From positions 682,001-746,000 of the forward strand of contig NZ_JAMXST010000002.1 of assembly GCF_024124905.1 (NCBI RefSeq): 64,000 nucleotides of DNA, written 5' to 3'. A program made the position numbers and the translations under genes. The notes below the pieces were generated by a model. That model ran no database searches. It was not told the DNA's origin and saw nothing but the letters and a program-made list of their open reading frames with translations. Shown here one piece after another: positions 1 to 64,000 of this stretch. This DNA comes from Cellulosimicrobium cellulans (GTDB lineage Bacteria; Actinomycetota; Actinomycetes; Actinomycetales; Cellulomonadaceae). Within the stretch, counting starts at the first letter, position 1, and each line of letters opens with the position of its first letter.

Positions 1-326
1 CCCAGTCCGCGCTCGCCAACGTCGAGCAGCACGCGGACGCGTCGCGCGTCGCGGTCACGCTGAGCTTCCTGGCCGGTGTCGCGCCGGGGGAGGAGGCCGT
101 CGCCCTCGACGTGGTCGACGACGGGCGCGGCTTCGACGCCGGCGGCGTCCCCGGCCGGTCCGAGCACGGGCCGGGGCCGTCGGGCGGGTTCGGCCTCGTG
201 GCGATGCGTGCGCGGCTCGCCGAGCTGGGTGGCACGCTGTCCGTGGAGTCCGCGCCCGGCGCGGGCACCGCGGTCGCGGCCTGGGTGCCGCTCGGGGCCG
301 CCGAGGACGTCGAGGAGGGGCGATGA
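1..326 (+). CDS. Sensor histidine kinase, C-terminal fragment (5' end outside window)
   Basis: Reading from base 3, the frame is open to the TGA at 324-326. The fragment is the ATP-binding (HATPase_c) end of a two-component sensor kinase. The N-box is seen as ALANVEQHADASRV, followed by the G1 box DDGRGF and the G2-like GGFGLVAMRARL. The protein ends shortly after the G-rich strand. The short N-box-to-end layout and the LuxR-type partner suggest the NarL/DesK class, with a HisKA_3 phosphotransfer domain upstream of the window. The stop overlaps the next start (ATGA at 323-326), so kinase and regulator are translationally coupled. The stimulus cannot be told from this piece. Confidence 0.9.
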   Translation, partial: QSALANVEQHADASRVAVTLSFLAGVAPGEEAVALDVVDDGRGFDAGGVPGRSEHGPGPSGGFGLVAMRARLAELGGTLSVESAPGAGTAVAAWVPLGAAEDVEEGR

Positions 327-964
327 CCGGACCGGCCGTCGTCGACGTCGTGCTCGCGGACGACCACCCGGTCGTGCGCGCGGGGCTGCGCGCCGTGCTC
401 GAGGCCGAGCCGGACGTGCGGGTCGTCGCCGAGGTCGGCTCGGCCGAGGAGCTCCTCGCACGGCTGCGCGGCGGGCTGCGGGCCGACGTCGTGCTGCTCG
501 ACCTGCAGTTCGGGCCCGGCCGGCTCGGAGGGGTCGACGCGGTCCGGGAGATCGTCGCGACCGACGGGCCCGCCGTGCTCGTCGTGACCACCTACGACGC
601 GGACGCCGACATCCTCGCGGCGGTCGAGGCGGGCGCCCGCGGCTACCTGCTCAAGGACGCGCCGACGCACGAGCTCGTCGCCGCCGTGCGCGCCGCCGCG
701 GCGGGCGAGGTCGCGCTCGGACCGGCCGTGCAGCGGCGCCTGCTCGGCCGCCTGCGCAGCCCCGGCACGGCGCTCACCGCGCGCGAGCTCGAGGTGCTCT
801 CGCTCGTCGCCGAGGGGCGCACCAACGACGAGATCGCGCACGAGCTGTTCCTCTCGCGCGCGACCGTCAAGACGCACCTCGTCCACGTCTACGACAAGCT
901 CGGCGCGCCCTCGCGCACCGCGGCGGTCGCCGAGGCCCGACGGCGCGGCCTCCTGCGCGGCTAG
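323..964 (+). CDS. LuxR/NarL-family response regulator
   Basis: 213 residues, the usual length. The receiver domain (about 7-125) has the acidic pair D13-D14, the phosphoacceptor D60 in VVLLDLQ, T90 in VVTTYD and K111 in YLLKD. The C-terminal helix-turn-helix (about 148-210) carries the family signature LTARELEVLSLVAEGRTNDEIA and the recognition helix SRATVKTHLVHVYDKL. Phosphorylation by the kinase encoded just upstream (overlap ATGA) should control DNA binding and transcription. Target genes are unknown. The chosen ATG is the only start consistent with the coupled overlap. Confidence 0.95.
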   Translation: MTGPAVVDVVLADDHPVVRAGLRAVLEAEPDVRVVAEVGSAEELLARLRGGLRADVVLLDLQFGPGRLGGVDAVREIVATDGPAVLVVTTYDADADILAAVEAGARGYLLKDAPTHELVAAVRAAAAGEVALGPAVQRRLLGRLRSPGTALTARELEVLSLVAEGRTNDEIAHELFLSRATVKTHLVHVYDKLGAPSRTAAVAEARRRGLLRG

Positions 965-1203
965 CGGACGCCTGCGGGCGGGGCGTCCGTCGTCGCCCGC
1001 GGGGTGTCACAGGCCGGGGTGCGGCCCCTCCCTCCGGGTGAGCGGCGCCGTCGTGCACGGCGTCCGTCGCGGCCGCGCGATCCCCGGGCCGCAGTCCAGG
1101 GGGCGGTCGCACACGCCCCTGCGCGAGCGCGAGCCGCCCGCGGGGGCGTCCGGTGGCCCGTCGAGCGGGCCGCACGACGACCTCCCCACAGAGAGGCAGA
1201 GCC

Positions 1204-3147
1204 ATGGAGGCTCAGCAGCACGCGGCGACACCCGTCGCCGAGACGGTGGTCGACGACGTCGCCCCCGACGCCGTCGACCAGGCGTCCACCCCGATCGGCC
1301 GGACCGTCCGGAGCGTCGGTCACGGCTCGGCCGTCGCACCCGACGGCCCGACGCCGGACGCGGACGTGGACCCCGCGGAGTCGAACGCCCCGCTCCTGCC
1401 CGCGGCCGAGGCCGCGGTCGCGCGGGACCACGAGCTCCACCGCTACGACTCCACGACCGCGTTCGACTACCTGTTCCCGGAGCTCGCGGAGAGCTTCCCC
1501 GCGTTCCACCTGTCGGTCGGCGACGGCGCGACGGCGGGCACCGTCGAGGCGCTCAAGACGCTCGGGGCGTCCATGGTCGCCCGGCCGGTCGCCCCGCCCG
1601 GGCAGCCGCCGCGCGACCTGAACTCCCACGTGCCGGCGGTGTACACGTACTGGGGCCAGTTCATCGACCACGACATCACGCTCAACACGAACGGCCCGGA
1701 CACGACGTCCGGCCGCGACGGCGACCAGGCGCTCGGCGACGTCGACGCCGTCCCGTTCCAGGTCTTCGCGCCGCGCGTCGTCGTGCGTTCGCTCCACAAC
1801 GGGCGGCACCCCGCGCTCAACCTCGACTCGCTCTACGGGAGCGGCCCCGTGTTCGCGGGGGAGCGCGGCTACCGGACCACCCGCAGCGAGGCGTCCTACG
1901 TCCCCGGGTCCGCCAAGCTCCGGCTCGGACGCATCTCGACCGAGCCGCTCGTGATCCCGGGCGGCCCGTCGTTCGCCGTCGTCGAGCCCGGCGGCGACGC
2001 CCAGCGCGACCTGCCGCGCGACGAGCAGGGCGCACCGCTCGTGCCCGACGGGCGCAACGACGAGAACCTCGTCGTGGCCCAGCTCCACCTCGCCATGATC
2101 CGGTTCCACAACGCCGTCGTGGACTGGGTGGACGACGTCGAGCCGTGGACGCGGCTCACGGGCGGCGAGCGCGGCGTCTTCGAGCGCGCGAGCCAGCTCG
2201 TGCGCTGGCACTACCAGTGGCTCGTGGTCAACGACTACCTGCGCACCCTCACCAAGCCGGGCGTGCTCGACGCGACGCTCCTGCGTGACACGTCGTTCTT
2301 CCGGCCGCGCTACCCGGTCTCGATGCCGCTCGAGTTCGCGGTCGCGGCGTTCCGGTTCGGGCACTCGATGATCCGCGACTCGTACGACTACAACGTGAAC
2401 TTCACGGGGCCGCCGCCCCGGAACGCGAGCCTCGTCCAGCTCTTCCAGTTCACCGGCAACGGCGGGAGCCTGCGCCCCGGCCCCGCGGGCGTCCCCGCGC
2501 TGCCGTCCAACTGGCCGATCGAGTGGGCCCGCTTCGTGGACAAGGGCGACCCCTCGTCGTTCCGGGCCGCCGAGAAGATCGACACGTTCCTGGCGCCGAG
2601 CCTCGGCGATCTCGTCAAGGAGGGGAGCCTGCCGCCCGAGCCACCCGCGCACACGCAGGCCCAGCTCGTCGCCAGCGCGCTGCAGAAGCAGCTCGCGCAG
2701 CGCAACCTGCTGCGCGGCTACATGCTCGCGCTGCCCACGGGCGAGGCCGTCGCCTCGGCGCTCGGCGTCACCCCGCTCACCCCGGCCCAGCTCGAGGACC
2801 GGGCCGGCGACGACGTGAAGCAGGCGCTCGCGGCCCTGCGGGACGGCGACCACGGCGGCACCCCGCTGTGGTACTACGTCCTCAAGGAGGCCGAGCTCCA
2901 GGGCGACGGGAGCTTCCTCGGCGAGGTCGGCAGCCGCGTGCTCGCGGAGACGTTCGTGTACCTGCTGCGGCAGGACGACACGTCGTACGTCCGGGCGAGC
3001 AACCACTGGACCCCGGCGCAGGGCGTGCACTTCGAGGACGGGTCCCTCGTCCTCACGCTGCCGGACCTGCTCCGGTTCGCGGGCGTGCTGCCCGACGCGG
3101 CGGGCCGGTTCCGCGGCGACGGGACGGCCGGGCACGACGGGGCCTGA
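1204..3147 (+). CDS. Animal-type heme peroxidase family protein
   Basis: 647 residues from the ATG at 1204, which has an AGAGGCAGAG purine run just upstream; an in-frame start at 1153 lacks one. The distal-heme signature [10 protein letters not shown] (150-159, distal His156) and the proximal [11 protein letters not shown] with His387 place it in the peroxidase-cyclooxygenase superfamily (An_peroxidase fold), as do [14 protein letters not shown]-like and VNDYL segments. Members oxidise halides or organic substrates with H2O2. No Sec or Tat signal peptide is visible; the first 60 residues are acidic and low-complexity, so it may be cytoplasmic or exported by another route. It stands alone, with a 239-base empty spacer upstream. 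Family assignment is firm, substrate unknown. Confidence 0.85.
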
Positions 3148-3154
3148 AGGCCGA

Positions 3155-3232
3155 GGGCGGTGCGGCCGCGCCGTCGGCGGAGGTGCGTCCGGACGCCGGC
3201 CGCACCGCCCGTCGCCGGCGGTGCGGCCGCGC
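3155..3232 (+). repeat. Three-copy G-rich repeat able to form alternative hairpins
   Basis: A 13-14 base unit GGCGGTGCGGCCG occurs directly at 3156-3168 and 3217-3229, with its exact inverse complement CGGCCGCACCGCC at 3197-3209. The middle copy can pair with either flank: a 14-bp stem with a 28-base loop (3155-3210), or a 13-bp stem with a 7-base loop (3197-3229). It lies 8 bases after the peroxidase stop and just before the probable rpsO promoter, so the likeliest role is a factor-independent terminator isolating rpsO. Confidence 0.6.
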
Positions 3233-3237
3233 GCTGG

Positions 3238-3243
3238 TACGAT
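3238..3243 (+). promoter_or_regulatory. Candidate -10 element of rpsO
   Basis: TACGAT preceded by TGG resembles an extended -10 and sits 85 bases before the rpsO start, immediately after the upstream hairpin. No clear -35 hexamer is visible. Confidence 0.35.
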
Positions 3244-3328
3244 GGATGCGCCGTCTGACCGGCCGCGGATCCAGAGAGCCCGGGAGAACCGTCCCCGGCG
3301 CACCGCGCAACGAACCCGAAGGAGAACC

Positions 3329-3598
3329 GTGCCGCTCGACACTGCCACGAAGCAGCGCATCATGACCGAGTACGCGACGAGCGAGGGCGACACCGGTTCG
3401 CCCGAGGTCCAGGTCGCGCTCCTCACGCAGCGCATCAAGGACCTCACCGAGCACCTCAAGGAGCACAAGCACGACCACCACAGCCGTCGTGGTCTGCTCC
3501 TCCTCGTCGGCCAGCGCCGTCGCCTGCTCGGCTACCTGCAGAAGGTCGACATCAACCGCTACCGCAGCCTCATCGAGCGCCTCGGTCTGCGTCGCTGA
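3329..3598 (+). CDS. rpsO: 30S ribosomal protein S15
   Basis: 89 residues, exactly the family length, starting at GTG 3329 with the Shine-Dalgarno AAGGAGAA eight bases upstream. The full S15 pattern is present: [36 protein letters not shown] and the C-terminal [13 protein letters not shown]15 is a primary 16S rRNA binder that nucleates assembly of the 30S platform. It precedes pnp, as in most bacteria, but a strong hairpin at 3611 separates them, so read-through into pnp is probably partial. Confidence 0.98.
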
Positions 3599-3610
3599 CA
3601 CGACACCGCC

Positions 3611-3636
3611 AGCCCGGTCCCTGCGGGGACCGGGCT
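3611..3636 (+). terminator. Hairpin terminator after rpsO
   Basis: AGCCCGGTCCC (3611-3621) pairs perfectly with 3626-3636 around a TGCG loop: an 11-bp stem, 12 bases past the rpsO stop, followed by GGTCTGGTGT. There is no real U-run, as is usual for GC-rich genomes. Confidence 0.8.
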
Positions 3637-3912
3637 GGTCTGGTGTGATGTACCCGTCACACCCCGGCTGAGCACCACCCAGCCGCACACCACCCACCGC
3701 GCCGCCGGCCTCTCGTTCGGTCCTCGGTAGTGGCTCACGGACCCCCGCGGTCTCGTCCCCGGACGCGATCGTGCGGGAACCGCCGTGGACCTCGATCGAA
3801 GACCGCCGAGCGTCGAGTGCGACCGGAGCCCCCGCGCCACGCGCGCCGGGGCGCGGACCGGAACCCTCGACAGGGGCTACCCGGGCGGCGCTTCGAGAAA
3901 GGGAGGGCACCC
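3637..3912 (+). other. pnp upstream region / leader, no gene
   Basis: No convincing reading frame lies between the rpsO terminator and pnp. The stretch holds GC-rich inverted repeats, for example around 3737-3786 (CACGG...CCGTG) and 3828-3850. A pnp promoter must lie here if the upstream hairpin terminates, but I see no clear -35/-10 pair. Long structured pnp leaders serve autoregulation in other bacteria; whether that holds here is inference. Confidence 0.4.
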
Positions 3913-6138
<2,226 letters not shown>

Positions 6139-6139
6139 C

Positions 6140-8983
<2,844 letters not shown>

Positions 8984-9024
8984 CCGAGGCGGTCCACCCG
9001 GCGTGGGCGGACCACGTCGGCAGG

Positions 9025-9483
9025 TCAGAGGCTCGTCCAGCAGTAGAGGCGGTGGCCCGCGTCGTCCGCCTGGACGCACAGGGTCGCGAGCCGGTGCAGG
9101 GCACCGGCCAGGTCGGCGGGGTCGGAGCCTTCCAGCTCCTCGGTGGCGGCCCAGCGCACGGCGACGGCGTCGAGGTCGGTCGGTGTCGCCGCGGCGAGCG
9201 CCGTGACGAGCTCCGCGGTGACCGCGACGACCCACGGACCCTCGTCGCCCGCGCTCGCGACGAGCTCCCCGTGCCGGGGGTCGCTCTTCGCCTCGGCGTA
9301 CGGGCGGTCCGTGAGGAGGCCCGCGAGCGTGCCCAGCACGACGAACGGGTCGATCCCCTTGAGCTCGACCGTGGGGAACACCGGCTGGTTCGTCAGCGGG
9401 TCGGGGCTGCTCGGGCCCGTCCGTGCCGCGCGACCGGCCTGCACGTCGTCGGGTGCGGAGAAGTAGTCGGTGAGGATGCCCAT
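9025..9483 (-). CDS. Hypothetical protein
   Basis: 152 residues, ATG at 9481-9483. The N-terminus MGILTDYFSAPDD is followed by a hydrophilic region and an alpha-helical C-terminal half ending in RLYCWTSL. There is no signal peptide, membrane helix or catalytic motif that I can name. Codon use matches its neighbours. It probably has its own transcript: the flanking genes are a convergent membrane protein and a separately started GNAT gene. A GAGGAT hexamer eight bases before the ATG is a weak -10 candidate. Confidence 0.75.
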   Translation of the reverse strand: MGILTDYFSAPDDVQAGRAARTGPSSPDPLTNQPVFPTVELKGIDPFVVLGTLAGLLTDRPYAEAKSDPRHGELVASAGDEGPWVVAVTAELVTALAAATPTDLDAVAVRWAATEELEGSDPADLAGALHRLATLCVQADDAGHRLYCWTSL

Positions 9484-9563
9484 GGCGGTCGATCCTCGCA
9501 GGTCACCCGCGCGAACGGGTCACGACGGTGTCACGGCTGCGTGACGAACGGTCGCACGAGCCC

Positions 9564-10073
9564 TCAGATCTCGGCGGCCCACCGGCGTTCCACGACGTCG
9601 CGCACCCCGGTGGCGAGCGTCCGGGTCCGCCCGTCGGGCCCGAGCCCGGCGCCGGCGAGGAACGTCTCGCGCGCGGTGTCGCCGTCGAGCACCCACGTGA
9701 CGACCTCCTCCGCGCCGTCGCGGCGCAGCCGGTCGACCGCGGCGGCGAGCAGGCGCGACCCGTGCCCGCCGCGCTGGTGCCGCGGCTCGACCTCGAGCGC
9801 GAGGACCTGCCCGGGCGCCACGGCGGCGAACCCGACGACGTCGGCGCCGACGCACGCGACGAGCACGCCGAACCCCGGCCCGGGAGGGGAGGAGATGGCG
9901 GCAGCCCACTGCTCGCGCATCCGCACGGTGTCGAGGGCGTCGAGCACGTCTTCGCCGAGGACCTCCTCGTGCGACGAGCGCCACGCGCCCACCTGGATCG
10001 CGGTCATCGCGACGTCGTCTCCGGGCACGGCGGGGCGGACGGAGACGTCGGCGGTCTCGCGGAAGAGGCTCAC
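9564..10073 (-). CDS. GNAT-family N-acetyltransferase
   Basis: 169 residues, GTG start (complement of 10071-10073). The acetyl-CoA pyrophosphate loop is HQRGGHGSRLLAAAVD, following the beta-4 strand VLALEVEPRH. The N-terminal SVRPAVPGDDVAMTAIQVGAWRSSH and the final strand are typical of the fold. It transfers an acetyl group to an unidentified amine. The start is supported by a TAGGGT hexamer exactly six bases upstream, predicting a leaderless message. Confidence 0.9.
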   Translation of the reverse strand: MSLFRETADVSVRPAVPGDDVAMTAIQVGAWRSSHEEVLGEDVLDALDTVRMREQWAAAISSPPGPGFGVLVACVGADVVGFAAVAPGQVLALEVEPRHQRGGHGSRLLAAAVDRLRRDGAEEVVTWVLDGDTARETFLAGAGLGPDGRTRTLATGVRDVVERRWAAEI

Positions 10074-10079
10074 GGGTTC

Positions 10080-10085
10080 ACCCTA
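10080..10085 (-). promoter_or_regulatory. Leaderless-type -10 of the GNAT gene
   Basis: On the minus strand TAGGGT is followed by exactly six bases and then the GTG start at 10073. Confidence 0.6.
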
Positions 10086-10115
10086 CGAGACGTGGGCCAC
10101 GCCTCGGGCCGGCGG

Positions 10116-10436
10116 TCAGCCCCAGCCCAGGGCGCGCAGGCCGGCGGCCGTGGCCGCCGCCAGGACCACGACGACGATGAACGGCGCGCGCAGCGCGAGC
10201 GCGACGGCCGCGACGCCGAGCGCGGGCAGGCGCGCGTCGACGACCAGGGCCTGGCCGTCGCCGACCGTCTGGACCGCGACGAGCGCGGCGAGGAGCGCGG
10301 CGGTCACGAGCGCGGCCGTGCGCGCGACGCGCTCGTCGGCGAGCCAGTGCTCGGGCACGAGGTGCCCGGCGAGCTTGAGCGCGAAGCACAGCGCCGACGC
10401 GGCCAGCACGACGACCCACACGGTCGCTGACGTCAT
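10116..10436 (-). CDS. azlD: Branched-chain amino acid exporter small subunit, AzlD family
   Basis: 106 residues and four hydrophobic helices, the normal AzlD/BrnE size. The AzlD pattern of ALCFALKLAGHLVPE near the N-terminus and alternating Ala/Val helices is clear. It overlaps azlC by four bases (ATGA), so the two subunits are made together. The AzlCD (BrnFE) pair exports branched-chain amino acids or methionine in relatives; here substrate is inferred. It is the last gene of a three-gene minus-strand operon. Confidence 0.88.
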   Translation of the reverse strand: MTSATVWVVVLAASALCFALKLAGHLVPEHWLADERVARTAALVTAALLAALVAVQTVGDGQALVVDARLPALGVAAVALALRAPFIVVVVLAAATAAGLRALGWG

Positions 10437-11248
10437 GAGGTCTCCTTCTCGTCCGTGGACGACGAGGGTGGCGCGCCCGCGGCGCGGCGTCGCCGTCGCG
10501 CGTCCACCTGCCCGATGACGATCGCGACGACGGCCGCGGCGAGCACCGGCACGCCGCCCGGCGCGACCGGGACGAGCAGGACCGCGACGAGGACGGCCGC
10601 CGCCGCGGTGAGCTGCATCGCCCGCGCTGCGAGCCGGGGCCACAGGAGGGCCAGGAACGCGGCCGCCGCGGCGGCGTCGAGCCCCCACGCGCGCGGGTCG
10701 CCGAGCGCGTCGCCCGCGAGCGCGCCGACGAGCGTCATGGCGTTCCACAGCACGAAGATCCCGACGCCGGTCCACCAGAACCCCGCCCGGACGGCGCGGC
10801 GGGACCGCTGCGCCGTCGCGACCGCCGTCGACTCGTCGATGGTGAACTGCGCCGCGACGACCTTGTGCCACGACCGCAGCGCGAGCAGCGGGCCGAGCTG
10901 CGCCCCGTACAGCGCGTTGCGGACCCCGAGGAAGCCCGCGGTGGCGATCGCAGCCGTCGGCGCGCCGCCCGCGCCGACCACGCCGATGAGCGCGAACTGC
11001 GAGCCGCCCGAGAACATGAGCAGGCTCAGCGCCATGGTCTGCGCCACGTCGAGGCCCGCGACCACGGACAGCGCCCCGAACGAGATCCCGTACAGCCCCG
11101 TCGCGACGGAGACCGAGACGGCCTGGCGGACCGCGGCGCGGACCTCGTCCTCGACGGCGTGCTCGACGGCGCCCGTCACCTCGGCGTCGAGCGACGCGGG
11201 GGCGTCCGGCTCGGCGCCTGGGCGCGGGGCGTCGTCGGGCCGGCTCAT
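10433..11248 (-). CDS. azlC: Branched-chain amino acid exporter large subunit, AzlC family
   Basis: 271 residues from ATG 11248. A charged N-terminus of about 45 residues precedes the AzlC core: [52 protein letters not shown] and the [12 protein letters not shown] segment are hallmarks of the family. About seven to eight membrane helices are expected. It partners the AzlD protein encoded downstream. Both ends overlap neighbours by ATGA junctions, so yqhA, azlC and azlD form one coupled operon. Confidence 0.9.
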
Positions 11249-11904
11249 GCGTGCGGGTCGGCCGGGCCCTCGCCCGCCGCGGCGGCGTTGGCCGCGCGCT
11301 GGTGCGCGGTGAGGGACATGCGGTCGATCGCCGCGAGCGCGAGTGCCGAGACGACGAACGCGAGGTGGATGATCGTCTGCCACAGCATGGTCTCGGACGT
11401 GATGCGGTTGCTCGACGACTCGATGAACGTGCGCAGCAGGTGGATCGACGAGATGCCGATGATCGACATCGCGAGCTTGGTCTTGAGCACGTTCGCGTTG
11501 ACGTGGCTCAGCCACTCCGGCTGGTCGGGGTGGTTGTCGAGGCGGATGCGCGACACGAACGTCTCGTAGCCGCCGACGATGACCATGATGAGCAGGTTGG
11601 AGATCATGACGACGTCGACGAGGCCGAGGACGGCCAGCATGATCTCCTCGGCGCCGTAGGTGTGCGTCTCGAGCTGGTGCGTGTCCGCGTTCATGACCGA
11701 CACCTCGCCGGTGAAGCCGCCGACGATGAGGTGCCACAGCTCCTTGAGGAACTGCCAGACGTAGACCACCTGGGCCACGATGAGGCCGAAGTAGAGCGGT
11801 GCCTGGAGCCAGCGGGACGCGAAGATCATGTACCCGACGGTCGTGACGCGGGCGCTGGGCGAGGGGACGTTCGGGCTGACGGTCGACGCGGGCGACGAGG
11901 GCAC
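11245..11904 (-). CDS. YqhA / UPF0114 family membrane protein
   Basis: 219 residues, GTG start at 11904. Four membrane helices are seen (about 32-52, 86-108, 134-155 and 165-187). The UPF0114 signature is clear: [36 protein letters not shown] and the C-terminal [17 protein letters not shown]. Family function is unknown; an ion-channel-like role has been suggested for homologues. The first gene of the operon with azlC-azlD, its stop overlaps the azlC start. An internal ATG at residue 26 is a possible but less likely start. Confidence 0.88.
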
Positions 11905-11943
11905 GGGCGTGGGCTCTCCGGGAGTCGGTGGCAGGGGAGCGTC

Positions 11944-11949
11944 AGGCTA
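11944..11949 (-). promoter_or_regulatory. Candidate -10 of the yqhA-azlCD operon
   Basis: Minus-strand TAGCCT lies about 39 bases before the GTG start. The -35 is weak. A leadered transcript of about 33 bases is predicted. Confidence 0.35.
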
Positions 11950-12034
11950 CCAACGTGCGGCGTCGGCACGTCGTCGGTCACCACGGTGCCGGACGCGCCC
12001 GCCGGCCCCGCGGGCGTCGTGTCGACGTCCCGCG

Positions 12035-13519
12035 TCAGAGCGCGACGTACACGGTCTCGAGGTACTCCTCGAGACCCGCCTCCCCGCCCTCGCGGCCGAG
12101 GCCCGACTGCTTCAGCCCGCCGAACGGCGCGCTCGCGTCCGACACCATCCCGCGGTTGATGCCGATCATCCCGGCCTCGACCTCCTCGGACACCCGCACG
12201 GCGCGGTCGAGCGAGGTGGTGTACGCGTAGGCGGCGAGGCCGTACTCGGTCGCGTTCGCGAGCGCGAGGCCCTCGTCGTCGTCGCCGAACGCGACGACCG
12301 GCGCCACCGGCCCGAAGATCTCCTCGGTGACGACGCGCGCGTCCGGGTCGACGCCGGACAGCACGGTCGGCGCGTAGAAGTATCCCGTGGACCGCGGCCG
12401 GTCGGCACCCGTGAGGACCTGCGCGCCGCCGTCGGACGCGGCGTCGACGAGCTCGGCGACCTTGTCCACCGCCTTCGCCTCGATGAGCGGGCCGACCTGC
12501 GTCCCGTCCTGCGCGCCCGGGCCGACCCGCAGGTCCTCGAACGCGGTGGCGAGCCGCTGCGCGAACTCGCGCGCGACGGCGTCGTGCACGAGGAAGCGGT
12601 TGGCCGCGACGCACGACTGGCCCGCGTTGCGCAGCTTCGCGACGAGCGCGCCCTCGACCGCGGCGTCGAGGTCCGCGTCGGCGAACACGAGGAACGGCGC
12701 GTTGCCGCCGAGCTCCATCGAGGTGCGCAGCACCTGGGGCGCGGCCTTCTCCAGGAGCGTGCGCCCCACGGCCGTCGAGCCCGTGAACGACAGCTTGCGC
12801 AGGCGCTCGTCGGCGAGGAGGGGCTCGGTGACGTCCGCGGCGCGCGACGACGGGACGACGTTGACGACGCCGGTCGGCAGACCGCGGTCCGCGAGCTCGG
12901 AGCGGATGACCTCGGCCACGAGCGCCGTCGTCAGCGGCGTGAGCCGCGCGGGCTTGATCACGACGGTGCAGCCCGCGGCGAGCGCCGGCCCGATCTTGCG
13001 CGTCGCCATCGCGATGGGGAAGTTCCACGGCGTGACGAGCAGCGCCGGGCCCACGGGGCGACGGAAGACGAGCTGCCGGTTGCCGCCCGCGGGTGCGGTG
13101 CGGGCGAGCCCGTCGGCGCGCACCGCCTGCTCCGCGTACCAGCGCAGGAAGTCGGCGCCGTAGAGCACCTCGGCGCGCGCCTCGGCGAGCGGCTTGCCGC
13201 ACTCGGCCGTGATGAGCGCGGCGACGTCGTCGGCGCGCGCGACGACCCGGTCGTAGACCCCGCGCAGGACCTCGCCGCGCTCCCGCGGGGGCGTCGCGCG
13301 CCACGCGGGCGCCGCCCGGTGCGCGGCGTCGAGCGCGCGGAGCGCGTCGGCGGGGCTCGCGTCGGCGACGTCGAAGAGGGACTCCTCCGTGGCCGGGTCC
13401 TCGACCTCGAACGTCCGGCCCCCCTCCGCCGGGCCCCAGTGCCCGTCGACGAGCAGCCCCGTGGGCACGTGCGCGACGAGCGCGGGGGAGAGGTTCGACG
13501 TCGAGGCGGGGCGGGACAT
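12035..13519 (-). CDS. gabD: NAD(P)-dependent aldehyde dehydrogenase, succinate-semialdehyde dehydrogenase type
   Basis: 494 residues from ATG 13519. All ALDH landmarks are present: TPWNFP (Asn167), cofactor loop FTGSTAVGR, catalytic Glu269 in SMELGGNAPF and nucleophile Cys303 in NAGQSCVAANRF, plus EEIFGPVAPV near the C-terminus. The NAGQSC/ANRF spacing and the PAVGG-like substrate segment best fit succinate-semialdehyde dehydrogenase (GabD), which makes succinate from the GABA-derived aldehyde. No GABA transaminase is nearby, so the exact aldehyde is inferred. It is divergent from dapA. Confidence 0.85.
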   Translation of the reverse strand: MSRPASTSNLSPALVAHVPTGLLVDGHWGPAEGGRTFEVEDPATEESLFDVADASPADALRALDAAHRAAPAWRATPPRERGEVLRGVYDRVVARADDVAALITAECGKPLAEARAEVLYGADFLRWYAEQAVRADGLARTAPAGGNRQLVFRRPVGPALLVTPWNFPIAMATRKIGPALAAGCTVVIKPARLTPLTTALVAEVIRSELADRGLPTGVVNVVPSSRAADVTEPLLADERLRKLSFTGSTAVGRTLLEKAAPQVLRTSMELGGNAPFLVFADADLDAAVEGALVAKLRNAGQSCVAANRFLVHDAVAREFAQRLATAFEDLRVGPGAQDGTQVGPLIEAKAVDKVAELVDAASDGGAQVLTGADRPRSTGYFYAPTVLSGVDPDARVVTEEIFGPVAPVVAFGDDDEGLALANATEYGLAAYAYTTSLDRAVRVSEEVEAGMIGINRGMVSDASAPFGGLKQSGLGREGGEAGLEEYLETVYVAL

Positions 13520-13525
13520 GCTCCG

Positions 13526-13531
13526 AGTATC
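13526..13531 (-). promoter_or_regulatory. Leaderless-type -10 of the aldehyde dehydrogenase gene
   Basis: Minus-strand GATACT ends six bases before the ATG at 13519. The first base departs from TAnnnT. Confidence 0.45.
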
Positions 13532-13621
13532 GCCCTCGGGGTCGCGGGGCCGCACCCGGGCGGCGGTCGCGCGGGGCGGTCCCGCGCCTGGACGGGCGCG
13601 GTGCGGGGACCCGCCGCACGG

Positions 13622-13627
13622 TAGTTT
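13622..13627 (+). promoter_or_regulatory. Leaderless-type -10 of dapA
   Basis: TAGTTT is followed by exactly six bases and ATG 13634. An in-frame GTG at 13628 abuts the hexamer and would not be transcribed. Confidence 0.6.
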
Positions 13628-13633
13628 GTGCAC

Positions 13634-14560
13634 ATGGTCCTTCCCGCCACCCCTGCGCGCCCGTTCGGTGCCGTCCTCACGGCCATGGTCACCCCGATGA
13701 CGCCCGACGGCGCCGTCGACCTCGCGGCGGCGACCCGGCTCGCGAAGCGCCTGGTGGACGACGGGAACGACGGTCTCGTGCTGAGCGGCACGACGGGCGA
13801 GTCGCCCACGACCCACGCGCCGGAGAAGCAGGACCTCGTGCGCGTCGTCGTCGAGGCGGTGGGCGACCGCGCGGCGGTCGTCGCCGGGGCAGGATCCAAC
13901 GACACCGACCACGCCCTGCGCATGGCGGAGCAGGCGGCCGAGGCCGGGGCCGACGGGCTCCTCGTCGTCTCGCCCTACTACTCGCGCCCCAGCCAGGAGG
14001 GCGTGTACCGGCACGTGACGGCGATCGCCGACGCGACCGACCTCCCCGTCATGCTCTACGACGTCCCCGGCCGCACGGGCGTGCGGATCGCGCCCGCGAC
14101 GTACGCGCGGCTCGCGGCGCACGACCGGGTCGTCGCGAGCAAGGACGCGACGGGCGACGTGTACGCCGCCGCCAAGCTCTCCGCCGCGACCGGGCTCGCG
14201 TTCTACAGCGGCGACGACGGCCTGCTGCTGCCGTTCCTCGCGCACGGCGCGGCCGGCATCGTCTCCGTCTCCGGGCACGTGGTGGCCGGACCGTTCGCCG
14301 AGGTCGTGCGCCGCTTCGACGCGGGCGACCACGCGGGCGCGCTCGACGTCTTCCTCACCACGACGCCCGTCATTGACGCGCTCAACGGCGCGGGCTTCCA
14401 GGCCGTCATGGCCAAGGCCGCCGTCGAGCTGCTCGGCATCACCGACAACCGGTTCCTGCGCCTGCCGAACGTCGCGGCGACCGAGGACGACGTCGCGCTG
14501 GTCCGCGACGCCCTCGCGGCCGCGGGCGTGCTCGCCGGCGCTGCCGCACCCACGAACTAG
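13634..14560 (+). CDS. dapA: 4-hydroxy-tetrahydrodipicolinate synthase
   Basis: 308 residues from ATG 13634. A TIM-barrel aldolase: the GTTGESPT phosphate/pyruvate loop, the SPYYSRPSQEG and YDVPGRTG segments with the catalytic tyrosines, and the Schiff-base Lys170 in VASKDATGDV are all present. It condenses pyruvate with aspartate semialdehyde, the committed step toward diaminopimelate and lysine. It precedes RNase J by 50 bases on the same strand, a common actinobacterial pairing (dapA-rnj). The gene is likely the first of that unit and leaderless. Confidence 0.97.
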   Translation: MVLPATPARPFGAVLTAMVTPMTPDGAVDLAAATRLAKRLVDDGNDGLVLSGTTGESPTTHAPEKQDLVRVVVEAVGDRAAVVAGAGSNDTDHALRMAEQAAEAGADGLLVVSPYYSRPSQEGVYRHVTAIADATDLPVMLYDVPGRTGVRIAPATYARLAAHDRVVASKDATGDVYAAAKLSAATGLAFYSGDDGLLLPFLAHGAAGIVSVSGHVVAGPFAEVVRRFDAGDHAGALDVFLTTTPVIDALNGAGFQAVMAKAAVELLGITDNRFLRLPNVAATEDDVALVRDALAAAGVLAGAAAPTN

Positions 14561-14610
14561 CGAGGGCAGGAGCCCTCGAAACCCCCGGCTCAGCCACGAC
14601 AGGAGGCCCC

Positions 14611-16296
14611 GTGAGCCATCCCCACCCCGAACTCTCCCTGCCTCCCGAGCTCCCCACCGGAGGGCTGCGCATCGTCGCCCTCGGCGGGCTCGGGGAGGTC
14701 GGCCGCAACATGGCCGTCCTCGAGTACGACGGGCGCCTGCTCGTCATCGACTGCGGCGTCCTCTTCCCCGAGGACAACCAGCCCGGCGTCGACCTCATCC
14801 TCCCGGACTTCGACTACATCGCGGACCGGCTGGACGACATCGAGGCGATCGTCCTCACGCACGGCCACGAGGACCACATCGGCGCCGTCCCGTACCTGCT
14901 GCGCCTGCGCCGCGACATCCCCCTCGTCGGGTCGCAGCTCACGCTCGCGTTCGTCGAGGCGAAGCTCAAGGAGCACCGCATCTCGCCCGTGACCCTCGCG
15001 GTCAAGGAGGGCCAGGTCGAGCAGCTCGGCGTGTTCCGCTGCGAGTTCGTCGCCGTCAACCACTCGATCCCCGACGCGCTCGCGGTCGCGGTGACGACCG
15101 GCGCCGGGACCGTGCTGCACACGGGCGACTTCAAGATGGACCAGCTCCCGCTCGACGGGCGCATCACCGACCTGCGCGCGTTCGCGCGCCTCGGTGAGCA
15201 GGGCGTCGACCTGTTCATGGTCGACTCGACCAACGCCGAGGTCCCCGGGTTCGTCACGCCCGAGGTCGAGATCGGCCCGGTGCTCGACAACGTCTTCGCG
15301 GCGTCGGAGAAGCGCATCATCGTCGCGTCGTTCTCCTCGCACGTGCACCGCGTGCAGCAGGTCCTCAACGCGGCGCACCACCACGGGCGCCGTGTCGCGC
15401 TCGTCGGGCGCTCGATGGTCCGCAACATGACCATCGCCGCCGAGCTCGGGTACCTCCACGTGCCCGAGGGCGTGCTCATCGACCTCAAGAAGGTCGACTC
15501 GCTGCGCGACGACGAGATCGTGCTCATGTGCACCGGATCCCAGGGCGAGCCCATGGCGGCGCTGTCGCGCATGGCCAACGGCGACCACAAGGTCCAGGTC
15601 GGCCACGGCGACACCGTGATCCTCGCGTCGTCGCTCATCCCGGGCAACGAGAACGCCGTGTTCCGCATCATCAACGGGCTCACCCGGCTCGGGGCGCGCG
15701 TCGTGCACGGCGGCAACGCCAAGGTGCACGTGTCCGGGCACGCGAGCGCGGGCGAGCTCCTCTACTGCTACAACGTGCTCAAGCCCAAGAACGTCATGCC
15801 GGTGCACGGCGAGGTCCGTCACCTCGTCGCGAACGGGGCGCTCGCGGTCCGCACGGGAGTGCCCGCGGACCGCGTCGTGCTCGCCGAGGACGGCGTCGTC
15901 GTCGACCTCGTCGACGGCAAGGCGTCGGTCGTCGGCGCGGTGCCGTGCGGGTACGTGTACGTCGACGGGTCGAGCGTCGGCGAGATCACCGACGCCGAGC
16001 TCAAGGACCGGCGCATCCTCGGCGAGGAGGGCTTCGTGTCCGTCTTCGCCGTCGTGGACTCCGCGACCGGCAAGGTGCTCGCCGGCCCCCAGATCCTCGC
16101 GCGCGGCTTCGCCGAGGACGACAAGGTGTTCCAGGACATCCAGCCGGAGGTCGTCAAGGCGCTCGAGGACGCGATCGCCGGCGGCGCGACCGACACGCAC
16201 CAGCTCCAGCAGGTCATGCGCCGCGTCATCGGGCGGTGGGTCTCCAACCGCCTGCGGCGCCGCCCGATGATCGTCCCGGTGGTCGTCGAGGCCTGA
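14611..16296 (+). CDS. rnj: Ribonuclease J
   Basis: 561 residues from GTG 14611, with a strong Shine-Dalgarno (ACAGGAGG) seven bases upstream. The beta-lactamase fold has the motif-2 metal site THGHEDHIGA (His84, His86, Asp88, His89). The beta-CASP insert is followed by the conserved VNHSIPDAL and HGEVRHL segments and an RNase J C-terminal domain. The enzyme has 5'-3' exo- and endoribonuclease activity and processes rRNA and mRNA. A long hairpin follows 30 bases after the stop. Confidence 0.97.
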   Translation: MSHPHPELSLPPELPTGGLRIVALGGLGEVGRNMAVLEYDGRLLVIDCGVLFPEDNQPGVDLILPDFDYIADRLDDIEAIVLTHGHEDHIGAVPYLLRLRRDIPLVGSQLTLAFVEAKLKEHRISPVTLAVKEGQVEQLGVFRCEFVAVNHSIPDALAVAVTTGAGTVLHTGDFKMDQLPLDGRITDLRAFARLGEQGVDLFMVDSTNAEVPGFVTPEVEIGPVLDNVFAASEKRIIVASFSSHVHRVQQVLNAAHHHGRRVALVGRSMVRNMTIAAELGYLHVPEGVLIDLKKVDSLRDDEIVLMCTGSQGEPMAALSRMANGDHKVQVGHGDTVILASSLIPGNENAVFRIINGLTRLGARVVHGGNAKVHVSGHASAGELLYCYNVLKPKNVMPVHGEVRHLVANGALAVRTGVPADRVVLAEDGVVVDLVDGKASVVGAVPCGYVYVDGSSVGEITDAELKDRRILGEEGFVSVFAVVDSATGKVLAGPQILARGFAEDDKVFQDIQPEVVKALEDAIAGGATDTHQLQQVMRRVIGRWVSNRLRRRPMIVPVVVEA

Positions 16297-16326
16297 CCGG
16301 CGACGTCGTTCGCCGGCGCGAGAAGC

Positions 16327-16368
16327 GAGAAGTGGCCCCTGCCGTCGGTCTGGCGGGGGCCACTTCTC
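16327..16368. terminator. Bidirectional hairpin between rnj and the TetR gene
   Basis: GAGAAGTGGCCCCTGCC (16327-16343) pairs with 16352-16368, 17 positions with one G-T wobble and an 8-base loop. It lies between two convergent genes and can serve both. Confidence 0.85.
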
Positions 16369-16388
16369 ACGTCTCGGGGCTGGGGTCG

Positions 16389-16976
16389 TCACGTCCCGGC
16401 GCTGCGGACCAGCCCGGGGCCGACGGCGGCGAGCGTCGCGCCGTAGCGCGCGGTGCGCTCCGCGTCGTCGCCGGGGACGAGGCCGGCGAGCTCGAGCGAG
16501 ACGAGGCCGTGCACGAGGCCCCACAGCCCGAGCGCGACGTCGTCGACGGCCCCCGTGTCGGGCACGAGGCGCGCGACGGCGTCGCGCAGCACGAGGAAGG
16601 TCGCCTCCTCGACGGCGCGGGGGCGCTCCGCGCCGGGCCGCACGCCGCGGGCGAACATCACCGCGTAGAAGTGCGGGTCCGCGAGCGCGAAGGCACGGTA
16701 CGCGCCGCCGAGGGCGGCGAGGTCCGCGCCCGGGTCGTCGGTCCGGACGACGGCCGCGAGGTGGGCGCCGAAGCGCCGGAAGCCCTCGGCGGACACGGCG
16801 GCGACGAGGTCGTCGCGGCTGCCGAAGAGCGCGTACACCGCGGACGGGCTCGTCCCCGCCGCCGTCGCGACCGACCGCACCGTCACCGCGCTCTCGCCGT
16901 GCTCGGAGATGGCGCGCGACGCCACGTCGAGGAGGCGGTCGCGCAGGGCGTCGTCGTGCAGTCGGGGCCGTGCCAC
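16389..16976 (-). CDS. TetR/AcrR-family transcriptional repressor
   Basis: 195 residues, GTG start (complement of 16974-16976). The N-terminal helix-turn-helix spans about 10-58: SEHGESAVTVRSVATAAGTSPSAVYALFGSRDDLV is the classical TetR DNA-binding segment. The C-terminal domain (about 80-190) with HFYAVMFARG and GLWGLVHGLVSLELAG matches the TetR_C_33 (WHG-like) ligand domain. It is divergent from a small membrane-protein gene, and a 40-base palindrome fills the spacer, so it most likely represses that gene and itself. Ligand unknown. Confidence 0.92.
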   Translation of the reverse strand: MARPRLHDDALRDRLLDVASRAISEHGESAVTVRSVATAAGTSPSAVYALFGSRDDLVAAVSAEGFRRFGAHLAAVVRTDDPGADLAALGGAYRAFALADPHFYAVMFARGVRPGAERPRAVEEATFLVLRDAVARLVPDTGAVDDVALGLWGLVHGLVSLELAGLVPGDDAERTARYGATLAAVGPGLVRSAGT

Positions 16977-16994
16977 GCATCGAGTCTAGAGGGC

Positions 16995-17041
16995 TTGACA
17001 CCGGTTTGCGAACGCTGTTCTATAACAGTGTTCGTAAACCG
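16995..17041 (+). promoter_or_regulatory. Promoter and palindromic TetR operator
   Basis: A consensus -35 TTGACA (16995-17000) is followed by an AT-rich core TTCTATAAC (17018-17026) that supplies a -10. Overlaid on it is an inverted repeat centred on 17021/17022: 17 of 20 positions pair over 17002-17041, with half-site GTTTGCGAACGCTGTT. A repressor bound here would block the promoter of the downstream membrane-protein gene. The best -10 register (spacing 17-20) is uncertain. Confidence 0.75.
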
Positions 17042-17084
17042 CGGCGTGCCGTGCGCCGAGCGTCCCGCCAGCCCAGGAGGTCCC

Positions 17085-17495
17085 GTGCTCGAGCTCACCG
17101 ACGCCGCCCGCATCACCGCGGGCGTCGTCCTCCTCACGGTCGTCGGCATCGAGTCCGGCGGCGCGTTCCTCGTCAAGGTCGTCACACGGCGCGTGCCGGC
17201 GACGGGCTTCCAGACGTCGTTCTTCCGCGCCGGGCACGCGCACGCGGGCGTTCTCGTCATCCTGGGGCTCGTGTGCCTGCTGCTCGCGGAGGCCACCGAC
17301 CTCACGGGCTTCTGGCGGTGGCTCGCGGCCACCGGGGTCCTCGTCGCCGCCATCCTCCTGCCCGCCGGGTTCTTCCTCTCCGCGGTGGGCTCGGGGCGCG
17401 AGGCGCCGAACCGGGCGGTCGTGCTGCTCCCCGCCGGCGGCGTGGTCCTCGCCGCGGGCGTCGTGACGCTCGCGTTCGGGCTCTTCCTCGGGTGA
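17085..17495 (+). CDS. Four-helix membrane protein under TetR control
   Basis: 136 residues, GTG 17085 with the strong ribosome-binding site CAGGAGG six bases upstream. Four hydrophobic helices are predicted (about 8-30, 48-66, 74-98 and 108-134), with a conserved-looking loop RRVPATGFQTSFFRAGHAHAG between helices one and two; the His pair after the loop stands out. I do not recognise a characterised family. The divergent TetR gene and operator imply induction by a small molecule, so a role in efflux or envelope stress is possible but unproven. Confidence 0.8.
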   Translation: MLELTDAARITAGVVLLTVVGIESGGAFLVKVVTRRVPATGFQTSFFRAGHAHAGVLVILGLVCLLLAEATDLTGFWRWLAATGVLVAAILLPAGFFLSAVGSGREAPNRAVVLLPAGGVVLAAGVVTLAFGLFLG

Positions 17496-17580
17496 CGCGG
17501 CGGTCCGGGCTCGCCTGGTGCGCCGGACGCGCTCCGGACGTGCTCTGAGCGTGCGCCGCGGCGTCGTGGGTGGTCGCCGC

Positions 17581-17586
17581 TACGGT
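17581..17586 (+). promoter_or_regulatory. Leaderless-type -10 of the Imm51-like gene
   Basis: TACGGT, six bases, then ATG 17593. No ribosome-binding site lies between. Confidence 0.6.
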
Positions 17587-17592
17587 TCCCGC

Positions 17593-17958
17593 ATGACGAA
17601 CGCCGAGGACTTCGCCCCGCTCGACCCCGTCCGCCTCGTGACCCTGTCCCAGGGGTGGAGCATCATCTACTCGCCCGGCGGCCCGGAGTGGCACCAGCAC
17701 AAGGGTGCCCTCGAGCGGCACGGCGTCGAGGGTTCCGGGTACGACTTCTCCGGCGCGCTCCAGGCCACGCTGACCGACCACGAGCCGAACGTCCTCGACG
17801 CGGTCGGGTTCGACCCCGAGGGCGGCATGGTGAGCGTGTACGGGTCGGACCTCGACGCCCTGCACGCCGCGGCACGGCACCTGCACCGCCTGGTCACCGA
17901 CGAGCAGGCGCTCGACGCCGCGCTCGCCCGGTCCGTGGAGCTCGGGCTCGACGACTGA
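17593..17958 (+). CDS. Imm51-like protein (immunity-family domain)
   Basis: 121 residues from ATG 17593. The layout resembles the Imm51 family of toxin-immunity proteins: an N-terminal beta hairpin (WSIIYSPGG), a central helix over GYDFSGALQATLTDHEPN, the marker strand VGFDPEGGMVSVYGSD, and a C-terminal helix with alanine and leucine repeats. Such proteins bind and neutralise a cognate polymorphic toxin. No toxin gene is adjacent, so it is either an orphan immunity gene or a housekeeping use of the fold. The assignment rests on motif memory, not a search. Confidence 0.6.
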   Translation: MTNAEDFAPLDPVRLVTLSQGWSIIYSPGGPEWHQHKGALERHGVEGSGYDFSGALQATLTDHEPNVLDAVGFDPEGGMVSVYGSDLDALHAAARHLHRLVTDEQALDAALARSVELGLDD

Positions 17959-18029
17959 GGCTCGGCGACCCTGCATCGGCAGCGCTCCGGGTCGGGGCTC
18001 GCACCGTCCGTGGGAGGGGCAGAGCGGCT

Positions 18030-18941
18030 TCAGCGCGAGCGCAGCGCCTCGAGCTGCTCGCCGTGCCACTCGGCGACGTAACCCGTGAGCCGGCGGTCGT
18101 CGGGCAGGGTGCCGCCGCGGAGAGCGGCGTCCAGCGCGTCGAGGTAGGCACGGTCGGCCGCGAACCGTGCGGAGACCGCGGCACGGCCGACGGCGGGACT
18201 CCCGTGACCCGGGACGAGCGCGTCCACGTCGCGCGCGGCGAGCTCGAGCGCGTCGAGCGCACCCCGGTAGACCCCGACGGGGTCGCGGGCATCGGCGTCG
18301 ACGAGGGGCACCTCGACGTCGGAGAGCATGTCGCCCGCCACGAGCACGCTCCCGTCCGGCGTGCGCACCAGGAGCGCGGCGTGGCCCGGCGCGTGGGCGT
18401 CGTGCTCGACGACGGCGACCGTCCGTGGGCCGGTCGGTGCAGCGCCGGGCCAGGGGACCCGGCGTGCGCCGCGGGGGAGCGGGGTCAGCGTCCCCACGAG
18501 CGCAGGGTCGTGGCCGGGCGCGGCGGCCTCGGTCGACGCGAGGATCGCGACCCGCCGCCGCTGCGTCGCCTCGGCGGTGCGGGCTGTCGCCCAGCGGGGC
18601 GCGTCGCCGAGCGCGGGCGACCACAGCACGTGGTCCCAGTGCGGATGCGTCGCGAACCCGGCGGTCACGCGCCAGCCGTGTGCCCGCACGGCGGCGGCGA
18701 GCCCGTCGACCTCCGCGACCGTGACCGCCGGGTCGACCACCAGCGCCTCGCCGTCCGGCGTGGTGACGACGGTGGACGTCGTCGTCCAGATCTCGGCCGT
18801 CGCGACCCAGACCCCGGGGACCACCTCGACGAGGTCGCGCGTTCGCGGCGCGGTCGTCGCCCCGGGCGGCGTGGCGAGGCCCGGGTCGGCCGGGCCGCCG
18901 CTCGGTTCGTCGCGCTGCTCGGCGTGGGTGGGCTCGTGCAC
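18030..18941 (-). CDS. MBL-fold metallohydrolase
   Basis: 303 residues, GTG at 18941 preceded by GGAGGACCC, a good ribosome-binding site. The metallo-beta-lactamase motif THPHWDHV supplies His99, His101, Asp103 and His104. Further ligands are in HAPGHAALLV, VAGDMLSD and PGHGSP. The N-terminal 35 residues are disordered-looking and acidic. These enzymes hydrolyse esters, lactones or thioesters; the substrate is not predictable here. It is convergent with the Imm51-like gene and divergent from ftsK. Confidence 0.88.
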   Translation of the reverse strand: MHEPTHAEQRDEPSGGPADPGLATPPGATTAPRTRDLVEVVPGVWVATAEIWTTTSTVVTTPDGEALVVDPAVTVAEVDGLAAAVRAHGWRVTAGFATHPHWDHVLWSPALGDAPRWATARTAEATQRRRVAILASTEAAAPGHDPALVGTLTPLPRGARRVPWPGAAPTGPRTVAVVEHDAHAPGHAALLVRTPDGSVLVAGDMLSDVEVPLVDADARDPVGVYRGALDALELAARDVDALVPGHGSPAVGRAAVSARFAADRAYLDALDAALRGGTLPDDRRLTGYVAEWHGEQLEALRSR

Positions 18942-19070
18942 GGGTCCTCCGGTCCTCGTCGTTCACGGGTCGTCGTCCACGGGTCGTCGATCGCGGGGTC
19001 GCGGGCCGCCCCGCTCCAGCCCGCCCGGGACACGCGCCGCCGGGTCCGCGTCCGTGTCGTCCCCCGCAGG

Positions 19071-19076
19071 TAGGTT
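19071..19076 (+). promoter_or_regulatory. Candidate -10 of ftsK
   Basis: TAGGTT ends nine bases before ATG 19086, predicting a leader of only about three bases. Confidence 0.5.
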
Positions 19077-19085
19077 AGGACCACT

Positions 19086-21920
19086 ATGGCGACCCGCACG
19101 TCCCCGCAGGCACGTCGGACCGCGAGCAACCGCACGCCAGCGCCCCGCACCTCGGCGCGCGGCGGTTCGTCCTCGGCCCGCGGCACGTCGCGCGCCGGTA
19201 CGGGTCGCGGGCGGTCCTCCTCCTCCGGCACGCGCCGGCCCGCGCGGCGCCCCGCGTCGGGTCCGCCGTGGCCCGTCCGCGCGGTGCGGGCGGTCTGGCT
19301 CGGCGCCGCGCACGGCCTCGGAGCGCTCGTGCGCACCATCGGAAAGGGAGCAAGAGAGCTGGACCCGGCACACCGGCGCGACGGCGTCGCGTTCTTCCTC
19401 ATCGCCCTCGCGGTCGTCGTCGCGGCCCGCGAGTGGTGGGGCATCCAGGGCACGTTCGGCCTGGTCGTCCACGGCGTCGTCGCCGGCACGTTCGGCCTCG
19501 CGGGCGTCGCGGTGCCCGTGCTCCTGCTCTGGCTCGCCGTGCGCATCATGCGCCACCCCGAGCGCGCCCAGGCGAACTCGCGGGTCGCGATCGGCCTCAC
19601 CCTCATCGTCGTGTCGGTGTGCTCGCTCGTGCACATCTCCGAGGACCTCCCGGCGCCGCGCGACGGGTTCGAGGCCGTGCAGGACGCGGGCGGCATCGTC
19701 GGTTACCTCGCCGCGACGCCCGTGACCACCGGCCTGACGCCCTGGTTCGCGGTGCCCATCTTCCTGCTGCTCGGGTTCTTCGGGCTGCTGGTCGTCACCG
19801 CGACCCCGGTGCACCGGATCCCGAGCCGGCTGCGCGGCCTCTACGACGTGCTCACGGGCAACCACCGCGCGGACGACGAGGAGCTGGACGCCGACGGCCT
19901 CGCGCTCGCGGAGGGCGTCTCGCGTCACGACGGCACGGACGTGCCGGCGGGTCGTCGCCCGCGCAAGCCCCGGAAGACCAAGGCGCAGCGCGCGGCGGAG
20001 GCCGCCGAGATCGAGAAGCCCGAGGGCGGGTTCTCGGGCGACGAGGCGTTCGAGACGGCGGCGTTCCTCGACTACGAGGACGACTCCCCTCGCGGCCGGG
20101 GCAAGAAGCGCCGCGGCGACGACCCGGCACCCGGCACCGCGCCGACCGAGGCGGTGCCCGCCGTCGGGCAGGGCCTCGCGCAGGACACCGCGGCAGCCGC
20201 GATGGGCGCCGTCGCCCCCGCCCCGGGCGACGGCGCGGGCAGCGTCCCGCCGCCCCCGCCGAGCAGCCCGCTGCCGCGCGGCGTCCAGCCGATGCTCGAG
20301 GGCGACACCGTCTACCTCCTGCCGAACGAGGACTCCCTGGTGAAGGGCGCGCCGCACAAGGTCCGCTCGGCCGCGAACGACCGGGTCGTCGAGGCGCTCA
20401 CCCAGACCTTCGAGCAGTTCGAGGTCGACGCGAAGGTCACCGGCTTCACGCGCGGCCCCACGGTCACGCGGTACGAGGTCGAGGTCGGCCCCAAGGTCAA
20501 GGTCGAGCGCATCACGTCGCTCTCGAACAACATCGCCTACGCCGTCGCGAGCGCGGACGTGCGCATCCTCGCGCCGATCCCCGGCAAGTCGGCGATCGGC
20601 ATCGAGATCCCCAACACCGACCGCGAGACGGTCGTGCTCGGCGACGTGCTCCGCTCGTCGGCGGCGCGCCGGACCGAGCACCCCATGGTCATGGGCGTGG
20701 GCAAGGACGTCGAGGGCGGCTACGTCGTCGCGAACCTCGCCAAGATGCCGCACATCCTCGTCGCGGGCGCGACGGGCGCCGGCAAGTCGAGCTTCATCAA
20801 CTCCATGATCACGTCGATCCTCATGCGCTCGACGCCCGAGCAGGTGCGCCTCGTGCTCGTGGACCCGAAGCGCGTCGAGCTGACGATCTACGAGGGCATC
20901 CCGCACCTCATCACGCCCATCATCACCAACCCGAAGAAGGCCGCCGAGGCGCTCGACTGGGTCGTGCGCGAGATGGACGCCCGGTACGACGACCTCGCCG
21001 CGTTCGGGTACAAGCACATCGACGACTTCAACGCCGCCGTGCGCTCGGGCAAGGTCAAGCCGCTGCCGGGCTCCGAGCGCAAGATCGCCACGTACCCGTA
21101 CCTGCTCGTCGTCGTCGACGAGCTCGCCGACCTCATGATGGTCGCGCCGCGCGACGTCGAGGCGTCGATCCAGCGCATCACGCAGCTCGCGCGCGCCGCG
21201 GGCATCCACCTCGTCCTCGCGACGCAGCGGCCGTCGGTCGACGTCGTCACCGGCCTCATCAAGGCCAACGTGCCGTCGCGCCTCGCGTTCGCGACCTCCT
21301 CGCTCGCGGACTCGCGCGTCGTGCTGGACCAGCCGGGCGCCGAGAAGCTCATCGGCCAGGGCGACGCCCTCTTCCTCCCGATGGGCGCGGCGAAGCCGAT
21401 GCGCGTCCAGGGCGCGTGGGTCTCCGAGTCCGAGGTGCACGCCGTCGTCGAGCACGTCAAGGGCCAGCTCAAGCCGGTGTACCGCGAGGACGTCACGCAG
21501 GCCGCGGCGAAGAAGCAGATCGACGAGGACATCGGCGACGACCTCGACCTGCTGCTGCAGGCCGCGGAGCTCGTCGTGACGTCGCAGTTCGGCTCGACGT
21601 CGATGCTCCAGCGCAAGCTGCGCGTCGGGTTCGCCAAGGCCGGCCGCCTCATGGACCTGCTCGAGTCGCGCGAGATCGTCGGCCCCTCCGAGGGGTCGAA
21701 GGCGCGCGAGGTCCTCGTCTCGCCCGAGGAGCTGCCGTCCGCGCTCGCGCTGATCCGCGGCGAGCCGGCACAGGACGTCTTCGACGGCCAGGCCCCCGCG
21801 TCCGCAGCGGCGCCTGGTGGCGGGACGGGGCACGACTACGGCGAGGGCACCGACGGGCACATGCCGCCGGTGGCGACGGACTACCACGACGGGGCGGACG
21901 TGGAGTCAGGCTGGCGCTGA
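19086..21920 (+). CDS. ftsK: DNA translocase FtsK/SpoIIIE
   Basis: 944 residues from ATG 19086. A basic, Ser/Arg-rich N-tail (about 1-95) is followed by four membrane helices (about 98-118, 122-150, 162-182 and 216-240), a Pro/Gly-rich linker and the motor. The motor has Walker A GATGAGKS (561-568), Walker B YLLVVVDELADLMM, and TQRPSVDVVTG. The C-terminal gamma winged helix (about 830-900, ASMLQRKLRVGFAKAGRLMDLLE-type) should read KOPS sequences. FtsK pumps DNA at the division septum and activates XerCD at dif. The start lies just after a good -10 and needs no Shine-Dalgarno. Confidence 0.97.
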   Translation: MATRTSPQARRTASNRTPAPRTSARGGSSSARGTSRAGTGRGRSSSSGTRRPARRPASGPPWPVRAVRAVWLGAAHGLGALVRTIGKGARELDPAHRRDGVAFFLIALAVVVAAREWWGIQGTFGLVVHGVVAGTFGLAGVAVPVLLLWLAVRIMRHPERAQANSRVAIGLTLIVVSVCSLVHISEDLPAPRDGFEAVQDAGGIVGYLAATPVTTGLTPWFAVPIFLLLGFFGLLVVTATPVHRIPSRLRGLYDVLTGNHRADDEELDADGLALAEGVSRHDGTDVPAGRRPRKPRKTKAQRAAEAAEIEKPEGGFSGDEAFETAAFLDYEDDSPRGRGKKRRGDDPAPGTAPTEAVPAVGQGLAQDTAAAAMGAVAPAPGDGAGSVPPPPPSSPLPRGVQPMLEGDTVYLLPNEDSLVKGAPHKVRSAANDRVVEALTQTFEQFEVDAKVTGFTRGPTVTRYEVEVGPKVKVERITSLSNNIAYAVASADVRILAPIPGKSAIGIEIPNTDRETVVLGDVLRSSAARRTEHPMVMGVGKDVEGGYVVANLAKMPHILVAGATGAGKSSFINSMITSILMRSTPEQVRLVLVDPKRVELTIYEGIPHLITPIITNPKKAAEALDWVVREMDARYDDLAAFGYKHIDDFNAAVRSGKVKPLPGSERKIATYPYLLVVVDELADLMMVAPRDVEASIQRITQLARAAGIHLVLATQRPSVDVVTGLIKANVPSRLAFATSSLADSRVVLDQPGAEKLIGQGDALFLPMGAAKPMRVQGAWVSESEVHAVVEHVKGQLKPVYREDVTQAAAKKQIDEDIGDDLDLLLQAAELVVTSQFGSTSMLQRKLRVGFAKAGRLMDLLESREIVGPSEGSKAREVLVSPEELPSALALIRGEPAQDVFDGQAPASAAAPGGGTGHDYGEGTDGHMPPVATDYHDGADVESGWR

Positions 21921-22003
21921 GGGCGCACGGGGTGGGACCGGAGCGGCCCCGGGATCGGCGCCGCGACGAGCGGTCGCCGGTCGGGGCACCCCTGAGCACC
22001 CCC

Positions 22004-22009
22004 TAGGCT
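22004..22009 (+). promoter_or_regulatory. Leaderless-type -10 of pgsA
   Basis: TAGGCT, six bases, then GTG 22016. Confidence 0.6.
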
Positions 22010-22015
22010 GGTGGC

Positions 22016-22645
22016 GTGGTCACCGCCGTCCCTTCGCCGTGGAACTCCGCGAACCTCGTCACCATGGCGAGGATCCTGCTCGTCCCGTTCTTCGCGTGGG
22101 CGCTGCTCGTCGACGGCGGGGAGTCCGTCACGTGGCGGCTGGTCGCGACGGGCATCTTCGTCCTCGCCGCGACGTCGGACCGCCTGGACGGCTACCTGGC
22201 GCGCAGGTACGACCTCGTCACGGACCTCGGCAAGCTGCTCGACCCGATCGCGGACAAGCTGCTCGTCGGCACCGCGCTCGTCCTGCTCGCGTGGCCCCTC
22301 GGCGTGCTGCCCTGGTGGGTGCCCGTGGTCGTGCTCGCGCGCGAGCTCGGCGTCACGCTCCTGCGGTTCGCGGTCCTCAAGTACGCGGTCATGCCCGCGT
22401 CCCGCGGCGGCAAGCTCAAGACCGTGCTCCAGACGGTCGCGATCACGCTCTTCCTCCTCCCGCTGGCGCACCTGCCCGCGTGGATCGGCGTCGTCGCGTG
22501 GGTGGTGCTCGCCGCGGCGATCCTCGTCACCGTCGTGACGGGCGTGGAGTACGCCTACCAGGGCTGGCGGCTGCGGCGCGACGCGATCCGCGCGGCCCGC
22601 CTCGCCGAGCGCGGAGCGACGCCGGGCGCCGCGTCGGCGTCATGA
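22016..22645 (+). CDS. pgsA: CDP-diacylglycerol-glycerol-3-phosphate 3-phosphatidyltransferase
   Basis: 209 residues from GTG 22016. The CDP-alcohol phosphotransferase motif is complete (DGYLARRYDLVTDLGKLLDP, spacing DGx2ARx8Gx3Dx3D), followed by about five hydrophobic helices. It makes phosphatidylglycerol phosphate, the precursor of phosphatidylglycerol and cardiolipin, at the inner membrane. Other CDP-alcohol enzymes share the motif, but the neighbours ftsK and cinA favour PgsA. The stop overlaps the cinA start (ATGA). Confidence 0.93.
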   Translation: MVTAVPSPWNSANLVTMARILLVPFFAWALLVDGGESVTWRLVATGIFVLAATSDRLDGYLARRYDLVTDLGKLLDPIADKLLVGTALVLLAWPLGVLPWWVPVVVLARELGVTLLRFAVLKYAVMPASRGGKLKTVLQTVAITLFLLPLAHLPAWIGVVAWVVLAAAILVTVVTGVEYAYQGWRLRRDAIRAARLAERGATPGAASAS

Positions 22646-23193
22646 CGGGGGCCGCCCGCGACGTCGAGGCCGCGGGGCCCCTGGTCGCACGACCGGACGT
22701 CGTCGGCCTCCTCGCCGCGCTCGAGGCGCGCGGGTGGACCCTCGCGACCGCCGAGTCGCTCACGGGCGGGCTGCTCTCCGCGACGATCGTCGACGTCCCG
22801 GGCGCGTCGCGCGTGCTCCGCGGCGCGGTCGTCGCCTACGCGACGGACGTCAAGCAGTCGGTGCTCGGGGTCGACGGCGACCTCCTCGCCGCGCACGGGG
22901 CGGTCCACCCGGACGTCGCGCGCCAGATGGCGGAGCGGGTACGGGAGGTGCTCGGCGCGGACGTGGGGGTCGCGACCACGGGCGTCGCGGGACCGGACCC
23001 GCAGGACGGCCGACCACCGGGCACGGTGTTCGTGGCGGCGAGCGGGCCCCGCGGGACGCACGTACGGCGGCTGCACCTCGACGGCGAGCGCGCGGCGGTC
23101 CGCGCCGGGACCGTCGCGGCGGCGGTCGACCTCGCGCGCGCGGTGACGGAGGACCGGCCCTCCGCGGACCGGCAGGGTGAAATCCGCGGGTGA
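22642..23193 (+). CDS. cinA: CinA C-terminal domain protein, NMN amidohydrolase (PncC-type)
   Basis: 183 residues, ATG overlapping the pgsA stop. The whole protein is the CinA C-terminal domain: [24 protein letters not shown], a [15 protein letters not shown] strand and the [20 protein letters not shown] loop. There is no N-terminal MoCF-like domain, as in E. coli PncC and most actinobacteria. The enzyme deamidates nicotinamide mononucleotide in pyridine-nucleotide recycling. The pgsA-cinA-clgR order is conserved in actinobacteria. Confidence 0.92.
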
Positions 23194-23554
23194 ACCGTGG
23201 TCGCCCGAGCGGCCCGCAGAGCCCGGTCCGGGAGGTGCAGGTGGAGAGGTCGTGAACGTGCCGCGGGGGGTTCGCCGGGCGGCGGGGTGCGGGAACAAGG
23301 CCCCACGTCGGGACGTTGCACAGCACGTGATCGCCAACAGGACCGTCAACCGACCGGTGGGCCGCACGGACAACGCGCCGACGGCCGGTCCGGCACGCCG
23401 CACCGGAGACGTGAGCGGACCGCGGGCGGGGTACGGTAGGACGACCCCGTCACGCGGGGCAGTGAACAGGAAGACCGGCACGAGCAGTACGCGCACCCCG
23501 GTGGGGGCCTCACCGGCTCCCGGGGGCGCACGGGACACGGAAGGGGGTCGCCAG
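23194..23554 (+). other. Upstream region of clgR, no gene
   Basis: 361 bases without a credible reading frame. A possible -10 is TACGGTAGGAC around 23432-23442, which would give a leader of about 110 bases. GC-rich repeats occur, but I cannot point to a clear ClgR-binding palindrome. clgR autoregulation is known in relatives, so a regulatory leader is plausible. Confidence 0.4.
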
Positions 23555-23896
23555 ATGATTGTTCTTCGACGAGAGATCGGGGACGTGCTGCGAGACGCTC
23601 GCCAGCGACAGGGGCGCACCCTGCGAGAGGTGTCCTCCGCCGCACGGGTCTCGCTGGGCTACCTCAGCGAGGTGGAGCGCGGTCAGAAGGAAGCGTCGTC
23701 GGAGCTCCTCGGCTCGATCTGCGAGGCGCTCGACATCCCGATGTCGTTGGTGCTGCGCGAGGTCAGCGACCGGGTCGCCGTCGCCGAGGGTCTGCTCATC
23801 CCGGACACGATCCCGGCAGACTTCGCGACCGCGGTCCTCGGGCGGCAGAACCCCGACGGCACCGCACGACGAGAGGACCTGCAGCCCGTCGGCTGA
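23555..23896 (+). CDS. clgR: Helix-turn-helix regulator of the ClgR/PopR type
   Basis: 113 residues from ATG 23555 (Shine-Dalgarno AAGGGGG). An XRE-type helix-turn-helix occupies about 8-66: [45 protein letters not shown] is almost the actinobacterial ClgR sequence. ClgR activates clpP1P2, clpC and other proteostasis genes and is itself a Clp substrate. Its C-terminus here, DLQPVG, does not end in the two alanines seen in some ClgR degrons. Position after pgsA-cinA supports the name. Confidence 0.93.
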
Positions 23897-23948
23897 CGGT
23901 CCACGCCGGGGCCGCCCCGGAGCAGGTGCCGGGCAGAGACGCCCGCGA

Positions 23949-24788
23949 TCACCCGCTCGCGGGCGGCGCCTGGCACGAGGGACACCAGAAGACCGGACGT
24001 TCGTACGGCGGCTCGTTCGCCGTACCTTCTGCGACAGGCGTGCCACAGACGTGGCACGCCTTTCGTGTGCGCGCGTGCACGTGACGCACGACGCCGGCCC
24101 GGGGGTCGAACCCGTGCCGGACGGTGCGCTGCATGAGCGCTCGTGCCGTCGTGAGCACGCCCGCGAGGTCCTCGACGTCCCGGACCGGCGTCCACGGGTA
24201 GATCCGCTCCGCGAAGAGCGACTCGGCCGTGTAGATCGTGCCGATGCCGGCGACGAGGTGCTGGTCGAGCAGCGCCTCCGCGACCGGGACGCCGGTCCTC
24301 TCCCGGCCCGGCCGGTGCCGTGGTCCGGTGCCGCCCGCGGCGTCATCCGCTCGCAGGCGCGCGACGGCCTCCGCGACCCCCTCCGTGGGGAAGTCGTCGG
24401 CCAGCACGTCGGGGCCGAGCGGGCCGGTGATGGTCGGCTCGTCGGCGGTGCGCAGCACGTGGAGCATCCCGATGCGGTTCCCGACTGCCGTCCACCACGC
24501 GTTGGCGAGCACCACGCGCACCGACGGCTCCGCGGCGCGCGCGTCCCGGGCGCCCGTGCGCGCGATCCGCCACGACCCCTCCATGCGCAGGTGCGTGTGC
24601 AGCGACCGACCGTCGTCGAGCCGCGTGAACAGGTGCTTGCCGTACGGGACGTTCGCCACGACCGTGCGGCCCGTGAGGTCGACCTCCGCGGCGGTCGGCC
24701 ACCGCAGCTCCGCGCGCACCAGCACACGCCCGGCGAGCGCCTCGTCCAGACGCGCGGACACGAGCCGCAGGATGTCACCCTCGGGCAC
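23949..24788 (-). CDS. nei: Fpg/Nei-family DNA glycosylase (endonuclease VIII-like)
   Basis: 279 residues from GTG 24788 (Shine-Dalgarno GGGAGGG). After Met removal the N-terminus is PEGD, placing the catalytic Pro2-Glu3 pair and the Nei-type fourth residue. The H2TH region contains LLDQHLVAGIGTIYTAESLF. A C-terminal zinc finger is formed by Cys245-Cys248 and Cys269-Cys272. The enzyme excises oxidised pyrimidines and nicks the strand. It lies 68 bases after lhr on the same strand, the same pair as Rv3296-Rv3297 in M. tuberculosis. Confidence 0.94.
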   Translation of the reverse strand: MPEGDILRLVSARLDEALAGRVLVRAELRWPTAAEVDLTGRTVVANVPYGKHLFTRLDDGRSLHTHLRMEGSWRIARTGARDARAAEPSVRVVLANAWWTAVGNRIGMLHVLRTADEPTITGPLGPDVLADDFPTEGVAEAVARLRADDAAGGTGPRHRPGRERTGVPVAEALLDQHLVAGIGTIYTAESLFAERIYPWTPVRDVEDLAGVLTTARALMQRTVRHGFDPRAGVVRHVHARTRKACHVCGTPVAEGTANEPPYERPVFWCPSCQAPPASG

Positions 24789-24856
24789 GGCCGTCCCTCC
24801 CGATGCTCGGCGGGCGTCCCCGGCTCCCACCGGGTCGTGATCGCAGGGGTGCCACG

Positions 24857-27800
24857 TCAGGCCGCCCGCAGACCGCGCGGCGTCGCGCGGAACCCGGCGT
24901 CGAGGAGGGCACGGACCGCCTCGTCGGCGGACGTGGCCGTCGTGCCCGCCCCGGCCAGCGCCTCGACGCCGTCGACCCGCTGCACCACGACCTTGCCGAG
25001 CCGGCCCGCGCGCACCGCGCGGACGAGCTCGGCGCTCGCCTCCGCGAGCCGCGGGCCGTCGACGAACGAGAGGACCGACCGTCCTCCGCGCTCGACGTAC
25101 AGGGCGAGGTCGCCGTCGCTCAGCACGACGACGGCCCCGGCCTTGCGCCCGGGGCGGTGCCCGCGAGACGCCTCGCCACTGGTCGCCGCACGATCCGACG
25201 GCGCTCCGCCGCCGGCCGGCCCGGCCGCCGCGGTGCCCGGCCCCGGGCTCGCCGCGGCCGGTCGCGCGGGCCACGGCAGCGCGGCCCCGTAGGGGTTGGC
25301 GGGGTCGGTCGCCGCGAGGAGCACCGCGCCCGGGCGAGGGCCCCCGCGCGACGTGCCGTCGTCGGGCCGCGGCCGAGGCTGGCCGTCCGGCCCCTTGCCC
25401 GACCCGCGGGCCGCGGCGGACTCGATCGCCCGCTCACGGTCCTGGGCGTCGGTGCGGAGCTGGTCGACCGCGCCGGGCAGCGCGAACTGGGAACCGCCGA
25501 GGTGCTCGACGAAGTACCCGCGCCGCGCCGCCCCGGTCGCCTCCAGCTCGCTCAGCACGCGGTACACCGCGCGGAACGACCCCGCGACGCCCTCGGCGGG
25601 GGCGACGGCGCGCGTGAGCACCCCGTGCCGGTCGAGCAGCACGCGCGCGAGCGCGTGCGCGCGCCGGGTCGGGTCGGTCTCGCGCCGCGGCAGCGCCGAC
25701 CAGCGGCCCGCTCCGCCGCGCAGCGTGGTGTCCGGGGACGTCGGCGGCCGCAGGCCTGCGAACCGGCCGCGCCCCACCGGACGGGCGCGCGCGGGAGCCC
25801 GGGGGGCGCGGTGCGCACCACCGCCCGTGCCGAGCCGGGCGCGCAACGAGCCCAGCCCGTCGTTGGTCACGTGCCCCGACCAGACGAGGTCCCACAGCGC
25901 CTCGAGCGTCGGCCCGACCTCGGCGCCCGCCCGCTCGGCGAGCCGCGGGAGGAAGTAGCCGCCCGAGCCGTCGAGCAGGTCGAGGAGGGTCGCGTGGAGC
26001 CCGGTCTCCGGCGCGGGACCGGGGTCCGGCAGCGTGAGCGGCGCCCACTCGGCCAGGTGGAGGCTCACGAGCCCGTCGCCCCCGCCCGAGCCGGGCAGCG
26101 GGGCGTGGCCGCACCACACGACCTCTCCGGTCGTCGTGAGCTCGTCGAGCATCGTCGGCGTGTAGTCCGTGACCCGCGACGGCAGGACGAGCGTCTCGAG
26201 CGCCGACGCGGGCACGGCGGCCCCCGAGAGCTGCTCGACGACGCGCAGGAGGCCGTCTGCCCCGCGCAGCGCACCCAGCCCCTGCCACCGCGGGAGGAAG
26301 ACGCCGAGGGTCTCGGACGCCACCGGTTCGACCTCCGCGCGCAGCGCGGCGAGCGAGCGGCGCCGCAGCACGCGCAGCACCTCGGCGTCGCACCAGTCGT
26401 CGCCGGTGCCCCCGATCGACTCCGGCCGCAGGCGACCGCGGACGACCATCCGGGCGGCCTCGAGCCGCTCCAGCGTCTGCGCCACGACGGCGACGCCGAG
26501 GCCGAGCCGCGCCGCGACGTCCGCCGCGGTGAACGGTCCGTGGGTGCGCGCGTGGCGCCGCACGAGGTCGCCGAGCGGGTCGGGCACGGGCTCGGTGAAC
26601 ACCTCGGGGATGCCGACGGGCAGCGCGACGCCGAGCGCGTCGCGCAGTCGCCCGGCGTCCTCGACGACGGCCCACTGCACCGCCCGCTCGGGGACGACGC
26701 CCGCCAGCCGGACGCGGATCACGCGCCGGGCCGCCTCGAGCTCGCGGAGCCATTCCTGTGCGCCGGCGCGCACGTCCTCGCGCGTGCGGGCCGCGACCTC
26801 GGCGTCCGTGAGGGGGCCGACGCGGCGCAGCACGTCCCACACGTCCTCGGCGTGGCGGGCCTGGCGTTCCGGCGCGAGCGCGCCGAGCTCCGCCTCGGTC
26901 CGCTCGATCTGCGCCGGGTCGAGCAGGTCGGCGAGCTGGGCCGCGACGCCGTCCCCGCCGAGCAACTCGGCGAGCAGCGTCGGGTCGAGAGACAGCGCCG
27001 CCGCCCGCCGCTCCGCGAGCGGGGCGTCGCCGTCGTAGAGGAACTGCGCCGTGTACCCGAACAGGAGGGACTGCGCGAACGGCGACGGCGTCGGCGTCGT
27101 CACCTCGACGAGGCGCACGCGCCCGGCGGCGAGGTCGCGCATGAGGTCGGTGAGCGCCGCGACGTCGAAGTCGTCCTGCAGGCACTCGCGCGCGGCCTCG
27201 AGGACGATCGGGAACTCGGGGTACTGCGACGCGACCGACAGGAGCTGGGCGGAGCGCTGGCGCTGCTGCCACAGCGGCTGGCGGCGGTCCGGGCGACGCC
27301 GGGGGAGCAGGAGCGCACGCGCCGCGGCCTCGCGGAACCGGGACGCGAACATGACGGACCCGCCGAGCTCGTCGCGCACCGCGTCGAGGACCTCGTCGGG
27401 GTCGAGGAGCAGGTCCTCCACGGGGACGACCGGCGCGTCGCCGCCGAGCCCGCCGGTCCCGTCGCTCGACCCCTCGAGCCACGAGTCCCCGGTGTCGGGC
27501 AGGCGCAGGACGATGCCGTCGTCCGCGTGCATCGCGGCGGCGTCGACGCCGTACCGCTCCCGCAGCCGCGCGGCGAGCACGAGCGCCCACGGGGCGTGGA
27601 CCTTCGCCCCGTAGGGCGAGTGCACGACGACGCGCCAGTCCCCGAGCTCGTCGCGGAACCGCTCGACGACGACCGTCCGGTCGTCCGGGACGCGGCCGGT
27701 CGCGTCGCGCTGCTCGCGGAGGTAGGCGAGCAGGTTGTCGCTCGCCCACGCGTCGAGCCCCGCGGAGCGCAGCCGATCGGCCGCGGCGTCGTGGTCGTCC

Positions 27801-29923
27801 GCCGCGAGGGTGTCGGTCTCGCGGACCCAGGCACCGAGGGCGCGGCCGAGCTCGGCGGGCCGGCCGGGCGAGTCGCCCTTCCAGAACGGCAGGCGCCCCG
27901 GGATGCCCGGCGCCGGGGTCACGAGCACGCGGTCGGGCGTGATGTCCTCGATGCGCCACGTGCTCGACCCGAGCGTGAACGTGTCGCCGACGCGCGACTC
28001 GTACACCATCTCCTCGTCGAGCTCGCCGACGCGCTTCCCGCCGCGCGGCGCCCGGCCGCCCGCGGTGTCCGGGTCGCCCGCGACGGTCCCGGAGTCCGTC
28101 GCGAGGAAGACGCCGTACATCCCGCGGTCGGGGATCGTCCCGCCGCTCGTCGCGGCGAGGCGCAGCGCCCCCGGACGACCCGTGATCCGCCCGGACGCGC
28201 GGTCCCACACGATCCGTGCGCGCAGCTCGCCGAAGTCCTCGCTCGGGTAGCGTCCCGCGAGCATGTCGAGCACCGCGTGCAGCGACGCGTCGCCCAGGTG
28301 GGCGTAGGGCGCGCTGCGGCGCACGACGGTCGCGAGCTCCGCCACCGTCCACTCGTCGACGGCGACCATGGCCACCACCTGCTGCGCGAGCACGTCGAGC
28401 GGGTTCGCGAGCACGTGCAGCTCCTCGATGCCCCCGGTGCGCATGCGCTCGGCCACGACGGCCGACGGCACGAGGTCGCCCCGGTGCGTGGGGAACACGA
28501 CGCCGTGCGACACGGCGCCCACCTGGTGCCCCGCCCGGCCGATCCGCTGGAGCCCCGACGCGACCGACGGCGGGGCGCCCACCTGCACCACGAGGTCGAC
28601 CGCGCCCATGTCGATGCCGAGCTCGAGGCTCGACGTCGCGACGACCGCGGGCAGCCGTCCGTCCTTGAGCTCGGTCTCCGTGCGCGTGCGCTCGGCGCGG
28701 CTCATCGACCCGTGGTGCGCGCGGGCGATGACGGGCTCGACGCCCGAGCTCGCGCCCGACTGGGCCTGCACCTGGGCCGCGGTGACCGTCCCCGGGTCGA
28801 GGACGTCCTCGCCCTGACGCTCCGCCCACACCTCGTTCATGCGCGCCGTGAGCCGCTCGGCGCCCCGGCGCGAGTTGGTGAAGACGAGCGTGGAGCGGTG
28901 GTCGGCGACGAGGTCGACGACGCGCTCCTCGACGTGCGGCCACACCGACGGCCGCGGAGGGCGGACGCCCGGTGCCCCGGTGGGCCGCGAGGTCGCCGGA
29001 CCCGACAGGTCGGGCTCGCCGGGGGGCAGGGGCGGGAGGCCGTCGGTCGTCGTCCCCGGCGCCGTGTCACGACCACCGGGATCGTCTGCCCCCGCCGCCG
29101 TCCGCCTCGAGGTGTCGGGCACGAGCGCGGCCGTGCCGAGGTCCGCGAGGTCGGGGACGGGCACCACGACGTCGACCTCGATGCGCTTGCTCGCGGGCGG
29201 CTGCACGACGACCACCTCGCGCCCGGCCTCCGCCTCCGGGCGGTGGCCGCCGAGGAACGTCGCGACGGCCTCGACGGGTCGGACCGTCGCCGAGAGCCCG
29301 ACGCGCTGCGCGGGCGGTCGGCCCTGCGCCTCCAGGAAGGCGTCGAGCCGTTCGAGGGACACGGCGAGGTGCGCGCCGCGCTTGGTCCCCGCCACGGCGT
29401 GGATCTCGTCGACGATCACCGTCTCGACGCCCGCGAGACCCGCACGGGCCTGCGAGGTCAGCACGAGGAACAGCGACTCGGGCGTCGTGATGAGGATGTC
29501 CGGCGGGTGCGTCGCGAGGCGCCGCCGCTCGCTCGTGGGCGTGTCGCCCGTCCGGGTGCCGACGACGACGTCCGGCACCTCGAGCCCGAGGCGCACCGCC
29601 GCCTGCCGGATGCCCGCGAGCGGCGACCGGAGGTTGCGCTCGACGTCGGCGGCGAGCGCCTTGAGGGGCGACACGTACACGACGCGGCAGCGGTGCTCCC
29701 GGGCGACCTCCTCGCCGGCCCTCGGCGCGCCCATGATCCGGTCGAGCGACCAGAGGAACGCCGCGAGCGTCTTGCCCGACCCGGTCGGGGCGACGACGAG
29801 CGCGTGCCGGTCGCTCGACACCGCGTCCCACGCCCCCGCCTGCGCGGCGGTCGGGGCGTCGAACGCGCCCGAGAACCAGGAGCGCGTGGGCGCGGCGAAG
29901 CGCGCGAGCGGGTCCGTGGTCAC
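24857..29923 (-). CDS. lhr: Lhr-family ATP-dependent DNA/RNA helicase
   Basis: 1688 residues from GTG 29923. The superfamily-2 core has Walker A APTGSGKT (Lys51), TPES, DEIH (172-175) and SATV, then the helicase C domain with TNSRRGAERLT and QRIGRAGHQ. The Lhr-specific winged-helix and beta-barrel domains fill the C-terminal 800 residues (SVMFASRFREAAARALLLPRR is typical). A low-complexity Pro/Gly/Arg insert sits near residues 1500-1600. Lhr is a 3'-5' helicase in DNA repair, induced by damage in mycobacteria. It is the first gene of the lhr-nei operon. Confidence 0.96.
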   Translation of the reverse strand: MTTDPLARFAAPTRSWFSGAFDAPTAAQAGAWDAVSSDRHALVVAPTGSGKTLAAFLWSLDRIMGAPRAGEEVAREHRCRVVYVSPLKALAADVERNLRSPLAGIRQAAVRLGLEVPDVVVGTRTGDTPTSERRRLATHPPDILITTPESLFLVLTSQARAGLAGVETVIVDEIHAVAGTKRGAHLAVSLERLDAFLEAQGRPPAQRVGLSATVRPVEAVATFLGGHRPEAEAGREVVVVQPPASKRIEVDVVVPVPDLADLGTAALVPDTSRRTAAGADDPGGRDTAPGTTTDGLPPLPPGEPDLSGPATSRPTGAPGVRPPRPSVWPHVEERVVDLVADHRSTLVFTNSRRGAERLTARMNEVWAERQGEDVLDPGTVTAAQVQAQSGASSGVEPVIARAHHGSMSRAERTRTETELKDGRLPAVVATSSLELGIDMGAVDLVVQVGAPPSVASGLQRIGRAGHQVGAVSHGVVFPTHRGDLVPSAVVAERMRTGGIEELHVLANPLDVLAQQVVAMVAVDEWTVAELATVVRRSAPYAHLGDASLHAVLDMLAGRYPSEDFGELRARIVWDRASGRITGRPGALRLAATSGGTIPDRGMYGVFLATDSGTVAGDPDTAGGRAPRGGKRVGELDEEMVYESRVGDTFTLGSSTWRIEDITPDRVLVTPAPGIPGRLPFWKGDSPGRPAELGRALGAWVRETDTLAADDHDAAADRLRSAGLDAWASDNLLAYLREQRDATGRVPDDRTVVVERFRDELGDWRVVVHSPYGAKVHAPWALVLAARLRERYGVDAAAMHADDGIVLRLPDTGDSWLEGSSDGTGGLGGDAPVVPVEDLLLDPDEVLDAVRDELGGSVMFASRFREAAARALLLPRRRPDRRQPLWQQRQRSAQLLSVASQYPEFPIVLEAARECLQDDFDVAALTDLMRDLAAGRVRLVEVTTPTPSPFAQSLLFGYTAQFLYDGDAPLAERRAAALSLDPTLLAELLGGDGVAAQLADLLDPAQIERTEAELGALAPERQARHAEDVWDVLRRVGPLTDAEVAARTREDVRAGAQEWLRELEAARRVIRVRLAGVVPERAVQWAVVEDAGRLRDALGVALPVGIPEVFTEPVPDPLGDLVRRHARTHGPFTAADVAARLGLGVAVVAQTLERLEAARMVVRGRLRPESIGGTGDDWCDAEVLRVLRRRSLAALRAEVEPVASETLGVFLPRWQGLGALRGADGLLRVVEQLSGAAVPASALETLVLPSRVTDYTPTMLDELTTTGEVVWCGHAPLPGSGGGDGLVSLHLAEWAPLTLPDPGPAPETGLHATLLDLLDGSGGYFLPRLAERAGAEVGPTLEALWDLVWSGHVTNDGLGSLRARLGTGGGAHRAPRAPARARPVGRGRFAGLRPPTSPDTTLRGGAGRWSALPRRETDPTRRAHALARVLLDRHGVLTRAVAPAEGVAGSFRAVYRVLSELEATGAARRGYFVEHLGGSQFALPGAVDQLRTDAQDRERAIESAAARGSGKGPDGQPRPRPDDGTSRGGPRPGAVLLAATDPANPYGAALPWPARPAAASPGPGTAAAGPAGGGAPSDRAATSGEASRGHRPGRKAGAVVVLSDGDLALYVERGGRSVLSFVDGPRLAEASAELVRAVRAGRLGKVVVQRVDGVEALAGAGTTATSADEAVRALLDAGFRATPRGLRAA

Positions 29924-29929
29924 CCGCTC

Positions 29930-29935
29930 ATTGTC
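29930..29935 (-). promoter_or_regulatory. Leaderless-type -10 of lhr-nei
   Basis: Minus-strand GACAAT ends exactly six bases before the GTG at 29923. Confidence 0.5.
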
Positions 29936-30106
29936 GTCGCGCCCACCCACACGCGCCGCGCGACGGGAGACCGGCGTGCCGCCCGCGCGAGGGACGGCGG
30001 CCGAGCGCCGCGTCGGCGCGCCGGCGCCGCGTGCCGGGACGCGTCGCCCGCCGCGGGGCCGGGCCCGTCCGGGCGGGGAGGGGGTGGACCCGCCCCTCGT
30101 CCGTGG

Positions 30107-30112
30107 GAGGCT
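30107..30112 (+). promoter_or_regulatory. Weak leaderless-type -10 of the DUF3046 gene
   Basis: GAGGCT, six bases, then GTG 30119. Only positions 2 and 6 of TAnnnT are kept. Confidence 0.35.
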
Positions 30113-30118
30113 GGTGCC

Positions 30119-30352
30119 GTGCGCTACCGCGAGTTCTCCGAGCTGGTCGACGAGGTGTTCGGCGCGTCCCTGGGACGCGCCTACGTCCGTGAGCAGGTGC
30201 TGTCCGCGCTCGACGACCGGACGGCGGCCCAGGCCCTCGAGGACGGCGTCGAGCCGCGCGTCGTCTGGCACGCCCTGTGCGACGCGCTCGACGTGCCCGA
30301 CGCGCGGCGCTGGGGCCACGACGACCACCGCCAGGCGCCGCCCCGCCGGTGA
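30119..30352 (+). CDS. DUF3046 family protein
   Basis: 77 residues from GTG 30119. Helical throughout and matching DUF3046: YREFSELVDEVFG, then YVREQVLSALDDRTAAQALEDGVEPRVVWHALCDAL. Function is unknown. Members commonly lie just upstream of recA in actinobacteria, as here (3.2 kb, with two genes between). It is not in an obvious operon. Confidence 0.88.
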   Translation: MRYREFSELVDEVFGASLGRAYVREQVLSALDDRTAAQALEDGVEPRVVWHALCDALDVPDARRWGHDDHRQAPPRR

Positions 30353-30413
30353 GCGCGGCGCGTCGGGTCCCGGCCTCCGACCCGGTCGAGGGGCACACCG
30401 CGCCGCGCGCGAC

Positions 30414-30419
30414 CATGAT
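30414..30419 (+). promoter_or_regulatory. Leaderless-type -10 of the holin-like/phosphodiesterase gene
   Basis: CATGAT, six bases, then ATG 30426. Confidence 0.5.
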
Positions 30420-30425
30420 GGCGCC

Positions 30426-32594
30426 ATGAGCGTCCCCGCCCGTCGTCGCCCCGCGCCGGGACCGCGCGTCACCGCCGCGGACGTCCGCGGCGCGGTCTGG
30501 TCGCTCGTCTCGACGACCGTCGGCCTGGGGCTCGCGATCTGGTTCGTGCCCGGGGTCGAGGTCACCAACCCGTGGTCGCTCCTCCTCGCGGCGCTCGCGG
30601 TCGGTCTGGGCGACGTGCTCCTGCGCCCCGTGCTGCGGAGCCTCGCGCACCGGTTCGGCGTGGTCGGCGCGCTCGTGTCCGGCGTGGTGGCGCAGCTCGC
30701 GGTCGCGTGGGCGGCCCTCACGTACCTGCCGGGGTTCCGGAGCGGGTCCTGGGTGGACGTCCTCGCGGTCCTCGTGCTCGCCGCCGTCCTCATGGCGATC
30801 GGGCGCTGGGTCGTGGGGGCGAGCGACAACGAGTACGTCCTGGGCGACCTCCTCCGGCGCGCGCGCCGGCAGGCCGGTCTGCCGCGACGGGACCGCGGCG
30901 CGGTGGGCGCGGCCGAGCGGCCGGCCGGCCTGCTCGTCGTCCTGCTCGACGGCGTCGCGCGCCCCACGCTCGACTACGCGCTCCAGGCCGGGCTCACCCC
31001 GACCCTCGCGCGCTGGCTCGGGAGCGGCAGCCACCACCTCACGACGTGGTGGGCCCGCGTGCCCGCGACCACGCCCGCCTCGACGATCGGACTCCTGCAC
31101 GGCTCGACCGAGCACGTGCCCGCGTTCCGCTGGTGGTCGCGTGCCCTCGGGCGGCTCGTGGTGACGAACCGGCCCGCCGACGCGGCGGCGGTCGAGGCGC
31201 GCACGAGCGACGGTTCCGGGCTGCTCGCGGGCGGGGGAGTCGCCGTCTCCACGATGTTCTCCGGCGACGCGGCGACGAGCCTGCTCGTCATGAGCCGGGC
31301 GCGCGAGGGTCTCGGGCCCGGCCAGATGTTCGTGCACTTCTTCGCGAGCCCGTTCGTGCTCGTGCGTGCGGTCGTGGTCGCGCTGGGAGAGTTCTTCAAG
31401 GAGCTCTACCAGGGCTGGCAGCAGGCCGTGCGCGGCGTCGAGCCCCGCGTCTCGCGCCTCGGCTGGTACCCGGTGCTGCGCGCGGTCACGAACGTCGTGC
31501 TGCGCGACCTCAACACGACGCTCGTCGCGGAGCAGCTCGTGCGCGGGGCGCCGGTCGTGTGCGTCGACCTCGTCGACTACGACGAGATCGCCCACCACGC
31601 CGGGCCGCTGCGCCCCGAGTCGCTCCGCGCCCTGGAAGGCCTCGACCGCGTCGTCGGGCTCTGGGAGCAGGTCGCGGCCGTGTCCCCGCGCCGGTACGAC
31701 GTCGTCGTGCTGTCCGACCACGGGCAGTCGCTCGGGTCCACGTTCGAGCAGGTCGAGGGCCGGTCCTTCCTCGACGAGGTCCGTCGTCTGATGGCGCTCC
31801 GACCCGGCCCGCACGACGGCCCCCGCGCGGGCGAGGGCAGGTCGCGGGGCGAGGGGCGCCGTCGGGCCACGGCCCCGGACAGCGAGGCGTGGGGCCCGAC
31901 GAACACGGCCCTCAACGCCCTGCGGCCCGCGGCGCCCGAGGCCGTCCCGGAGGGCGCGGGGCGCATGCTGGTCGGCCCGGACCGCTCCGAGCGACGCGGC
32001 GGTCCCGGGGCCGCGCTGCCCGAGCTGCCCGAGGTCGCGGTGGTGGGGTCGGGCAACCTGGGCATGGTGTGGTTCCCGCGCGAGCCGCGGCGGCTCACGG
32101 GGGACGAGGTGCGCGCGCGGTGGCCCGCGCTGCTCCCGGGCCTCGTGGCCAGCCCCGCCGTCGGCGTCGTCGTCGAGCGCGGGACCGGCGGCGCGCTGCG
32201 GGCGCACGGACGGGGCGGCTCGCGCGACCTGCGGACCGGGGAGGTCGTCGGGCAGGACCCGCTCACGGGCTACGGGTCGCGAGCGGCGGCGGACCTGCTG
32301 CGCGTCGCGGACCTCGAGGACGCGGGCGACCTCGTGCTCGTCTCGCGCGTGGACGAGGTCGGGATGGTGCACGCGTTCGAGGGGCTGGTCGGGTCGCACG
32401 GCGGCCTCGGCGGGGCGCAGAACGAGGCCGTGCTCCTGCATCCCGCGCACCTGGCGCTGCCCGACGACGAGCTCGAGGACGTGGACGGCGCGCGCATGCT
32501 CGTCGGGGCCGAGGCGGTCCACCGGCGGCTCGTCGCCTGGCTCGGCGACCTCGGCCTGCGACCCGCCGCGCCCGCGGCGGAGGGGGAGCCGTGA
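30426..32594 (+). CDS. Membrane-anchored alkaline-phosphatase-superfamily phosphodiesterase with holin-4-like domain
   Basis: 722 residues from ATG 30426. The N-terminal 130 residues form four membrane helices (about 25-42, 48-66, 78-100 and 109-128) like the phage-holin family 4 / Mycobacterium membrane-domain proteins. A soluble phosphodiesterase/phosphatase domain follows: VVLLDGVARPT with the first metal aspartate, ATTPASTIGLLHGS, VCVDLVDYDEIAHHAGP, VVLSDHGQSLG. A Pro/Arg-rich insert interrupts it near 460-520. Substrate unknown; the active site could face either side. It overlaps the next gene (GTGA). Confidence 0.82.
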   Translation: MSVPARRRPAPGPRVTAADVRGAVWSLVSTTVGLGLAIWFVPGVEVTNPWSLLLAALAVGLGDVLLRPVLRSLAHRFGVVGALVSGVVAQLAVAWAALTYLPGFRSGSWVDVLAVLVLAAVLMAIGRWVVGASDNEYVLGDLLRRARRQAGLPRRDRGAVGAAERPAGLLVVLLDGVARPTLDYALQAGLTPTLARWLGSGSHHLTTWWARVPATTPASTIGLLHGSTEHVPAFRWWSRALGRLVVTNRPADAAAVEARTSDGSGLLAGGGVAVSTMFSGDAATSLLVMSRAREGLGPGQMFVHFFASPFVLVRAVVVALGEFFKELYQGWQQAVRGVEPRVSRLGWYPVLRAVTNVVLRDLNTTLVAEQLVRGAPVVCVDLVDYDEIAHHAGPLRPESLRALEGLDRVVGLWEQVAAVSPRRYDVVVLSDHGQSLGSTFEQVEGRSFLDEVRRLMALRPGPHDGPRAGEGRSRGEGRRRATAPDSEAWGPTNTALNALRPAAPEAVPEGAGRMLVGPDRSERRGGPGAALPELPEVAVVGSGNLGMVWFPREPRRLTGDEVRARWPALLPGLVASPAVGVVVERGTGGALRAHGRGGSRDLRTGEVVGQDPLTGYGSRAAADLLRVADLEDAGDLVLVSRVDEVGMVHAFEGLVGSHGGLGGAQNEAVLLHPAHLALPDDELEDVDGARMLVGAEAVHRRLVAWLGDLGLRPAAPAAEGEP

Positions 32595-33403
32595 GCGTCC
32601 GCGTGACCTGGCTCGGTCACTCGAGCGTCGTCCTCGACCTGGGCTCCGGCCGCGCCGGCGTCCCGGGCGTGCGGCTCGTCACCGACCCGCTCCTGCACCG
32701 GCACGCCGGGATGCTGCGGCGGCGCGGGGAGAGGCCCGCCGCGGTGTGGCAGGGCAGCGACGCCGTCCTCCTCTCGCACCTGCACCACGACCACGCCGAG
32801 CTGCGCTCCCTGCGCCTCCTCGGCGACGCGCCCGTGCTCACCGCCCCGGCGAACGCGCGGTGGCTGCGGGCCCGGGGCCTGCGCGGCGTCGGGCTCGACG
32901 ACGCGTGGCACGCGGTCGGTCCGGCCGCGGCGGGGGTCGAGGTGCGCCTCGTGACGGCGGTGCACGGGCACCGGCCGATGCCGCACCGGCCCAACGCGGC
33001 GAACGGTCACCTCGTGCGGGCCCCGGGCCCGCGCGGCGTCCGGGTCTGGGCCGTCGGGGACACCGAGCACTACCCGGACATGGTCCACCTCCCGGCGCTC
33101 GCGGGCGGCCCCGTGGACGTCGCGCTGGTCCCGGTGGGCGGGTGGGGCCCGCGCCTGTCGGGCGGGCACCTCGGCCCCGCTCAGGCGGCACGGGTGTGCG
33201 CCGAGGTGGGCGTCGGCGTCGCGATCCCGGTGCACTGGGGCACGCTGCACGCGCCCGGCGGGCGGCACCTCCCGCGCGGCTGGATGGACCACGCGGGGGC
33301 GGCGTTCGAGGCCGCCGCGCAGCGCGAGGCGCCGGGCACGCGGGTCGTGGTGCTGCGGCCGGGGGAGGCGTGGTCGTCGTCCGGCGACGCGCGAGACGCG
33401 TGA
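32591..33403 (+). CDS. UlaG-like MBL-fold hydrolase
   Basis: 270 residues, GTG overlapping the preceding stop. The opening VRVTWLGHSSVVLDLG and the metal site SHLHHDHAEL (His63, His65, Asp67, His68) are typical of the UlaG/RomA-like branch of metallo-beta-lactamases, as are VWAVGDTEHYPDM and IPVHWGTLHAP. Such enzymes act on lactones or N-acyl-phosphatidylethanolamine-like lipids. Coupling to the membrane phosphodiesterase suggests a shared phosphoester or lipid pathway, by inference. Confidence 0.88.
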   Translation: MSVRVTWLGHSSVVLDLGSGRAGVPGVRLVTDPLLHRHAGMLRRRGERPAAVWQGSDAVLLSHLHHDHAELRSLRLLGDAPVLTAPANARWLRARGLRGVGLDDAWHAVGPAAAGVEVRLVTAVHGHRPMPHRPNAANGHLVRAPGPRGVRVWAVGDTEHYPDMVHLPALAGGPVDVALVPVGGWGPRLSGGHLGPAQAARVCAEVGVGVAIPVHWGTLHAPGGRHLPRGWMDHAGAAFEAAAQREAPGTRVVVLRPGEAWSSSGDARDA

Positions 33404-33427
33404 CACGCCGAGGTGCGCGTTCCGGGA

Positions 33428-33443
33428 TCGAACACGTGTTCGG
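33428..33443 (+). promoter_or_regulatory. LexA (SOS) box upstream of recA
   Basis: TCGAACACGTGTTCGG matches the actinobacterial/Gram-positive SOS box TCGAAC-N4-GTTCGA at 11 of 12 fixed positions. It abuts the probable recA -10 (TAGAGT, 33445-33450), so LexA binding should block initiation. Confidence 0.92.
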
Positions 33444-33444
33444 C

Positions 33445-33450
33445 TAGAGT
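33445..33450 (+). promoter_or_regulatory. Candidate -10 of recA
   Basis: TAGAGT one base after the SOS box. Transcription from about 33457 gives a leader near 142 bases. A second candidate, TAGCGT at 33548, is weaker. Confidence 0.6.
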
Positions 33451-33458
33451 TGTGCACA

Positions 33459-33478
33459 GGGCCCGCCGCGGCGGGCCC
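33459..33478 (+). repeat. Perfect 20-base palindrome in the recA leader
   Basis: GGGCCCGCCG followed by its inverse complement. It would fold into an 8-bp all-GC hairpin with a CGCG loop at the very 5' end of the predicted recA message, or bind a dimeric protein. Confidence 0.7.
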
Positions 33479-33570
33479 AGGACGCCGGTCCAGCACGACG
33501 ATCCACAGGTTCGCGGGTCGCCGGAGCCGCGTGTCGGTGGCTGCCCGTAGCGTCGGGCCACAACGAACAG

Positions 33571-33597
33571 ATGAACGTCGAACCGAAGGTGGACTGA
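33571..33597 (+). other. Possible leader peptide upstream of recA
   Basis: ATG at 33571 opens an 8-codon frame, MNVEPKVD, whose stop ends one base before the recA ATG. The frame contains the purine-rich AAGGTGG that serves as the recA ribosome-binding site, so translation of one would affect the other. It could also be chance. Confidence 0.3.
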
Positions 33598-33598
33598 C

Positions 33599-34714
33599 AT
33601 GCCCGCACCCGCAGACCGCGAGAAGGCGCTCGAGGCAGCCCTCGCCCAGATCGACCGGAGCTTCGGCAAGGGCTCCGTCATGCGCCTCGGCGAGGAGGGC
33701 CGCGCTCCCGTCGAGGTCATCCCCACGGGGTCCATCGCGCTCGACATCGCGCTCGGGATCGGCGGCCTGCCGCGCGGGCGCGTCATCGAGGTGTACGGCC
33801 CGGAGTCCTCCGGCAAGACGACCGTCGCGCTGCACGCGGTGGCGAGCGCGCAGCGCGCGGGCGGCATCGCGGCGTTCATCGACGCCGAGCACGCGCTCGA
33901 CCCCGAGTACGCCAAGAAGCTCGGCGTGGACACCGACGCGCTGCTCGTCTCCCAGCCCGACACGGGGGAGCAGGCGCTCGAGATCACGGACATGCTCATC
34001 CGCTCGGGCGCGCTCGACATCATCGTCATCGACTCCGTCGCGGCCCTCGTGCCCAAGGCCGAGATCGAGGGCGAGATGGGCGACAGCCACGTCGGCCTCC
34101 AGGCCCGCCTCATGTCGCAGGCGCTGCGCAAGATCACGGGTGCGCTCAACGCGTCCGGGACGACGGCGATCTTCATCAACCAGCTCCGCGAGAAGATCGG
34201 CGTCTTCTTCGGCTCGCCCGAGACGACGACCGGTGGCAAGGCGCTGAAGTTCTACGCGTCCGTCCGGCTCGACATCCGCCGCATCGAGACGCTCAAGGAG
34301 GGTACCGACGCGGTCGGCAACCGGACCCGCGTCAAGGTCGTCAAGAACAAGATGGCCCCGCCCTTCAAGCAGGCCGAGTTCGACATCCTCTACGGCGTCG
34401 GCATCTCGCGCGAGGGCGGCCTCATCGACATGGGCGTGGAGCACGGGTTCGTGCGCAAGTCCGGGTCGTGGTTCACCTACGGCGGCGACCAGCTCGGCCA
34501 GGGCAAGGAGAACGCGCGCTCGTTCCTGCGCGACAACCCGGACCTCGCCAACGAGCTCGAGAAGAAGATCAAGGAGAAGCTCGGCGTCGGCGCCAAGGTC
34601 GACGCGCCGGCCGACCCGGCTGCGGGCGTGACGGTCGCGGCCGACGGTGCTGCGGCTCCCGCCGCGGCGAAGGCACCGGCCGCGGCCGCCAAGGGGAAGA
34701 AGTCGCCGTTCTGA
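33599..34714 (+). CDS. recA: Recombinase A
   Basis: 371 residues from ATG 33599. Walker A GPESSGKT at 67-74, the loop-1 segment [22 protein letters not shown] and [20 protein letters not shown] are complete; no intein is present. The C-tail is Ala/Lys-rich. RecA forms filaments on single-stranded DNA, drives homologous recombination and triggers LexA self-cleavage. An SOS box sits 156 bases upstream. recX follows directly. Confidence 0.99.
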
Positions 34715-34764
34715 TCGGCGGGCAGGGCGGGGACGAGGGCGTCGAGCGCTCCGACCCGCCCGAG

Positions 34765-35340
34765 GTGGACGACGGGCGTCGTGCCGGCCGCAAGGCTGCG
34801 CGGCGCCCGCGCCCGACCCTCCACGAGCTCGTCGAACGGGGCGAGATCAGCGACGCCGATCTCGCCGAGCGTGCTCGGGAGACGGTGCTGCGCATCCTCA
34901 CGGCCGCACCGAAGAGCCGCGCGGAGCTCGCGCAGTCCCTCGCGCGCAAGGGCTATCCGGAGCACGTCGTGCTGCCGATCCTCGACCGCTTCGAGGAGGT
35001 GGGTCTGGTGGACGACGCGCAGTACGCCGAGATGATCGTCCGCACCCGGCACGCCGAGCGCGGGCTGTCCCGCCGCGCGATCTCGACCGAGCTGCGGCGC
35101 CGCGGCATCGACGGCGAGGTCGGCGCCGCGGCGCTCGAGCAGGTCGACGACGACTCCGAGGCCGACGCGGCGCTCGAGCTGGCGCGCACGCGCCTCGCCC
35201 GCACGCGCGGCCTCGACCGCGACGTGCGGGTGCGCCGGACGGTCGGGGCGCTCGCCCGCAAGGGCTACAGCCCGTCGCTGGCCTTCGAGATCGTCCAGCG
35301 CGAGCTCGACGCCGAGACCGTCGAGCCCCCGCTCGACTGA
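34765..35340 (+). CDS. recX: Regulatory protein RecX
   Basis: 191 residues if begun at GTG 34765. The three-helix RecX repeats are clear: ARETVLRILTAAPKSRAELAQSLARKGYPEHVVLPILDRFEEVGLVDDAQYAEMIVRTRHAERGLSRRAI and LARKGYSPSLAFEIV. RecX restrains RecA filaments. The reading frame runs upstream into recA with no ATG/GTG near the recA stop; a CTG at 34711, overlapping the recA TGA and preceded by AAGGGGAAG, is an alternative start giving 209 residues. It ends 5 bases from the convergent gluD stop. Confidence 0.9.
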   Translation: MDDGRRAGRKAARRPRPTLHELVERGEISDADLAERARETVLRILTAAPKSRAELAQSLARKGYPEHVVLPILDRFEEVGLVDDAQYAEMIVRTRHAERGLSRRAISTELRRRGIDGEVGAAALEQVDDDSEADAALELARTRLARTRGLDRDVRVRRTVGALARKGYSPSLAFEIVQRELDAETVEPPLD

Positions 35341-35345
35341 GTCCG

Positions 35346-36248
35346 TCAGCGGGTGGCGGAGACCGCGGGCGCGTCCTCGGTCGGTCCACCCGCGACGACC
35401 GTGGGGTTGCCGATGCCGGGGCCGGCGGCGGTCGCACCCGCGGTGCGACCGCTGAGGAAGCGGGAGAGCCAGCGCGCCACGAGCGTGAGCAGCCAGTTGA
35501 TGACGATGAAGATCACCGCGGCGAGCACGAGCGACTGCAGGATGTTGCCGTTGCCGACGCCGTAGAGCTGCGCGGCCCGCAGGAGCTCGTTGTACGTGAT
35601 GATCTGCCCGAGCGCCGAGTCCTTGAGGACGACGACGAGCTGGGACACGAGCGCGGGGAGCATCGCGATGAGCGCCTGCGGGAGCTGGATCGACCGCAGC
35701 GTCTGTCCGGCGGTGAGCCCGATCGCGAGCCCGGCCTCGCTCTGGCCTCGCGGGAGGTTCCCGACGCCCGAGCGGACCAGCTCCGCGATGACGGAGCCGT
35801 TGTAGAGCACGAGCGCGAAGACCACCGCGAGGAACGGCGCGTCGTCGACCTTGCTCAGACCCAGCAGCAGCCAGAAGAAGATCATCATGAGCAGCACGGG
35901 GACGGCGCGGAAGAACTCGACCACGATGCCGCTCACGATGCGCACGGCGCGCAGGTGCGAGAGCCGCCCGGTGCCGAACACGAGGCCGAACGCGAGCGCG
36001 CCGACGATCGCGAAGCCGGCGGCGCGCAGCGTGTTCTGCAGGCCCGGGATGAAGTAGTACTGCCAGGCGTCCGACGTGAACAGCGAGGACCACAGCTCCG
36101 GGGCGAGCTGGCCCTTGCGGCCGAGCGCGACGAGCACGAGCGCCGCGACGCCGAGCACGACGACCGCGCCGATCACGTTCCCGACGAGGATCGCGCGCCG
36201 GGCGCGAGGGCCGGGGGCGTCGAAGAGGACGGACTGCTGGGTGCTCAT
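35346..36248 (-). CDS. gluD: Glutamate ABC transporter permease GluD
   Basis: 300 residues from ATG 36248. About six membrane helices carry the His/Glu/Gln-family permease domain: QNTLRAAGFAIVGALAFGLVFGTGR, EFFRAVPVLLMMIFFWLLLGLS and the EAA loop EAGLAIGLTAGQTLRSIQLPQAL. A Thr/Gly/Pro-rich tail follows. It pairs with GluC to form the channel of the polar-amino-acid importer. The start overlaps the gluC stop (ATGA). It is the last gene of the operon and nearly touches the convergent recX. Confidence 0.92.
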   Translation of the reverse strand: MSTQQSVLFDAPGPRARRAILVGNVIGAVVVLGVAALVLVALGRKGQLAPELWSSLFTSDAWQYYFIPGLQNTLRAAGFAIVGALAFGLVFGTGRLSHLRAVRIVSGIVVEFFRAVPVLLMMIFFWLLLGLSKVDDAPFLAVVFALVLYNGSVIAELVRSGVGNLPRGQSEAGLAIGLTAGQTLRSIQLPQALIAMLPALVSQLVVVLKDSALGQIITYNELLRAAQLYGVGNGNILQSLVLAAVIFIVINWLLTLVARWLSRFLSGRTAGATAAGPGIGNPTVVAGGPTEDAPAVSATR

Positions 36249-36934
36249 CGGCGGACCGCCAGTCGGTTCGAGAGGGACGTGGTGAGCAGGCCGATGGGGA
36301 TGACGAGGATGACGTAGCCGATCGCGAACGTCAGGAAGATCCCGTAGATGTAGTTCGAGTTGAACTCGATCATGTTCTTCATGAGGCTCGACGTCTCCGT
36401 CGTCACGCTCGCCGCCGCCGCGACGGTGGAGTTCTTCAGCAGCGCGATGAGCGTGTTGCCGAGGGGCGCGACGGAGCCGCGGAACGCCTGGGGCAGGATG
36501 ACGAGGCGCGCCGCGGGCAGGAACGACAGGCCGATCGCACGCGCCGCCTCGGCCTGACCGATCGGCACGGTGTTCACGCCCGACCGGATGGACTCGCAGA
36601 CGAACGCGGCGTGGTAGATGGAGAGGCCCAGGACGGCGAGCCGGAAGAAGTTCGCCGCGAAGTCGGGGGCGAGCGTGACGTTGAGCTGGCCCCACAGCCC
36701 CAGCACCATGAACGTCATGATGATCGTCAGCGGGGTGTTGCGGAACACGTTGACGTACGCGGTCCCGGCCCAGCGCAGGCTCGGCACGGGGGAGATGCGC
36801 ATGAGCGCGAGCGCCGTGCCCAGCACGAGCGACAGGATCGCCGCCCAGAACGTCAGCTGGATGTTGACCCAGAACGCGCCGAGCACGTCGTACTCCCGGG
36901 CGAGCGCCCAGGTCTGCGACAGGTAGTCACCCAC
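36245..36934 (-). CDS. gluC: Glutamate ABC transporter permease GluC
   Basis: 229 residues, GTG at 36934. Five or so helices with the HisM-type motif: NVFRNTPLTIIMTFMVLGLWGQL and the EAA loop QAEAARAIGLSFLPAARLVILPQAFR. Partner of GluD. A pair of strong hairpins separates it from gluB, which should reduce its expression relative to the binding protein. Confidence 0.92.
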   Translation of the reverse strand: MGDYLSQTWALAREYDVLGAFWVNIQLTFWAAILSLVLGTALALMRISPVPSLRWAGTAYVNVFRNTPLTIIMTFMVLGLWGQLNVTLAPDFAANFFRLAVLGLSIYHAAFVCESIRSGVNTVPIGQAEAARAIGLSFLPAARLVILPQAFRGSVAPLGNTLIALLKNSTVAAAASVTTETSSLMKNMIEFNSNYIYGIFLTFAIGYVILVIPIGLLTTSLSNRLAVRR

Positions 36935-36961
36935 GGTTGGTGGTCCTCCGGGAGGGTACGT

Positions 36962-37026
36962 GCCGGGCCGAGTCGACGGCCCGGCGGCCGGGGGAGCGGC
37001 GCGCCGTCGCGCGGCTCCCCCGGCCG
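36962..37026 (-). terminator. Two tandem hairpins between gluB and gluC
   Basis: A 9-bp perfect stem (36962-36970 with 36977-36985) is followed by a 13-bp perfect stem (36985-36997 with 37014-37026). Both lie in the 99-base gluB-gluC gap. On the gluB transcript they start 7 bases after its stop, consistent with partial termination and 3'-end protection of gluB mRNA. Confidence 0.7.
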
Positions 37027-37033
37027 TGGACGG

Positions 37034-37909
37034 TCAGGCGCAGGGGTCGACCGTCGGCGGGTTCTCGCTGGCGTTGGGCGTGTACCCGGTGCCCTCGGTG
37101 TTCTTGGTGACGAACTCCTCCCAGGAGCCGTCCTCGATCATCTTCTCGATCGCGGTGTTGACGTCCTCGCAGATGTCGTTGTCCTGCGGGAGCCCGACGC
37201 CGTAGCGCTCGGTCGAGAACGGCGCCCCGACGACCTTGACCTTGCCCTTGTTGGCGGGCTGGGCCGCGAGGCCCGCGAGGATGATGTCGTCGGTCGTGAC
37301 GGCGTCGACCTGGCCCGCGGTGAGGGCGGTGACGCACTCCGCGTACCCGGGACGCTCGAGGAGCTGCACGCCCGCGGCGTACTCGTCCTTGATGCGCTGC
37401 GCCGACGTCGAGCCCGTGACGGAGCACAGGTTCTTGCCCTCGAGCGACTCCGGCCCGGTGATGTCGGTGTTGTCCTCGGCGACGAGCAGGTCCTGCCCGG
37501 CCACGAAGTACGGCCCGGCGAACGCGACCGTCTCCTTGCGCGTGTCGGTGATGGAGTAGGTCGCGAAGATCATGTCGACCTGGCCGGTCTGGAGCATCGT
37601 CTCGCGCTGGGCGGACGGCGCCTCGACCCACTCGATCTGGTCCTCGCCGTAGCCGAGCTCGCCTGCCACGTACGTGGCGACGTCGACGTCGAAGCCCGTG
37701 TAGGTGGAGCCGTCCTGGTACCCGAGCCCCGGCTGGTCGAACTTGATGCCGATCTTGATCGAGCCCTCGGCGCCACCGCCGGTGTCGCCCGTGTCGGTGG
37801 CCGTGTCGGTCGCGTCGTCGCCGCCGTCGACCTCGCCGCCGCCGCACGCCGCGAGCGTGAGCGCGGTGAGAGCGGCCAGCACGGCAGCACCTGCGTGTCG
37901 TGTGCGCAT
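37034..37909 (-). CDS. gluB: Glutamate ABC transporter substrate-binding lipoprotein GluB
   Basis: 291 residues from ATG 37909. A lipoprotein signal peptide (MRTRHAG, hydrophobic stretch, lipobox LAAC with Cys22) precedes an acidic Gly/Asp/Thr linker and the SBP_bac_3 domain: [38 protein letters not shown] and a [17 protein letters not shown] lobe. It captures glutamate or a related acidic amino acid outside the membrane and hands it to GluCD. The adjacent hairpins suggest it is the most abundant product of the operon. Confidence 0.94.
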
Positions 37910-38010
37910 CGTTCCTACCCTTCGTGAGTGGTGGCCGCCCGTCGAAGGTGTGCCTCGACGGTCGACCGGGTTCTGGGGCTGTCGGGCCGGGCTCGTGCGT
38001 GCCCGGGGGT

Positions 38011-38829
38011 TCAGTGGGTGAGGATCTTCGAGAGGAAGTCCTTGGCGCGGTCGCTCGTGGGCGCCGTGAAGAACACCTCGGGGTGGGCCTCCTCGACGAT
38101 CTGGCCGTCGGCCATGAAGACGACCCGGTTCGCGGCCTTGCGGGCGAAGCCCATCTCGTGCGTGACGACGATCATCGTCATGCCCTCCTTGGCGAGCGCG
38201 ACCATGACGTCGAGGACCTCGTTGATCATCTCCGGGTCGAGCGCCGACGTGGGCTCGTCGAAGAGCATCACCTTGGGCTGCATCGCGAGCGCGCGGGCGA
38301 TGGCGACACGCTGCTGCTGCCCGCCCGAGAGCTGGGCGGGCATCTTCTGGGCCTGGTTCTTCACGCCGACGCGGTCGAGCAGCGCGAGCGCACGGTCCTT
38401 CGCGACCTTCCCCTTCTCGCGGCGCACCTTGACGGGGCCGAGCGTGACGTTGTCGAGGATCGTCTTGTGGGCGAAGAGGTTGAAGGACTGGAAGACCATG
38501 CCGACGTCGGAGCGCAGCCGCGCGAGCGCCTTGCCCTCCTCGGGCAGCGGCTCGCCGTCCACCAGGATCTCGCCGGAGTCGATCGTCTCCAGCCGGTTGA
38601 TCGCCCGGCAGAGCGTCGACTTGCCCGACCCCGAGGGGCCGATGACGACGAGCACCTCCCCGCGCCGGACGGTCAGGTTGATGTCGCGGAGCACGTGCAG
38701 CTCCCCGAAGTGCTTGTTGACGTCGCGCAGCTCGACGAGCGGCTCACCGAGGACCTGCTCGGCGGGGCGGGGCTGAGCGTCCTGCGCGCTGCGCTGCGCG
38801 TCGGACGGCGAAGAGGTTTCGTCGGCCAT
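38011..38829 (-). CDS. gluA: Glutamate ABC transporter ATP-binding protein GluA
   Basis: 272 residues from ATG 38829. Walker [10 protein letters not shown] (64-72), Q-loop [13 protein letters not shown], signature [15 protein letters not shown], Walker [14 protein letters not shown] and the switch His in [10 protein letters not shown] are all present. The first 30 residues are a nonconserved polar extension. It powers import through GluC-GluD. First gene of the gluABCD operon, divergent from miaB across a 102-base spacer carrying short tandem repeats. Confidence 0.95.
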
Positions 38830-38847
38830 TCCTGGACACTATGTCCC

Positions 38848-38893
38848 TTCTGTTGCACGGTGCCACCTCATCCGGCAACAGTCGGGCAACAGT
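38848..38893. repeat. Tandem repeats in the gluA/miaB divergent spacer
   Basis: GGCAACAGT occurs at 38874-38882 and again at 38885-38893, exactly 11 bases apart, one helical turn. A partial inverse copy, CTGTTGC, lies at 38850-38856. This is the layout of a regulator-binding site between two divergent promoters. Confidence 0.55.
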
Positions 38894-38917
38894 TCCGTAA
38901 CACGGCACCCGGCGCCG

Positions 38918-38923
38918 TACCCT
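38918..38923 (+). promoter_or_regulatory. Candidate -10 of miaB
   Basis: TACCCT lies five bases before GTG 38929 and eight before the in-frame ATG 38932, giving an almost leaderless message. Confidence 0.5.
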
Positions 38924-38931
38924 GGACGGTG

Positions 38932-40608
38932 ATGTCCACGATCGCCCCCGCCCCCGCCCCGGCCGCACTCGCGCCTCGCGCCGTCCCCGCCGCGTCGGCC
39001 GACGACGCGCGCCCGCGCACCTACGTCGTCCGCACGCTCGGCTGCCAGATGAACGTCCACGACTCCGAGCACATGGCCGGGATGCTGGAGGAGGCGGGCT
39101 ACACGCGCGCGAGCGCGGACGACGAGGCCGCGAACCGCGCCGACGTCGTCGTCATCAACACGTGCGCCGTCCGGGAGAACGCCGCGACGCGTCTCTACGG
39201 GAACCTCGGCCAGCTCGCCTCGGTGAAGGCCGCGCGGCCCGGGATGCAGATCGCCGTGGGCGGCTGCCTCGCCCAGAAGGACCGCGGCACGATCGTCGAG
39301 AAGGCGCCGTGGGTCGACGTCGTCTTCGGCACGCACAACCTCGACGCGCTGCCCGTGCTGCTCGAGCGGGCGCGCCACAACGAGGCGGCCCAGGTCGAGA
39401 TCGCCGAGTCGCTGCAGGTGTTCCCGTCCACGCTGCCGACCAAGCGGGAGTCGGTCTACGCGGGCTGGGTGTCGATCAGCGTCGGCTGCAACAACACGTG
39501 CACGTTCTGCATCGTCCCCCACCTGCGCGGCAAGGAGCGCGACCGGCGCCCGGGCGAGGTCCTCGCCGAGGTCGGGGCGCTCGTCGAGGCCGGAGCCATC
39601 GAGGTCACCCTGCTCGGCCAGAACGTCAACAGCTACGGCGTCGAGTTCGGCGACCGCGGCGCGTTCGCCAAGCTCCTGCGCGCGTGCGGGACGATCGACG
39701 GCCTCGAGCGCGTCCGGTTCACGTCGCCGCACCCGGCCGCGTTCACCGACGACGTCATCGCGGCCATGGCCGAGACGCCGAACGTCATGCCCCAGCTCCA
39801 CATGCCGCTCCAGTCGGGCTCCGACCGGATCCTGCGCGCGATGCGCCGCTCCTACCGCTCCGAGCGGTTCCTCGGGATCCTCGACCGGGTGCGGGCGGTC
39901 ATGCCCGACGCCGCGATCACCACCGACATCATCGTGGGCTTCCCGGGCGAGACCGAGGAGGACTTCGCGGAGACGATGCGCGTCGTCGAGGCCTCGCGCT
40001 TCTCCTCGGCCTTCATGTTCCAGTACTCGCCCCGCCCGGGCACGCCCGCCGCGACCATGGACGAGCAGCTCCCCAAGGAGGTCGTGCAGGAGCGGTTCGA
40101 GCGGCTCCAGGCGCTCCAGGAGCGCATCGCGGGCGAGGAGTCGGCCCGTCAGGTCGGCCGGACGATCGACGTGCTCGTGGGTGAGGGCGCGGGACGCAAG
40201 GACGGCGCGACGCACCGCGTGACCGGCCGCGCCCCCGACAACCGGCTCGTGCACCTCGCGCTCCCCGAAGACGTCGTGCCCGGGGTGCCCGACGACGCCG
40301 CGTCCGCCGGCGCGGGAACGCCCGGGTCCGTCGACCCGCGCCTCGCGGACGACCTCGACGCCCGCCTGCCACGGCCCGGCGACGTCGTCACGGTCGAGGT
40401 CACACGCTCCGCGCCGCACCACCTCATCGCCGACTCGGCGCTCGCGGACGGCGGCACGTTCGCGGTGCGTCGCACCCGGTCCGGCGACGCGTGGGCGACG
40501 CGCGAGCGCGCCCGTCTCGGCGGTGGCGACGACGACCACGGGCACGGTCACGGCGGTGGCGCCGCGTCCGGTCCCGTCGTCCTCGGCCTCCCCACGGTCC
40601 GCGCCTGA
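38932..40608 (+). CDS. miaB: tRNA-2-methylthio-N6-dimethylallyladenosine synthase
   Basis: 558 residues from ATG 38932 (GTG 38929 is equally possible). The N-terminal UPF0004 domain has cluster ligands Cys38, Cys78 and Cys112. The radical SAM motif GCNNTCTFC supplies Cys186, Cys190 and Cys193. A TRAM domain follows, split by a short acidic insert, and a His/Gly-rich tail. MiaB adds the methylthio group at A37 of tRNAs already modified by MiaA, which is encoded 8 kb away. Confidence 0.97.
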
Positions 40609-40663
40609 GCAGCGAACCCCACCGGCGGAACCGGCCGTTCGCGCCGGGACGTCCTGACCGGCG

Positions 40664-41176
40664 TCAGTCGTCGAGCGTCCCCGGGGGGAGCTGCGCGCCG
40701 ATAGCGTGGAAGAGCTGTACGGCGGTGCCGAGACCGCACGAGACGGTCTGGGCGAGCTGGTCGTCCGTCGCGCCGTGCTCGAGGTCCACGGAGACCTCGG
40801 CGTAGAGCGCGAGCCGGCCCGCCTCCTCGCGGACGTAGACCTTGGGCCAGATGCGCTCGCGGTTCCAGTCGTTCACGGCCTGCAGCGTCACGAGCCGGGA
40901 CTCGAGGGGGAGCGACGTCGACCAGCGCCCCCGCACCTGGAGGATCTCGGAGCGGTCGCCGAGCAGCAGGAACCAGAAGCGGTGCCCGTCCCACGTCCCG
41001 GTGATGTCCCCGTCGTCGTCCACGCGGAAGTGGTAGCCGCGACGGGTGAGGTGGTCGCCGATGCGCGCCATCGACAGCGCGCGCGGCAGCTCCTCCTCGC
41101 GCGGGAGCGAGTCGGGCGCCTTGGGGCGGCGGTTGCCGAACAGACGCGTGAACCAGTTGGTGCGGGCCTGCGTCAT
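40664..41176 (-). CDS. YbjN-domain protein (paralogue 1)
   Basis: 170 residues from ATG 41176. The YbjN fold is recognised by DDDGDITGTWDGHRFWFLLLG, ILQVRGRWSTSLPLESR, NDWNRERIWPKVYV and VSVDLEHGATDDQLAQTVSCGLGTAVQLFHAI. YbjN proteins resemble type III secretion chaperones in fold and have no known enzymatic activity. The start overlaps the stop of the second YbjN gene (ATGA), so both are coupled. A third paralogue lies 5 kb downstream next to an HSP90-type gene. Confidence 0.88.
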   Translation of the reverse strand: MTQARTNWFTRLFGNRRPKAPDSLPREEELPRALSMARIGDHLTRRGYHFRVDDDGDITGTWDGHRFWFLLLGDRSEILQVRGRWSTSLPLESRLVTLQAVNDWNRERIWPKVYVREEAGRLALYAEVSVDLEHGATDDQLAQTVSCGLGTAVQLFHAIGAQLPPGTLDD

Positions 41177-41769
41177 GGCGCCTGCCTCGCCGGGTCGGGG
41201 TAGAACTCGTCGAGCGCGTCGAAGAACATCGACCCGGTGCTCAGCCCGCATTGGAGGAGCTGGTCGAGTTGGTCGTCCGTCACGCCGTGCTCGAGGTCCA
41301 CGGTCACCTCGGTGAAGACCTGGATCATCCCGTTGTCGCGCACGCGCGTGTACGTCTTGGGCCAGATCCGGTCCGCGTTCCACTCGTTGCAGAACTCGAG
41401 GATCTCCTCCAGCCGCTCGAGGGCGAGGTCACGGTTCCACTGACCGCGGACCTGCAGGATCTCGTCGCCGTGGCCGAAGAGCAGGAAGTAGAACAGCCGT
41501 CCGTGCCACAGCCCGCCGACGTCGCCGTCGGAGTCGACGAAGTAGCTGTAGCCGCTGTCGGTGATCCACTCGACGACCCGCGAGAGGGACAGGGGAGTCG
41601 GGGGACGCAGCACGTCCGTCGCGACCTGACCCAGCTCTCGCGCCAGGAGGTCCTCGACCTGCGACTGCAGCTCGTCCCCGGCGCGGCCGGGCACACCGCC
41701 GCCGTCCGGAGCCCCGCCGGGATCAGCGTCCCGCCGGTCGTCGTCGTCCCGCGCCCCGAAGAACCTCAC
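41173..41769 (-). CDS. YbjN-domain protein (paralogue 2)
   Basis: 198 residues from GTG 41769, which lies six bases after a TACGGT. An Asp/Gly-rich N-terminus of about 35 residues and a short helix (QSQVEDLLARELGQ) precede the YbjN core: SYFVDSDGDVGGLWHGRLFYFLLFG, ILQVRGQWNRDL, NEWNADRIWPKTYTRVRD, and VTVDLEHGVTDDQLDQLLQCGLSTGSMFFDALDE. First gene of the two-gene unit with paralogue 1. Function unknown. Confidence 0.87.
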   Translation of the reverse strand: MRFFGARDDDDRRDADPGGAPDGGGVPGRAGDELQSQVEDLLARELGQVATDVLRPPTPLSLSRVVEWITDSGYSYFVDSDGDVGGLWHGRLFYFLLFGHGDEILQVRGQWNRDLALERLEEILEFCNEWNADRIWPKTYTRVRDNGMIQVFTEVTVDLEHGVTDDQLDQLLQCGLSTGSMFFDALDEFYPDPARQAP

Positions 41770-41775
41770 CCACCC

Positions 41776-41781
41776 ACCGTA
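41776..41781 (-). promoter_or_regulatory. Leaderless-type -10 of the YbjN pair
   Basis: Minus-strand TACGGT, six bases (GGGTGG), then GTG 41769. Confidence 0.6.
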
Positions 41782-41831
41782 CTCGCGCACGCCCCCGGAC
41801 GTCGCATCGCCGACGTCGTCGCGACGACCGC

Positions 41832-41837
41832 TACGGT
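41832..41837 (+). promoter_or_regulatory. Leaderless-type -10 of the LigB-like gene
   Basis: TACGGT, six bases (GGGCGC), then GTG 41844: nearly the same sequence as the divergent YbjN promoter 50 bases away. Confidence 0.6.
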
Positions 41838-41843
41838 GGGCGC

Positions 41844-42470
41844 GTGACCGTCCGCGCCGTCGTCCTGCCCGGCACCCCACTCCTCGTCCCCGGCGCGGCG
41901 GGCACCGCCTCGGTGCTCGACGCCACGCGCACCGCGGCGCTCCTGGCGCTGGGTCGACTGGTGGACGGCGTCCCGCCTCCGCGGAGAGACCGGTCCGCCC
42001 TGGCCCCCGTGGTCGTCGTGGCGCCGGGAACCGCGCGGACGCGGGGACCGGCACGGGCGTCGCTCGCGGCGGCGGGCGTCGCGGACGCGTGGCTCGACAC
42101 CGCGTGGGCCGCCGCGACCCGTGCGGACGGGCCGGGCTCCGCCGTGGCGGGGACGGCTGCGTCGGTCGGACTCCTCGCCCTCGCCGGCGCCGGCTGGACG
42201 GGGCCTGCCGACGTCGTCGAGCTCGACGACGACCCGGCCGCCGCGCGCGCGCTCGGCGCCGACCTCGCGCGGCAGGGAGCGCGGCTCGTCGTCGTGCACG
42301 ACCCGCGGAGCGCGGCACCGGACGCCGTGCTCGCCGGCTTCGGCGCGACGCCCGGCACCGGTCACCGCCACGTCGCGACCGGGGAGTACGAGGGGCGCGG
42401 CTACGAGGTGCGCTGGTACGACGACGGCGCCCTCGCCGCGCCCGGGCCGGCCAGGTCCGTCAGCCGCTGA
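41844..42470 (+). CDS. Class III extradiol dioxygenase LigB-like protein
   Basis: 208 residues from GTG 41844. The opening VRAVVLPGTPLLVPGAAG and the VVVVAPGTART strand, plus the helical C-terminus with ALGADLARQGARLVVVHDPRS, match the actinobacterial LigB-like family found next to miaA (as Rv2728c is in M. tuberculosis). The usual metal-binding His pair of true extradiol dioxygenases is not evident, so enzymatic activity is doubtful. Its 3' end overlaps the convergent TPR gene by 11 bases. Confidence 0.65.
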   Translation: MTVRAVVLPGTPLLVPGAAGTASVLDATRTAALLALGRLVDGVPPPRRDRSALAPVVVVAPGTARTRGPARASLAAAGVADAWLDTAWAAATRADGPGSAVAGTAASVGLLALAGAGWTGPADVVELDDDPAAARALGADLARQGARLVVVHDPRSAAPDAVLAGFGATPGTGHRHVATGEYEGRGYEVRWYDDGALAAPGPARSVSR

Positions 42471-44502
42471 GCCCCGCCCCGACGGCGGCGGCGTCCTGCT
42501 CGCGCCCGAGACGACGCAGCGTCGCGACGAGCTCGTTCGCGACCATCGTCCGGGCGTCGCGGTCGTGGACGATCGCGAAGCCCTCCATCGCGGACTCGAG
42601 GAGGTCGACGGCGTCCGCGTCCGCACCGGCCTCGCTCCGGGAGCGACCCGCGAGCCAGAACGCGTGCGCGGCGTCGGCGACCTGGCCGGCGCGGGCGAAC
42701 TCCTCGGCCACCGCCTCGGCGAGCGTGGCCGCGGCGTCGAGCTCTCCCGCGGTCGCCAGCAGCCGGGCACGGGTGTCCCGCAGGTCGCGGCGCTCCCGCT
42801 CGTCGGCCGCGGAGTCCCGTTCGGCGAGGTCGGCCGCGCGCGGAGCCTGCTCGGAGGCGTCCGGGACCGGCGCGTCGAGGTCGTCGAGCGTGCGCTGGAG
42901 CTGCGCGAGCGCGCCGGTCACGTCGCCGCGCCCGGCCTCCAGCCGCGCGTACGCACGCACGACCGGCCCGACGAACCGGGGCGCGACACCGCCGGCGCGC
43001 ACCAGCGCGAGCGCGTGCACGAACGCCGGGGCGGCACCCTCGTCGTCGCCCTCGACGGCCGCGAGCTGGGCGGCCTCGGCGAGCGCGAACCCTGCCCGGT
43101 CGAGGTGGCCCGCCGCCTCCAGCAGCGCCGACGCGCGCCGCCGGAGCTGCGCGGCGCGCACCGGGTCCTCGCGCGTGACCTCGTCGGCGAGCCGGAGAAG
43201 TCCCTCGGCGTCGGTGGGCTCGTCCGCGGCGTGCCCGGCGTCGTGCGTGCCGAGCGCGGTGCGCGCGAGGTCCGCGCCCGGGACGTCACCGGTGGGCGAC
43301 GGGGCCGGGCCGTCCGACGAGAGCGCCGCCACCCGGTCGTCCGCCACGTCGGCGCCGCCGACGGTCGGTCCGGTCGGAGCACCGACCACGGGCTCCGGTG
43401 CGGCCGACAGGACCGAGAGGTCCACGGGCAGGGAGCGGGTCCCGTGGTCCCACGCGGCGCGGAGCCGCTCCGACGCGGCGGTCGTGCCGTTGCGCTCGTC
43501 GAACGCGCGCGCGAGCCCGGTGGCCTCGCGACGCGCCCAGTCGTCGAGCTCCGCGACGGTCGTCGCCGGCACGTCGCGCAGGGCGAGCGGCGCGTCCGCG
43601 TGCTCGGCCCGCAGCACGCCCGTCGCGACGCTCACGCTCGTGAGGAAGCCGAGCCGGTCGCCCGGCGAGTCGGCCTCGGTGAGGAACGTCTGGTGCTCGG
43701 CGAGCAGGCGCAGCGCGCGCGACGCGTTGCCCGTGCGCGCGAGGAACTCGACGTGCCGGCCCTTCGGCCCCGTCATCGACACGCCGGTGTCGAGGTGCCG
43801 CACCCCGCGCCGGTGCGTACGGGCGGCCGCCTCCGCGTCGCCGACCTCCAGGTACGCGAGCTGCAGGTGGGAGAGCATGTCGCCGGGCTCCGTGGCGCAC
43901 GAGGGCGACCCCTGGAGCACCTGCTCGAGGAGCCGGATGCCCTCCTCGTGGCGACCCGTCTCGAAGAGGTACGCGGCGCGGTCGCCCGGCTCGCACGCCT
44001 CGCACTGGGAGTACTCGTCCCGCGGGGTCGCGACCCACGCGCGATAGGCGTCCTCGACGTCCGCGCCGCCGCGCTCGCGGGCCCACTCGAAGCGCTCCAG
44101 CGCGACGGCGTTCGTGCCGTTCCCGGCGAGCGCGTAGCGCCGCGCCATGTCGTCGAGCGTGCGCTCGATCTGCGCGGCGGGGACCGTGGGGAACTCCATG
44201 AGGTGCCCGACCATCCACTTGAACGACCAGAAGAGCGAGTGCGCGTCCTCGGCGTCGAAGTGCTCGGGGTGCTCGTCCCACCAGCGGAGCATCTTGGTGA
44301 ACGGCAGGTAGGCCTTGGTGACCTCGCCGCCCCAGACGAAGGACTCGACGAGGACGAAGAGCGCGTACGCGCGCGCCCCGTCCGGCCCCTCGGCCTCCAC
44401 GCGCTCCACCTCGGCCGCGGCGGCCGTGGAGCGCGCGAGGCCGTAGGGCATGCGGCGGACGTCGTACAGGGCGGCGTTCACCTGGTCCACGGACCGGGTC
44501 AT
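42460..44502 (-). CDS. TPR-like helical repeat protein, partner of the HSP90-family gene
   Basis: 680 residues from ATG 44502, which overlaps the HSP90 stop (ATGA). Almost entirely alpha-helical with tetratricopeptide-like units, for example DRAAYLFETGRHEEGIRLLEQVL and HLQLAYLEVGDAEAAARTHRRG. Cys167-Cys170 (QCEAC) and Cys202 form a possible metal or structural site. The N-terminal 150 residues contain many Trp and Phe residues (FWSFKWMVGH). A Pro/Gly/Asp-rich linker lies around 365-430. I do not recognise a named protein. As the third gene of a coupled operon with an HSP90 ATPase it is a plausible co-chaperone or client adaptor, by inference. Confidence 0.85.
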   Translation of the reverse strand: MTRSVDQVNAALYDVRRMPYGLARSTAAAAEVERVEAEGPDGARAYALFVLVESFVWGGEVTKAYLPFTKMLRWWDEHPEHFDAEDAHSLFWSFKWMVGHLMEFPTVPAAQIERTLDDMARRYALAGNGTNAVALERFEWARERGGADVEDAYRAWVATPRDEYSQCEACEPGDRAAYLFETGRHEEGIRLLEQVLQGSPSCATEPGDMLSHLQLAYLEVGDAEAAARTHRRGVRHLDTGVSMTGPKGRHVEFLARTGNASRALRLLAEHQTFLTEADSPGDRLGFLTSVSVATGVLRAEHADAPLALRDVPATTVAELDDWARREATGLARAFDERNGTTAASERLRAAWDHGTRSLPVDLSVLSAAPEPVVGAPTGPTVGGADVADDRVAALSSDGPAPSPTGDVPGADLARTALGTHDAGHAADEPTDAEGLLRLADEVTREDPVRAAQLRRRASALLEAAGHLDRAGFALAEAAQLAAVEGDDEGAAPAFVHALALVRAGGVAPRFVGPVVRAYARLEAGRGDVTGALAQLQRTLDDLDAPVPDASEQAPRAADLAERDSAADERERRDLRDTRARLLATAGELDAAATLAEAVAEEFARAGQVADAAHAFWLAGRSRSEAGADADAVDLLESAMEGFAIVHDRDARTMVANELVATLRRLGREQDAAAVGAGLSG

Positions 44503-46478
44503 CGGTTCTCCTCGTCGGTGTGCGGGTCGATGTGCGGGTCGGGGCGGGGGGTCGCGAGGGCGCGGGCCAGCAGGAGCGACAACGAGTCGTTCATGAGCGC
44601 GGCCTCGACCGGCTGCAGCGGCTTTCCCGAGGCCAGCACCGCCGTGACGTACAAGGACCGCGCGCCGGCGGCACGGACCTCGGCGTCGGGGCTCGCGAGC
44701 AGGTCGCGCACGGTGTCGTTGGCGTCGTTCAGGACGAGCCGGCGCGGTCGGGCCGGTCCGCTGATCCCCGCGAGGATCTCGCCCCAGAGGTCGTCGGTCT
44801 CGGCCACCCGGGCCGCCTCGCGCGCGTGGTCGCCGTCACGGTCGTGCAGCAGCATCGCCGGCAGGGCGTCGGGCTCGTACCGGCGCAGCACCACGTCGCA
44901 GTCCTGCTCGGCGAGAGCGGCGTCGACCGACGCCAGCGCGTCCGCCACCTCGAGCTCGCGCAGCGGCTCGACCTCGGCGAGGACGTGCGCCACGTCGGTC
45001 GCGGCGACCGGCGACAACCGCCACCGCGGGAACCGTGCGGCGACGCGCTCGAGCAGGTCCGCGTCGTAGACGTACCCGCCGTTGACGACGGCGAGGCCCT
45101 GCGCGGCCGCGACCGGGGCGATGCGGCGGAACTCCTCGACGCTCGAGGTGTAGAGCAGGCGGCCCTCCGGGTGGGCCTCCGCGAGGTCGGCGAGCGTACC
45201 GGTCCCGGCGGTCGTCTCGAACGGCAGCACGCGCGCCGCGACGTCGAGCATCTCGTCGTCGGTGAGCGCGAGCGCCCGGACCGCGAGGTGGTGGGTCTCC
45301 AGGAAGCGTCGCGCGAGGACGGTGTCCGCCGCGAGCGTCTCGAGCAGCCACCGGCGGACCTGCGCGCCGAGCGCGTCCCGGGTCGCGAGCAGGACCTCGT
45401 CCTCGTACAGGCCCTCGCGCGACGCGGTCGGACGCAGCACGGACGCGTCGAGGACGCACCGGACGAAGAACGCCCACGGGGGCAGCAGGTCGTCGACCGC
45501 ACTGCCGAGCAGCATGCGCTTGAGGTAGACCCGGTGCCGCGCCGTGGTCGTCGGCGCGACCGCCGCGGGCAGCACGTACGCGACGCCGGACAGCCCCGCG
45601 AGGGGCAGGTCGAGGTCGATCCGGGCGAGCGGAGCGAAGCCGAGCGTCCGCTCGGCGTAGCCCGTGAGCGCCGCGTCGCGCGCCGCGGGCGTCGGGTGCG
45701 CGGCGCGCCACGGGAGCTCGTCGCCGCTCAGCCGGCGCAGCACGACGCGCGCGTCCGCACCGACCGCGTCCGCGCCGCCCGGCGCCTCGTCGAGGCGCGT
45801 CTCGACGAGCAGCTCGACGGGCAGGAGCGAGCCGAAGTCCTGCGCGAGCGCGACCACGGTCTCGGGAGCGAGCCAGTGCTCGGTGTCCCGGCGCGGGCGC
45901 AGGCGCACGACGCTCCCGGGTTCCACGGGGGCGTCCGGGTCGTCCGGGCCCAGCTCGACGAGCTCGTACCGCCCGTCCGCGCGGCCCCGCCAGCGCACCG
46001 GCGCGACCGGCGCGCCCGACGGGTCCGGGCGGGCCGAGCGCGAGACGAGCTCGATCTCGTCCGCGACCATGAACGCCGAGAGCAGCCCGATGCCGAACTG
46101 GCCCAGGAACTCCTCGCGGCCCGAGCCCAGCTCGACGTCGCGCTTGGAGCTGCGCCCGATGGTCGCGAGCAGCTCCTGCGCCTCGTCGCGGGTCAGGCCC
46201 ACTCCCGAGTCGTGCACCTCGAGACCGCCGTCCGCGAGCGGGCGCAGCAGGATGCGGCTCGGCGCCTCCGGGCCCTCCAGCGCGACCCGCGCCGTGATCG
46301 CGTCGACCCCGTTCTGCAGGAGCTCGCGCAGGTAGACGCGCGGGCTGGAGTACAGGTGCCGGGCGAGGAGGTCGACGACGCCGCGCAGGTCGACCTGGAA
46401 CGCCGCCGTCGCCTCCCCGCCCGGGGCCGTGCCGTGCGGGGAGCCCCCGCCGTCGGTGCGCTCGTGCGCCGCGCTCAC
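44499..46478 (-). CDS. HSP90-family ATPase (HtpG-like)
   Basis: 659 residues, GTG at 46478 overlapping the YbjN stop. The GHKL ATPase site is intact: YLRELLQNGVDAI with Glu52, Asn56 and Asp59, DSGVGL (Asp90, Gly92, Gly94) and the lid motif GQFGIGLLSAFMVAD (127-140). Middle-domain landmarks follow, including the HRVYLKRMLL and RPTASREGLYED segments. No charged linker is present. The sequence diverges from canonical HtpG, and the C-terminal dimerisation region is reduced to a helical tail ending ALMNDSLSLLLARAL. It should be an ATP-driven chaperone with its own client set. It is fused into one operon with a YbjN and a TPR-like protein. Confidence 0.93.
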   Translation of the reverse strand: MSAAHERTDGGGSPHGTAPGGEATAAFQVDLRGVVDLLARHLYSSPRVYLRELLQNGVDAITARVALEGPEAPSRILLRPLADGGLEVHDSGVGLTRDEAQELLATIGRSSKRDVELGSGREEFLGQFGIGLLSAFMVADEIELVSRSARPDPSGAPVAPVRWRGRADGRYELVELGPDDPDAPVEPGSVVRLRPRRDTEHWLAPETVVALAQDFGSLLPVELLVETRLDEAPGGADAVGADARVVLRRLSGDELPWRAAHPTPAARDAALTGYAERTLGFAPLARIDLDLPLAGLSGVAYVLPAAVAPTTTARHRVYLKRMLLGSAVDDLLPPWAFFVRCVLDASVLRPTASREGLYEDEVLLATRDALGAQVRRWLLETLAADTVLARRFLETHHLAVRALALTDDEMLDVAARVLPFETTAGTGTLADLAEAHPEGRLLYTSSVEEFRRIAPVAAAQGLAVVNGGYVYDADLLERVAARFPRWRLSPVAATDVAHVLAEVEPLRELEVADALASVDAALAEQDCDVVLRRYEPDALPAMLLHDRDGDHAREAARVAETDDLWGEILAGISGPARPRRLVLNDANDTVRDLLASPDAEVRAAGARSLYVTAVLASGKPLQPVEAALMNDSLSLLLARALATPRPDPHIDPHTDEENR

Positions 46479-46972
46479 CGCGCGTCGACGTCGGCGCCGT
46501 CAGTGACGACGGCCTGCGCCGCGGTGTCGGGGAAGCGCTCGTCGAGCGCGTCGAAGAACTGCAGACCCGTGAACAGGCCGCACTCGACGAGCTGGCCGAG
46601 CTGGTCGTCGGCGACGCCGAACTCGAGGTCCGTGGCGACCTCCGTGTACACGGCGACCTGGTCGTCCTCGACGCGCGTGTAGACCTTGGGCCAGATCTTG
46701 TCGCGGTTGAACTCGTTGGCGACGAGCACGACCTGCGCCTCGGCGGCCGCGGGCAGCGTCCGGTTCCACCGGCCGCGGACCTGCAGGATCTCCTGCTTCT
46801 CGCCCATGAGGAAGAAGAAGAACACCTTGCCGTCCCAGTTGCCGCCGAGGTCCCCGTCGGAGTCGACGAAGTACCGCCAGTCGCGGCTCTTGAGGAACGC
46901 CTCGACCCGCTCGCGCGTGACCGGCGCGTTCTGGCTGGTCGGGGCGGCGTCCGGCTTGGTGAAGAAACCCAT
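46475..46972 (-). CDS. YbjN-domain protein (paralogue 3), first gene of the HSP90 operon
   Basis: 165 residues from ATG 46972 with AAGGA about nine bases upstream. YbjN core: WRYFVDSDGDLGGNWDGKVFFFFLMG, ILQVRGRWNRTLP, NEFNRDKIWPKVYTRVEDD, ATDLEFGVADDQLGQLVECGLFTGLQFFDALDERFPD. Closest by eye to paralogue 2. The stop overlaps the HSP90 start (GTGA), so the two are translated in sequence. The T3SS-chaperone-like fold of YbjN makes a client-binding role beside HSP90 reasonable, but this is inference. Confidence 0.9.
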   Translation of the reverse strand: MGFFTKPDAAPTSQNAPVTRERVEAFLKSRDWRYFVDSDGDLGGNWDGKVFFFFLMGEKQEILQVRGRWNRTLPAAAEAQVVLVANEFNRDKIWPKVYTRVEDDQVAVYTEVATDLEFGVADDQLGQLVECGLFTGLQFFDALDERFPDTAAQAVVTDGADVDAR

Positions 46973-47086
46973 GTCTCGAGTCCTTGTCGTCGGTGTGTGC
47001 GTCCGTGCGCCACCCGCGAGAGGGCGGGTCGGGGCACGCGACGGGGTCGGTGGCGGGCCCGCGAGCAGGCGGACCGTCCACCGGAC

Positions 47087-47092
47087 ACACTA
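47087..47092 (-). promoter_or_regulatory. Candidate -10 of the YbjN-HSP90-TPR operon
   Basis: Minus-strand TAGTGT with a weak TGGGTC 17 bases further upstream. It would give a leader of about 110 bases. Confidence 0.35.
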
Positions 47093-47135
47093 CGCATCAC
47101 CGCCCACACGACCCAGGCTCGGACCACCCGGCCGG

Positions 47136-47141
47136 TACCGT
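47136..47141 (+). promoter_or_regulatory. Leaderless-type -10 of miaA
   Basis: TACCGT, seven bases, then GTG 47149. Confidence 0.6.
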
Positions 47142-47148
47142 TGCGCGG

Positions 47149-48204
47149 GTGAAAACCGAGCACGACCCGACCGGCGCGCAGCACCGCGACGACCCGCACG
47201 GCCGTCGCGTCGTCGTCGCCGTCGTGGGACCGACCGCGACGGGCAAGTCGGACCTCGCCCTCGACCTGGCCGAGCGGCTGTCCGTGCCCGGCGCGCCGGC
47301 GGAGATCGTCAACGCCGACGCGTACCAGCTCTACCGCGGCATGGACGTCGGCACCGCGAAGGTCCCCGTCGACGAGCGCCGCGGGGTGCGCCACCACCTC
47401 CTCGACGTGCTCGACCCCGTCGAGGACGCGTCGGTCGCGCGCTACCAGGAGCAGGCGCGTCGGGCGCTCGACGAGATCGCCGCACGCGGGGCGCGCGCCG
47501 TCGTCGTCGGGGGGTCGGGACTCTACGTGCGCGCCCTCCTCGACGACATGCGGTTCCCCGGCACCGACCCCGCCGTGCGCGCGGCGCTCGAGGCGCGCGC
47601 CGAGAGGGAGGGGACGCGCGCGCTGCACGACGAGCTCGCCCGGCGCGACCCGGCGGCCGCCGCGAGCATCGGCCCTGCCAACACGCGGCGGATCGTGCGC
47701 GCCCTGGAGGTCATGGAGCTCACCGGGGCGCCGTTCACGGCGAACCTCCCGCGGCAGGCCTTCGTGCGCCCGACCGTCCAGCTCGGCCTCGACTGCGACC
47801 GGACGGTGCTGGACGCGCGCGTCGCGGGCCGCGTCGAGCGGATGTGGGCGCAAGGGCTCGTCGACGAGGTCCGCCGGGTCGAGGCGCGGGGCATGGGGCG
47901 CACGGCGCGCCGCGCCGTCGGGTACGCCGAGGTGCTGTCCGCGCTCCACGGGGAGACGACGGAGGAGGCCGCGCGCGAGGCGGTCACCGCCAACACGCGC
48001 CGCCTCGCGCGCAAGCAGATGGGCTGGTTCGGGCGGGACCCTCGCGTGCACTGGCTCGACGCGCAGTCCCCGACCCGTGTCCAGGACGCCCTCGCCCTCG
48101 TCGCCGCGGCCGACGAGCACGCCGCCGCGCAGGGCCGGGGCGCGGCCACGGAGGCGGACGAAGCGGACAGCGCCGCCCCGGTGCGCCGTACTCTGGGCTC
48201 ATGA
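47149..48204 (+). CDS. miaA: tRNA dimethylallyltransferase
   Basis: 351 residues from GTG 47149. P-loop GPTATGKS (27-34), the DxxQxY-type segment NADAYQLYRGMDVGTAK, HHLLDVLDP and GGSGLYVRALL identify MiaA. It transfers the dimethylallyl group to A37 of UNN-decoding tRNAs, the substrate of MiaB. The stop overlaps the dapF start (ATGA). A His/Asp-rich N-terminal extension of about 20 residues precedes the P-loop domain. Confidence 0.97.
   Translation: MKTEHDPTGAQHRDDPHGRRVVVAVVGPTATGKSDLALDLAERLSVPGAPAEIVNADAYQLYRGMDVGTAKVPVDERRGVRHHLLDVLDPVEDASVARYQEQARRALDEIAARGARAVVVGGSGLYVRALLDDMRFPGTDPAVRAALEARAEREGTRALHDELARRDPAAAASIGPANTRRIVRALEVMELTGAPFTANLPRQAFVRPTVQLGLDCDRTVLDARVAGRVERMWAQGLVDEVRRVEARGMGRTARRAVGYAEVLSALHGETTEEAAREAVTANTRRLARKQMGWFGRDPRVHWLDAQSPTRVQDALALVAAADEHAAAQGRGAATEADEADSAAPVRRTLGS
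48189..48194 (+). promoter_or_regulatory. Leaderless-type -10 of dapF inside miaA
   Basis: TACTCT, six bases, then ATG 48201. It lies within the last codons of miaA, so dapF may be read from both promoters. Confidence 0.55.
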
Positions 48205-49256
48205 CGCGCACCCGCTTCACCAAGGGCCACGGGACCCGCAACGACTTCGTGCTGCTCGCGGACACGACGGGCAAGCTCGACCTCACGCCCGAGCTCGTGC
48301 GCGCGCTCGCGGACCGCCGCGGCGGGATCGGCGGCGACGGCGTCATCCGCCTCGTCCCGACGGCGCTCGTGCCGGAGTCGCGCGAGGTGCTCGCGGAGGA
48401 CCCGCACGCCATCTGGTTCATGGACTACCGCAACGCCGACGGCTCCGTCGCCGAGATGTGCGGCAACGGCGTGCGCGTGTTCGCCGCGTTCGCCGAGCGG
48501 CTCGGCCTCGTGAGCTTCGCGGGCGGGACCGAGGTCCCCGTCGGGACGCGCGCGGGCGTCAAGCGCGTGCGCAAGGAGGACGACGGCTGGTTCGCGGTCG
48601 ACATGGGCCCGTGGTTCCTCCCGGGCGGGCGGCCCGCGCTGCACGACGGGTACGACGCGACCGTCGTCGTCCGTGGCTGGGAGGTCCCGCGCCCCGCGCT
48701 GAGCGTCGACCTGGGCAACCCGCACACGGTCCTCGCCGTCGCGCGCGAGGACGTGCTGGCGCGCGCGGACCTCACCCAGGCGCCGGTCGTCGAGCCGCAC
48801 CCGGCGCACGGCACCAACGTCGAGCTCGTGGTGCCGCTGGGCGAGACGACGGCCGACGACGGCACGCTCGTCGGGCGCGTCCGCATGCGCGTGCACGAGC
48901 GCGGCGTCGGGGAGACGCCGTCGTGCGGCACGGGTGCGTGCGCCGCGGCGCTCGCGGTCCGCGTCTGGGGCGGTCCGGACGCGCCGGACACCTGGCTCGT
49001 CGACGTCCCGGGCGGGACGGTCCGCGTCCGGGCGCTCGAGGGCGACCGCGTCGAGCTCGCCGGGCCGGCCGAGCTCGTCTACTCGGGCGAGGTCGACCTC
49101 GCGTCGTTCCTGCCGGCACCGGCCGCGCCGGCGCCCGAGCGCGCCGCCGACGGCGAGACGTCGCGCGGACCCGACGAGCCCGCCGCCGTCGAGGTGCCTG
49201 TGCCCGCGGACGGTCGCGCGCCCGAGACGGCCGGGACGGACCGCGCGTCCGCCTGA
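48201..49256 (+). CDS. dapF: Diaminopimelate epimerase
   Basis: 351 residues from ATG 48201. Both catalytic cysteines are present in their motifs: Cys87 in AEMCGNGVRVFA and Cys242 in ETPSCGTGACAAA. The N-terminal FTKGHGTRNDFVLL and GNPHTVLAV strands fit the family. It converts LL- to meso-diaminopimelate for lysine and peptidoglycan. The last 45-50 residues are a Pro/Ala/Glu-rich extension not needed for the fold. Third dap gene in the window. Confidence 0.97.
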   Translation: MTRTRFTKGHGTRNDFVLLADTTGKLDLTPELVRALADRRGGIGGDGVIRLVPTALVPESREVLAEDPHAIWFMDYRNADGSVAEMCGNGVRVFAAFAERLGLVSFAGGTEVPVGTRAGVKRVRKEDDGWFAVDMGPWFLPGGRPALHDGYDATVVVRGWEVPRPALSVDLGNPHTVLAVAREDVLARADLTQAPVVEPHPAHGTNVELVVPLGETTADDGTLVGRVRMRVHERGVGETPSCGTGACAAALAVRVWGGPDAPDTWLVDVPGGTVRVRALEGDRVELAGPAELVYSGEVDLASFLPAPAAPAPERAADGETSRGPDEPAAVEVPVPADGRAPETAGTDRASA

Positions 49257-49265
49257 CCGCCGGGC

Positions 49266-49976
49266 TCAGGCCGGGGCCACGACCTCCAGCACCCGGAAGC
49301 CCTTCGCGCTCGCGGCGCGCTCGACGACCGCGCCCGGCAGCAGGGGCGGCAGCGCCTCGGCGAGCCACCGCTGGAGCGAGTCCGACCCGAGGTTGCGCTG
49401 CACGACGAGGTGCGCGCTCGCGCCCGGCGCGAGGCGCGGGAGCCAGTGCAGCAGCATCGCGTGGAGGACGTCCTTGCCGACGCGGATCGGCGGGTTCGAC
49501 CACAGCGCGGCGAACGCGACGTCGTCGGGCACGTCGTCGGGGACGACCGCGCGGACGTTCGACAGGCCGAGCCGCTCCGCGTTGCGCCGCACGAGATCGA
49601 GCGCGCGCTCGTTGACGTCGACGGCCCACACGGTCGCGGCCGGGGCCTCCAGGGCCATCGTCAGGGCGACCGGGCCCCAGCCGCAGCCGAGGTCGAGGAC
49701 GTGCGCCGCGTCGCCGTCGGACCCGCCGTCCGCGCGGGCGGACCGGGCCGCCACGACGTCGTCGAGCGGTGGGGTGGTGCGCAGCAGGACCTGCGTGCCG
49801 AGGTCGAGGCGGCCGGGGGAGAAGACGCCGGACGCGACCTCGACCTCGACGTCCCGGCCCGCGAGCCGCACGGAGATCGTGCGGCGCTCGGCGGCGGACG
49901 CCGGCTTCGCGGTGAAGTAGTGGTCCTGCGTGCCGTCGTGCGCGGGGTCGACGGCGGGGTCCTGGTCCTCGGTCAC
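49266..49976 (-). CDS. Class I SAM-dependent methyltransferase, RsmC/RlmG type
   Basis: 236 residues from GTG 49976. The SAM-binding motif is VLDLGCGWGPVALTMAL and the catalytic NPPI motif (SNPPIRVGKDVLHAM) marks a base amino-methyltransferase of the MTS family. The upstream HYFTAKPAS and GVFSPGRLDLGTQVLL segments are typical of RsmC/RlmG-like rRNA guanine-N2 methyltransferases. Which rRNA site it modifies cannot be told. Convergent with dapF, 9 bases apart, and divergent from hflX. Confidence 0.88.
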   Translation of the reverse strand: MTEDQDPAVDPAHDGTQDHYFTAKPASAAERRTISVRLAGRDVEVEVASGVFSPGRLDLGTQVLLRTTPPLDDVVAARSARADGGSDGDAAHVLDLGCGWGPVALTMALEAPAATVWAVDVNERALDLVRRNAERLGLSNVRAVVPDDVPDDVAFAALWSNPPIRVGKDVLHAMLLHWLPRLAPGASAHLVVQRNLGSDSLQRWLAEALPPLLPGAVVERAASAKGFRVLEVVAPA

Positions 49977-49984
49977 GTCGGCCG

Positions 49985-49990
49985 ATCCTA
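49985..49990 (-). promoter_or_regulatory. Candidate -10 of the methyltransferase gene
   Basis: Minus-strand TAGGAT ends eight bases before GTG 49976. Confidence 0.5.
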
Positions 49991-50134
49991 CGCGGGCGGG
50001 CGCGCGGACGAGGGCGGCCGGGCGCGTCCGCGCGGGGCTCACCCGCTTATCCGCTGGCCCCGGGACGATTTCCCGTGCCACGCTTGTTGTGCCAACCGGG
50101 CGCACGCGCGCCCCTCCCCGACGAAAGGCGGCAC

Positions 50135-51694
50135 ATGAGCGCTACCCCGGCGAACACACCGGCGAACCCCACCCCGGCTCAGGACGAGCCGACCGGCGCG
50201 ACGCGGGACATCGCGAGCGACGTCGTGGCACGGGTGCTCGCTCGGGCCGGGACGGCGCGCGCCGAGGGCGGCACGGTCCACGCACGGCACGACGGCGAGC
50301 AGCTCGAGCTCGAGGAGCGCAGCGCGCTGCGCCGCGTGGTCGGTCTGTCGACCGAGCTCGAGGACGTCACCGAGGTCGAGTACCGGCAGCTGCGCCTCGA
50401 GAAGGTCGTGCTCGTCGGGCTGTGGAGCCCCGGCTCCGACCCGCGCGAGGACGGCGCGCCCACGTCCGCGGAGGAGGCCGAGATCTCGCTGCGCGAGCTC
50501 GCGGCCCTCGCCGAGACGGCGGGCTCCCAGGTGCTCGACGGCGTCATCCAGCGCCGCGCGAAGCCCGACCCCGGCACGTACCTCGGCTCCGGCAAGGCCG
50601 CGGAGCTCGCGGACGTCGTGGCGGCCAGCGGCGCGGACACCGTCGTGATCGACGGCGAGCTCGCGCCCTCCCAGCGGCGCGCGCTCGAGGACATCGTCAA
50701 GGTCAAGGTGATCGACCGGACCGCCCTGATCCTCGACATCTTCGCCCAGCACGCCAAGTCCCGGGAGGGCAAGGCGCAGGTCGAGCTCGCCCAGCTCGAG
50801 TACCTCCTCCCGCGCCTGCGCGGGTGGGGCGAGTCGATGTCCCGGCAGGCCGGTGGCCAGGTCGGCGGGGCGGGCGCGGGCATGGGCTCGCGTGGTCCGG
50901 GTGAGACGAAGATCGAGCTGGACCGCCGCCGCATCCGCAATCGCATGGCCAAGCTGCGCCGGGAGATCCAGGCGATGGCCCCGGGCCGCGAGACCAAGCG
51001 CGCGTCGCGCAAGCGGCACGCGATCCCGTCCGTCGCGATCGCGGGCTACACGAACGCGGGCAAGTCGAGCCTGCTCAACGCCATCACGGGTGCGGGCGTG
51101 CTCGTCGAGAACGCCCTGTTCGCGACGCTCGACCCCACGGTGCGCCGCACGCGCACCGAGGACGGTCGCGTGTACACGCTCGCCGACACCGTCGGGTTCG
51201 TGCGCGCCCTGCCGCACCAGCTCGTCGAGGCGTTCCGGTCGACGCTCGAGGAGGTCGGCGACGCCGACCTGCTGCTCCACGTCGTGGACGCCTCGCATCC
51301 CGACCCCGAGGGGCAGATCGCCGCGGTGCGCCACGTCCTGGCCGACATCCCGGGCGTGGAGGACGTGCCCGAGGTGATCGTGCTCAACAAGGCGGACGTC
51401 GCGGACCCCGAGACGATCGCGCGGATCCGGCTGCGCGAGCGGCGCACGGTGGTGGTCTCGGCGCACACGGGCGAGGGGATCGAGCACCTGCGCGAGCTCA
51501 TCGCGCACGAGCTCCCGCGCCCGGACGTGGAGATCGACGTCGTCGTGCCCTACCACCGCGGCGACCTCGTGCACCGCGTGCACACCGAGGGCGAGATCGA
51601 CCACGAGGAGCACACGCCCGAGGGCACGCTCCTGCGCGGACGCGTCGCCCAGGCGCTCGCGACCGAGCTCGTCGGAGCCTCGGCCCAGGGCTGA
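50135..51694 (+). CDS. hflX: Ribosome-associated GTPase HflX
   Basis: 519 residues from ATG 50135 (Shine-Dalgarno GAAAGGCGG). The HflX N-domain (DGVIQRRAKPDPGTYLGSGKAAEL), the GGAGAGMGSRGPGETKIELDRR linker helix and the G domain with GYTNAGKSS (304-312), DTVGFVR and NKAD are clear. A C-terminal domain follows. HflX splits stalled 70S ribosomes after stress. A 60-residue nonconserved N-terminal extension is present. A 17-bp hairpin follows the gene. Confidence 0.97.
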   Translation: MSATPANTPANPTPAQDEPTGATRDIASDVVARVLARAGTARAEGGTVHARHDGEQLELEERSALRRVVGLSTELEDVTEVEYRQLRLEKVVLVGLWSPGSDPREDGAPTSAEEAEISLRELAALAETAGSQVLDGVIQRRAKPDPGTYLGSGKAAELADVVAASGADTVVIDGELAPSQRRALEDIVKVKVIDRTALILDIFAQHAKSREGKAQVELAQLEYLLPRLRGWGESMSRQAGGQVGGAGAGMGSRGPGETKIELDRRRIRNRMAKLRREIQAMAPGRETKRASRKRHAIPSVAIAGYTNAGKSSLLNAITGAGVLVENALFATLDPTVRRTRTEDGRVYTLADTVGFVRALPHQLVEAFRSTLEEVGDADLLLHVVDASHPDPEGQIAAVRHVLADIPGVEDVPEVIVLNKADVADPETIARIRLRERRTVVVSAHTGEGIEHLRELIAHELPRPDVEIDVVVPYHRGDLVHRVHTEGEIDHEEHTPEGTLLRGRVAQALATELVGASAQG

Positions 51695-51726
51695 GCGGCC
51701 CGCGCCGGACCCCGGCTCGACGCTCT

Positions 51727-51764
51727 CCGCGACCCCGTGCGGCACCCGCCGCACGGGGTCGCGG
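51727..51764 (+). terminator. Hairpin terminator after hflX
   Basis: A perfect 17-bp stem (51727-51743 with 51748-51764) and an ACCC loop. GACCCCGTGCGGC forms its core. There is no U-run. It isolates hflX from the downstream helicase gene. Confidence 0.85.
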
Positions 51765-51815
51765 CGTGTCCGCCACCGTCGTCCACAGGGCCGCCGCCCC
51801 GTGGGCGACCGACCG

Positions 51816-51821
51816 TAGACT
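51816..51821 (+). promoter_or_regulatory. Leaderless-type -10 of the DinG-like gene
   Basis: TAGACT, six bases, then GTG 51828. Confidence 0.6.
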
Positions 51822-51827
51822 CGGCGG

Positions 51828-53939
51828 GTGCCCCCCTCCACGCGACCCGCCCCCGACCGCGTCGACGCCGAAGGGCCGCGGACCCCGGCCGGCGCCGCGG
51901 GAGGCGACGTGCCCGACGTCGACGCGCTGCTCGACGTCGCCGTCACGCGGCTGGGCGGTGCGCGGCGCGACGGCCAGCACGCGATGGCGCGCGCGGTCAC
52001 CGACGCGATCGAGGGGTCGGAGCACCTCGTGGTGCAGGCGGGGACGGGCACGGGCAAGTCGCTCGGGTACCTCGTCCCGGCGGTGCGGCACGCGGTGGCG
52101 ACCGACGAGCGGGTGATCGTCTCGACGGCGACCCTCGCGCTGCAGCGCCAGGTCATCACGCGCGACCTCCCGCTGGTGGCCGACGCCGTGGCGGACCGCC
52201 TCCCGCGCCCCGTCACGATCGCGCTCCTCAAGGGCTGGCACAACTACCTGTGCGTCCACAAGATCGCGGGCGGGTACCCGGCCGACGAACCGACGCTGTT
52301 CGACCTGCCGGGCGAGTCCGCGGGCGCCGCCGACCACCCCGCCGCGCGCGGCGGGACCAGCGCCGCGGCGCTCGGCGAGCAGGTCGTGCGCCTGCGCGCG
52401 TGGGCCGAGGAGACGTCGACCGGGGACCGGGACGACCTCGTGCCCGGCGTGAGCGACAAGGCGTGGCGGCAGGTCTCGGTCACCGCCCTCGAGTGCCTGG
52501 GCCAGCGGTGCCCCCTGCTCGCGGAGTGCTTCCCCGAGAAGGCGCGCGCGACGGCCCGCGAGGCCGACGTCGTCGTGACCAACCACGCGATGCTCGGCAT
52601 CGCCGCGATGGGCTCGCCCGGCGTGCTGCCCGAGCACGACGTGCTCGTCGTCGACGAGGCGCACGAGCTCGCCGACCGCGTGACGGCGGCCGCGACGGTC
52701 GACCTGTCGGTACCGGCGATCGAGAGCGCGGCACGCCTCGCGCGGCGGCACGGCGGCGTGACCACGGACGCGCTCGACGCGGCGTCGGCGGCGTTCGGGA
52801 CGGTCGTCGGGTCGCTGCCCGCCGAGCGGTTCCCCGACGGCCTGCCCGACGGCGCGCGCTCGGCGGTCGCCGCGGTGCGCGACGCCGCGCGGGAGGTCCT
52901 CTCGACGCTCAAGCCCGAGACCGGGGTGACCAAGCCGGCCCAGCCCGACTCCGGGCTGAAGATGGCGCAGTCGACGATGCTGCAGCTCTTCGAGGTCGCC
53001 GAGCGCATGGCCGCGGACCCGACCGGGCACGACGTGCTCTGGTGCTCGCGCCCCGGCGAGGGCGGCTGGTCGGCCGACCGGTTCGGGGAGGGCGCGAGCC
53101 GCCTGCACGCCGCCCCGCTGGGCGTCGCGGGCCTCATCCGTACGCACCTGCTCGCCGAGCGGACCGGGGTGTTCACGTCCGCGACGCTCGCGCTCGGCGG
53201 CAGCTTCGACGCCGTCGCGCGCACCTTCGGGCTCGGGGGCGGTGGCGAGGGCGGCGACGCCGACGGACCACGGTGGCGCGGCCTCGACGTCGGCAGCCCG
53301 TTCGACTACGCGCGGCAGGGCATCCTCTACGTCGCCAAGGCCCTCCCGACGCCGGGCCGCGAGGCCTCCACGGAGCACCAGCTCGACGAGATCGCCGCGC
53401 TCGTCGAGGCGGCGGGCGGGCGCACGCTCGGCCTGTTCTCGTCGCGCCGCGCCGCGGTCGCCGCGGCGGAGGCGATGCGCGAGCGGCTCGACGTGCCGAT
53501 CCTGTGCCAGGGCGACGACCAGCTCCCGACGCTCGTGCGCGAGTTCACCGACGACCCGGCCACCTGCCTGTTCGGCACGCTGTCGCTCTGGCAGGGCGTC
53601 GACGTGCCCGGGCCGTCGTGCCAGCTCGTGCTCATCGACCGGATCCCGTTCCCCCGTCCGGACGACCCGGTGAAGTCGGCCCGGGCGCGGGCGGTCGAGG
53701 CGGCGGGCGGCAACGGCTTCATGCAGGTCTCCGCGACGCACGCCGCCCTCCTGCTCGCGCAGGGCGCCGGCCGGCTCGTCCGGTCCACCACGGATCGAGG
53801 CGTGGTCGCGGTCCTCGACCCGCGTCTCGTGACCGCGCGCTACGGCACGTTCCTCACGCGGTCCATGCCGGGGTTCTGGCAGACGACCGACCGCGACGTC
53901 GCCACCGGTGCGCTCCGGCGCCTCGCCGCCCTAGGCTGA
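51828..53939 (+). CDS. DinG-family (XPD-like) ATP-dependent helicase
   Basis: 703 residues from GTG 51828. Walker A QAGTGTGKS with Lys77, a DEAH box (VVDEAHELADR) and the C-terminal arginine-finger region QGAGRLVRSTTDRG place it in the SF2 XPD/DinG group. Cysteines in NYLCVHK and CLGQRCPLLAEC suggest an iron-sulfur cluster insert. DinG unwinds 5'-3' and removes R-loops and G-quadruplexes. No SOS box was seen in front of it. It is called DinG-like because YoaA and other paralogues share these features. Confidence 0.92.
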   Translation: MPPSTRPAPDRVDAEGPRTPAGAAGGDVPDVDALLDVAVTRLGGARRDGQHAMARAVTDAIEGSEHLVVQAGTGTGKSLGYLVPAVRHAVATDERVIVSTATLALQRQVITRDLPLVADAVADRLPRPVTIALLKGWHNYLCVHKIAGGYPADEPTLFDLPGESAGAADHPAARGGTSAAALGEQVVRLRAWAEETSTGDRDDLVPGVSDKAWRQVSVTALECLGQRCPLLAECFPEKARATAREADVVVTNHAMLGIAAMGSPGVLPEHDVLVVDEAHELADRVTAAATVDLSVPAIESAARLARRHGGVTTDALDAASAAFGTVVGSLPAERFPDGLPDGARSAVAAVRDAAREVLSTLKPETGVTKPAQPDSGLKMAQSTMLQLFEVAERMAADPTGHDVLWCSRPGEGGWSADRFGEGASRLHAAPLGVAGLIRTHLLAERTGVFTSATLALGGSFDAVARTFGLGGGGEGGDADGPRWRGLDVGSPFDYARQGILYVAKALPTPGREASTEHQLDEIAALVEAAGGRTLGLFSSRRAAVAAAEAMRERLDVPILCQGDDQLPTLVREFTDDPATCLFGTLSLWQGVDVPGPSCQLVLIDRIPFPRPDDPVKSARARAVEAAGGNGFMQVSATHAALLLAQGAGRLVRSTTDRGVVAVLDPRLVTARYGTFLTRSMPGFWQTTDRDVATGALRRLAALG

Positions 53940-53985
53940 GTCCTTTCCGCGGTCTTCACGATTCCAGCGACTTCACGGAGGCGAC

Positions 53986-54996
53986 ATGACGACGAGCACG
54001 TCCCCGCAGGGCACGGGTGACGCGAGCACGGGTGGGCCGGGAGGGGGAGCGCGGACGACCAAGCTGGCGATCGTCGGCGCGGGTGCGGTCGGGTCGACCC
54101 TGGCGTATGCGGCCCTCATGCGCGGGGCCGCGCGCACCGTGGCGCTCCTGGACGTGAACCGGGCGAAGGTCGACGCGGAGGTGGCGGACCTCCAGCACGG
54201 CATCCAGTTCATGCCGATGGCCCGGGTCGAGGGGTCGGACGACGTCGCGGTGTGCGCGGGGGCCGACGTGGTCGTCGTGACGGCCGGGGCGAAGCAGAAG
54301 CCGGGCCAGACGCGGCTCGACCTCGCCGAGGGCACGATCGGCCTCATGCGGACGATCCTGCCGGGTCTCGTGGAGGTCGCCCCGGACGCGGTCTACGTCA
54401 TGGTGACCAACCCCGTCGACATCGTCACCTACGCGGCGCTCAAGTTCTCCGGGCTGCCGCCTTCGCAGCTCTTCGGCAGCGGGACCGTCCTCGACTCCTC
54501 GCGGCTGCGCTTCCTCGTGGCCCAGCACTGCGGCGTCGCGGTGCAGAACGTCCACGCGTACATCGCCGGCGAGCACGGCGACAGCGAGATCCCGCTGTGG
54601 AGCTCGGCGACCATCGGCGGCGTCCCGCTCCTCGAGTGGCCCGGCCTGGGCGGTCGCGGTCCGCTCACGGCAGGCGTGCGCGACGACATCGCGCGCGAGG
54701 TCGTGCAGTCGGCCTACCGGATCATCGAGGGCAAGGGGGCGACGAACTACGCCGTGGGGCTCGCGGGCACGCGCATCATCGAGGCCGTGCTCGACGACGA
54801 GCACCGCATCCTGCCCGTCTCGACGCTGCTCGACGGCGCGTACGGGCTCGACGACGTGTGCCTCTCGCTGCCGACGCTCGTCGACCGGCGTGGCGCCACC
54901 GAGCGGGTCGAGGTCCCGCTGTCCGACGCGGAGCTCGCCGGGCTGCGCTCGTCCGCCGAGTCGCTGCACGCCGTCGCCCGGCGCTTCGGTCTCTGA
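53986..54996 (+). CDS. ldh: L-lactate dehydrogenase
   Basis: 336 residues from ATG 53986 (Shine-Dalgarno ACGGAGG). A 25-residue Gly/Thr-rich extension precedes the Rossmann motif IVGAGAVGSTLAYA. Catalytic residues lie in KQKPGQTRLDL (substrate Arg) and in HAYIAGEHGDSEIPLWSS (catalytic His); the NPVDIVTY segment binds coenzyme. It interconverts pyruvate and L-lactate with NADH. The extended N-terminus is common in actinobacterial homologues. A strong hairpin separates it from convergent lexA. Confidence 0.96.
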   Translation: MTTSTSPQGTGDASTGGPGGGARTTKLAIVGAGAVGSTLAYAALMRGAARTVALLDVNRAKVDAEVADLQHGIQFMPMARVEGSDDVAVCAGADVVVVTAGAKQKPGQTRLDLAEGTIGLMRTILPGLVEVAPDAVYVMVTNPVDIVTYAALKFSGLPPSQLFGSGTVLDSSRLRFLVAQHCGVAVQNVHAYIAGEHGDSEIPLWSSATIGGVPLLEWPGLGGRGPLTAGVRDDIAREVVQSAYRIIEGKGATNYAVGLAGTRIIEAVLDDEHRILPVSTLLDGAYGLDDVCLSLPTLVDRRGATERVEVPLSDAELAGLRSSAESLHAVARRFGL

Positions 54997-55031
54997 CCGA
55001 CCGGTTCGCCGGCGGGTCCGGAACGGCGTGT

Positions 55032-55064
55032 GAGAGCCGGGTGGTCGACGACCACCCGGCTCTC
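55032..55064. terminator. Bidirectional hairpin between ldh and lexA
   Basis: GAGAGCCGGGTGGTC (55032-55046) pairs perfectly with 55050-55064, a 15-bp stem with a 3-base loop between convergent genes. Confidence 0.88.
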
Positions 55065-55154
55065 GGCGCTTCCGACCTCGACGTGCCGGCGCCCGCCTCG
55101 TCCGCCCCGCGAGGGACCGCTCGGGAGGGTGCGGCGACGGACGGTCCGTGCGGC

Positions 55155-55889
55155 TCAGAGGCTGCGCAGCACGGAGACGACGCGGCCGAGGACCTGGGCG
55201 TCGTCGCCAGGGATCGGGTCGTACGCGGCGTTGTGCGGCATGAGCCAGACGCGACCGTCCGCGCGGCGCAGGGACTTCACCGTGGCCTCGCCGTCGATCA
55301 TCGCCGCGACGATCTCGCCGTTCTCCGCGACGGGCTGGCGGCGGACGACGACCCAGTCGCCGTCGCAGATCGCGGCGTCGACCATCGAGTCGCCCTGCAC
55401 CCGCAGGAGGAAGAGCTCGCCCTCGCCGACGAGCTGGCGAGGCAGCGGGAAGACGTCCTCGACGACCTGCTCCGCGAGGATCGGGCCGCCGGCGGCGATG
55501 CGGCCGACGACCGGGACGTAGGACGGAGCCGGGTGCGCCTCGTCGTACGCGGGCTCGGGCGCGGAGCCCGCTGCCGTGAGCGGGGTGGCGCGGCGCGCGT
55601 CGTCCGGCTGGACGACCTCGATCGCGCGGGGGCGGTTCGGGTCGCGACGCAGGAAGCCCTTGCGCTCGAGAGTCGTGAGCTGGTGCTTCACCGACGACGG
55701 GCTCGTCAGGCCCACGGCCTCGCCGATCTCCCGCATGCTCGGCGGGTAGCCGCGCTGCTCGACGCACGCGCGGATGGTCTCGAGCACGAGGCGCTGGCGC
55801 GGCGTGAGCCCGTCACCCCCCGCCGACCCGTCCGGGAGCTCCCGCACCTCGGCGAGCCCCCGTGCCCTGTCCGTGCCTCGTCCCGCCAT
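55155..55889 (-). CDS. lexA: SOS repressor LexA
   Basis: 244 residues from ATG 55889. The N-terminal winged helix (about 30-92) contains [26 protein letters not shown]. The self-cleavage bond is Ala133-Gly134 in IAAGGPIL. The Ser168 (QGDSMVDA)/Lys205 (EATVKSL) catalytic pair is intact. LexA represses DNA-damage genes until RecA filaments stimulate cleavage. Its own promoter is overlapped by an SOS box, giving autoregulation. The gene is divergent from a LysM protein gene, as in mycobacteria. Confidence 0.97.
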
Positions 55890-56025
55890 GGTCGCTCCGC
55901 CTTCGTCCGTCGCGGCCGCCGACGCCTCCCGGGCGTGCGGCCTCCCCTCCCCGGGGCGTGCGCTCCGGGACCTCGGTCGCCCCTCCGGGTCCGAGCGGAC
56001 ATGTCCGGCGAACCGACCTGACCCC

Positions 56026-56066
56026 AGGCTAGGGGAGGTTGCGACACGAATCAAACACCTGTTCGA
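56026..56066 (-). promoter_or_regulatory. lexA promoter overlapped by an SOS box
   Basis: On the minus strand a -35 TTGATT (56049-56054) and -10 TAGCCT (56026-56031) are 17 bases apart. The SOS box at 56051-56066 (plus strand TCAAACACCTGTTCGA, one mismatch to TCGAAC-N4-GTTCGA) overlaps the -35. Autorepression by LexA is expected. Confidence 0.85.
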
Positions 56067-56103
56067 GCATGTCTCGACTCTGTCGGTCGTTCGTGATAGA
56101 CCT

Positions 56104-56134
56104 TCGTACAGGTGTTCTACGTACACGTGTTCGA
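56104..56134 (+). promoter_or_regulatory. Two abutting SOS boxes upstream of the LysM gene
   Basis: TCGTACAGGTGTTCTA (56104-56119) and ACGTACACGTGTTCGA (56119-56134) each resemble TCGAAC-N4-GTTCGA with two or three mismatches and share one base. They are about 90 bases before the LysM start. No clear -10 is visible beside them. Confidence 0.65.
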
Positions 56135-56222
56135 CCGACCCGGTCGGCGCGGAGGCGAAGGGCTCGCGGCGTCCGATCGACCGGGGAAGGCGATCGGGCC
56201 CGCGGGCCGGGACGGAGCAGGC

Positions 56223-56585
56223 ATGGATGCGATGGCGATCTCGACGGTCGGGCCCCTCGGCCCTGCGGGCGGGGTGACGGGGCGTGCGGAGGAGCGGCCG
56301 CTGCGGCTCACGCGCCGGGGCCGCGTGGTCCTCGTGCTCCTGGCCGCCGCGGTCCTGCTGCTGGCCGCGCGGGTGGGCGTCGCCGTCGCGAGCGGCCCGG
56401 GCGAGCCCGTGGAGGTCCGGGTGCACGTCGTGAGCTCGGGGGAGACGCTGTGGGAGCTCGCGCAGGGGGTGGCGGCGCCGGGAGAGGACCTGCGCGACGT
56501 CGTGAGCGGGCTCGCCGAGCTCAACGGGCTCTCGTCCTCGGGCCTCCAGGCCGGCCAGAAGATCCTCCTCCCGGCGTCCGCCTGA
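56223..56585 (+). CDS. LysM-domain membrane protein, SOS-locus (ChiZ-like position)
   Basis: 120 residues from ATG 56223 with GGAG about ten bases upstream; a longer frame from GTG 56112 would overlap the SOS boxes. A polar N-terminus is followed by one membrane helix (about 36-58) and a LysM domain ([17 protein letters not shown] to GQKILLPA). It thus anchors in the membrane with LysM outside, binding peptidoglycan. Its position between lexA and nrdR is that of Rv2719c/ChiZ, a damage-induced division inhibitor in M. tuberculosis. The same role is likely but inferred. Confidence 0.87.
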
Positions 56586-56672
56586 GGCCGGCTGGGCGCC
56601 CTCGGTGCGGACGCGAGAGCGCGCTGTGACGCAGGACACGGGCGAAACCGGGCCCCGTGCGGTGCGCAGGGG

Positions 56673-56701
56673 TTGCGGCATCATTTAGGTCGCCCTAAGT
56701 T
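56673..56701 (+). promoter_or_regulatory. Promoter in the LysM-nrdR spacer
   Basis: TTGCGG (56673-56678), 17 bases, TAAGTT (56696-56701): the best-formed -35/-10 pair in the spacer. The TTAGGT...CCTAA block between and over them resembles an iron-regulator box. Confidence 0.5.
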
Positions 56702-56703
56702 AG
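56685..56703. promoter_or_regulatory. Possible DtxR/IdeR-type iron box
   Basis: A 19-base site beginning TTAGGT matches TWAGGTWAGSCTWACCTWA at 13 of 19 positions and overlaps the spacer promoter. The right half is poor. Confidence 0.3.
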
Positions 56704-56707
56704 TGTC

Positions 56708-56866
56708 ACCTCACAACGCCGGCTGGGGGGCTGGGCGGACGAGGTGAGGAGCGCGCGGTCCACCGCGACTCCTGTGCACGTCGCCGCGCGTGAGGCGAGT
56801 CACGCGCGAGATGGGGACGGGGGCGTCCCGACGGGGGCGGTCGACCACGACCGCCCCCGTTCTGCC
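56708..56866 (+). ncRNA. Candidate structured small RNA or nrdR leader
   Basis: Predicted from a promoter at 56673-56701 to a terminator at 56831-56860. In between are consecutive stems: TCACCTC with GAGGTGA (56706-56712/56741-56747), AGGAG plus CGCGG (56747-56758/56763-56773), a perfect 9-bp stem CGCGCGTGA (56785-56793/56800-56808), and GGGACG (56814-56819/56824-56829). No coding frame fits. I do not recognise a known riboswitch or RNA family. It could equally be an attenuated leader of nrdR. Confidence 0.4.
56831..56860 (+). terminator. Terminator hairpin in the LysM-nrdR spacer
   Basis: ACGGGGGCGGTCG (56831-56843) pairs perfectly over 13 bp with 56848-56860, ACCA loop, followed by TCTG. 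It lies 246 bases after the LysM stop and 154 before nrdR. Confidence 0.75.
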
Positions 56867-56940
56867 GTCCACGAGCACCGGTGCGGCCGTCTGCGCGCCG
56901 ACGACGCGGCGGGCGCGAGCGGCCGGCGTCGGAGGCGTGT

Positions 56941-56970
56941 TGCACGGTCCCGCCGCGACGGCATACGTTC
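56941..56970 (+). promoter_or_regulatory. Candidate nrdR promoter
   Basis: TTGCAC (56941-56946) and TACGTT (56965-56970) are 18 bases apart, 43 bases before the nrdR ATG. An 8-bp hairpin (56974-56993) would form at the start of the message. Confidence 0.55.
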
Positions 56971-57013
56971 GTCGCGCCGACCTGTCGGCGCGAACCCCGC
57001 GGAGGAGCCCGCC

Positions 57014-57553
57014 ATGCACTGCCCGTTCTGCCGCCACGCGGACTCCCGCGTCGTCGACTCGCGCACCTCGGACGACGGCGCGTCGATCCGTCGGCGCCGC
57101 CAGTGCCCCGAGTGCAACCGCCGCTTCACGACGATCGAGACCGCGAGCCTGTCCGTGGTCAAGCGCTCCGGCGTCACGGAGCCCTTCTCGCGCGAGAAGA
57201 TCGTCAACGGCGTGCGCAAGGCCTGCCAGGGGCGACCCGTCAACGAGGACGACCTCGCGGTGCTCGCGCAGCGCGTCGAGGAGACCATCCGGGCGAGCGG
57301 CAGCGCCGAGCTCGACGCGTACGAGATCGGGCTCGCGATCCTCGGGCCGCTGCGCGAGCTCGACGAGGTCGCCTACCTGCGCTTCGCGAGCGTCTACCAG
57401 GCGTTCGACTCGCTCGAGGACTTCGAGAGCGCGATCACGTCGCTGCGCGTCGAGCGCGAGGAGCGCGAGACGGCCGCGGCCCGGGCCGAGGAGGGCTCGA
57501 GCGGCACCGCTCCGGGGGCGGACGTTCGCGGGGAGGTCGCACCGCACGCCTGA
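57014..57553 (+). CDS. nrdR: Transcriptional repressor NrdR
   Basis: 179 residues from ATG 57014 (Shine-Dalgarno GGAGGAG). An N-terminal zinc ribbon is formed by Cys3-Cys6 and Cys31-Cys34, with VVDSR between. An ATP-cone spans about 49-139 ([20 protein letters not shown]). NrdR senses ATP/dATP and represses ribonucleotide reductase genes. The last 30 residues are an Ala/Glu-rich tail. It lies in the conserved lexA-LysM-nrdR order. No nrdJ or nrdAB gene is next to it in this window. Confidence 0.96.
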
Positions 57554-57622
57554 GGCCGCACGCGCGAGGGCACGTCGCGGCCCCGGCAGGGGTCCCGCGT
57601 CGTCGGCGCGCGTCCGGCGGGC

Positions 57623-58696
57623 CTACAGGTCGCTGGACCGCGACGCCCAGATGTTGATGCCGGTGTCCGCGGGCAGCGCGTCGACGGCAGCGAGCTCCTC
57701 GGCGGAGAGCGCCGGCGCGTCGAGCGCGGCGAGGTTCTCGTCGAGCTGCCGCGTCGAGCTCGCGCCGAGCAGCACGGACGTGACGCGCTCGTCCCGCATC
57801 GCCCAGAGGATCGCCGTCGTGGCGAGGCTGCGCCCGTGGGCGCGGGCGAGGTCGTCGAGCCGGCGGACGTGGTCGAGGTTCGCCTCCGAGAGGAACGCCG
57901 GTCGGAGCGGCCCCCCGCGCGCCGCGCGCGAGTCGTCCGGAACCCCGCGCAGGTACCGGTCGGTGAGCATCCCCTGGGCGAGCGGCGAGAAGGCGACGAC
58001 CCCGAGCCCCGCGGCGCCCGCGACGTCGAGCACGGACGCGCCCGCGGGGTCGTGCGGGTCGGGCTCCTCGACCCACCGGTTGAGCATCGAGTACGACACC
58101 TGCGTCACGACGAGGTCGACGCCCACCTGCTCCGCGACCCGCAGCGCCTCCCGGGTGCGACGCGCCGAGTAGGACGAGATGCCCGCGTACCGCGCGCGAC
58201 CCGAACGGACCGCGGTGGCGAGCGCACCGACCGTCTCCTCGAGCGGCGTCGTCGGGTCGAAGCGGTGGGAGTAGAAGATGTCGACGTGGTCGAGCCCGAG
58301 GCGACGCAGCGAGGCGTCGAGCGAGGAGAGCAGGTACTTGCGCGAGCCGCCCTCTCCGTAGGGGCCGGGCCCCATGCGGTAGCCGGCCTTGGTCGTCACG
58401 ACGAGCTCGTCGCGCACCGTCCGCAGCTCGCGCGCGAGGAGGTGCCCCAGGGACTCCTCGGCCGCTCCGCCCGGCGGGCCGTAGTTGTTCGCGAGATCGA
58501 GGTGGGTCACGCCGCGGTCGACCGCGTGCAGCACGATCTCGCGCTGCGTCGCCCGCGGGTCGGCGTCGCCGAAGTTCTGCCACAGGCCCAGCGACACCGC
58601 CGGCAGCGCCAGCCCGGACCGACCGAGACGGCGGTGCGGCAGCGGGGCCCGGTCCGGGAACGGGGGAGCGGCGGAGGCGGAGGAGTCGGTCGGCAC
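57623..58696 (-). CDS. Aldo/keto reductase, YghZ (AKR14) type
   Basis: 357 residues from GTG 58696. TIM-barrel AKR with catalytic Tyr in DLANNYGPPGGAAE, Lys in VVTTKAGY and His in IFYSHRFDP. The opening RRLGRSGLALPAVSLGLWQNFGD and GISSYSARRTREAL segments match the YghZ/glyceraldehyde-3-phosphate reductase branch. It reduces small aldehydes such as methylglyoxal or L-glyceraldehyde 3-phosphate with NADPH in relatives; here the substrate is inferred. Confidence 0.92.
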   Translation of the reverse strand: MPTDSSASAAPPFPDRAPLPHRRLGRSGLALPAVSLGLWQNFGDADPRATQREIVLHAVDRGVTHLDLANNYGPPGGAAEESLGHLLARELRTVRDELVVTTKAGYRMGPGPYGEGGSRKYLLSSLDASLRRLGLDHVDIFYSHRFDPTTPLEETVGALATAVRSGRARYAGISSYSARRTREALRVAEQVGVDLVVTQVSYSMLNRWVEEPDPHDPAGASVLDVAGAAGLGVVAFSPLAQGMLTDRYLRGVPDDSRAARGGPLRPAFLSEANLDHVRRLDDLARAHGRSLATTAILWAMRDERVTSVLLGASSTRQLDENLAALDAPALSAEELAAVDALPADTGINIWASRSSDL

Positions 58697-58703
58697 GCGG
58701 CCG

Positions 58704-58709
58704 ACGCTA
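58704..58709 (-). promoter_or_regulatory. Leaderless-type -10 of the aldo/keto reductase gene
   Basis: Minus-strand TAGCGT, seven bases, then GTG 58696. Confidence 0.55.
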
Positions 58710-58862
58710 CCCGACACCGTCCGGCCGTCCGTCGGAGACCGGCCGACCGGCGGACAAATCAGGTGGCGTCCGGCGACGCGGTGCGGGAGGCTGGCGAGGT
58801 GCCCGCACCGTCGGGCCGACCGCAGTGCACGACCGAGTTCCCCCATCGACGAGGAGACCGCC

Positions 58863-59057
58863 ATGGCGTCCGACCAGCAGCGATCCGCTGCAGACACCGC
58901 ACCGACCGACGAGGCCAAGGCGAAGTTCCGTGAGGCGCTCGACCGGAAGAACGCGGCGCGCCACCGCACGGCCGACGGCGAGTCCAACACCGGGTCGGTG
59001 CACGGGTCCGAGACCGTGGGGCCGGTCCAGCGCACGTTCCGCCGCAAGTCCGGCTGA
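58863..59057 (+). CDS. DUF5302 family protein
   Basis: 64 residues from ATG 58863 (Shine-Dalgarno GAGGAG). Very polar, no hydrophobic core: TDEAKAKFREALDRKNA, then SNTGSVHGSETVGPVQRTFRRKSG. This matches the small actinobacterial DUF5302 family; the C-terminal QRTFRRKSG block is its hallmark. Function unknown, probably disordered and nucleic-acid- or ribosome-associated by charge, which is a guess. A 16-bp hairpin follows. Confidence 0.88.
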   Translation: MASDQQRSAADTAPTDEAKAKFREALDRKNAARHRTADGESNTGSVHGSETVGPVQRTFRRKSG

Positions 59058-59083
59058 CGGCCGCCTCCGGCTCAGCGTTCGTC

Positions 59084-59119
59084 GTCGTCCGGTCGCCCCG
59101 TCGGGGGCGGCCGGACGAC
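59084..59119. terminator. Hairpin after the DUF5302 gene
   Basis: GTCGTCCGGTCGCCCC (59084-59099) pairs with 59104-59119 with one wobble, 16 bp, GTCG loop. It lies between convergent genes and can serve both. Confidence 0.85.
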
Positions 59120-59149
59120 CTGCGTCGGCGCCCTGACGGGGAAGTGCGG

Positions 59150-59569
59150 CTAGGCCTCCGACCGGGCGAAGCGTCGCCCCGTCACCTCGCGGACCTCGAT
59201 GACGACCCATTCCTCGGTCGGGACGTCCACGACGGGGACGAGGGCCGCGGCGTCCTCCTGGACGGCGTCGACCTCGTGCTCGCTGCGCTGCCGGTGCGCG
59301 GTGCCGCGGGCGACGACGCTCCACGCCCCGTCGTCGTCCACGTGGTCCCACTCGAGAGCGACGCGTTCGTTGGTCGCCAGGGTCGCGAGCTTGGTCCCGG
59401 GGACGGTGCGGAACGCGAGCGTGCGCTCGTGCGCCCGCACCGTGACGGGGTAGATGTCCGGCTCGCCCCGCACGCTCACGGCGAGGCGTGCGACGTGGGT
59501 CCCCTCCACGAGGTCCCACGACGCGTCGGCGTCGAGGATCTGCGGCCCGTCGTGCGTGTATCCGGTCAT
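59150..59569 (-). CDS. Pyridoxamine 5'-phosphate oxidase-fold (flavin-binding) protein
   Basis: 139 residues from ATG 59569. A split-barrel of the PNPOx-like family: LVEGTHVARLAVSVRGEPDIYPVTVRAHERTLAFRTVPGTKLATLATNERVALEWDHVD is typical, as is VVARGTAH. Such small single-domain proteins bind FMN or F420 and act as reductases or stress proteins. It is not the true PdxH (too short, no C-terminal domain). Convergent with DUF5302. Confidence 0.85.
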   Translation of the reverse strand: MTGYTHDGPQILDADASWDLVEGTHVARLAVSVRGEPDIYPVTVRAHERTLAFRTVPGTKLATLATNERVALEWDHVDDDGAWSVVARGTAHRQRSEHEVDAVQEDAAALVPVVDVPTEEWVVIEVREVTGRRFARSEA

Positions 59570-59689
59570 GCCTCATCGTGGCACCGCCGAGCGCGGGGCG
59601 CTCAGCGGCGAAGGTCATGCCGCCCGAGGACCTTCGCCGCGTGCGCCGGGGCGACCCGGTGCACGCGGCGAAGGCGCTCGCGGTGGGCG

Positions 59690-60889
59690 TCAGTCGAGGA
59701 CGCGCAGGGCGATCGTCTGCTCCATCGCGGCCAGGGCCTCGATGACGGCGGGCTCGACGCGCGAGCCGACGTCCGTGACGACGTAGCCGATCTCGCCACG
59801 CGTGGCGAGGAGCTGGCCCTCGATGTTCGTGCCGTGCTCCGCGAGGGTCGCGTTGACGGCCGCGAGGACGCCCGGCGTGTTCCGGTGCAGGTGCGTGATG
59901 CGCGTGATCCCGGTCGTCTGCTCGAGCGCGAGGTTCGGCACGTTGACGCTGAGCGTCGTCGAGCCCGTCGTGAGGTAGTCGCGCAGCTTGGCCGAGACGA
60001 ACTGGCCGATCGCCTCCTGCGCCTCCTCGGTCGAGCCACCGATGTGCGGCGTGAGGATCACGTTCGGCAGGCCGCGCAGCTCGGAGTCGAACGCGTCGCC
60101 CTTGCGCTTGGGCTCGTGCGGGAACACGTCGACGGCGGCGCCGGAGACGCGGCCCTCCTCGATCGCCTCGCGCAGCGCGCCGTAGTCCACGACGAACCCG
60201 CGCGACAGGTTGAGGAAGATCGAGCCCTGGCGCATGCGGGCGAACTGCTTGGCGCCGAACAGCCCGGCGTTGCCCTGGCGGCCGTCGACGTGCAGCGTGA
60301 CGACGTCCGCCTGCTCCAGCAGCTCGTCGAGCGTGTCCATGCGTCGCGCGTTGCCGAGCGCGAGCTTCTCCGCCGTGTCGTAGAAGACCACGGACATGCC
60401 GAGGTTCTCGGCCACGACCGAGAGCTGGGTGCCGATGTTGCCGTACCCCACGATGCCGAGCGTGCGGCCGCGGACCTCGTGCGCCCCCTCCGCCGACTTG
60501 TCCCAGCGGCCCTCGTGCAGCGCGCGGTCGCGCTCGGTGAGCCGGCGCGTGAGCGCGATGATCTCGGCGAGCGCGAGCTCGACGACGGAGCGCGTGTTCT
60601 GGAACGGGGCGTTGAACACGGCGACGCCCTGCGACGCGGCGGAGCGCAGGTCGATCTGGTTCGTGCCGATGCAGAACGCGCCGAGCGCCACCAGGTCGGG
60701 GGCGTTCTCGAGCACGTTCGCGGTGACGTTCGTCTTGGACCGGATGCCGAGGAGGTGGACCCCGTCGAGGGCCTCGATCAGCTCGGACTCGTCGAGGGCG
60801 CCGGTGCGGACGGTGACGTCGATCCCCGCCGCCTCGAGGTTCGAGGCGGCGAGAGGGTGCAGGTTTTCAAGGAGGAGGGCGCGTAGCAC
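59690..60889 (-). CDS. serA: D-3-phosphoglycerate dehydrogenase (short, ACT-domain type)
   Basis: 399 residues from GTG 60889; ATG 60913 is an alternative adding eight residues. The E. coli SerA-type layout is seen: GCFCIGTNQ-like GAFCIGTNQIDL, FNAPFQNTRSVVELA, NAD motif IVGYGNIGTQ, catalytic His in LTPHIGGSTEEAQ and a C-terminal ACT domain (RITHLHRNTPGVLAAVNA) for serine feedback. It makes phosphohydroxypyruvate, first step of serine synthesis. No partner ser genes are adjacent. Confidence 0.96.
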   Translation of the reverse strand: MLRALLLENLHPLAASNLEAAGIDVTVRTGALDESELIEALDGVHLLGIRSKTNVTANVLENAPDLVALGAFCIGTNQIDLRSAASQGVAVFNAPFQNTRSVVELALAEIIALTRRLTERDRALHEGRWDKSAEGAHEVRGRTLGIVGYGNIGTQLSVVAENLGMSVVFYDTAEKLALGNARRMDTLDELLEQADVVTLHVDGRQGNAGLFGAKQFARMRQGSIFLNLSRGFVVDYGALREAIEEGRVSGAAVDVFPHEPKRKGDAFDSELRGLPNVILTPHIGGSTEEAQEAIGQFVSAKLRDYLTTGSTTLSVNVPNLALEQTTGITRITHLHRNTPGVLAAVNATLAEHGTNIEGQLLATRGEIGYVVTDVGSRVEPAVIEALAAMEQTIALRVLD

Positions 60890-60995
60890 GCTCCCATGGT
60901 GCGCCCGGTCCATGGTCCGGGCCAAACGGGTCTTGACCCTCGGGACGAGGTGAACGACCGATCCGAACGGCCGGACGCGCCGGCGGCCGACCGGG

Positions 60996-63257
60996 TCAGG
61001 GCGCGACGCGCGCCCCGTCGCGCGCGGCCGTGCCCGCCGTCGTCGAGCCCGTCCCGGTCACGCCCTCCGGGAGCGCGCGGGCGTGCACGACGACCAGGCG
61101 CTGGGTCGGGCGGGTCATGGAGACGTAGAGGTCCGAGGCGCCGGAGGGGCCGGTCGCGATCTCGGCGGGCTCCACGAGCACCACGGCGTCGAACTCGAGC
61201 CCCTTCACCTGGACCGGGTCCAGGACCGTGAGGGGGGCGTCCGGTCCGGCGTCCACGAGACCCAGCGCGGCGCGCAGGGCGGGCACGGCCTGCGCCGCGG
61301 CGACGACGGCCACGCGCCCCGACTCCGCGGCGACGAACTCCGCGCGCGCCGCGTCGGCCTCGGCGCGGACCTGGGCGGGGAGGCCGTCGGGCGTCGCCTC
61401 GACGACGCGCAGCGCGTCCTCCACGTCGCGCGCGGACGTGAGCGGCGAGACGGGCAGCCCGGCGGCGAGGGCGGCGCGGCGGGCGGCGTCGGCCACGGAG
61501 GCGGGGGTCCGGTAGTTCACGGTCAGCTCCGCGAGTCGCCACGCGTCGCGGAAGACCGGGTCGAGCATGCCCTTCCACGAGCGCGCCCCCGCGAGCGACG
61601 ACGTCTGCGCGACGTCGCCGACGACCGTGAACGAGCGCGTCGGGCACCGGCGCACGAGCATGCGCCACGCCATGGCCGAGAGCTCCTGGGCCTCGTCGAC
61701 CACGACGTGCCCGTAGGTCCACGTGCGGTCCTGCGCGGCGCGCTCCGCGGTGGTGAGGCGCGGGCCGCTCGCCGAGAAGCGCTCGGCGAGCACGTCCGCG
61801 CCGACGATCCCGCCGCCCGCACCGGACGACTCGAGCACCTGCCGCGCGTACTCGAGGTCCTGAGCCCGCTGCGCCGCCCGTGCGGCGGCCTCGGCCCGCT
61901 CCGCCTGGTCGTCCTCGCCGAGCAGCTCCGCGGCCTCGTCGAGGAGCGGCACGTCCGCGGGCGTCCACGGCGCTCCCTTCGGCCGCTCGAGCAGCCGCCG
62001 GTCGGCGGGCGAGAGCTCGGGCGCCGCCTCGGCGAGCCGGTGCGGCTTGGTCCACAGGTCCTCGACGAGGCGCTCCGGCGTGAGGGGGAGCCATGCGAGG
62101 TTGAGCGCGACGCGCACGTCGCGGTGCGAGCGCAGGTCCTCGAGCGCGAGCGCGCGGTCCTCGCCGACGAGCGGCTCGCCGAGCTGGCGCCCGTACTGGT
62201 CCACGAGGCGCGAGAGCATCTCGCGGACGAACGTGACGCGCGCGAGGTTGTGCGGCTTGTGGGTGCGCCGGGCCTTCGCGATGGCGTCGCGGACGTCGCG
62301 GCGCCGGATCAGCAGGTCGTGGCCGTCGAGGCGCACGGGGACGTCCGCCGCGGGCACGCGCTCGCGCGCCCGCACCGCGCGTCGCACGGCCCGGGCCATG
62401 TCCGCCCGTCCCTTGACGCGCGCGACGCGGGGGTCCTCCGTGCCGTCGGCGACGACGCCCGGCAGGAGGTCGGCGATCGTCGTGCTGACGACGCCCGTCT
62501 CGCCCAGCGACGGCAGCACCTGGTCGATGTAGCGCAGGAACGAGTGGCTCGGGCCGACGAGGAGGACGCCCGAGCGCTCGAGCAGCCGCCGGTGCGCGTA
62601 GAGGAGGTAGGCGGCGCGGTGCAGCGCGACGGCGGTCTTGCCCGTGCCGGGCCCGCCCTGCACGACGAGCGCACCGGCCAGCCCGGACCGGATGATCGCG
62701 TCCTGCTCGGCCTGGATCGTCGCCACGATGTCGCCCATGCGCCCGGTGCGTCCTGCCGCCATCGCGGCGAGGAGCGCGCCCTCGCCGGAGAGCGTCGTCC
62801 CGGTGACGGCCTCGGGCGCGTCCAGGTCCAGGAGCTCGTCCTCGAGGCCCGTCACGTCGCGCCCGCGCGTCACCAGGTGCCGACGCCGGACGACGCCGTC
62901 GGGGTGGGCCGCCGTCGCGCGGTAGAACGACTGCGCCGCGGGCGCGCGCCAGTCGGTGAGGAGGCTCGTGTGCTCGGCGTCGGTCAGGCCGATGCGCCCG
63001 ACGTAGCGGCGCGTGCCGTCGTCCAGGTCGAGGCGGCCGAACGCGAGCCGGTCCTCGACCGCGTCGAGCTGCGCGACGCGGTCCTCGTACAGCGTCGCGA
63101 ACGCGTCGCGCTCGCTCCGGTTCTGCGGCGAGCCCGACGGTCCGGACCGGCGGACGGCGTCGAGCCGCGCGCGGGCGGCGGCGCGCAGCTCGTCGAGGCG
63201 TGCGTAGAGGGTGTCCACGACCTCCTGCTCGAGCCGGAGCTCGTCGTTGCGTCCCAC
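60996..63257 (-). CDS. helD: HelD/HelR-type RNA polymerase recycling ATPase
   Basis: 753 residues from GTG 63257, behind GGAAGGGA. An N-terminal coiled coil (about 9-36, EQEVVDTLYARLDELRAAARARLDAVR) precedes the superfamily-1 helicase core with Walker A GGPGTGKT (Lys207), VVVDEAQELSAMAW and SMTRPTQRLVVVH. LLTDWRAPAAQSFYRAT is a HelD hallmark. HelD dislodges stalled or drug-bound RNA polymerase. A start at GTG 63308 would add 17 basic residues. A possible -10 is CATAAT (complement of 63317-63322). HelR naming, linked to rifamycin tolerance, would need a phylogeny. Confidence 0.92.
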   Translation of the reverse strand: MGRNDELRLEQEVVDTLYARLDELRAAARARLDAVRRSGPSGSPQNRSERDAFATLYEDRVAQLDAVEDRLAFGRLDLDDGTRRYVGRIGLTDAEHTSLLTDWRAPAAQSFYRATAAHPDGVVRRRHLVTRGRDVTGLEDELLDLDAPEAVTGTTLSGEGALLAAMAAGRTGRMGDIVATIQAEQDAIIRSGLAGALVVQGGPGTGKTAVALHRAAYLLYAHRRLLERSGVLLVGPSHSFLRYIDQVLPSLGETGVVSTTIADLLPGVVADGTEDPRVARVKGRADMARAVRRAVRARERVPAADVPVRLDGHDLLIRRRDVRDAIAKARRTHKPHNLARVTFVREMLSRLVDQYGRQLGEPLVGEDRALALEDLRSHRDVRVALNLAWLPLTPERLVEDLWTKPHRLAEAAPELSPADRRLLERPKGAPWTPADVPLLDEAAELLGEDDQAERAEAAARAAQRAQDLEYARQVLESSGAGGGIVGADVLAERFSASGPRLTTAERAAQDRTWTYGHVVVDEAQELSAMAWRMLVRRCPTRSFTVVGDVAQTSSLAGARSWKGMLDPVFRDAWRLAELTVNYRTPASVADAARRAALAAGLPVSPLTSARDVEDALRVVEATPDGLPAQVRAEADAARAEFVAAESGRVAVVAAAQAVPALRAALGLVDAGPDAPLTVLDPVQVKGLEFDAVVLVEPAEIATGPSGASDLYVSMTRPTQRLVVVHARALPEGVTGTGSTTAGTAARDGARVAP

Positions 63258-63316
63258 GCTGTCCCTTCCCTCGGCCGGGCGTCGCGCCCGGGCGCCCGCC
63301 CGTGACACGGCCGTCC

Positions 63317-63322
63317 ATTATG
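63317..63322 (-). promoter_or_regulatory. Candidate -10 of helD
   Basis: Minus-strand CATAAT gives a start near 63310 and a leader of about 52 bases carrying the ribosome-binding site. Confidence 0.45.
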
Positions 63323-63398
63323 GCGCACGGGCGCCGGGCCCGGGACCGGTCCTCGGCGCGTCCCGGGCCCGTGACCGGGCCGGACGCGCGGCTGACGC

Positions 63399-63442
63399 TA
63401 GGATCGTGGGCCATGGCGACCAGAGGGGAGCGGGCGTCGTGA
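63399..63442 (+). promoter_or_regulatory. -10 and mini-ORF ahead of the response regulator
   Basis: TAGGAT (63399-63404), eight bases, then ATG 63413, which opens a 9-codon frame (MATRGERAS) whose TGA overlaps the GTG start of the regulator. The regulator has a purine run AGAGGGGAG inside this mini-ORF, so it may be translationally coupled to it. Confidence 0.4.
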
Positions 63443-64000
63443 CCGGGACCGACCGTCAGGTCCCCGCGCGGCCCTCGGCGCGGGGCGACGAGCCCGACGC
63501 GCGCGACCAGGCGCTGTCCGAGCGCGCGGTCCTCGCCCCGACGGACGAGCTGCGCATCCTCCTCGTCGAGGACGACGACGGCGACGCGATCCTCGTCGAG
63601 GAGCTGCTGGCGGACGGCAACCTCACGGTCGACCTCCACCGTGCGACGACCCTCGACGCCGCGCTCGAGATGCTCGTCTCCTGGCACGTCGACTGCGTCC
63701 TGCTCGACCTCGGGCTGCCCGACTCGGTCGGGCTGTCGGCGGTCGAGCGGGTGCGGACCGGCACCCACCCGCCCGCCCTGGTGGTCCTCACGGGGCACTC
63801 CGGCATCGACCTCGGCGTCCAGGCCGTCGCGGCCGGCGCCGACGACTACCTGGTGAAGGGGGAGGTCGACGGCGACCTCCTGAGCCGGTCGGTGCGCTAC
63901 GCCGTGCAGCGCCGCATGTCCGTCGAGCAGCAGCGCGCGCTGTACCGCAGCGAGGTCCGAGCGGCCGAGACCGCGCGGCTGGAGCGCGCGCTCCTGCCCA
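63439..64000 (+). CDS. Response regulator, probably with PP2C (SpoIIE) output domain; 3' end outside window
   Basis: 187 residues are visible from GTG 63439. After a 35-residue polar N-terminus comes a receiver domain: acidic cluster Glu44-Asp45-Asp46, phosphoacceptor Asp90 in VLLDLGLPD, Thr118 and Lys140 in DDYLVKGE. A helical segment (VQRRMSVEQQRALYRSEVRAAETARLERALLP) follows and resembles the linker into a SpoIIE/RsbU-type phosphatase domain, whose usual opening is ERALLP. The output domain lies beyond the window, so the PP2C call is inference. Such proteins control anti-sigma partner switching. Confidence 0.85.
   Translation, partial: MTGTDRQVPARPSARGDEPDARDQALSERAVLAPTDELRILLVEDDDGDAILVEELLADGNLTVDLHRATTLDAALEMLVSWHVDCVLLDLGLPDSVGLSAVERVRTGTHPPALVVLTGHSGIDLGVQAVAAGADDYLVKGEVDGDLLSRSVRYAVQRRMSVEQQRALYRSEVRAAETARLERALLP

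Follow-up and report, generated by a model that had tools for sequence, protein, structure and literature searches.

TetR-family proteins are mostly repressors. Among the members with long operators, QacR, CgmR, Ms6564 and CprB are described in PMC4150764 as binding as two dimers to operators of 22-32 bp. Leaderless mRNAs, which bear on the regulator gene discussed here, are common in mycobacteria according to PMC5741613. With respect to four-helix membrane proteins, styrene oxide isomerase (SOI) is reported in PMC11374702 to bind haem b via H58, and H57 is given as the haem ligand of the Rhodococcus SOI in PMC12502698.

The locus described here belongs to a soil actinomycete and lies in the window, by which we mean the whole 64-kb stretch of DNA that was analysed. 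A tetR gene on the minus strand and a gene for a small membrane protein on the plus strand diverge from a 108 bp intergenic region, in which the initial annotation had placed a long palindromic operator. The arrangement resembles that of tetR genes that are autoregulated, divergent from their target and transcribed as a leaderless mRNA: the genes are divergent, one putative operator lies between them and a TAnnnT motif stands 6 nt upstream of the regulator gene. Like QacR, CgmR, Ms6564 and CprB, the regulator has a TetR_N domain and adjoins a long putative operator containing multiple dyads. Unlike the 22-32 bp operators described for those proteins, the core of this one is 36 bp long with inner dyads 13 bp apart, and the target is an unstudied membrane protein, not a known exporter. 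The proposed mechanism is of a known kind (an autoregulated divergon of TetR type, with a double operator); it is the cargo of the switch that is unstudied. The 13-bp double architecture, the apparently leaderless tetR promoter, a 20-bp promoter spacer and the replacement of TetR by MerR elsewhere go beyond the initial annotation. The features of the locus are as follows:

16389..16976, minus strand: tetR, TetR-family regulator, 195 residues, GTG start (from translation and Pfam)
16983..16988, minus strand: TAGACT, -10-like element for tetR, 6 nt from its start codon
16995..17000, plus strand: TTGACA, -35-like element for the membrane gene (from the sequence; TTGAC or a near form across 68 loci)
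17002..17041, no strand: inverted repeat with 17/20 pairs, conserved core 17004-17039
17011..17019, no strand: AACGCTGTT, first of the inner elements, with a local dyad at 17015 and a profile symmetry peak at position 12
17021..17026, plus strand: TATAAC, -10-like element for the membrane gene, within the putative operator (ATAAC almost invariant across the 68 distinct loci)
17024..17032, no strand: AACAGTGTT, second of the inner elements, with a local dyad at 17028 and a profile symmetry peak at position 25
17075..17080, plus strand: AGGAGG, membrane-gene ribosome-binding site (from the sequence)
17085..17495, plus strand: gene for the four-helix membrane protein, 136 residues, GTG start (from relatives, invariant columns and a model)
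17593-17958: gene for an Imm51-domain protein, downstream of the pair (Pfam, 2.1e-13)

The pair is flanked by rnj and ftsK. The start of ftsK was found downstream at 47 of 58 loci with an orthologous tetR and at none of 13 loci with a MerR-type gene (counted by eye); the 11 orthologous-tetR loci at which it was not found include L015, L032 and L036, which have short flanks. Genes for Imm51-like and metallo-beta-lactamase-fold proteins lie between the pair and ftsK at some loci only, so neither is a constant partner, and no third gene was seen to travel with the pair in the neighbourhoods of the examined loci. Among the matches listed, the nearest named relatives are Cellulosimicrobium, and the membrane protein of one C. 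cellulans locus (L002) is 96% identical.

Symmetry, conservation and anatomy of the putative operator

When re-scored, the inverted repeat of the initial annotation kept its coordinates (40 bases, 17002-17041) and its count of 17/20 pairs: the arms 17002-17019 and 17024-17041 are paired at 16 of 18 positions (89%), to which 17021/17022 adds a further pair. The repeat had been drawn over both TTGACA and the -10 core; the -10-like core does lie inside it, but TTGACA abuts the palindrome and is outside. Symmetry of 17/20 is by itself weak evidence for a site. The window is GC-rich, and of 200 shuffles that preserved its dinucleotides, 24 hold a repeat of at least 17/20, so symmetry alone would not establish the site. 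Three other places in the 64-kb window score 17 or 18 of 20 (36986-37025, 51726-51765 and 59633-59672); these are near-perfect, GC-rich 40-base inverted repeats.

It is the conservation of its sequence that lifts the site above chance. When genome contigs were searched with the membrane protein, at least 242 relatives were confirmed, and the best 80 loci were kept: 58 have a divergent orthologous tetR, one has a distant TetR (L074), 13 have a divergent MerR-type gene, and at 8 neither was found (L017, L055, L060, L064, L069, L075, L080 and L081). A family search of 221 genomes found the membrane protein in 99 of them, representing 15 of 25 genera, and 30 loci were kept, the window's own included. 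This gives 89 divergent tetR pairs (59 from the best 80 of the at least 242 relatives, 29 from the family search, and the window), with several of the family-search genomes duplicating those among the best 80 loci. With the threshold set at 17 or more of the 24 defined positions, an operator was called in 87 of the 89 pairs, window included, and the 87 sites collapse to 68 that are distinct by identical context. Shuffling the 87 stretches by single bases, to give 1740 sequences, yielded a top score of 16/24.

Two of the pairs, L058 and L074, hold no operator that reaches the threshold. In L058, an orthologous TetR pair, a diverged intergenic palindrome, AACAGTGTCAGGATTGGATCCTCACACTGTC, replaces the standard operator (L058:2907-3000). 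Elsewhere in the phylum, in other families, five loci with a divergent TetR (L115, L116, L120, L129 and L133) resemble this layout by eye, with GTAAC and GCAAC among their variants.

The 36-bp palindrome contains two AACnnnGTT elements whose centres are 13 bp apart, and AACnnnGTT-N4-AACnnnGTT is exact in 72 of the 87 sites. The consensus of the 68 distinct sites is CTTGACgcnn-GTTTgCGAACGgTGTTctATAACAgTGTTcGnAAAC, and the columns beyond it are nearly information-free. A symmetry scan of the 68-site profile yields a central dyad at 18.5 (score 21.4) and local dyads at 12 (11.2) and 25 (12.2); two TetR dimers per operator would be the natural reading of the two local dyads.

GCGAACGCTGTT occurs once in the genome (4,672,389 bases in 10 contigs), at the 17002-17041 locus, and no second copy of the 36-bp pattern or the 24-bp core was found in the whole genome with up to 3 mismatches, which makes the putative switch a local one. 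The description of the system as self-contained fits as well, with no second site found in the genome and no accompanying third gene seen. The placing of an operator between tetR and the membrane gene has good support: the site is conserved, has a fixed place between divergent promoter-like signals and is the sole genomic site found. The control site between the two genes is thus genuine and shared by many relatives, and it gives a compact regulator-operator pair with a single genomic site that is conserved across many Micrococcales.

Regulators beside the membrane gene

By its N-terminal helix-turn-helix domain (TetR_N, PF00440, 1.4e-11) the tetR product belongs to the TetR family, and it also matches TetR_C_33 (1.7e-15), both over the cut-off. 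No curated subfamily was reached among the 18 NCBIfam TetR subfamilies listed (best 29.7 bits vs a cut-off of 250). The alignment places the recognition helix around T42-S43-P44-S45-A46-V47-Y48. TetRs with S45 are accompanied by GAAC in the left half-site at 51 of 57 loci, and those with A45 at 0 of 11. In a TetR tree this agreement between residue 45 and operator amounts to one change (support 100/99), and covariation of helix and operator was therefore dropped as repeated evidence; as one correlated event, it is consistent with TetR reading the site. In the same tree L005, titled Sphaerisporangium cinnabarinum, groups with Cellulosimicrobium funkei and is probably a mislabelled or contaminated assembly.

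At the 13 MerR-type loci (L057, L059, L061, L065-L067, L070-L072 and L076-L079), a MerR-type gene lies upstream of the same membrane gene and divergent from it; such loci are titled Agromyces, Microbacterium, Mumia, Leifsonia and Glaciibacter. Pfam was used for 5 of the 13 calls, all MerR_1, and tblastn for the other 8. Many of these loci carry a long double palindrome that differs from the one described above and is close to TTGGATAGTnnnACTCTCTAATATTGGAGAGTnnnACTATCCAA. A search of the phylum found the membrane protein in 37 of 396 genomes and gave 29 further loci, with a divergent TetR at 5, a MerR-type gene at 6 and a same-direction TetR at 2; at the remaining 16, tblastn searches of the short flanks with six regulator queries found none. 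The membrane gene thus occurs beside TetR, beside MerR or with neither found, and is not dependent on one kind of regulator. Unrelated TetR and MerR proteins at the same gene offer two independent routes to finding the same signal.

Promoter-like signals and proposed mechanism

The promoter of the membrane gene had been annotated as a consensus one. Its TTGACA and a -10-like core are present, but the spacing from TTGACA to TATAAC is 20 bp, and a standard promoter scan of 16000-18500 with 16-18 bp spacing found no promoter. Among the 68 distinct loci, the distance from TTGAC or a near form to nATAAC is 20 bp at 62 and 21 bp at the other 6. TATAAC at 20 bp is the best -10 of the membrane gene, and TTCTAT at 17 bp could still serve as a weaker alternative; both depart from the consensus. 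ATAAC is nearly fixed in the right half of the site across the 68 loci while the mirror bases at the inner end of the left half vary, which suggests a promoter constraint added to protein binding. A Shine-Dalgarno-like motif precedes the membrane gene start at 65 of 68 loci.

On the tetR side, TAnnnT stands 6-8 nt before the start in all 68 distinct loci (6 nt in 62), vs a background of 3% in the same stretches. At a distance of 6 nt from the start codon, this motif (TAGACT in the window) would imply that the tetR mRNA is leaderless.

We consider it quite probable that the locus is an autoregulated TetR-family divergon, in which TetR represses both promoters until a ligand releases it; binding, dimers, repression and ligand are all things that we infer. 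TetR, probably as two dimers, would sit on two overlapping pseudo-palindromes 13 bp apart, covering the spacer and -10 region of the membrane-gene promoter and also the upstream part of tetR's own, apparently leaderless, promoter. Both divergent promoters would thereby be repressed, and a small ligand in the C-terminal domain would release TetR. The words "inducible" and "without a known ligand" in the initial annotation follow only from the general behaviour of the TetR family. The ligand, once found, would reveal what the membrane family handles.

The divergon is supported by the conserved operator with its two local dyads, the conserved promoter-like signals on both sides, the single genomic site, the agreement of residue 45 with the operator (a single change on the tree), the different palindrome at loci where MerR replaces TetR, and the precedent of dimer-of-dimers TetR regulators. 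Counting against it are the orthologous pair L058, which lacks the operator in its standard form, and the membrane genes with neither regulator found adjacent (8 of the 80 loci and 16 of the 29 phylum loci, the latter with limited flanks). A 20-bp spacer would also be expected to make a weak promoter, which could need activation.

This last point leads to a different role for TetR, which we regard as distinctly unlikely: TetR would activate the membrane gene, or both repress and activate it, with bound TetR (with or without ligand) phasing the -35 and -10 in a MerR-like manner. The spacer of 20 or 21 bp, kept at all 68 distinct loci, speaks for activation since it would leave the bare promoter poor, as does the MerR-type gene that takes the place of TetR in other lineages. 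However, spacing in the MerR loci is non-uniform by eye, the weaker -10 at 17 bp (TTCTAT) is possible, and, as a family, TetR proteins mostly repress.

It is highly improbable that the palindrome serves another regulator, with the adjoining tetR incidental. A MerR with a different palindrome does serve the same gene elsewhere, but the present site accompanies a divergent orthologous tetR in 87/89 pairs and is single in the genome. We give almost no credence to a palindrome arising by chance or acting at the RNA level as a terminator or attenuator, with no regulatory protein: the 24 of 200 shuffled windows with an equal repeat leave chance possible on grounds of symmetry, but sequence as well as symmetry is kept in the 87 pairs, and the site lies at the promoter, ahead of the ribosome-binding site. 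A scan of 16000-18500 for terminator-like sites was empty, by which a terminator or attenuator was rejected, and the stretch after the membrane gene (17450-17600) folds no better than shuffles (z 0.43).

The membrane protein family

The proposed divergon also draws attention to its cargo, a family of uncharacterised membrane proteins with invariant histidines. The window protein contains the motif F46-F47-R48-A49-G50-H51-A52-H53-A54, and G25, G26, R48, A49, G50, H51, H53, A54, F96 and F97 are invariant in 47 diverse rows. An AlphaFold2 model (mean pLDDT 95.7) predicts four helices (6-33, 41-70, 75-99 and 110-135). The initial annotation's four-helix membrane protein is borne out by this model of the 136-residue product, as is its TetR neighbour by the two Pfam matches given above. 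The family seems unstudied: no paper was found among open-licence PubMed Central papers for RAGHAHAG or, with general terms apart from RAGHAHAG, for the tetR/membrane-gene pair.

A Pfam and NCBIfam search of the membrane protein gave nothing over the cut-off, and Foldseek found no match in the PDB at E ≤0.001, the best candidates being MAPEG proteins at E 0.2. When the Foldseek candidates were aligned with VIA-align, SOI came first (Z 10.9, rmsd 2.7, 130 residues), followed mostly by MAPEG proteins (LTC4 synthase, MGST2 and mPGES-1) at Z of about 8.1-9.3; 2wb7, which we take to be unrelated, reaches Z 9.2, and the tool itself cautions that such values can arise in helical bundles without kinship. 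The predicted fold comes nearest to those of SOI, its best structural match, with which it shares four helices and a histidine in helix 2, and of MAPEG proteins, which also have four helices. It differs from SOI in its two invariant histidines (H51 and H53), its shorter loops and the lack of styrene genes seen alongside, and from MAPEG in that PF01124 has no match here.

Sequence comparison was unsupportive of either assignment, and membership of SOI or MAPEG by sequence was rejected: the SOI model NF045734 did not match the window protein at E ≤5, hhalign of the membrane-protein profile against six SOI-like proteins from plasmids (five of them annotated StyC, the sixth hypothetical) gave a probability of 0.3-0.4% and no kinship, and PF01124 did not match at E ≤1. 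No MAPEG was found in the window's genome or in 60 genomes of the phylum, and no SOI gene was recognised beside Smoa_sbd (PF17885) proteins of actinomycetes at the loci inspected. Modulator-of-smoothened, at E 0.0017 with a single sequence and 0.19 with a profile, was set aside.

A role for the protein as a cofactor-binding enzyme, perhaps one that binds haem, is no more than a lead. A broader and rather unlikely reading would make the gene an old inducible cargo that encodes a new SOI/MAPEG-like, possibly haem-binding enzyme family (RAGHAHAG), switched by TetR or MerR at their own double palindromes; the TetR promoter with its 20-bp spacer may then be remodelled rather than merely blocked.

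One distant genome holds two different copies of a RAGHAHAG protein about 1 kb apart (L137:143-544 and L137:1504-1971). Another relative, L081, lies in a bin titled Chloroflexi and is the sole non-Actinomycetota relative noticed among the matches listed; it may be real or misbinned.
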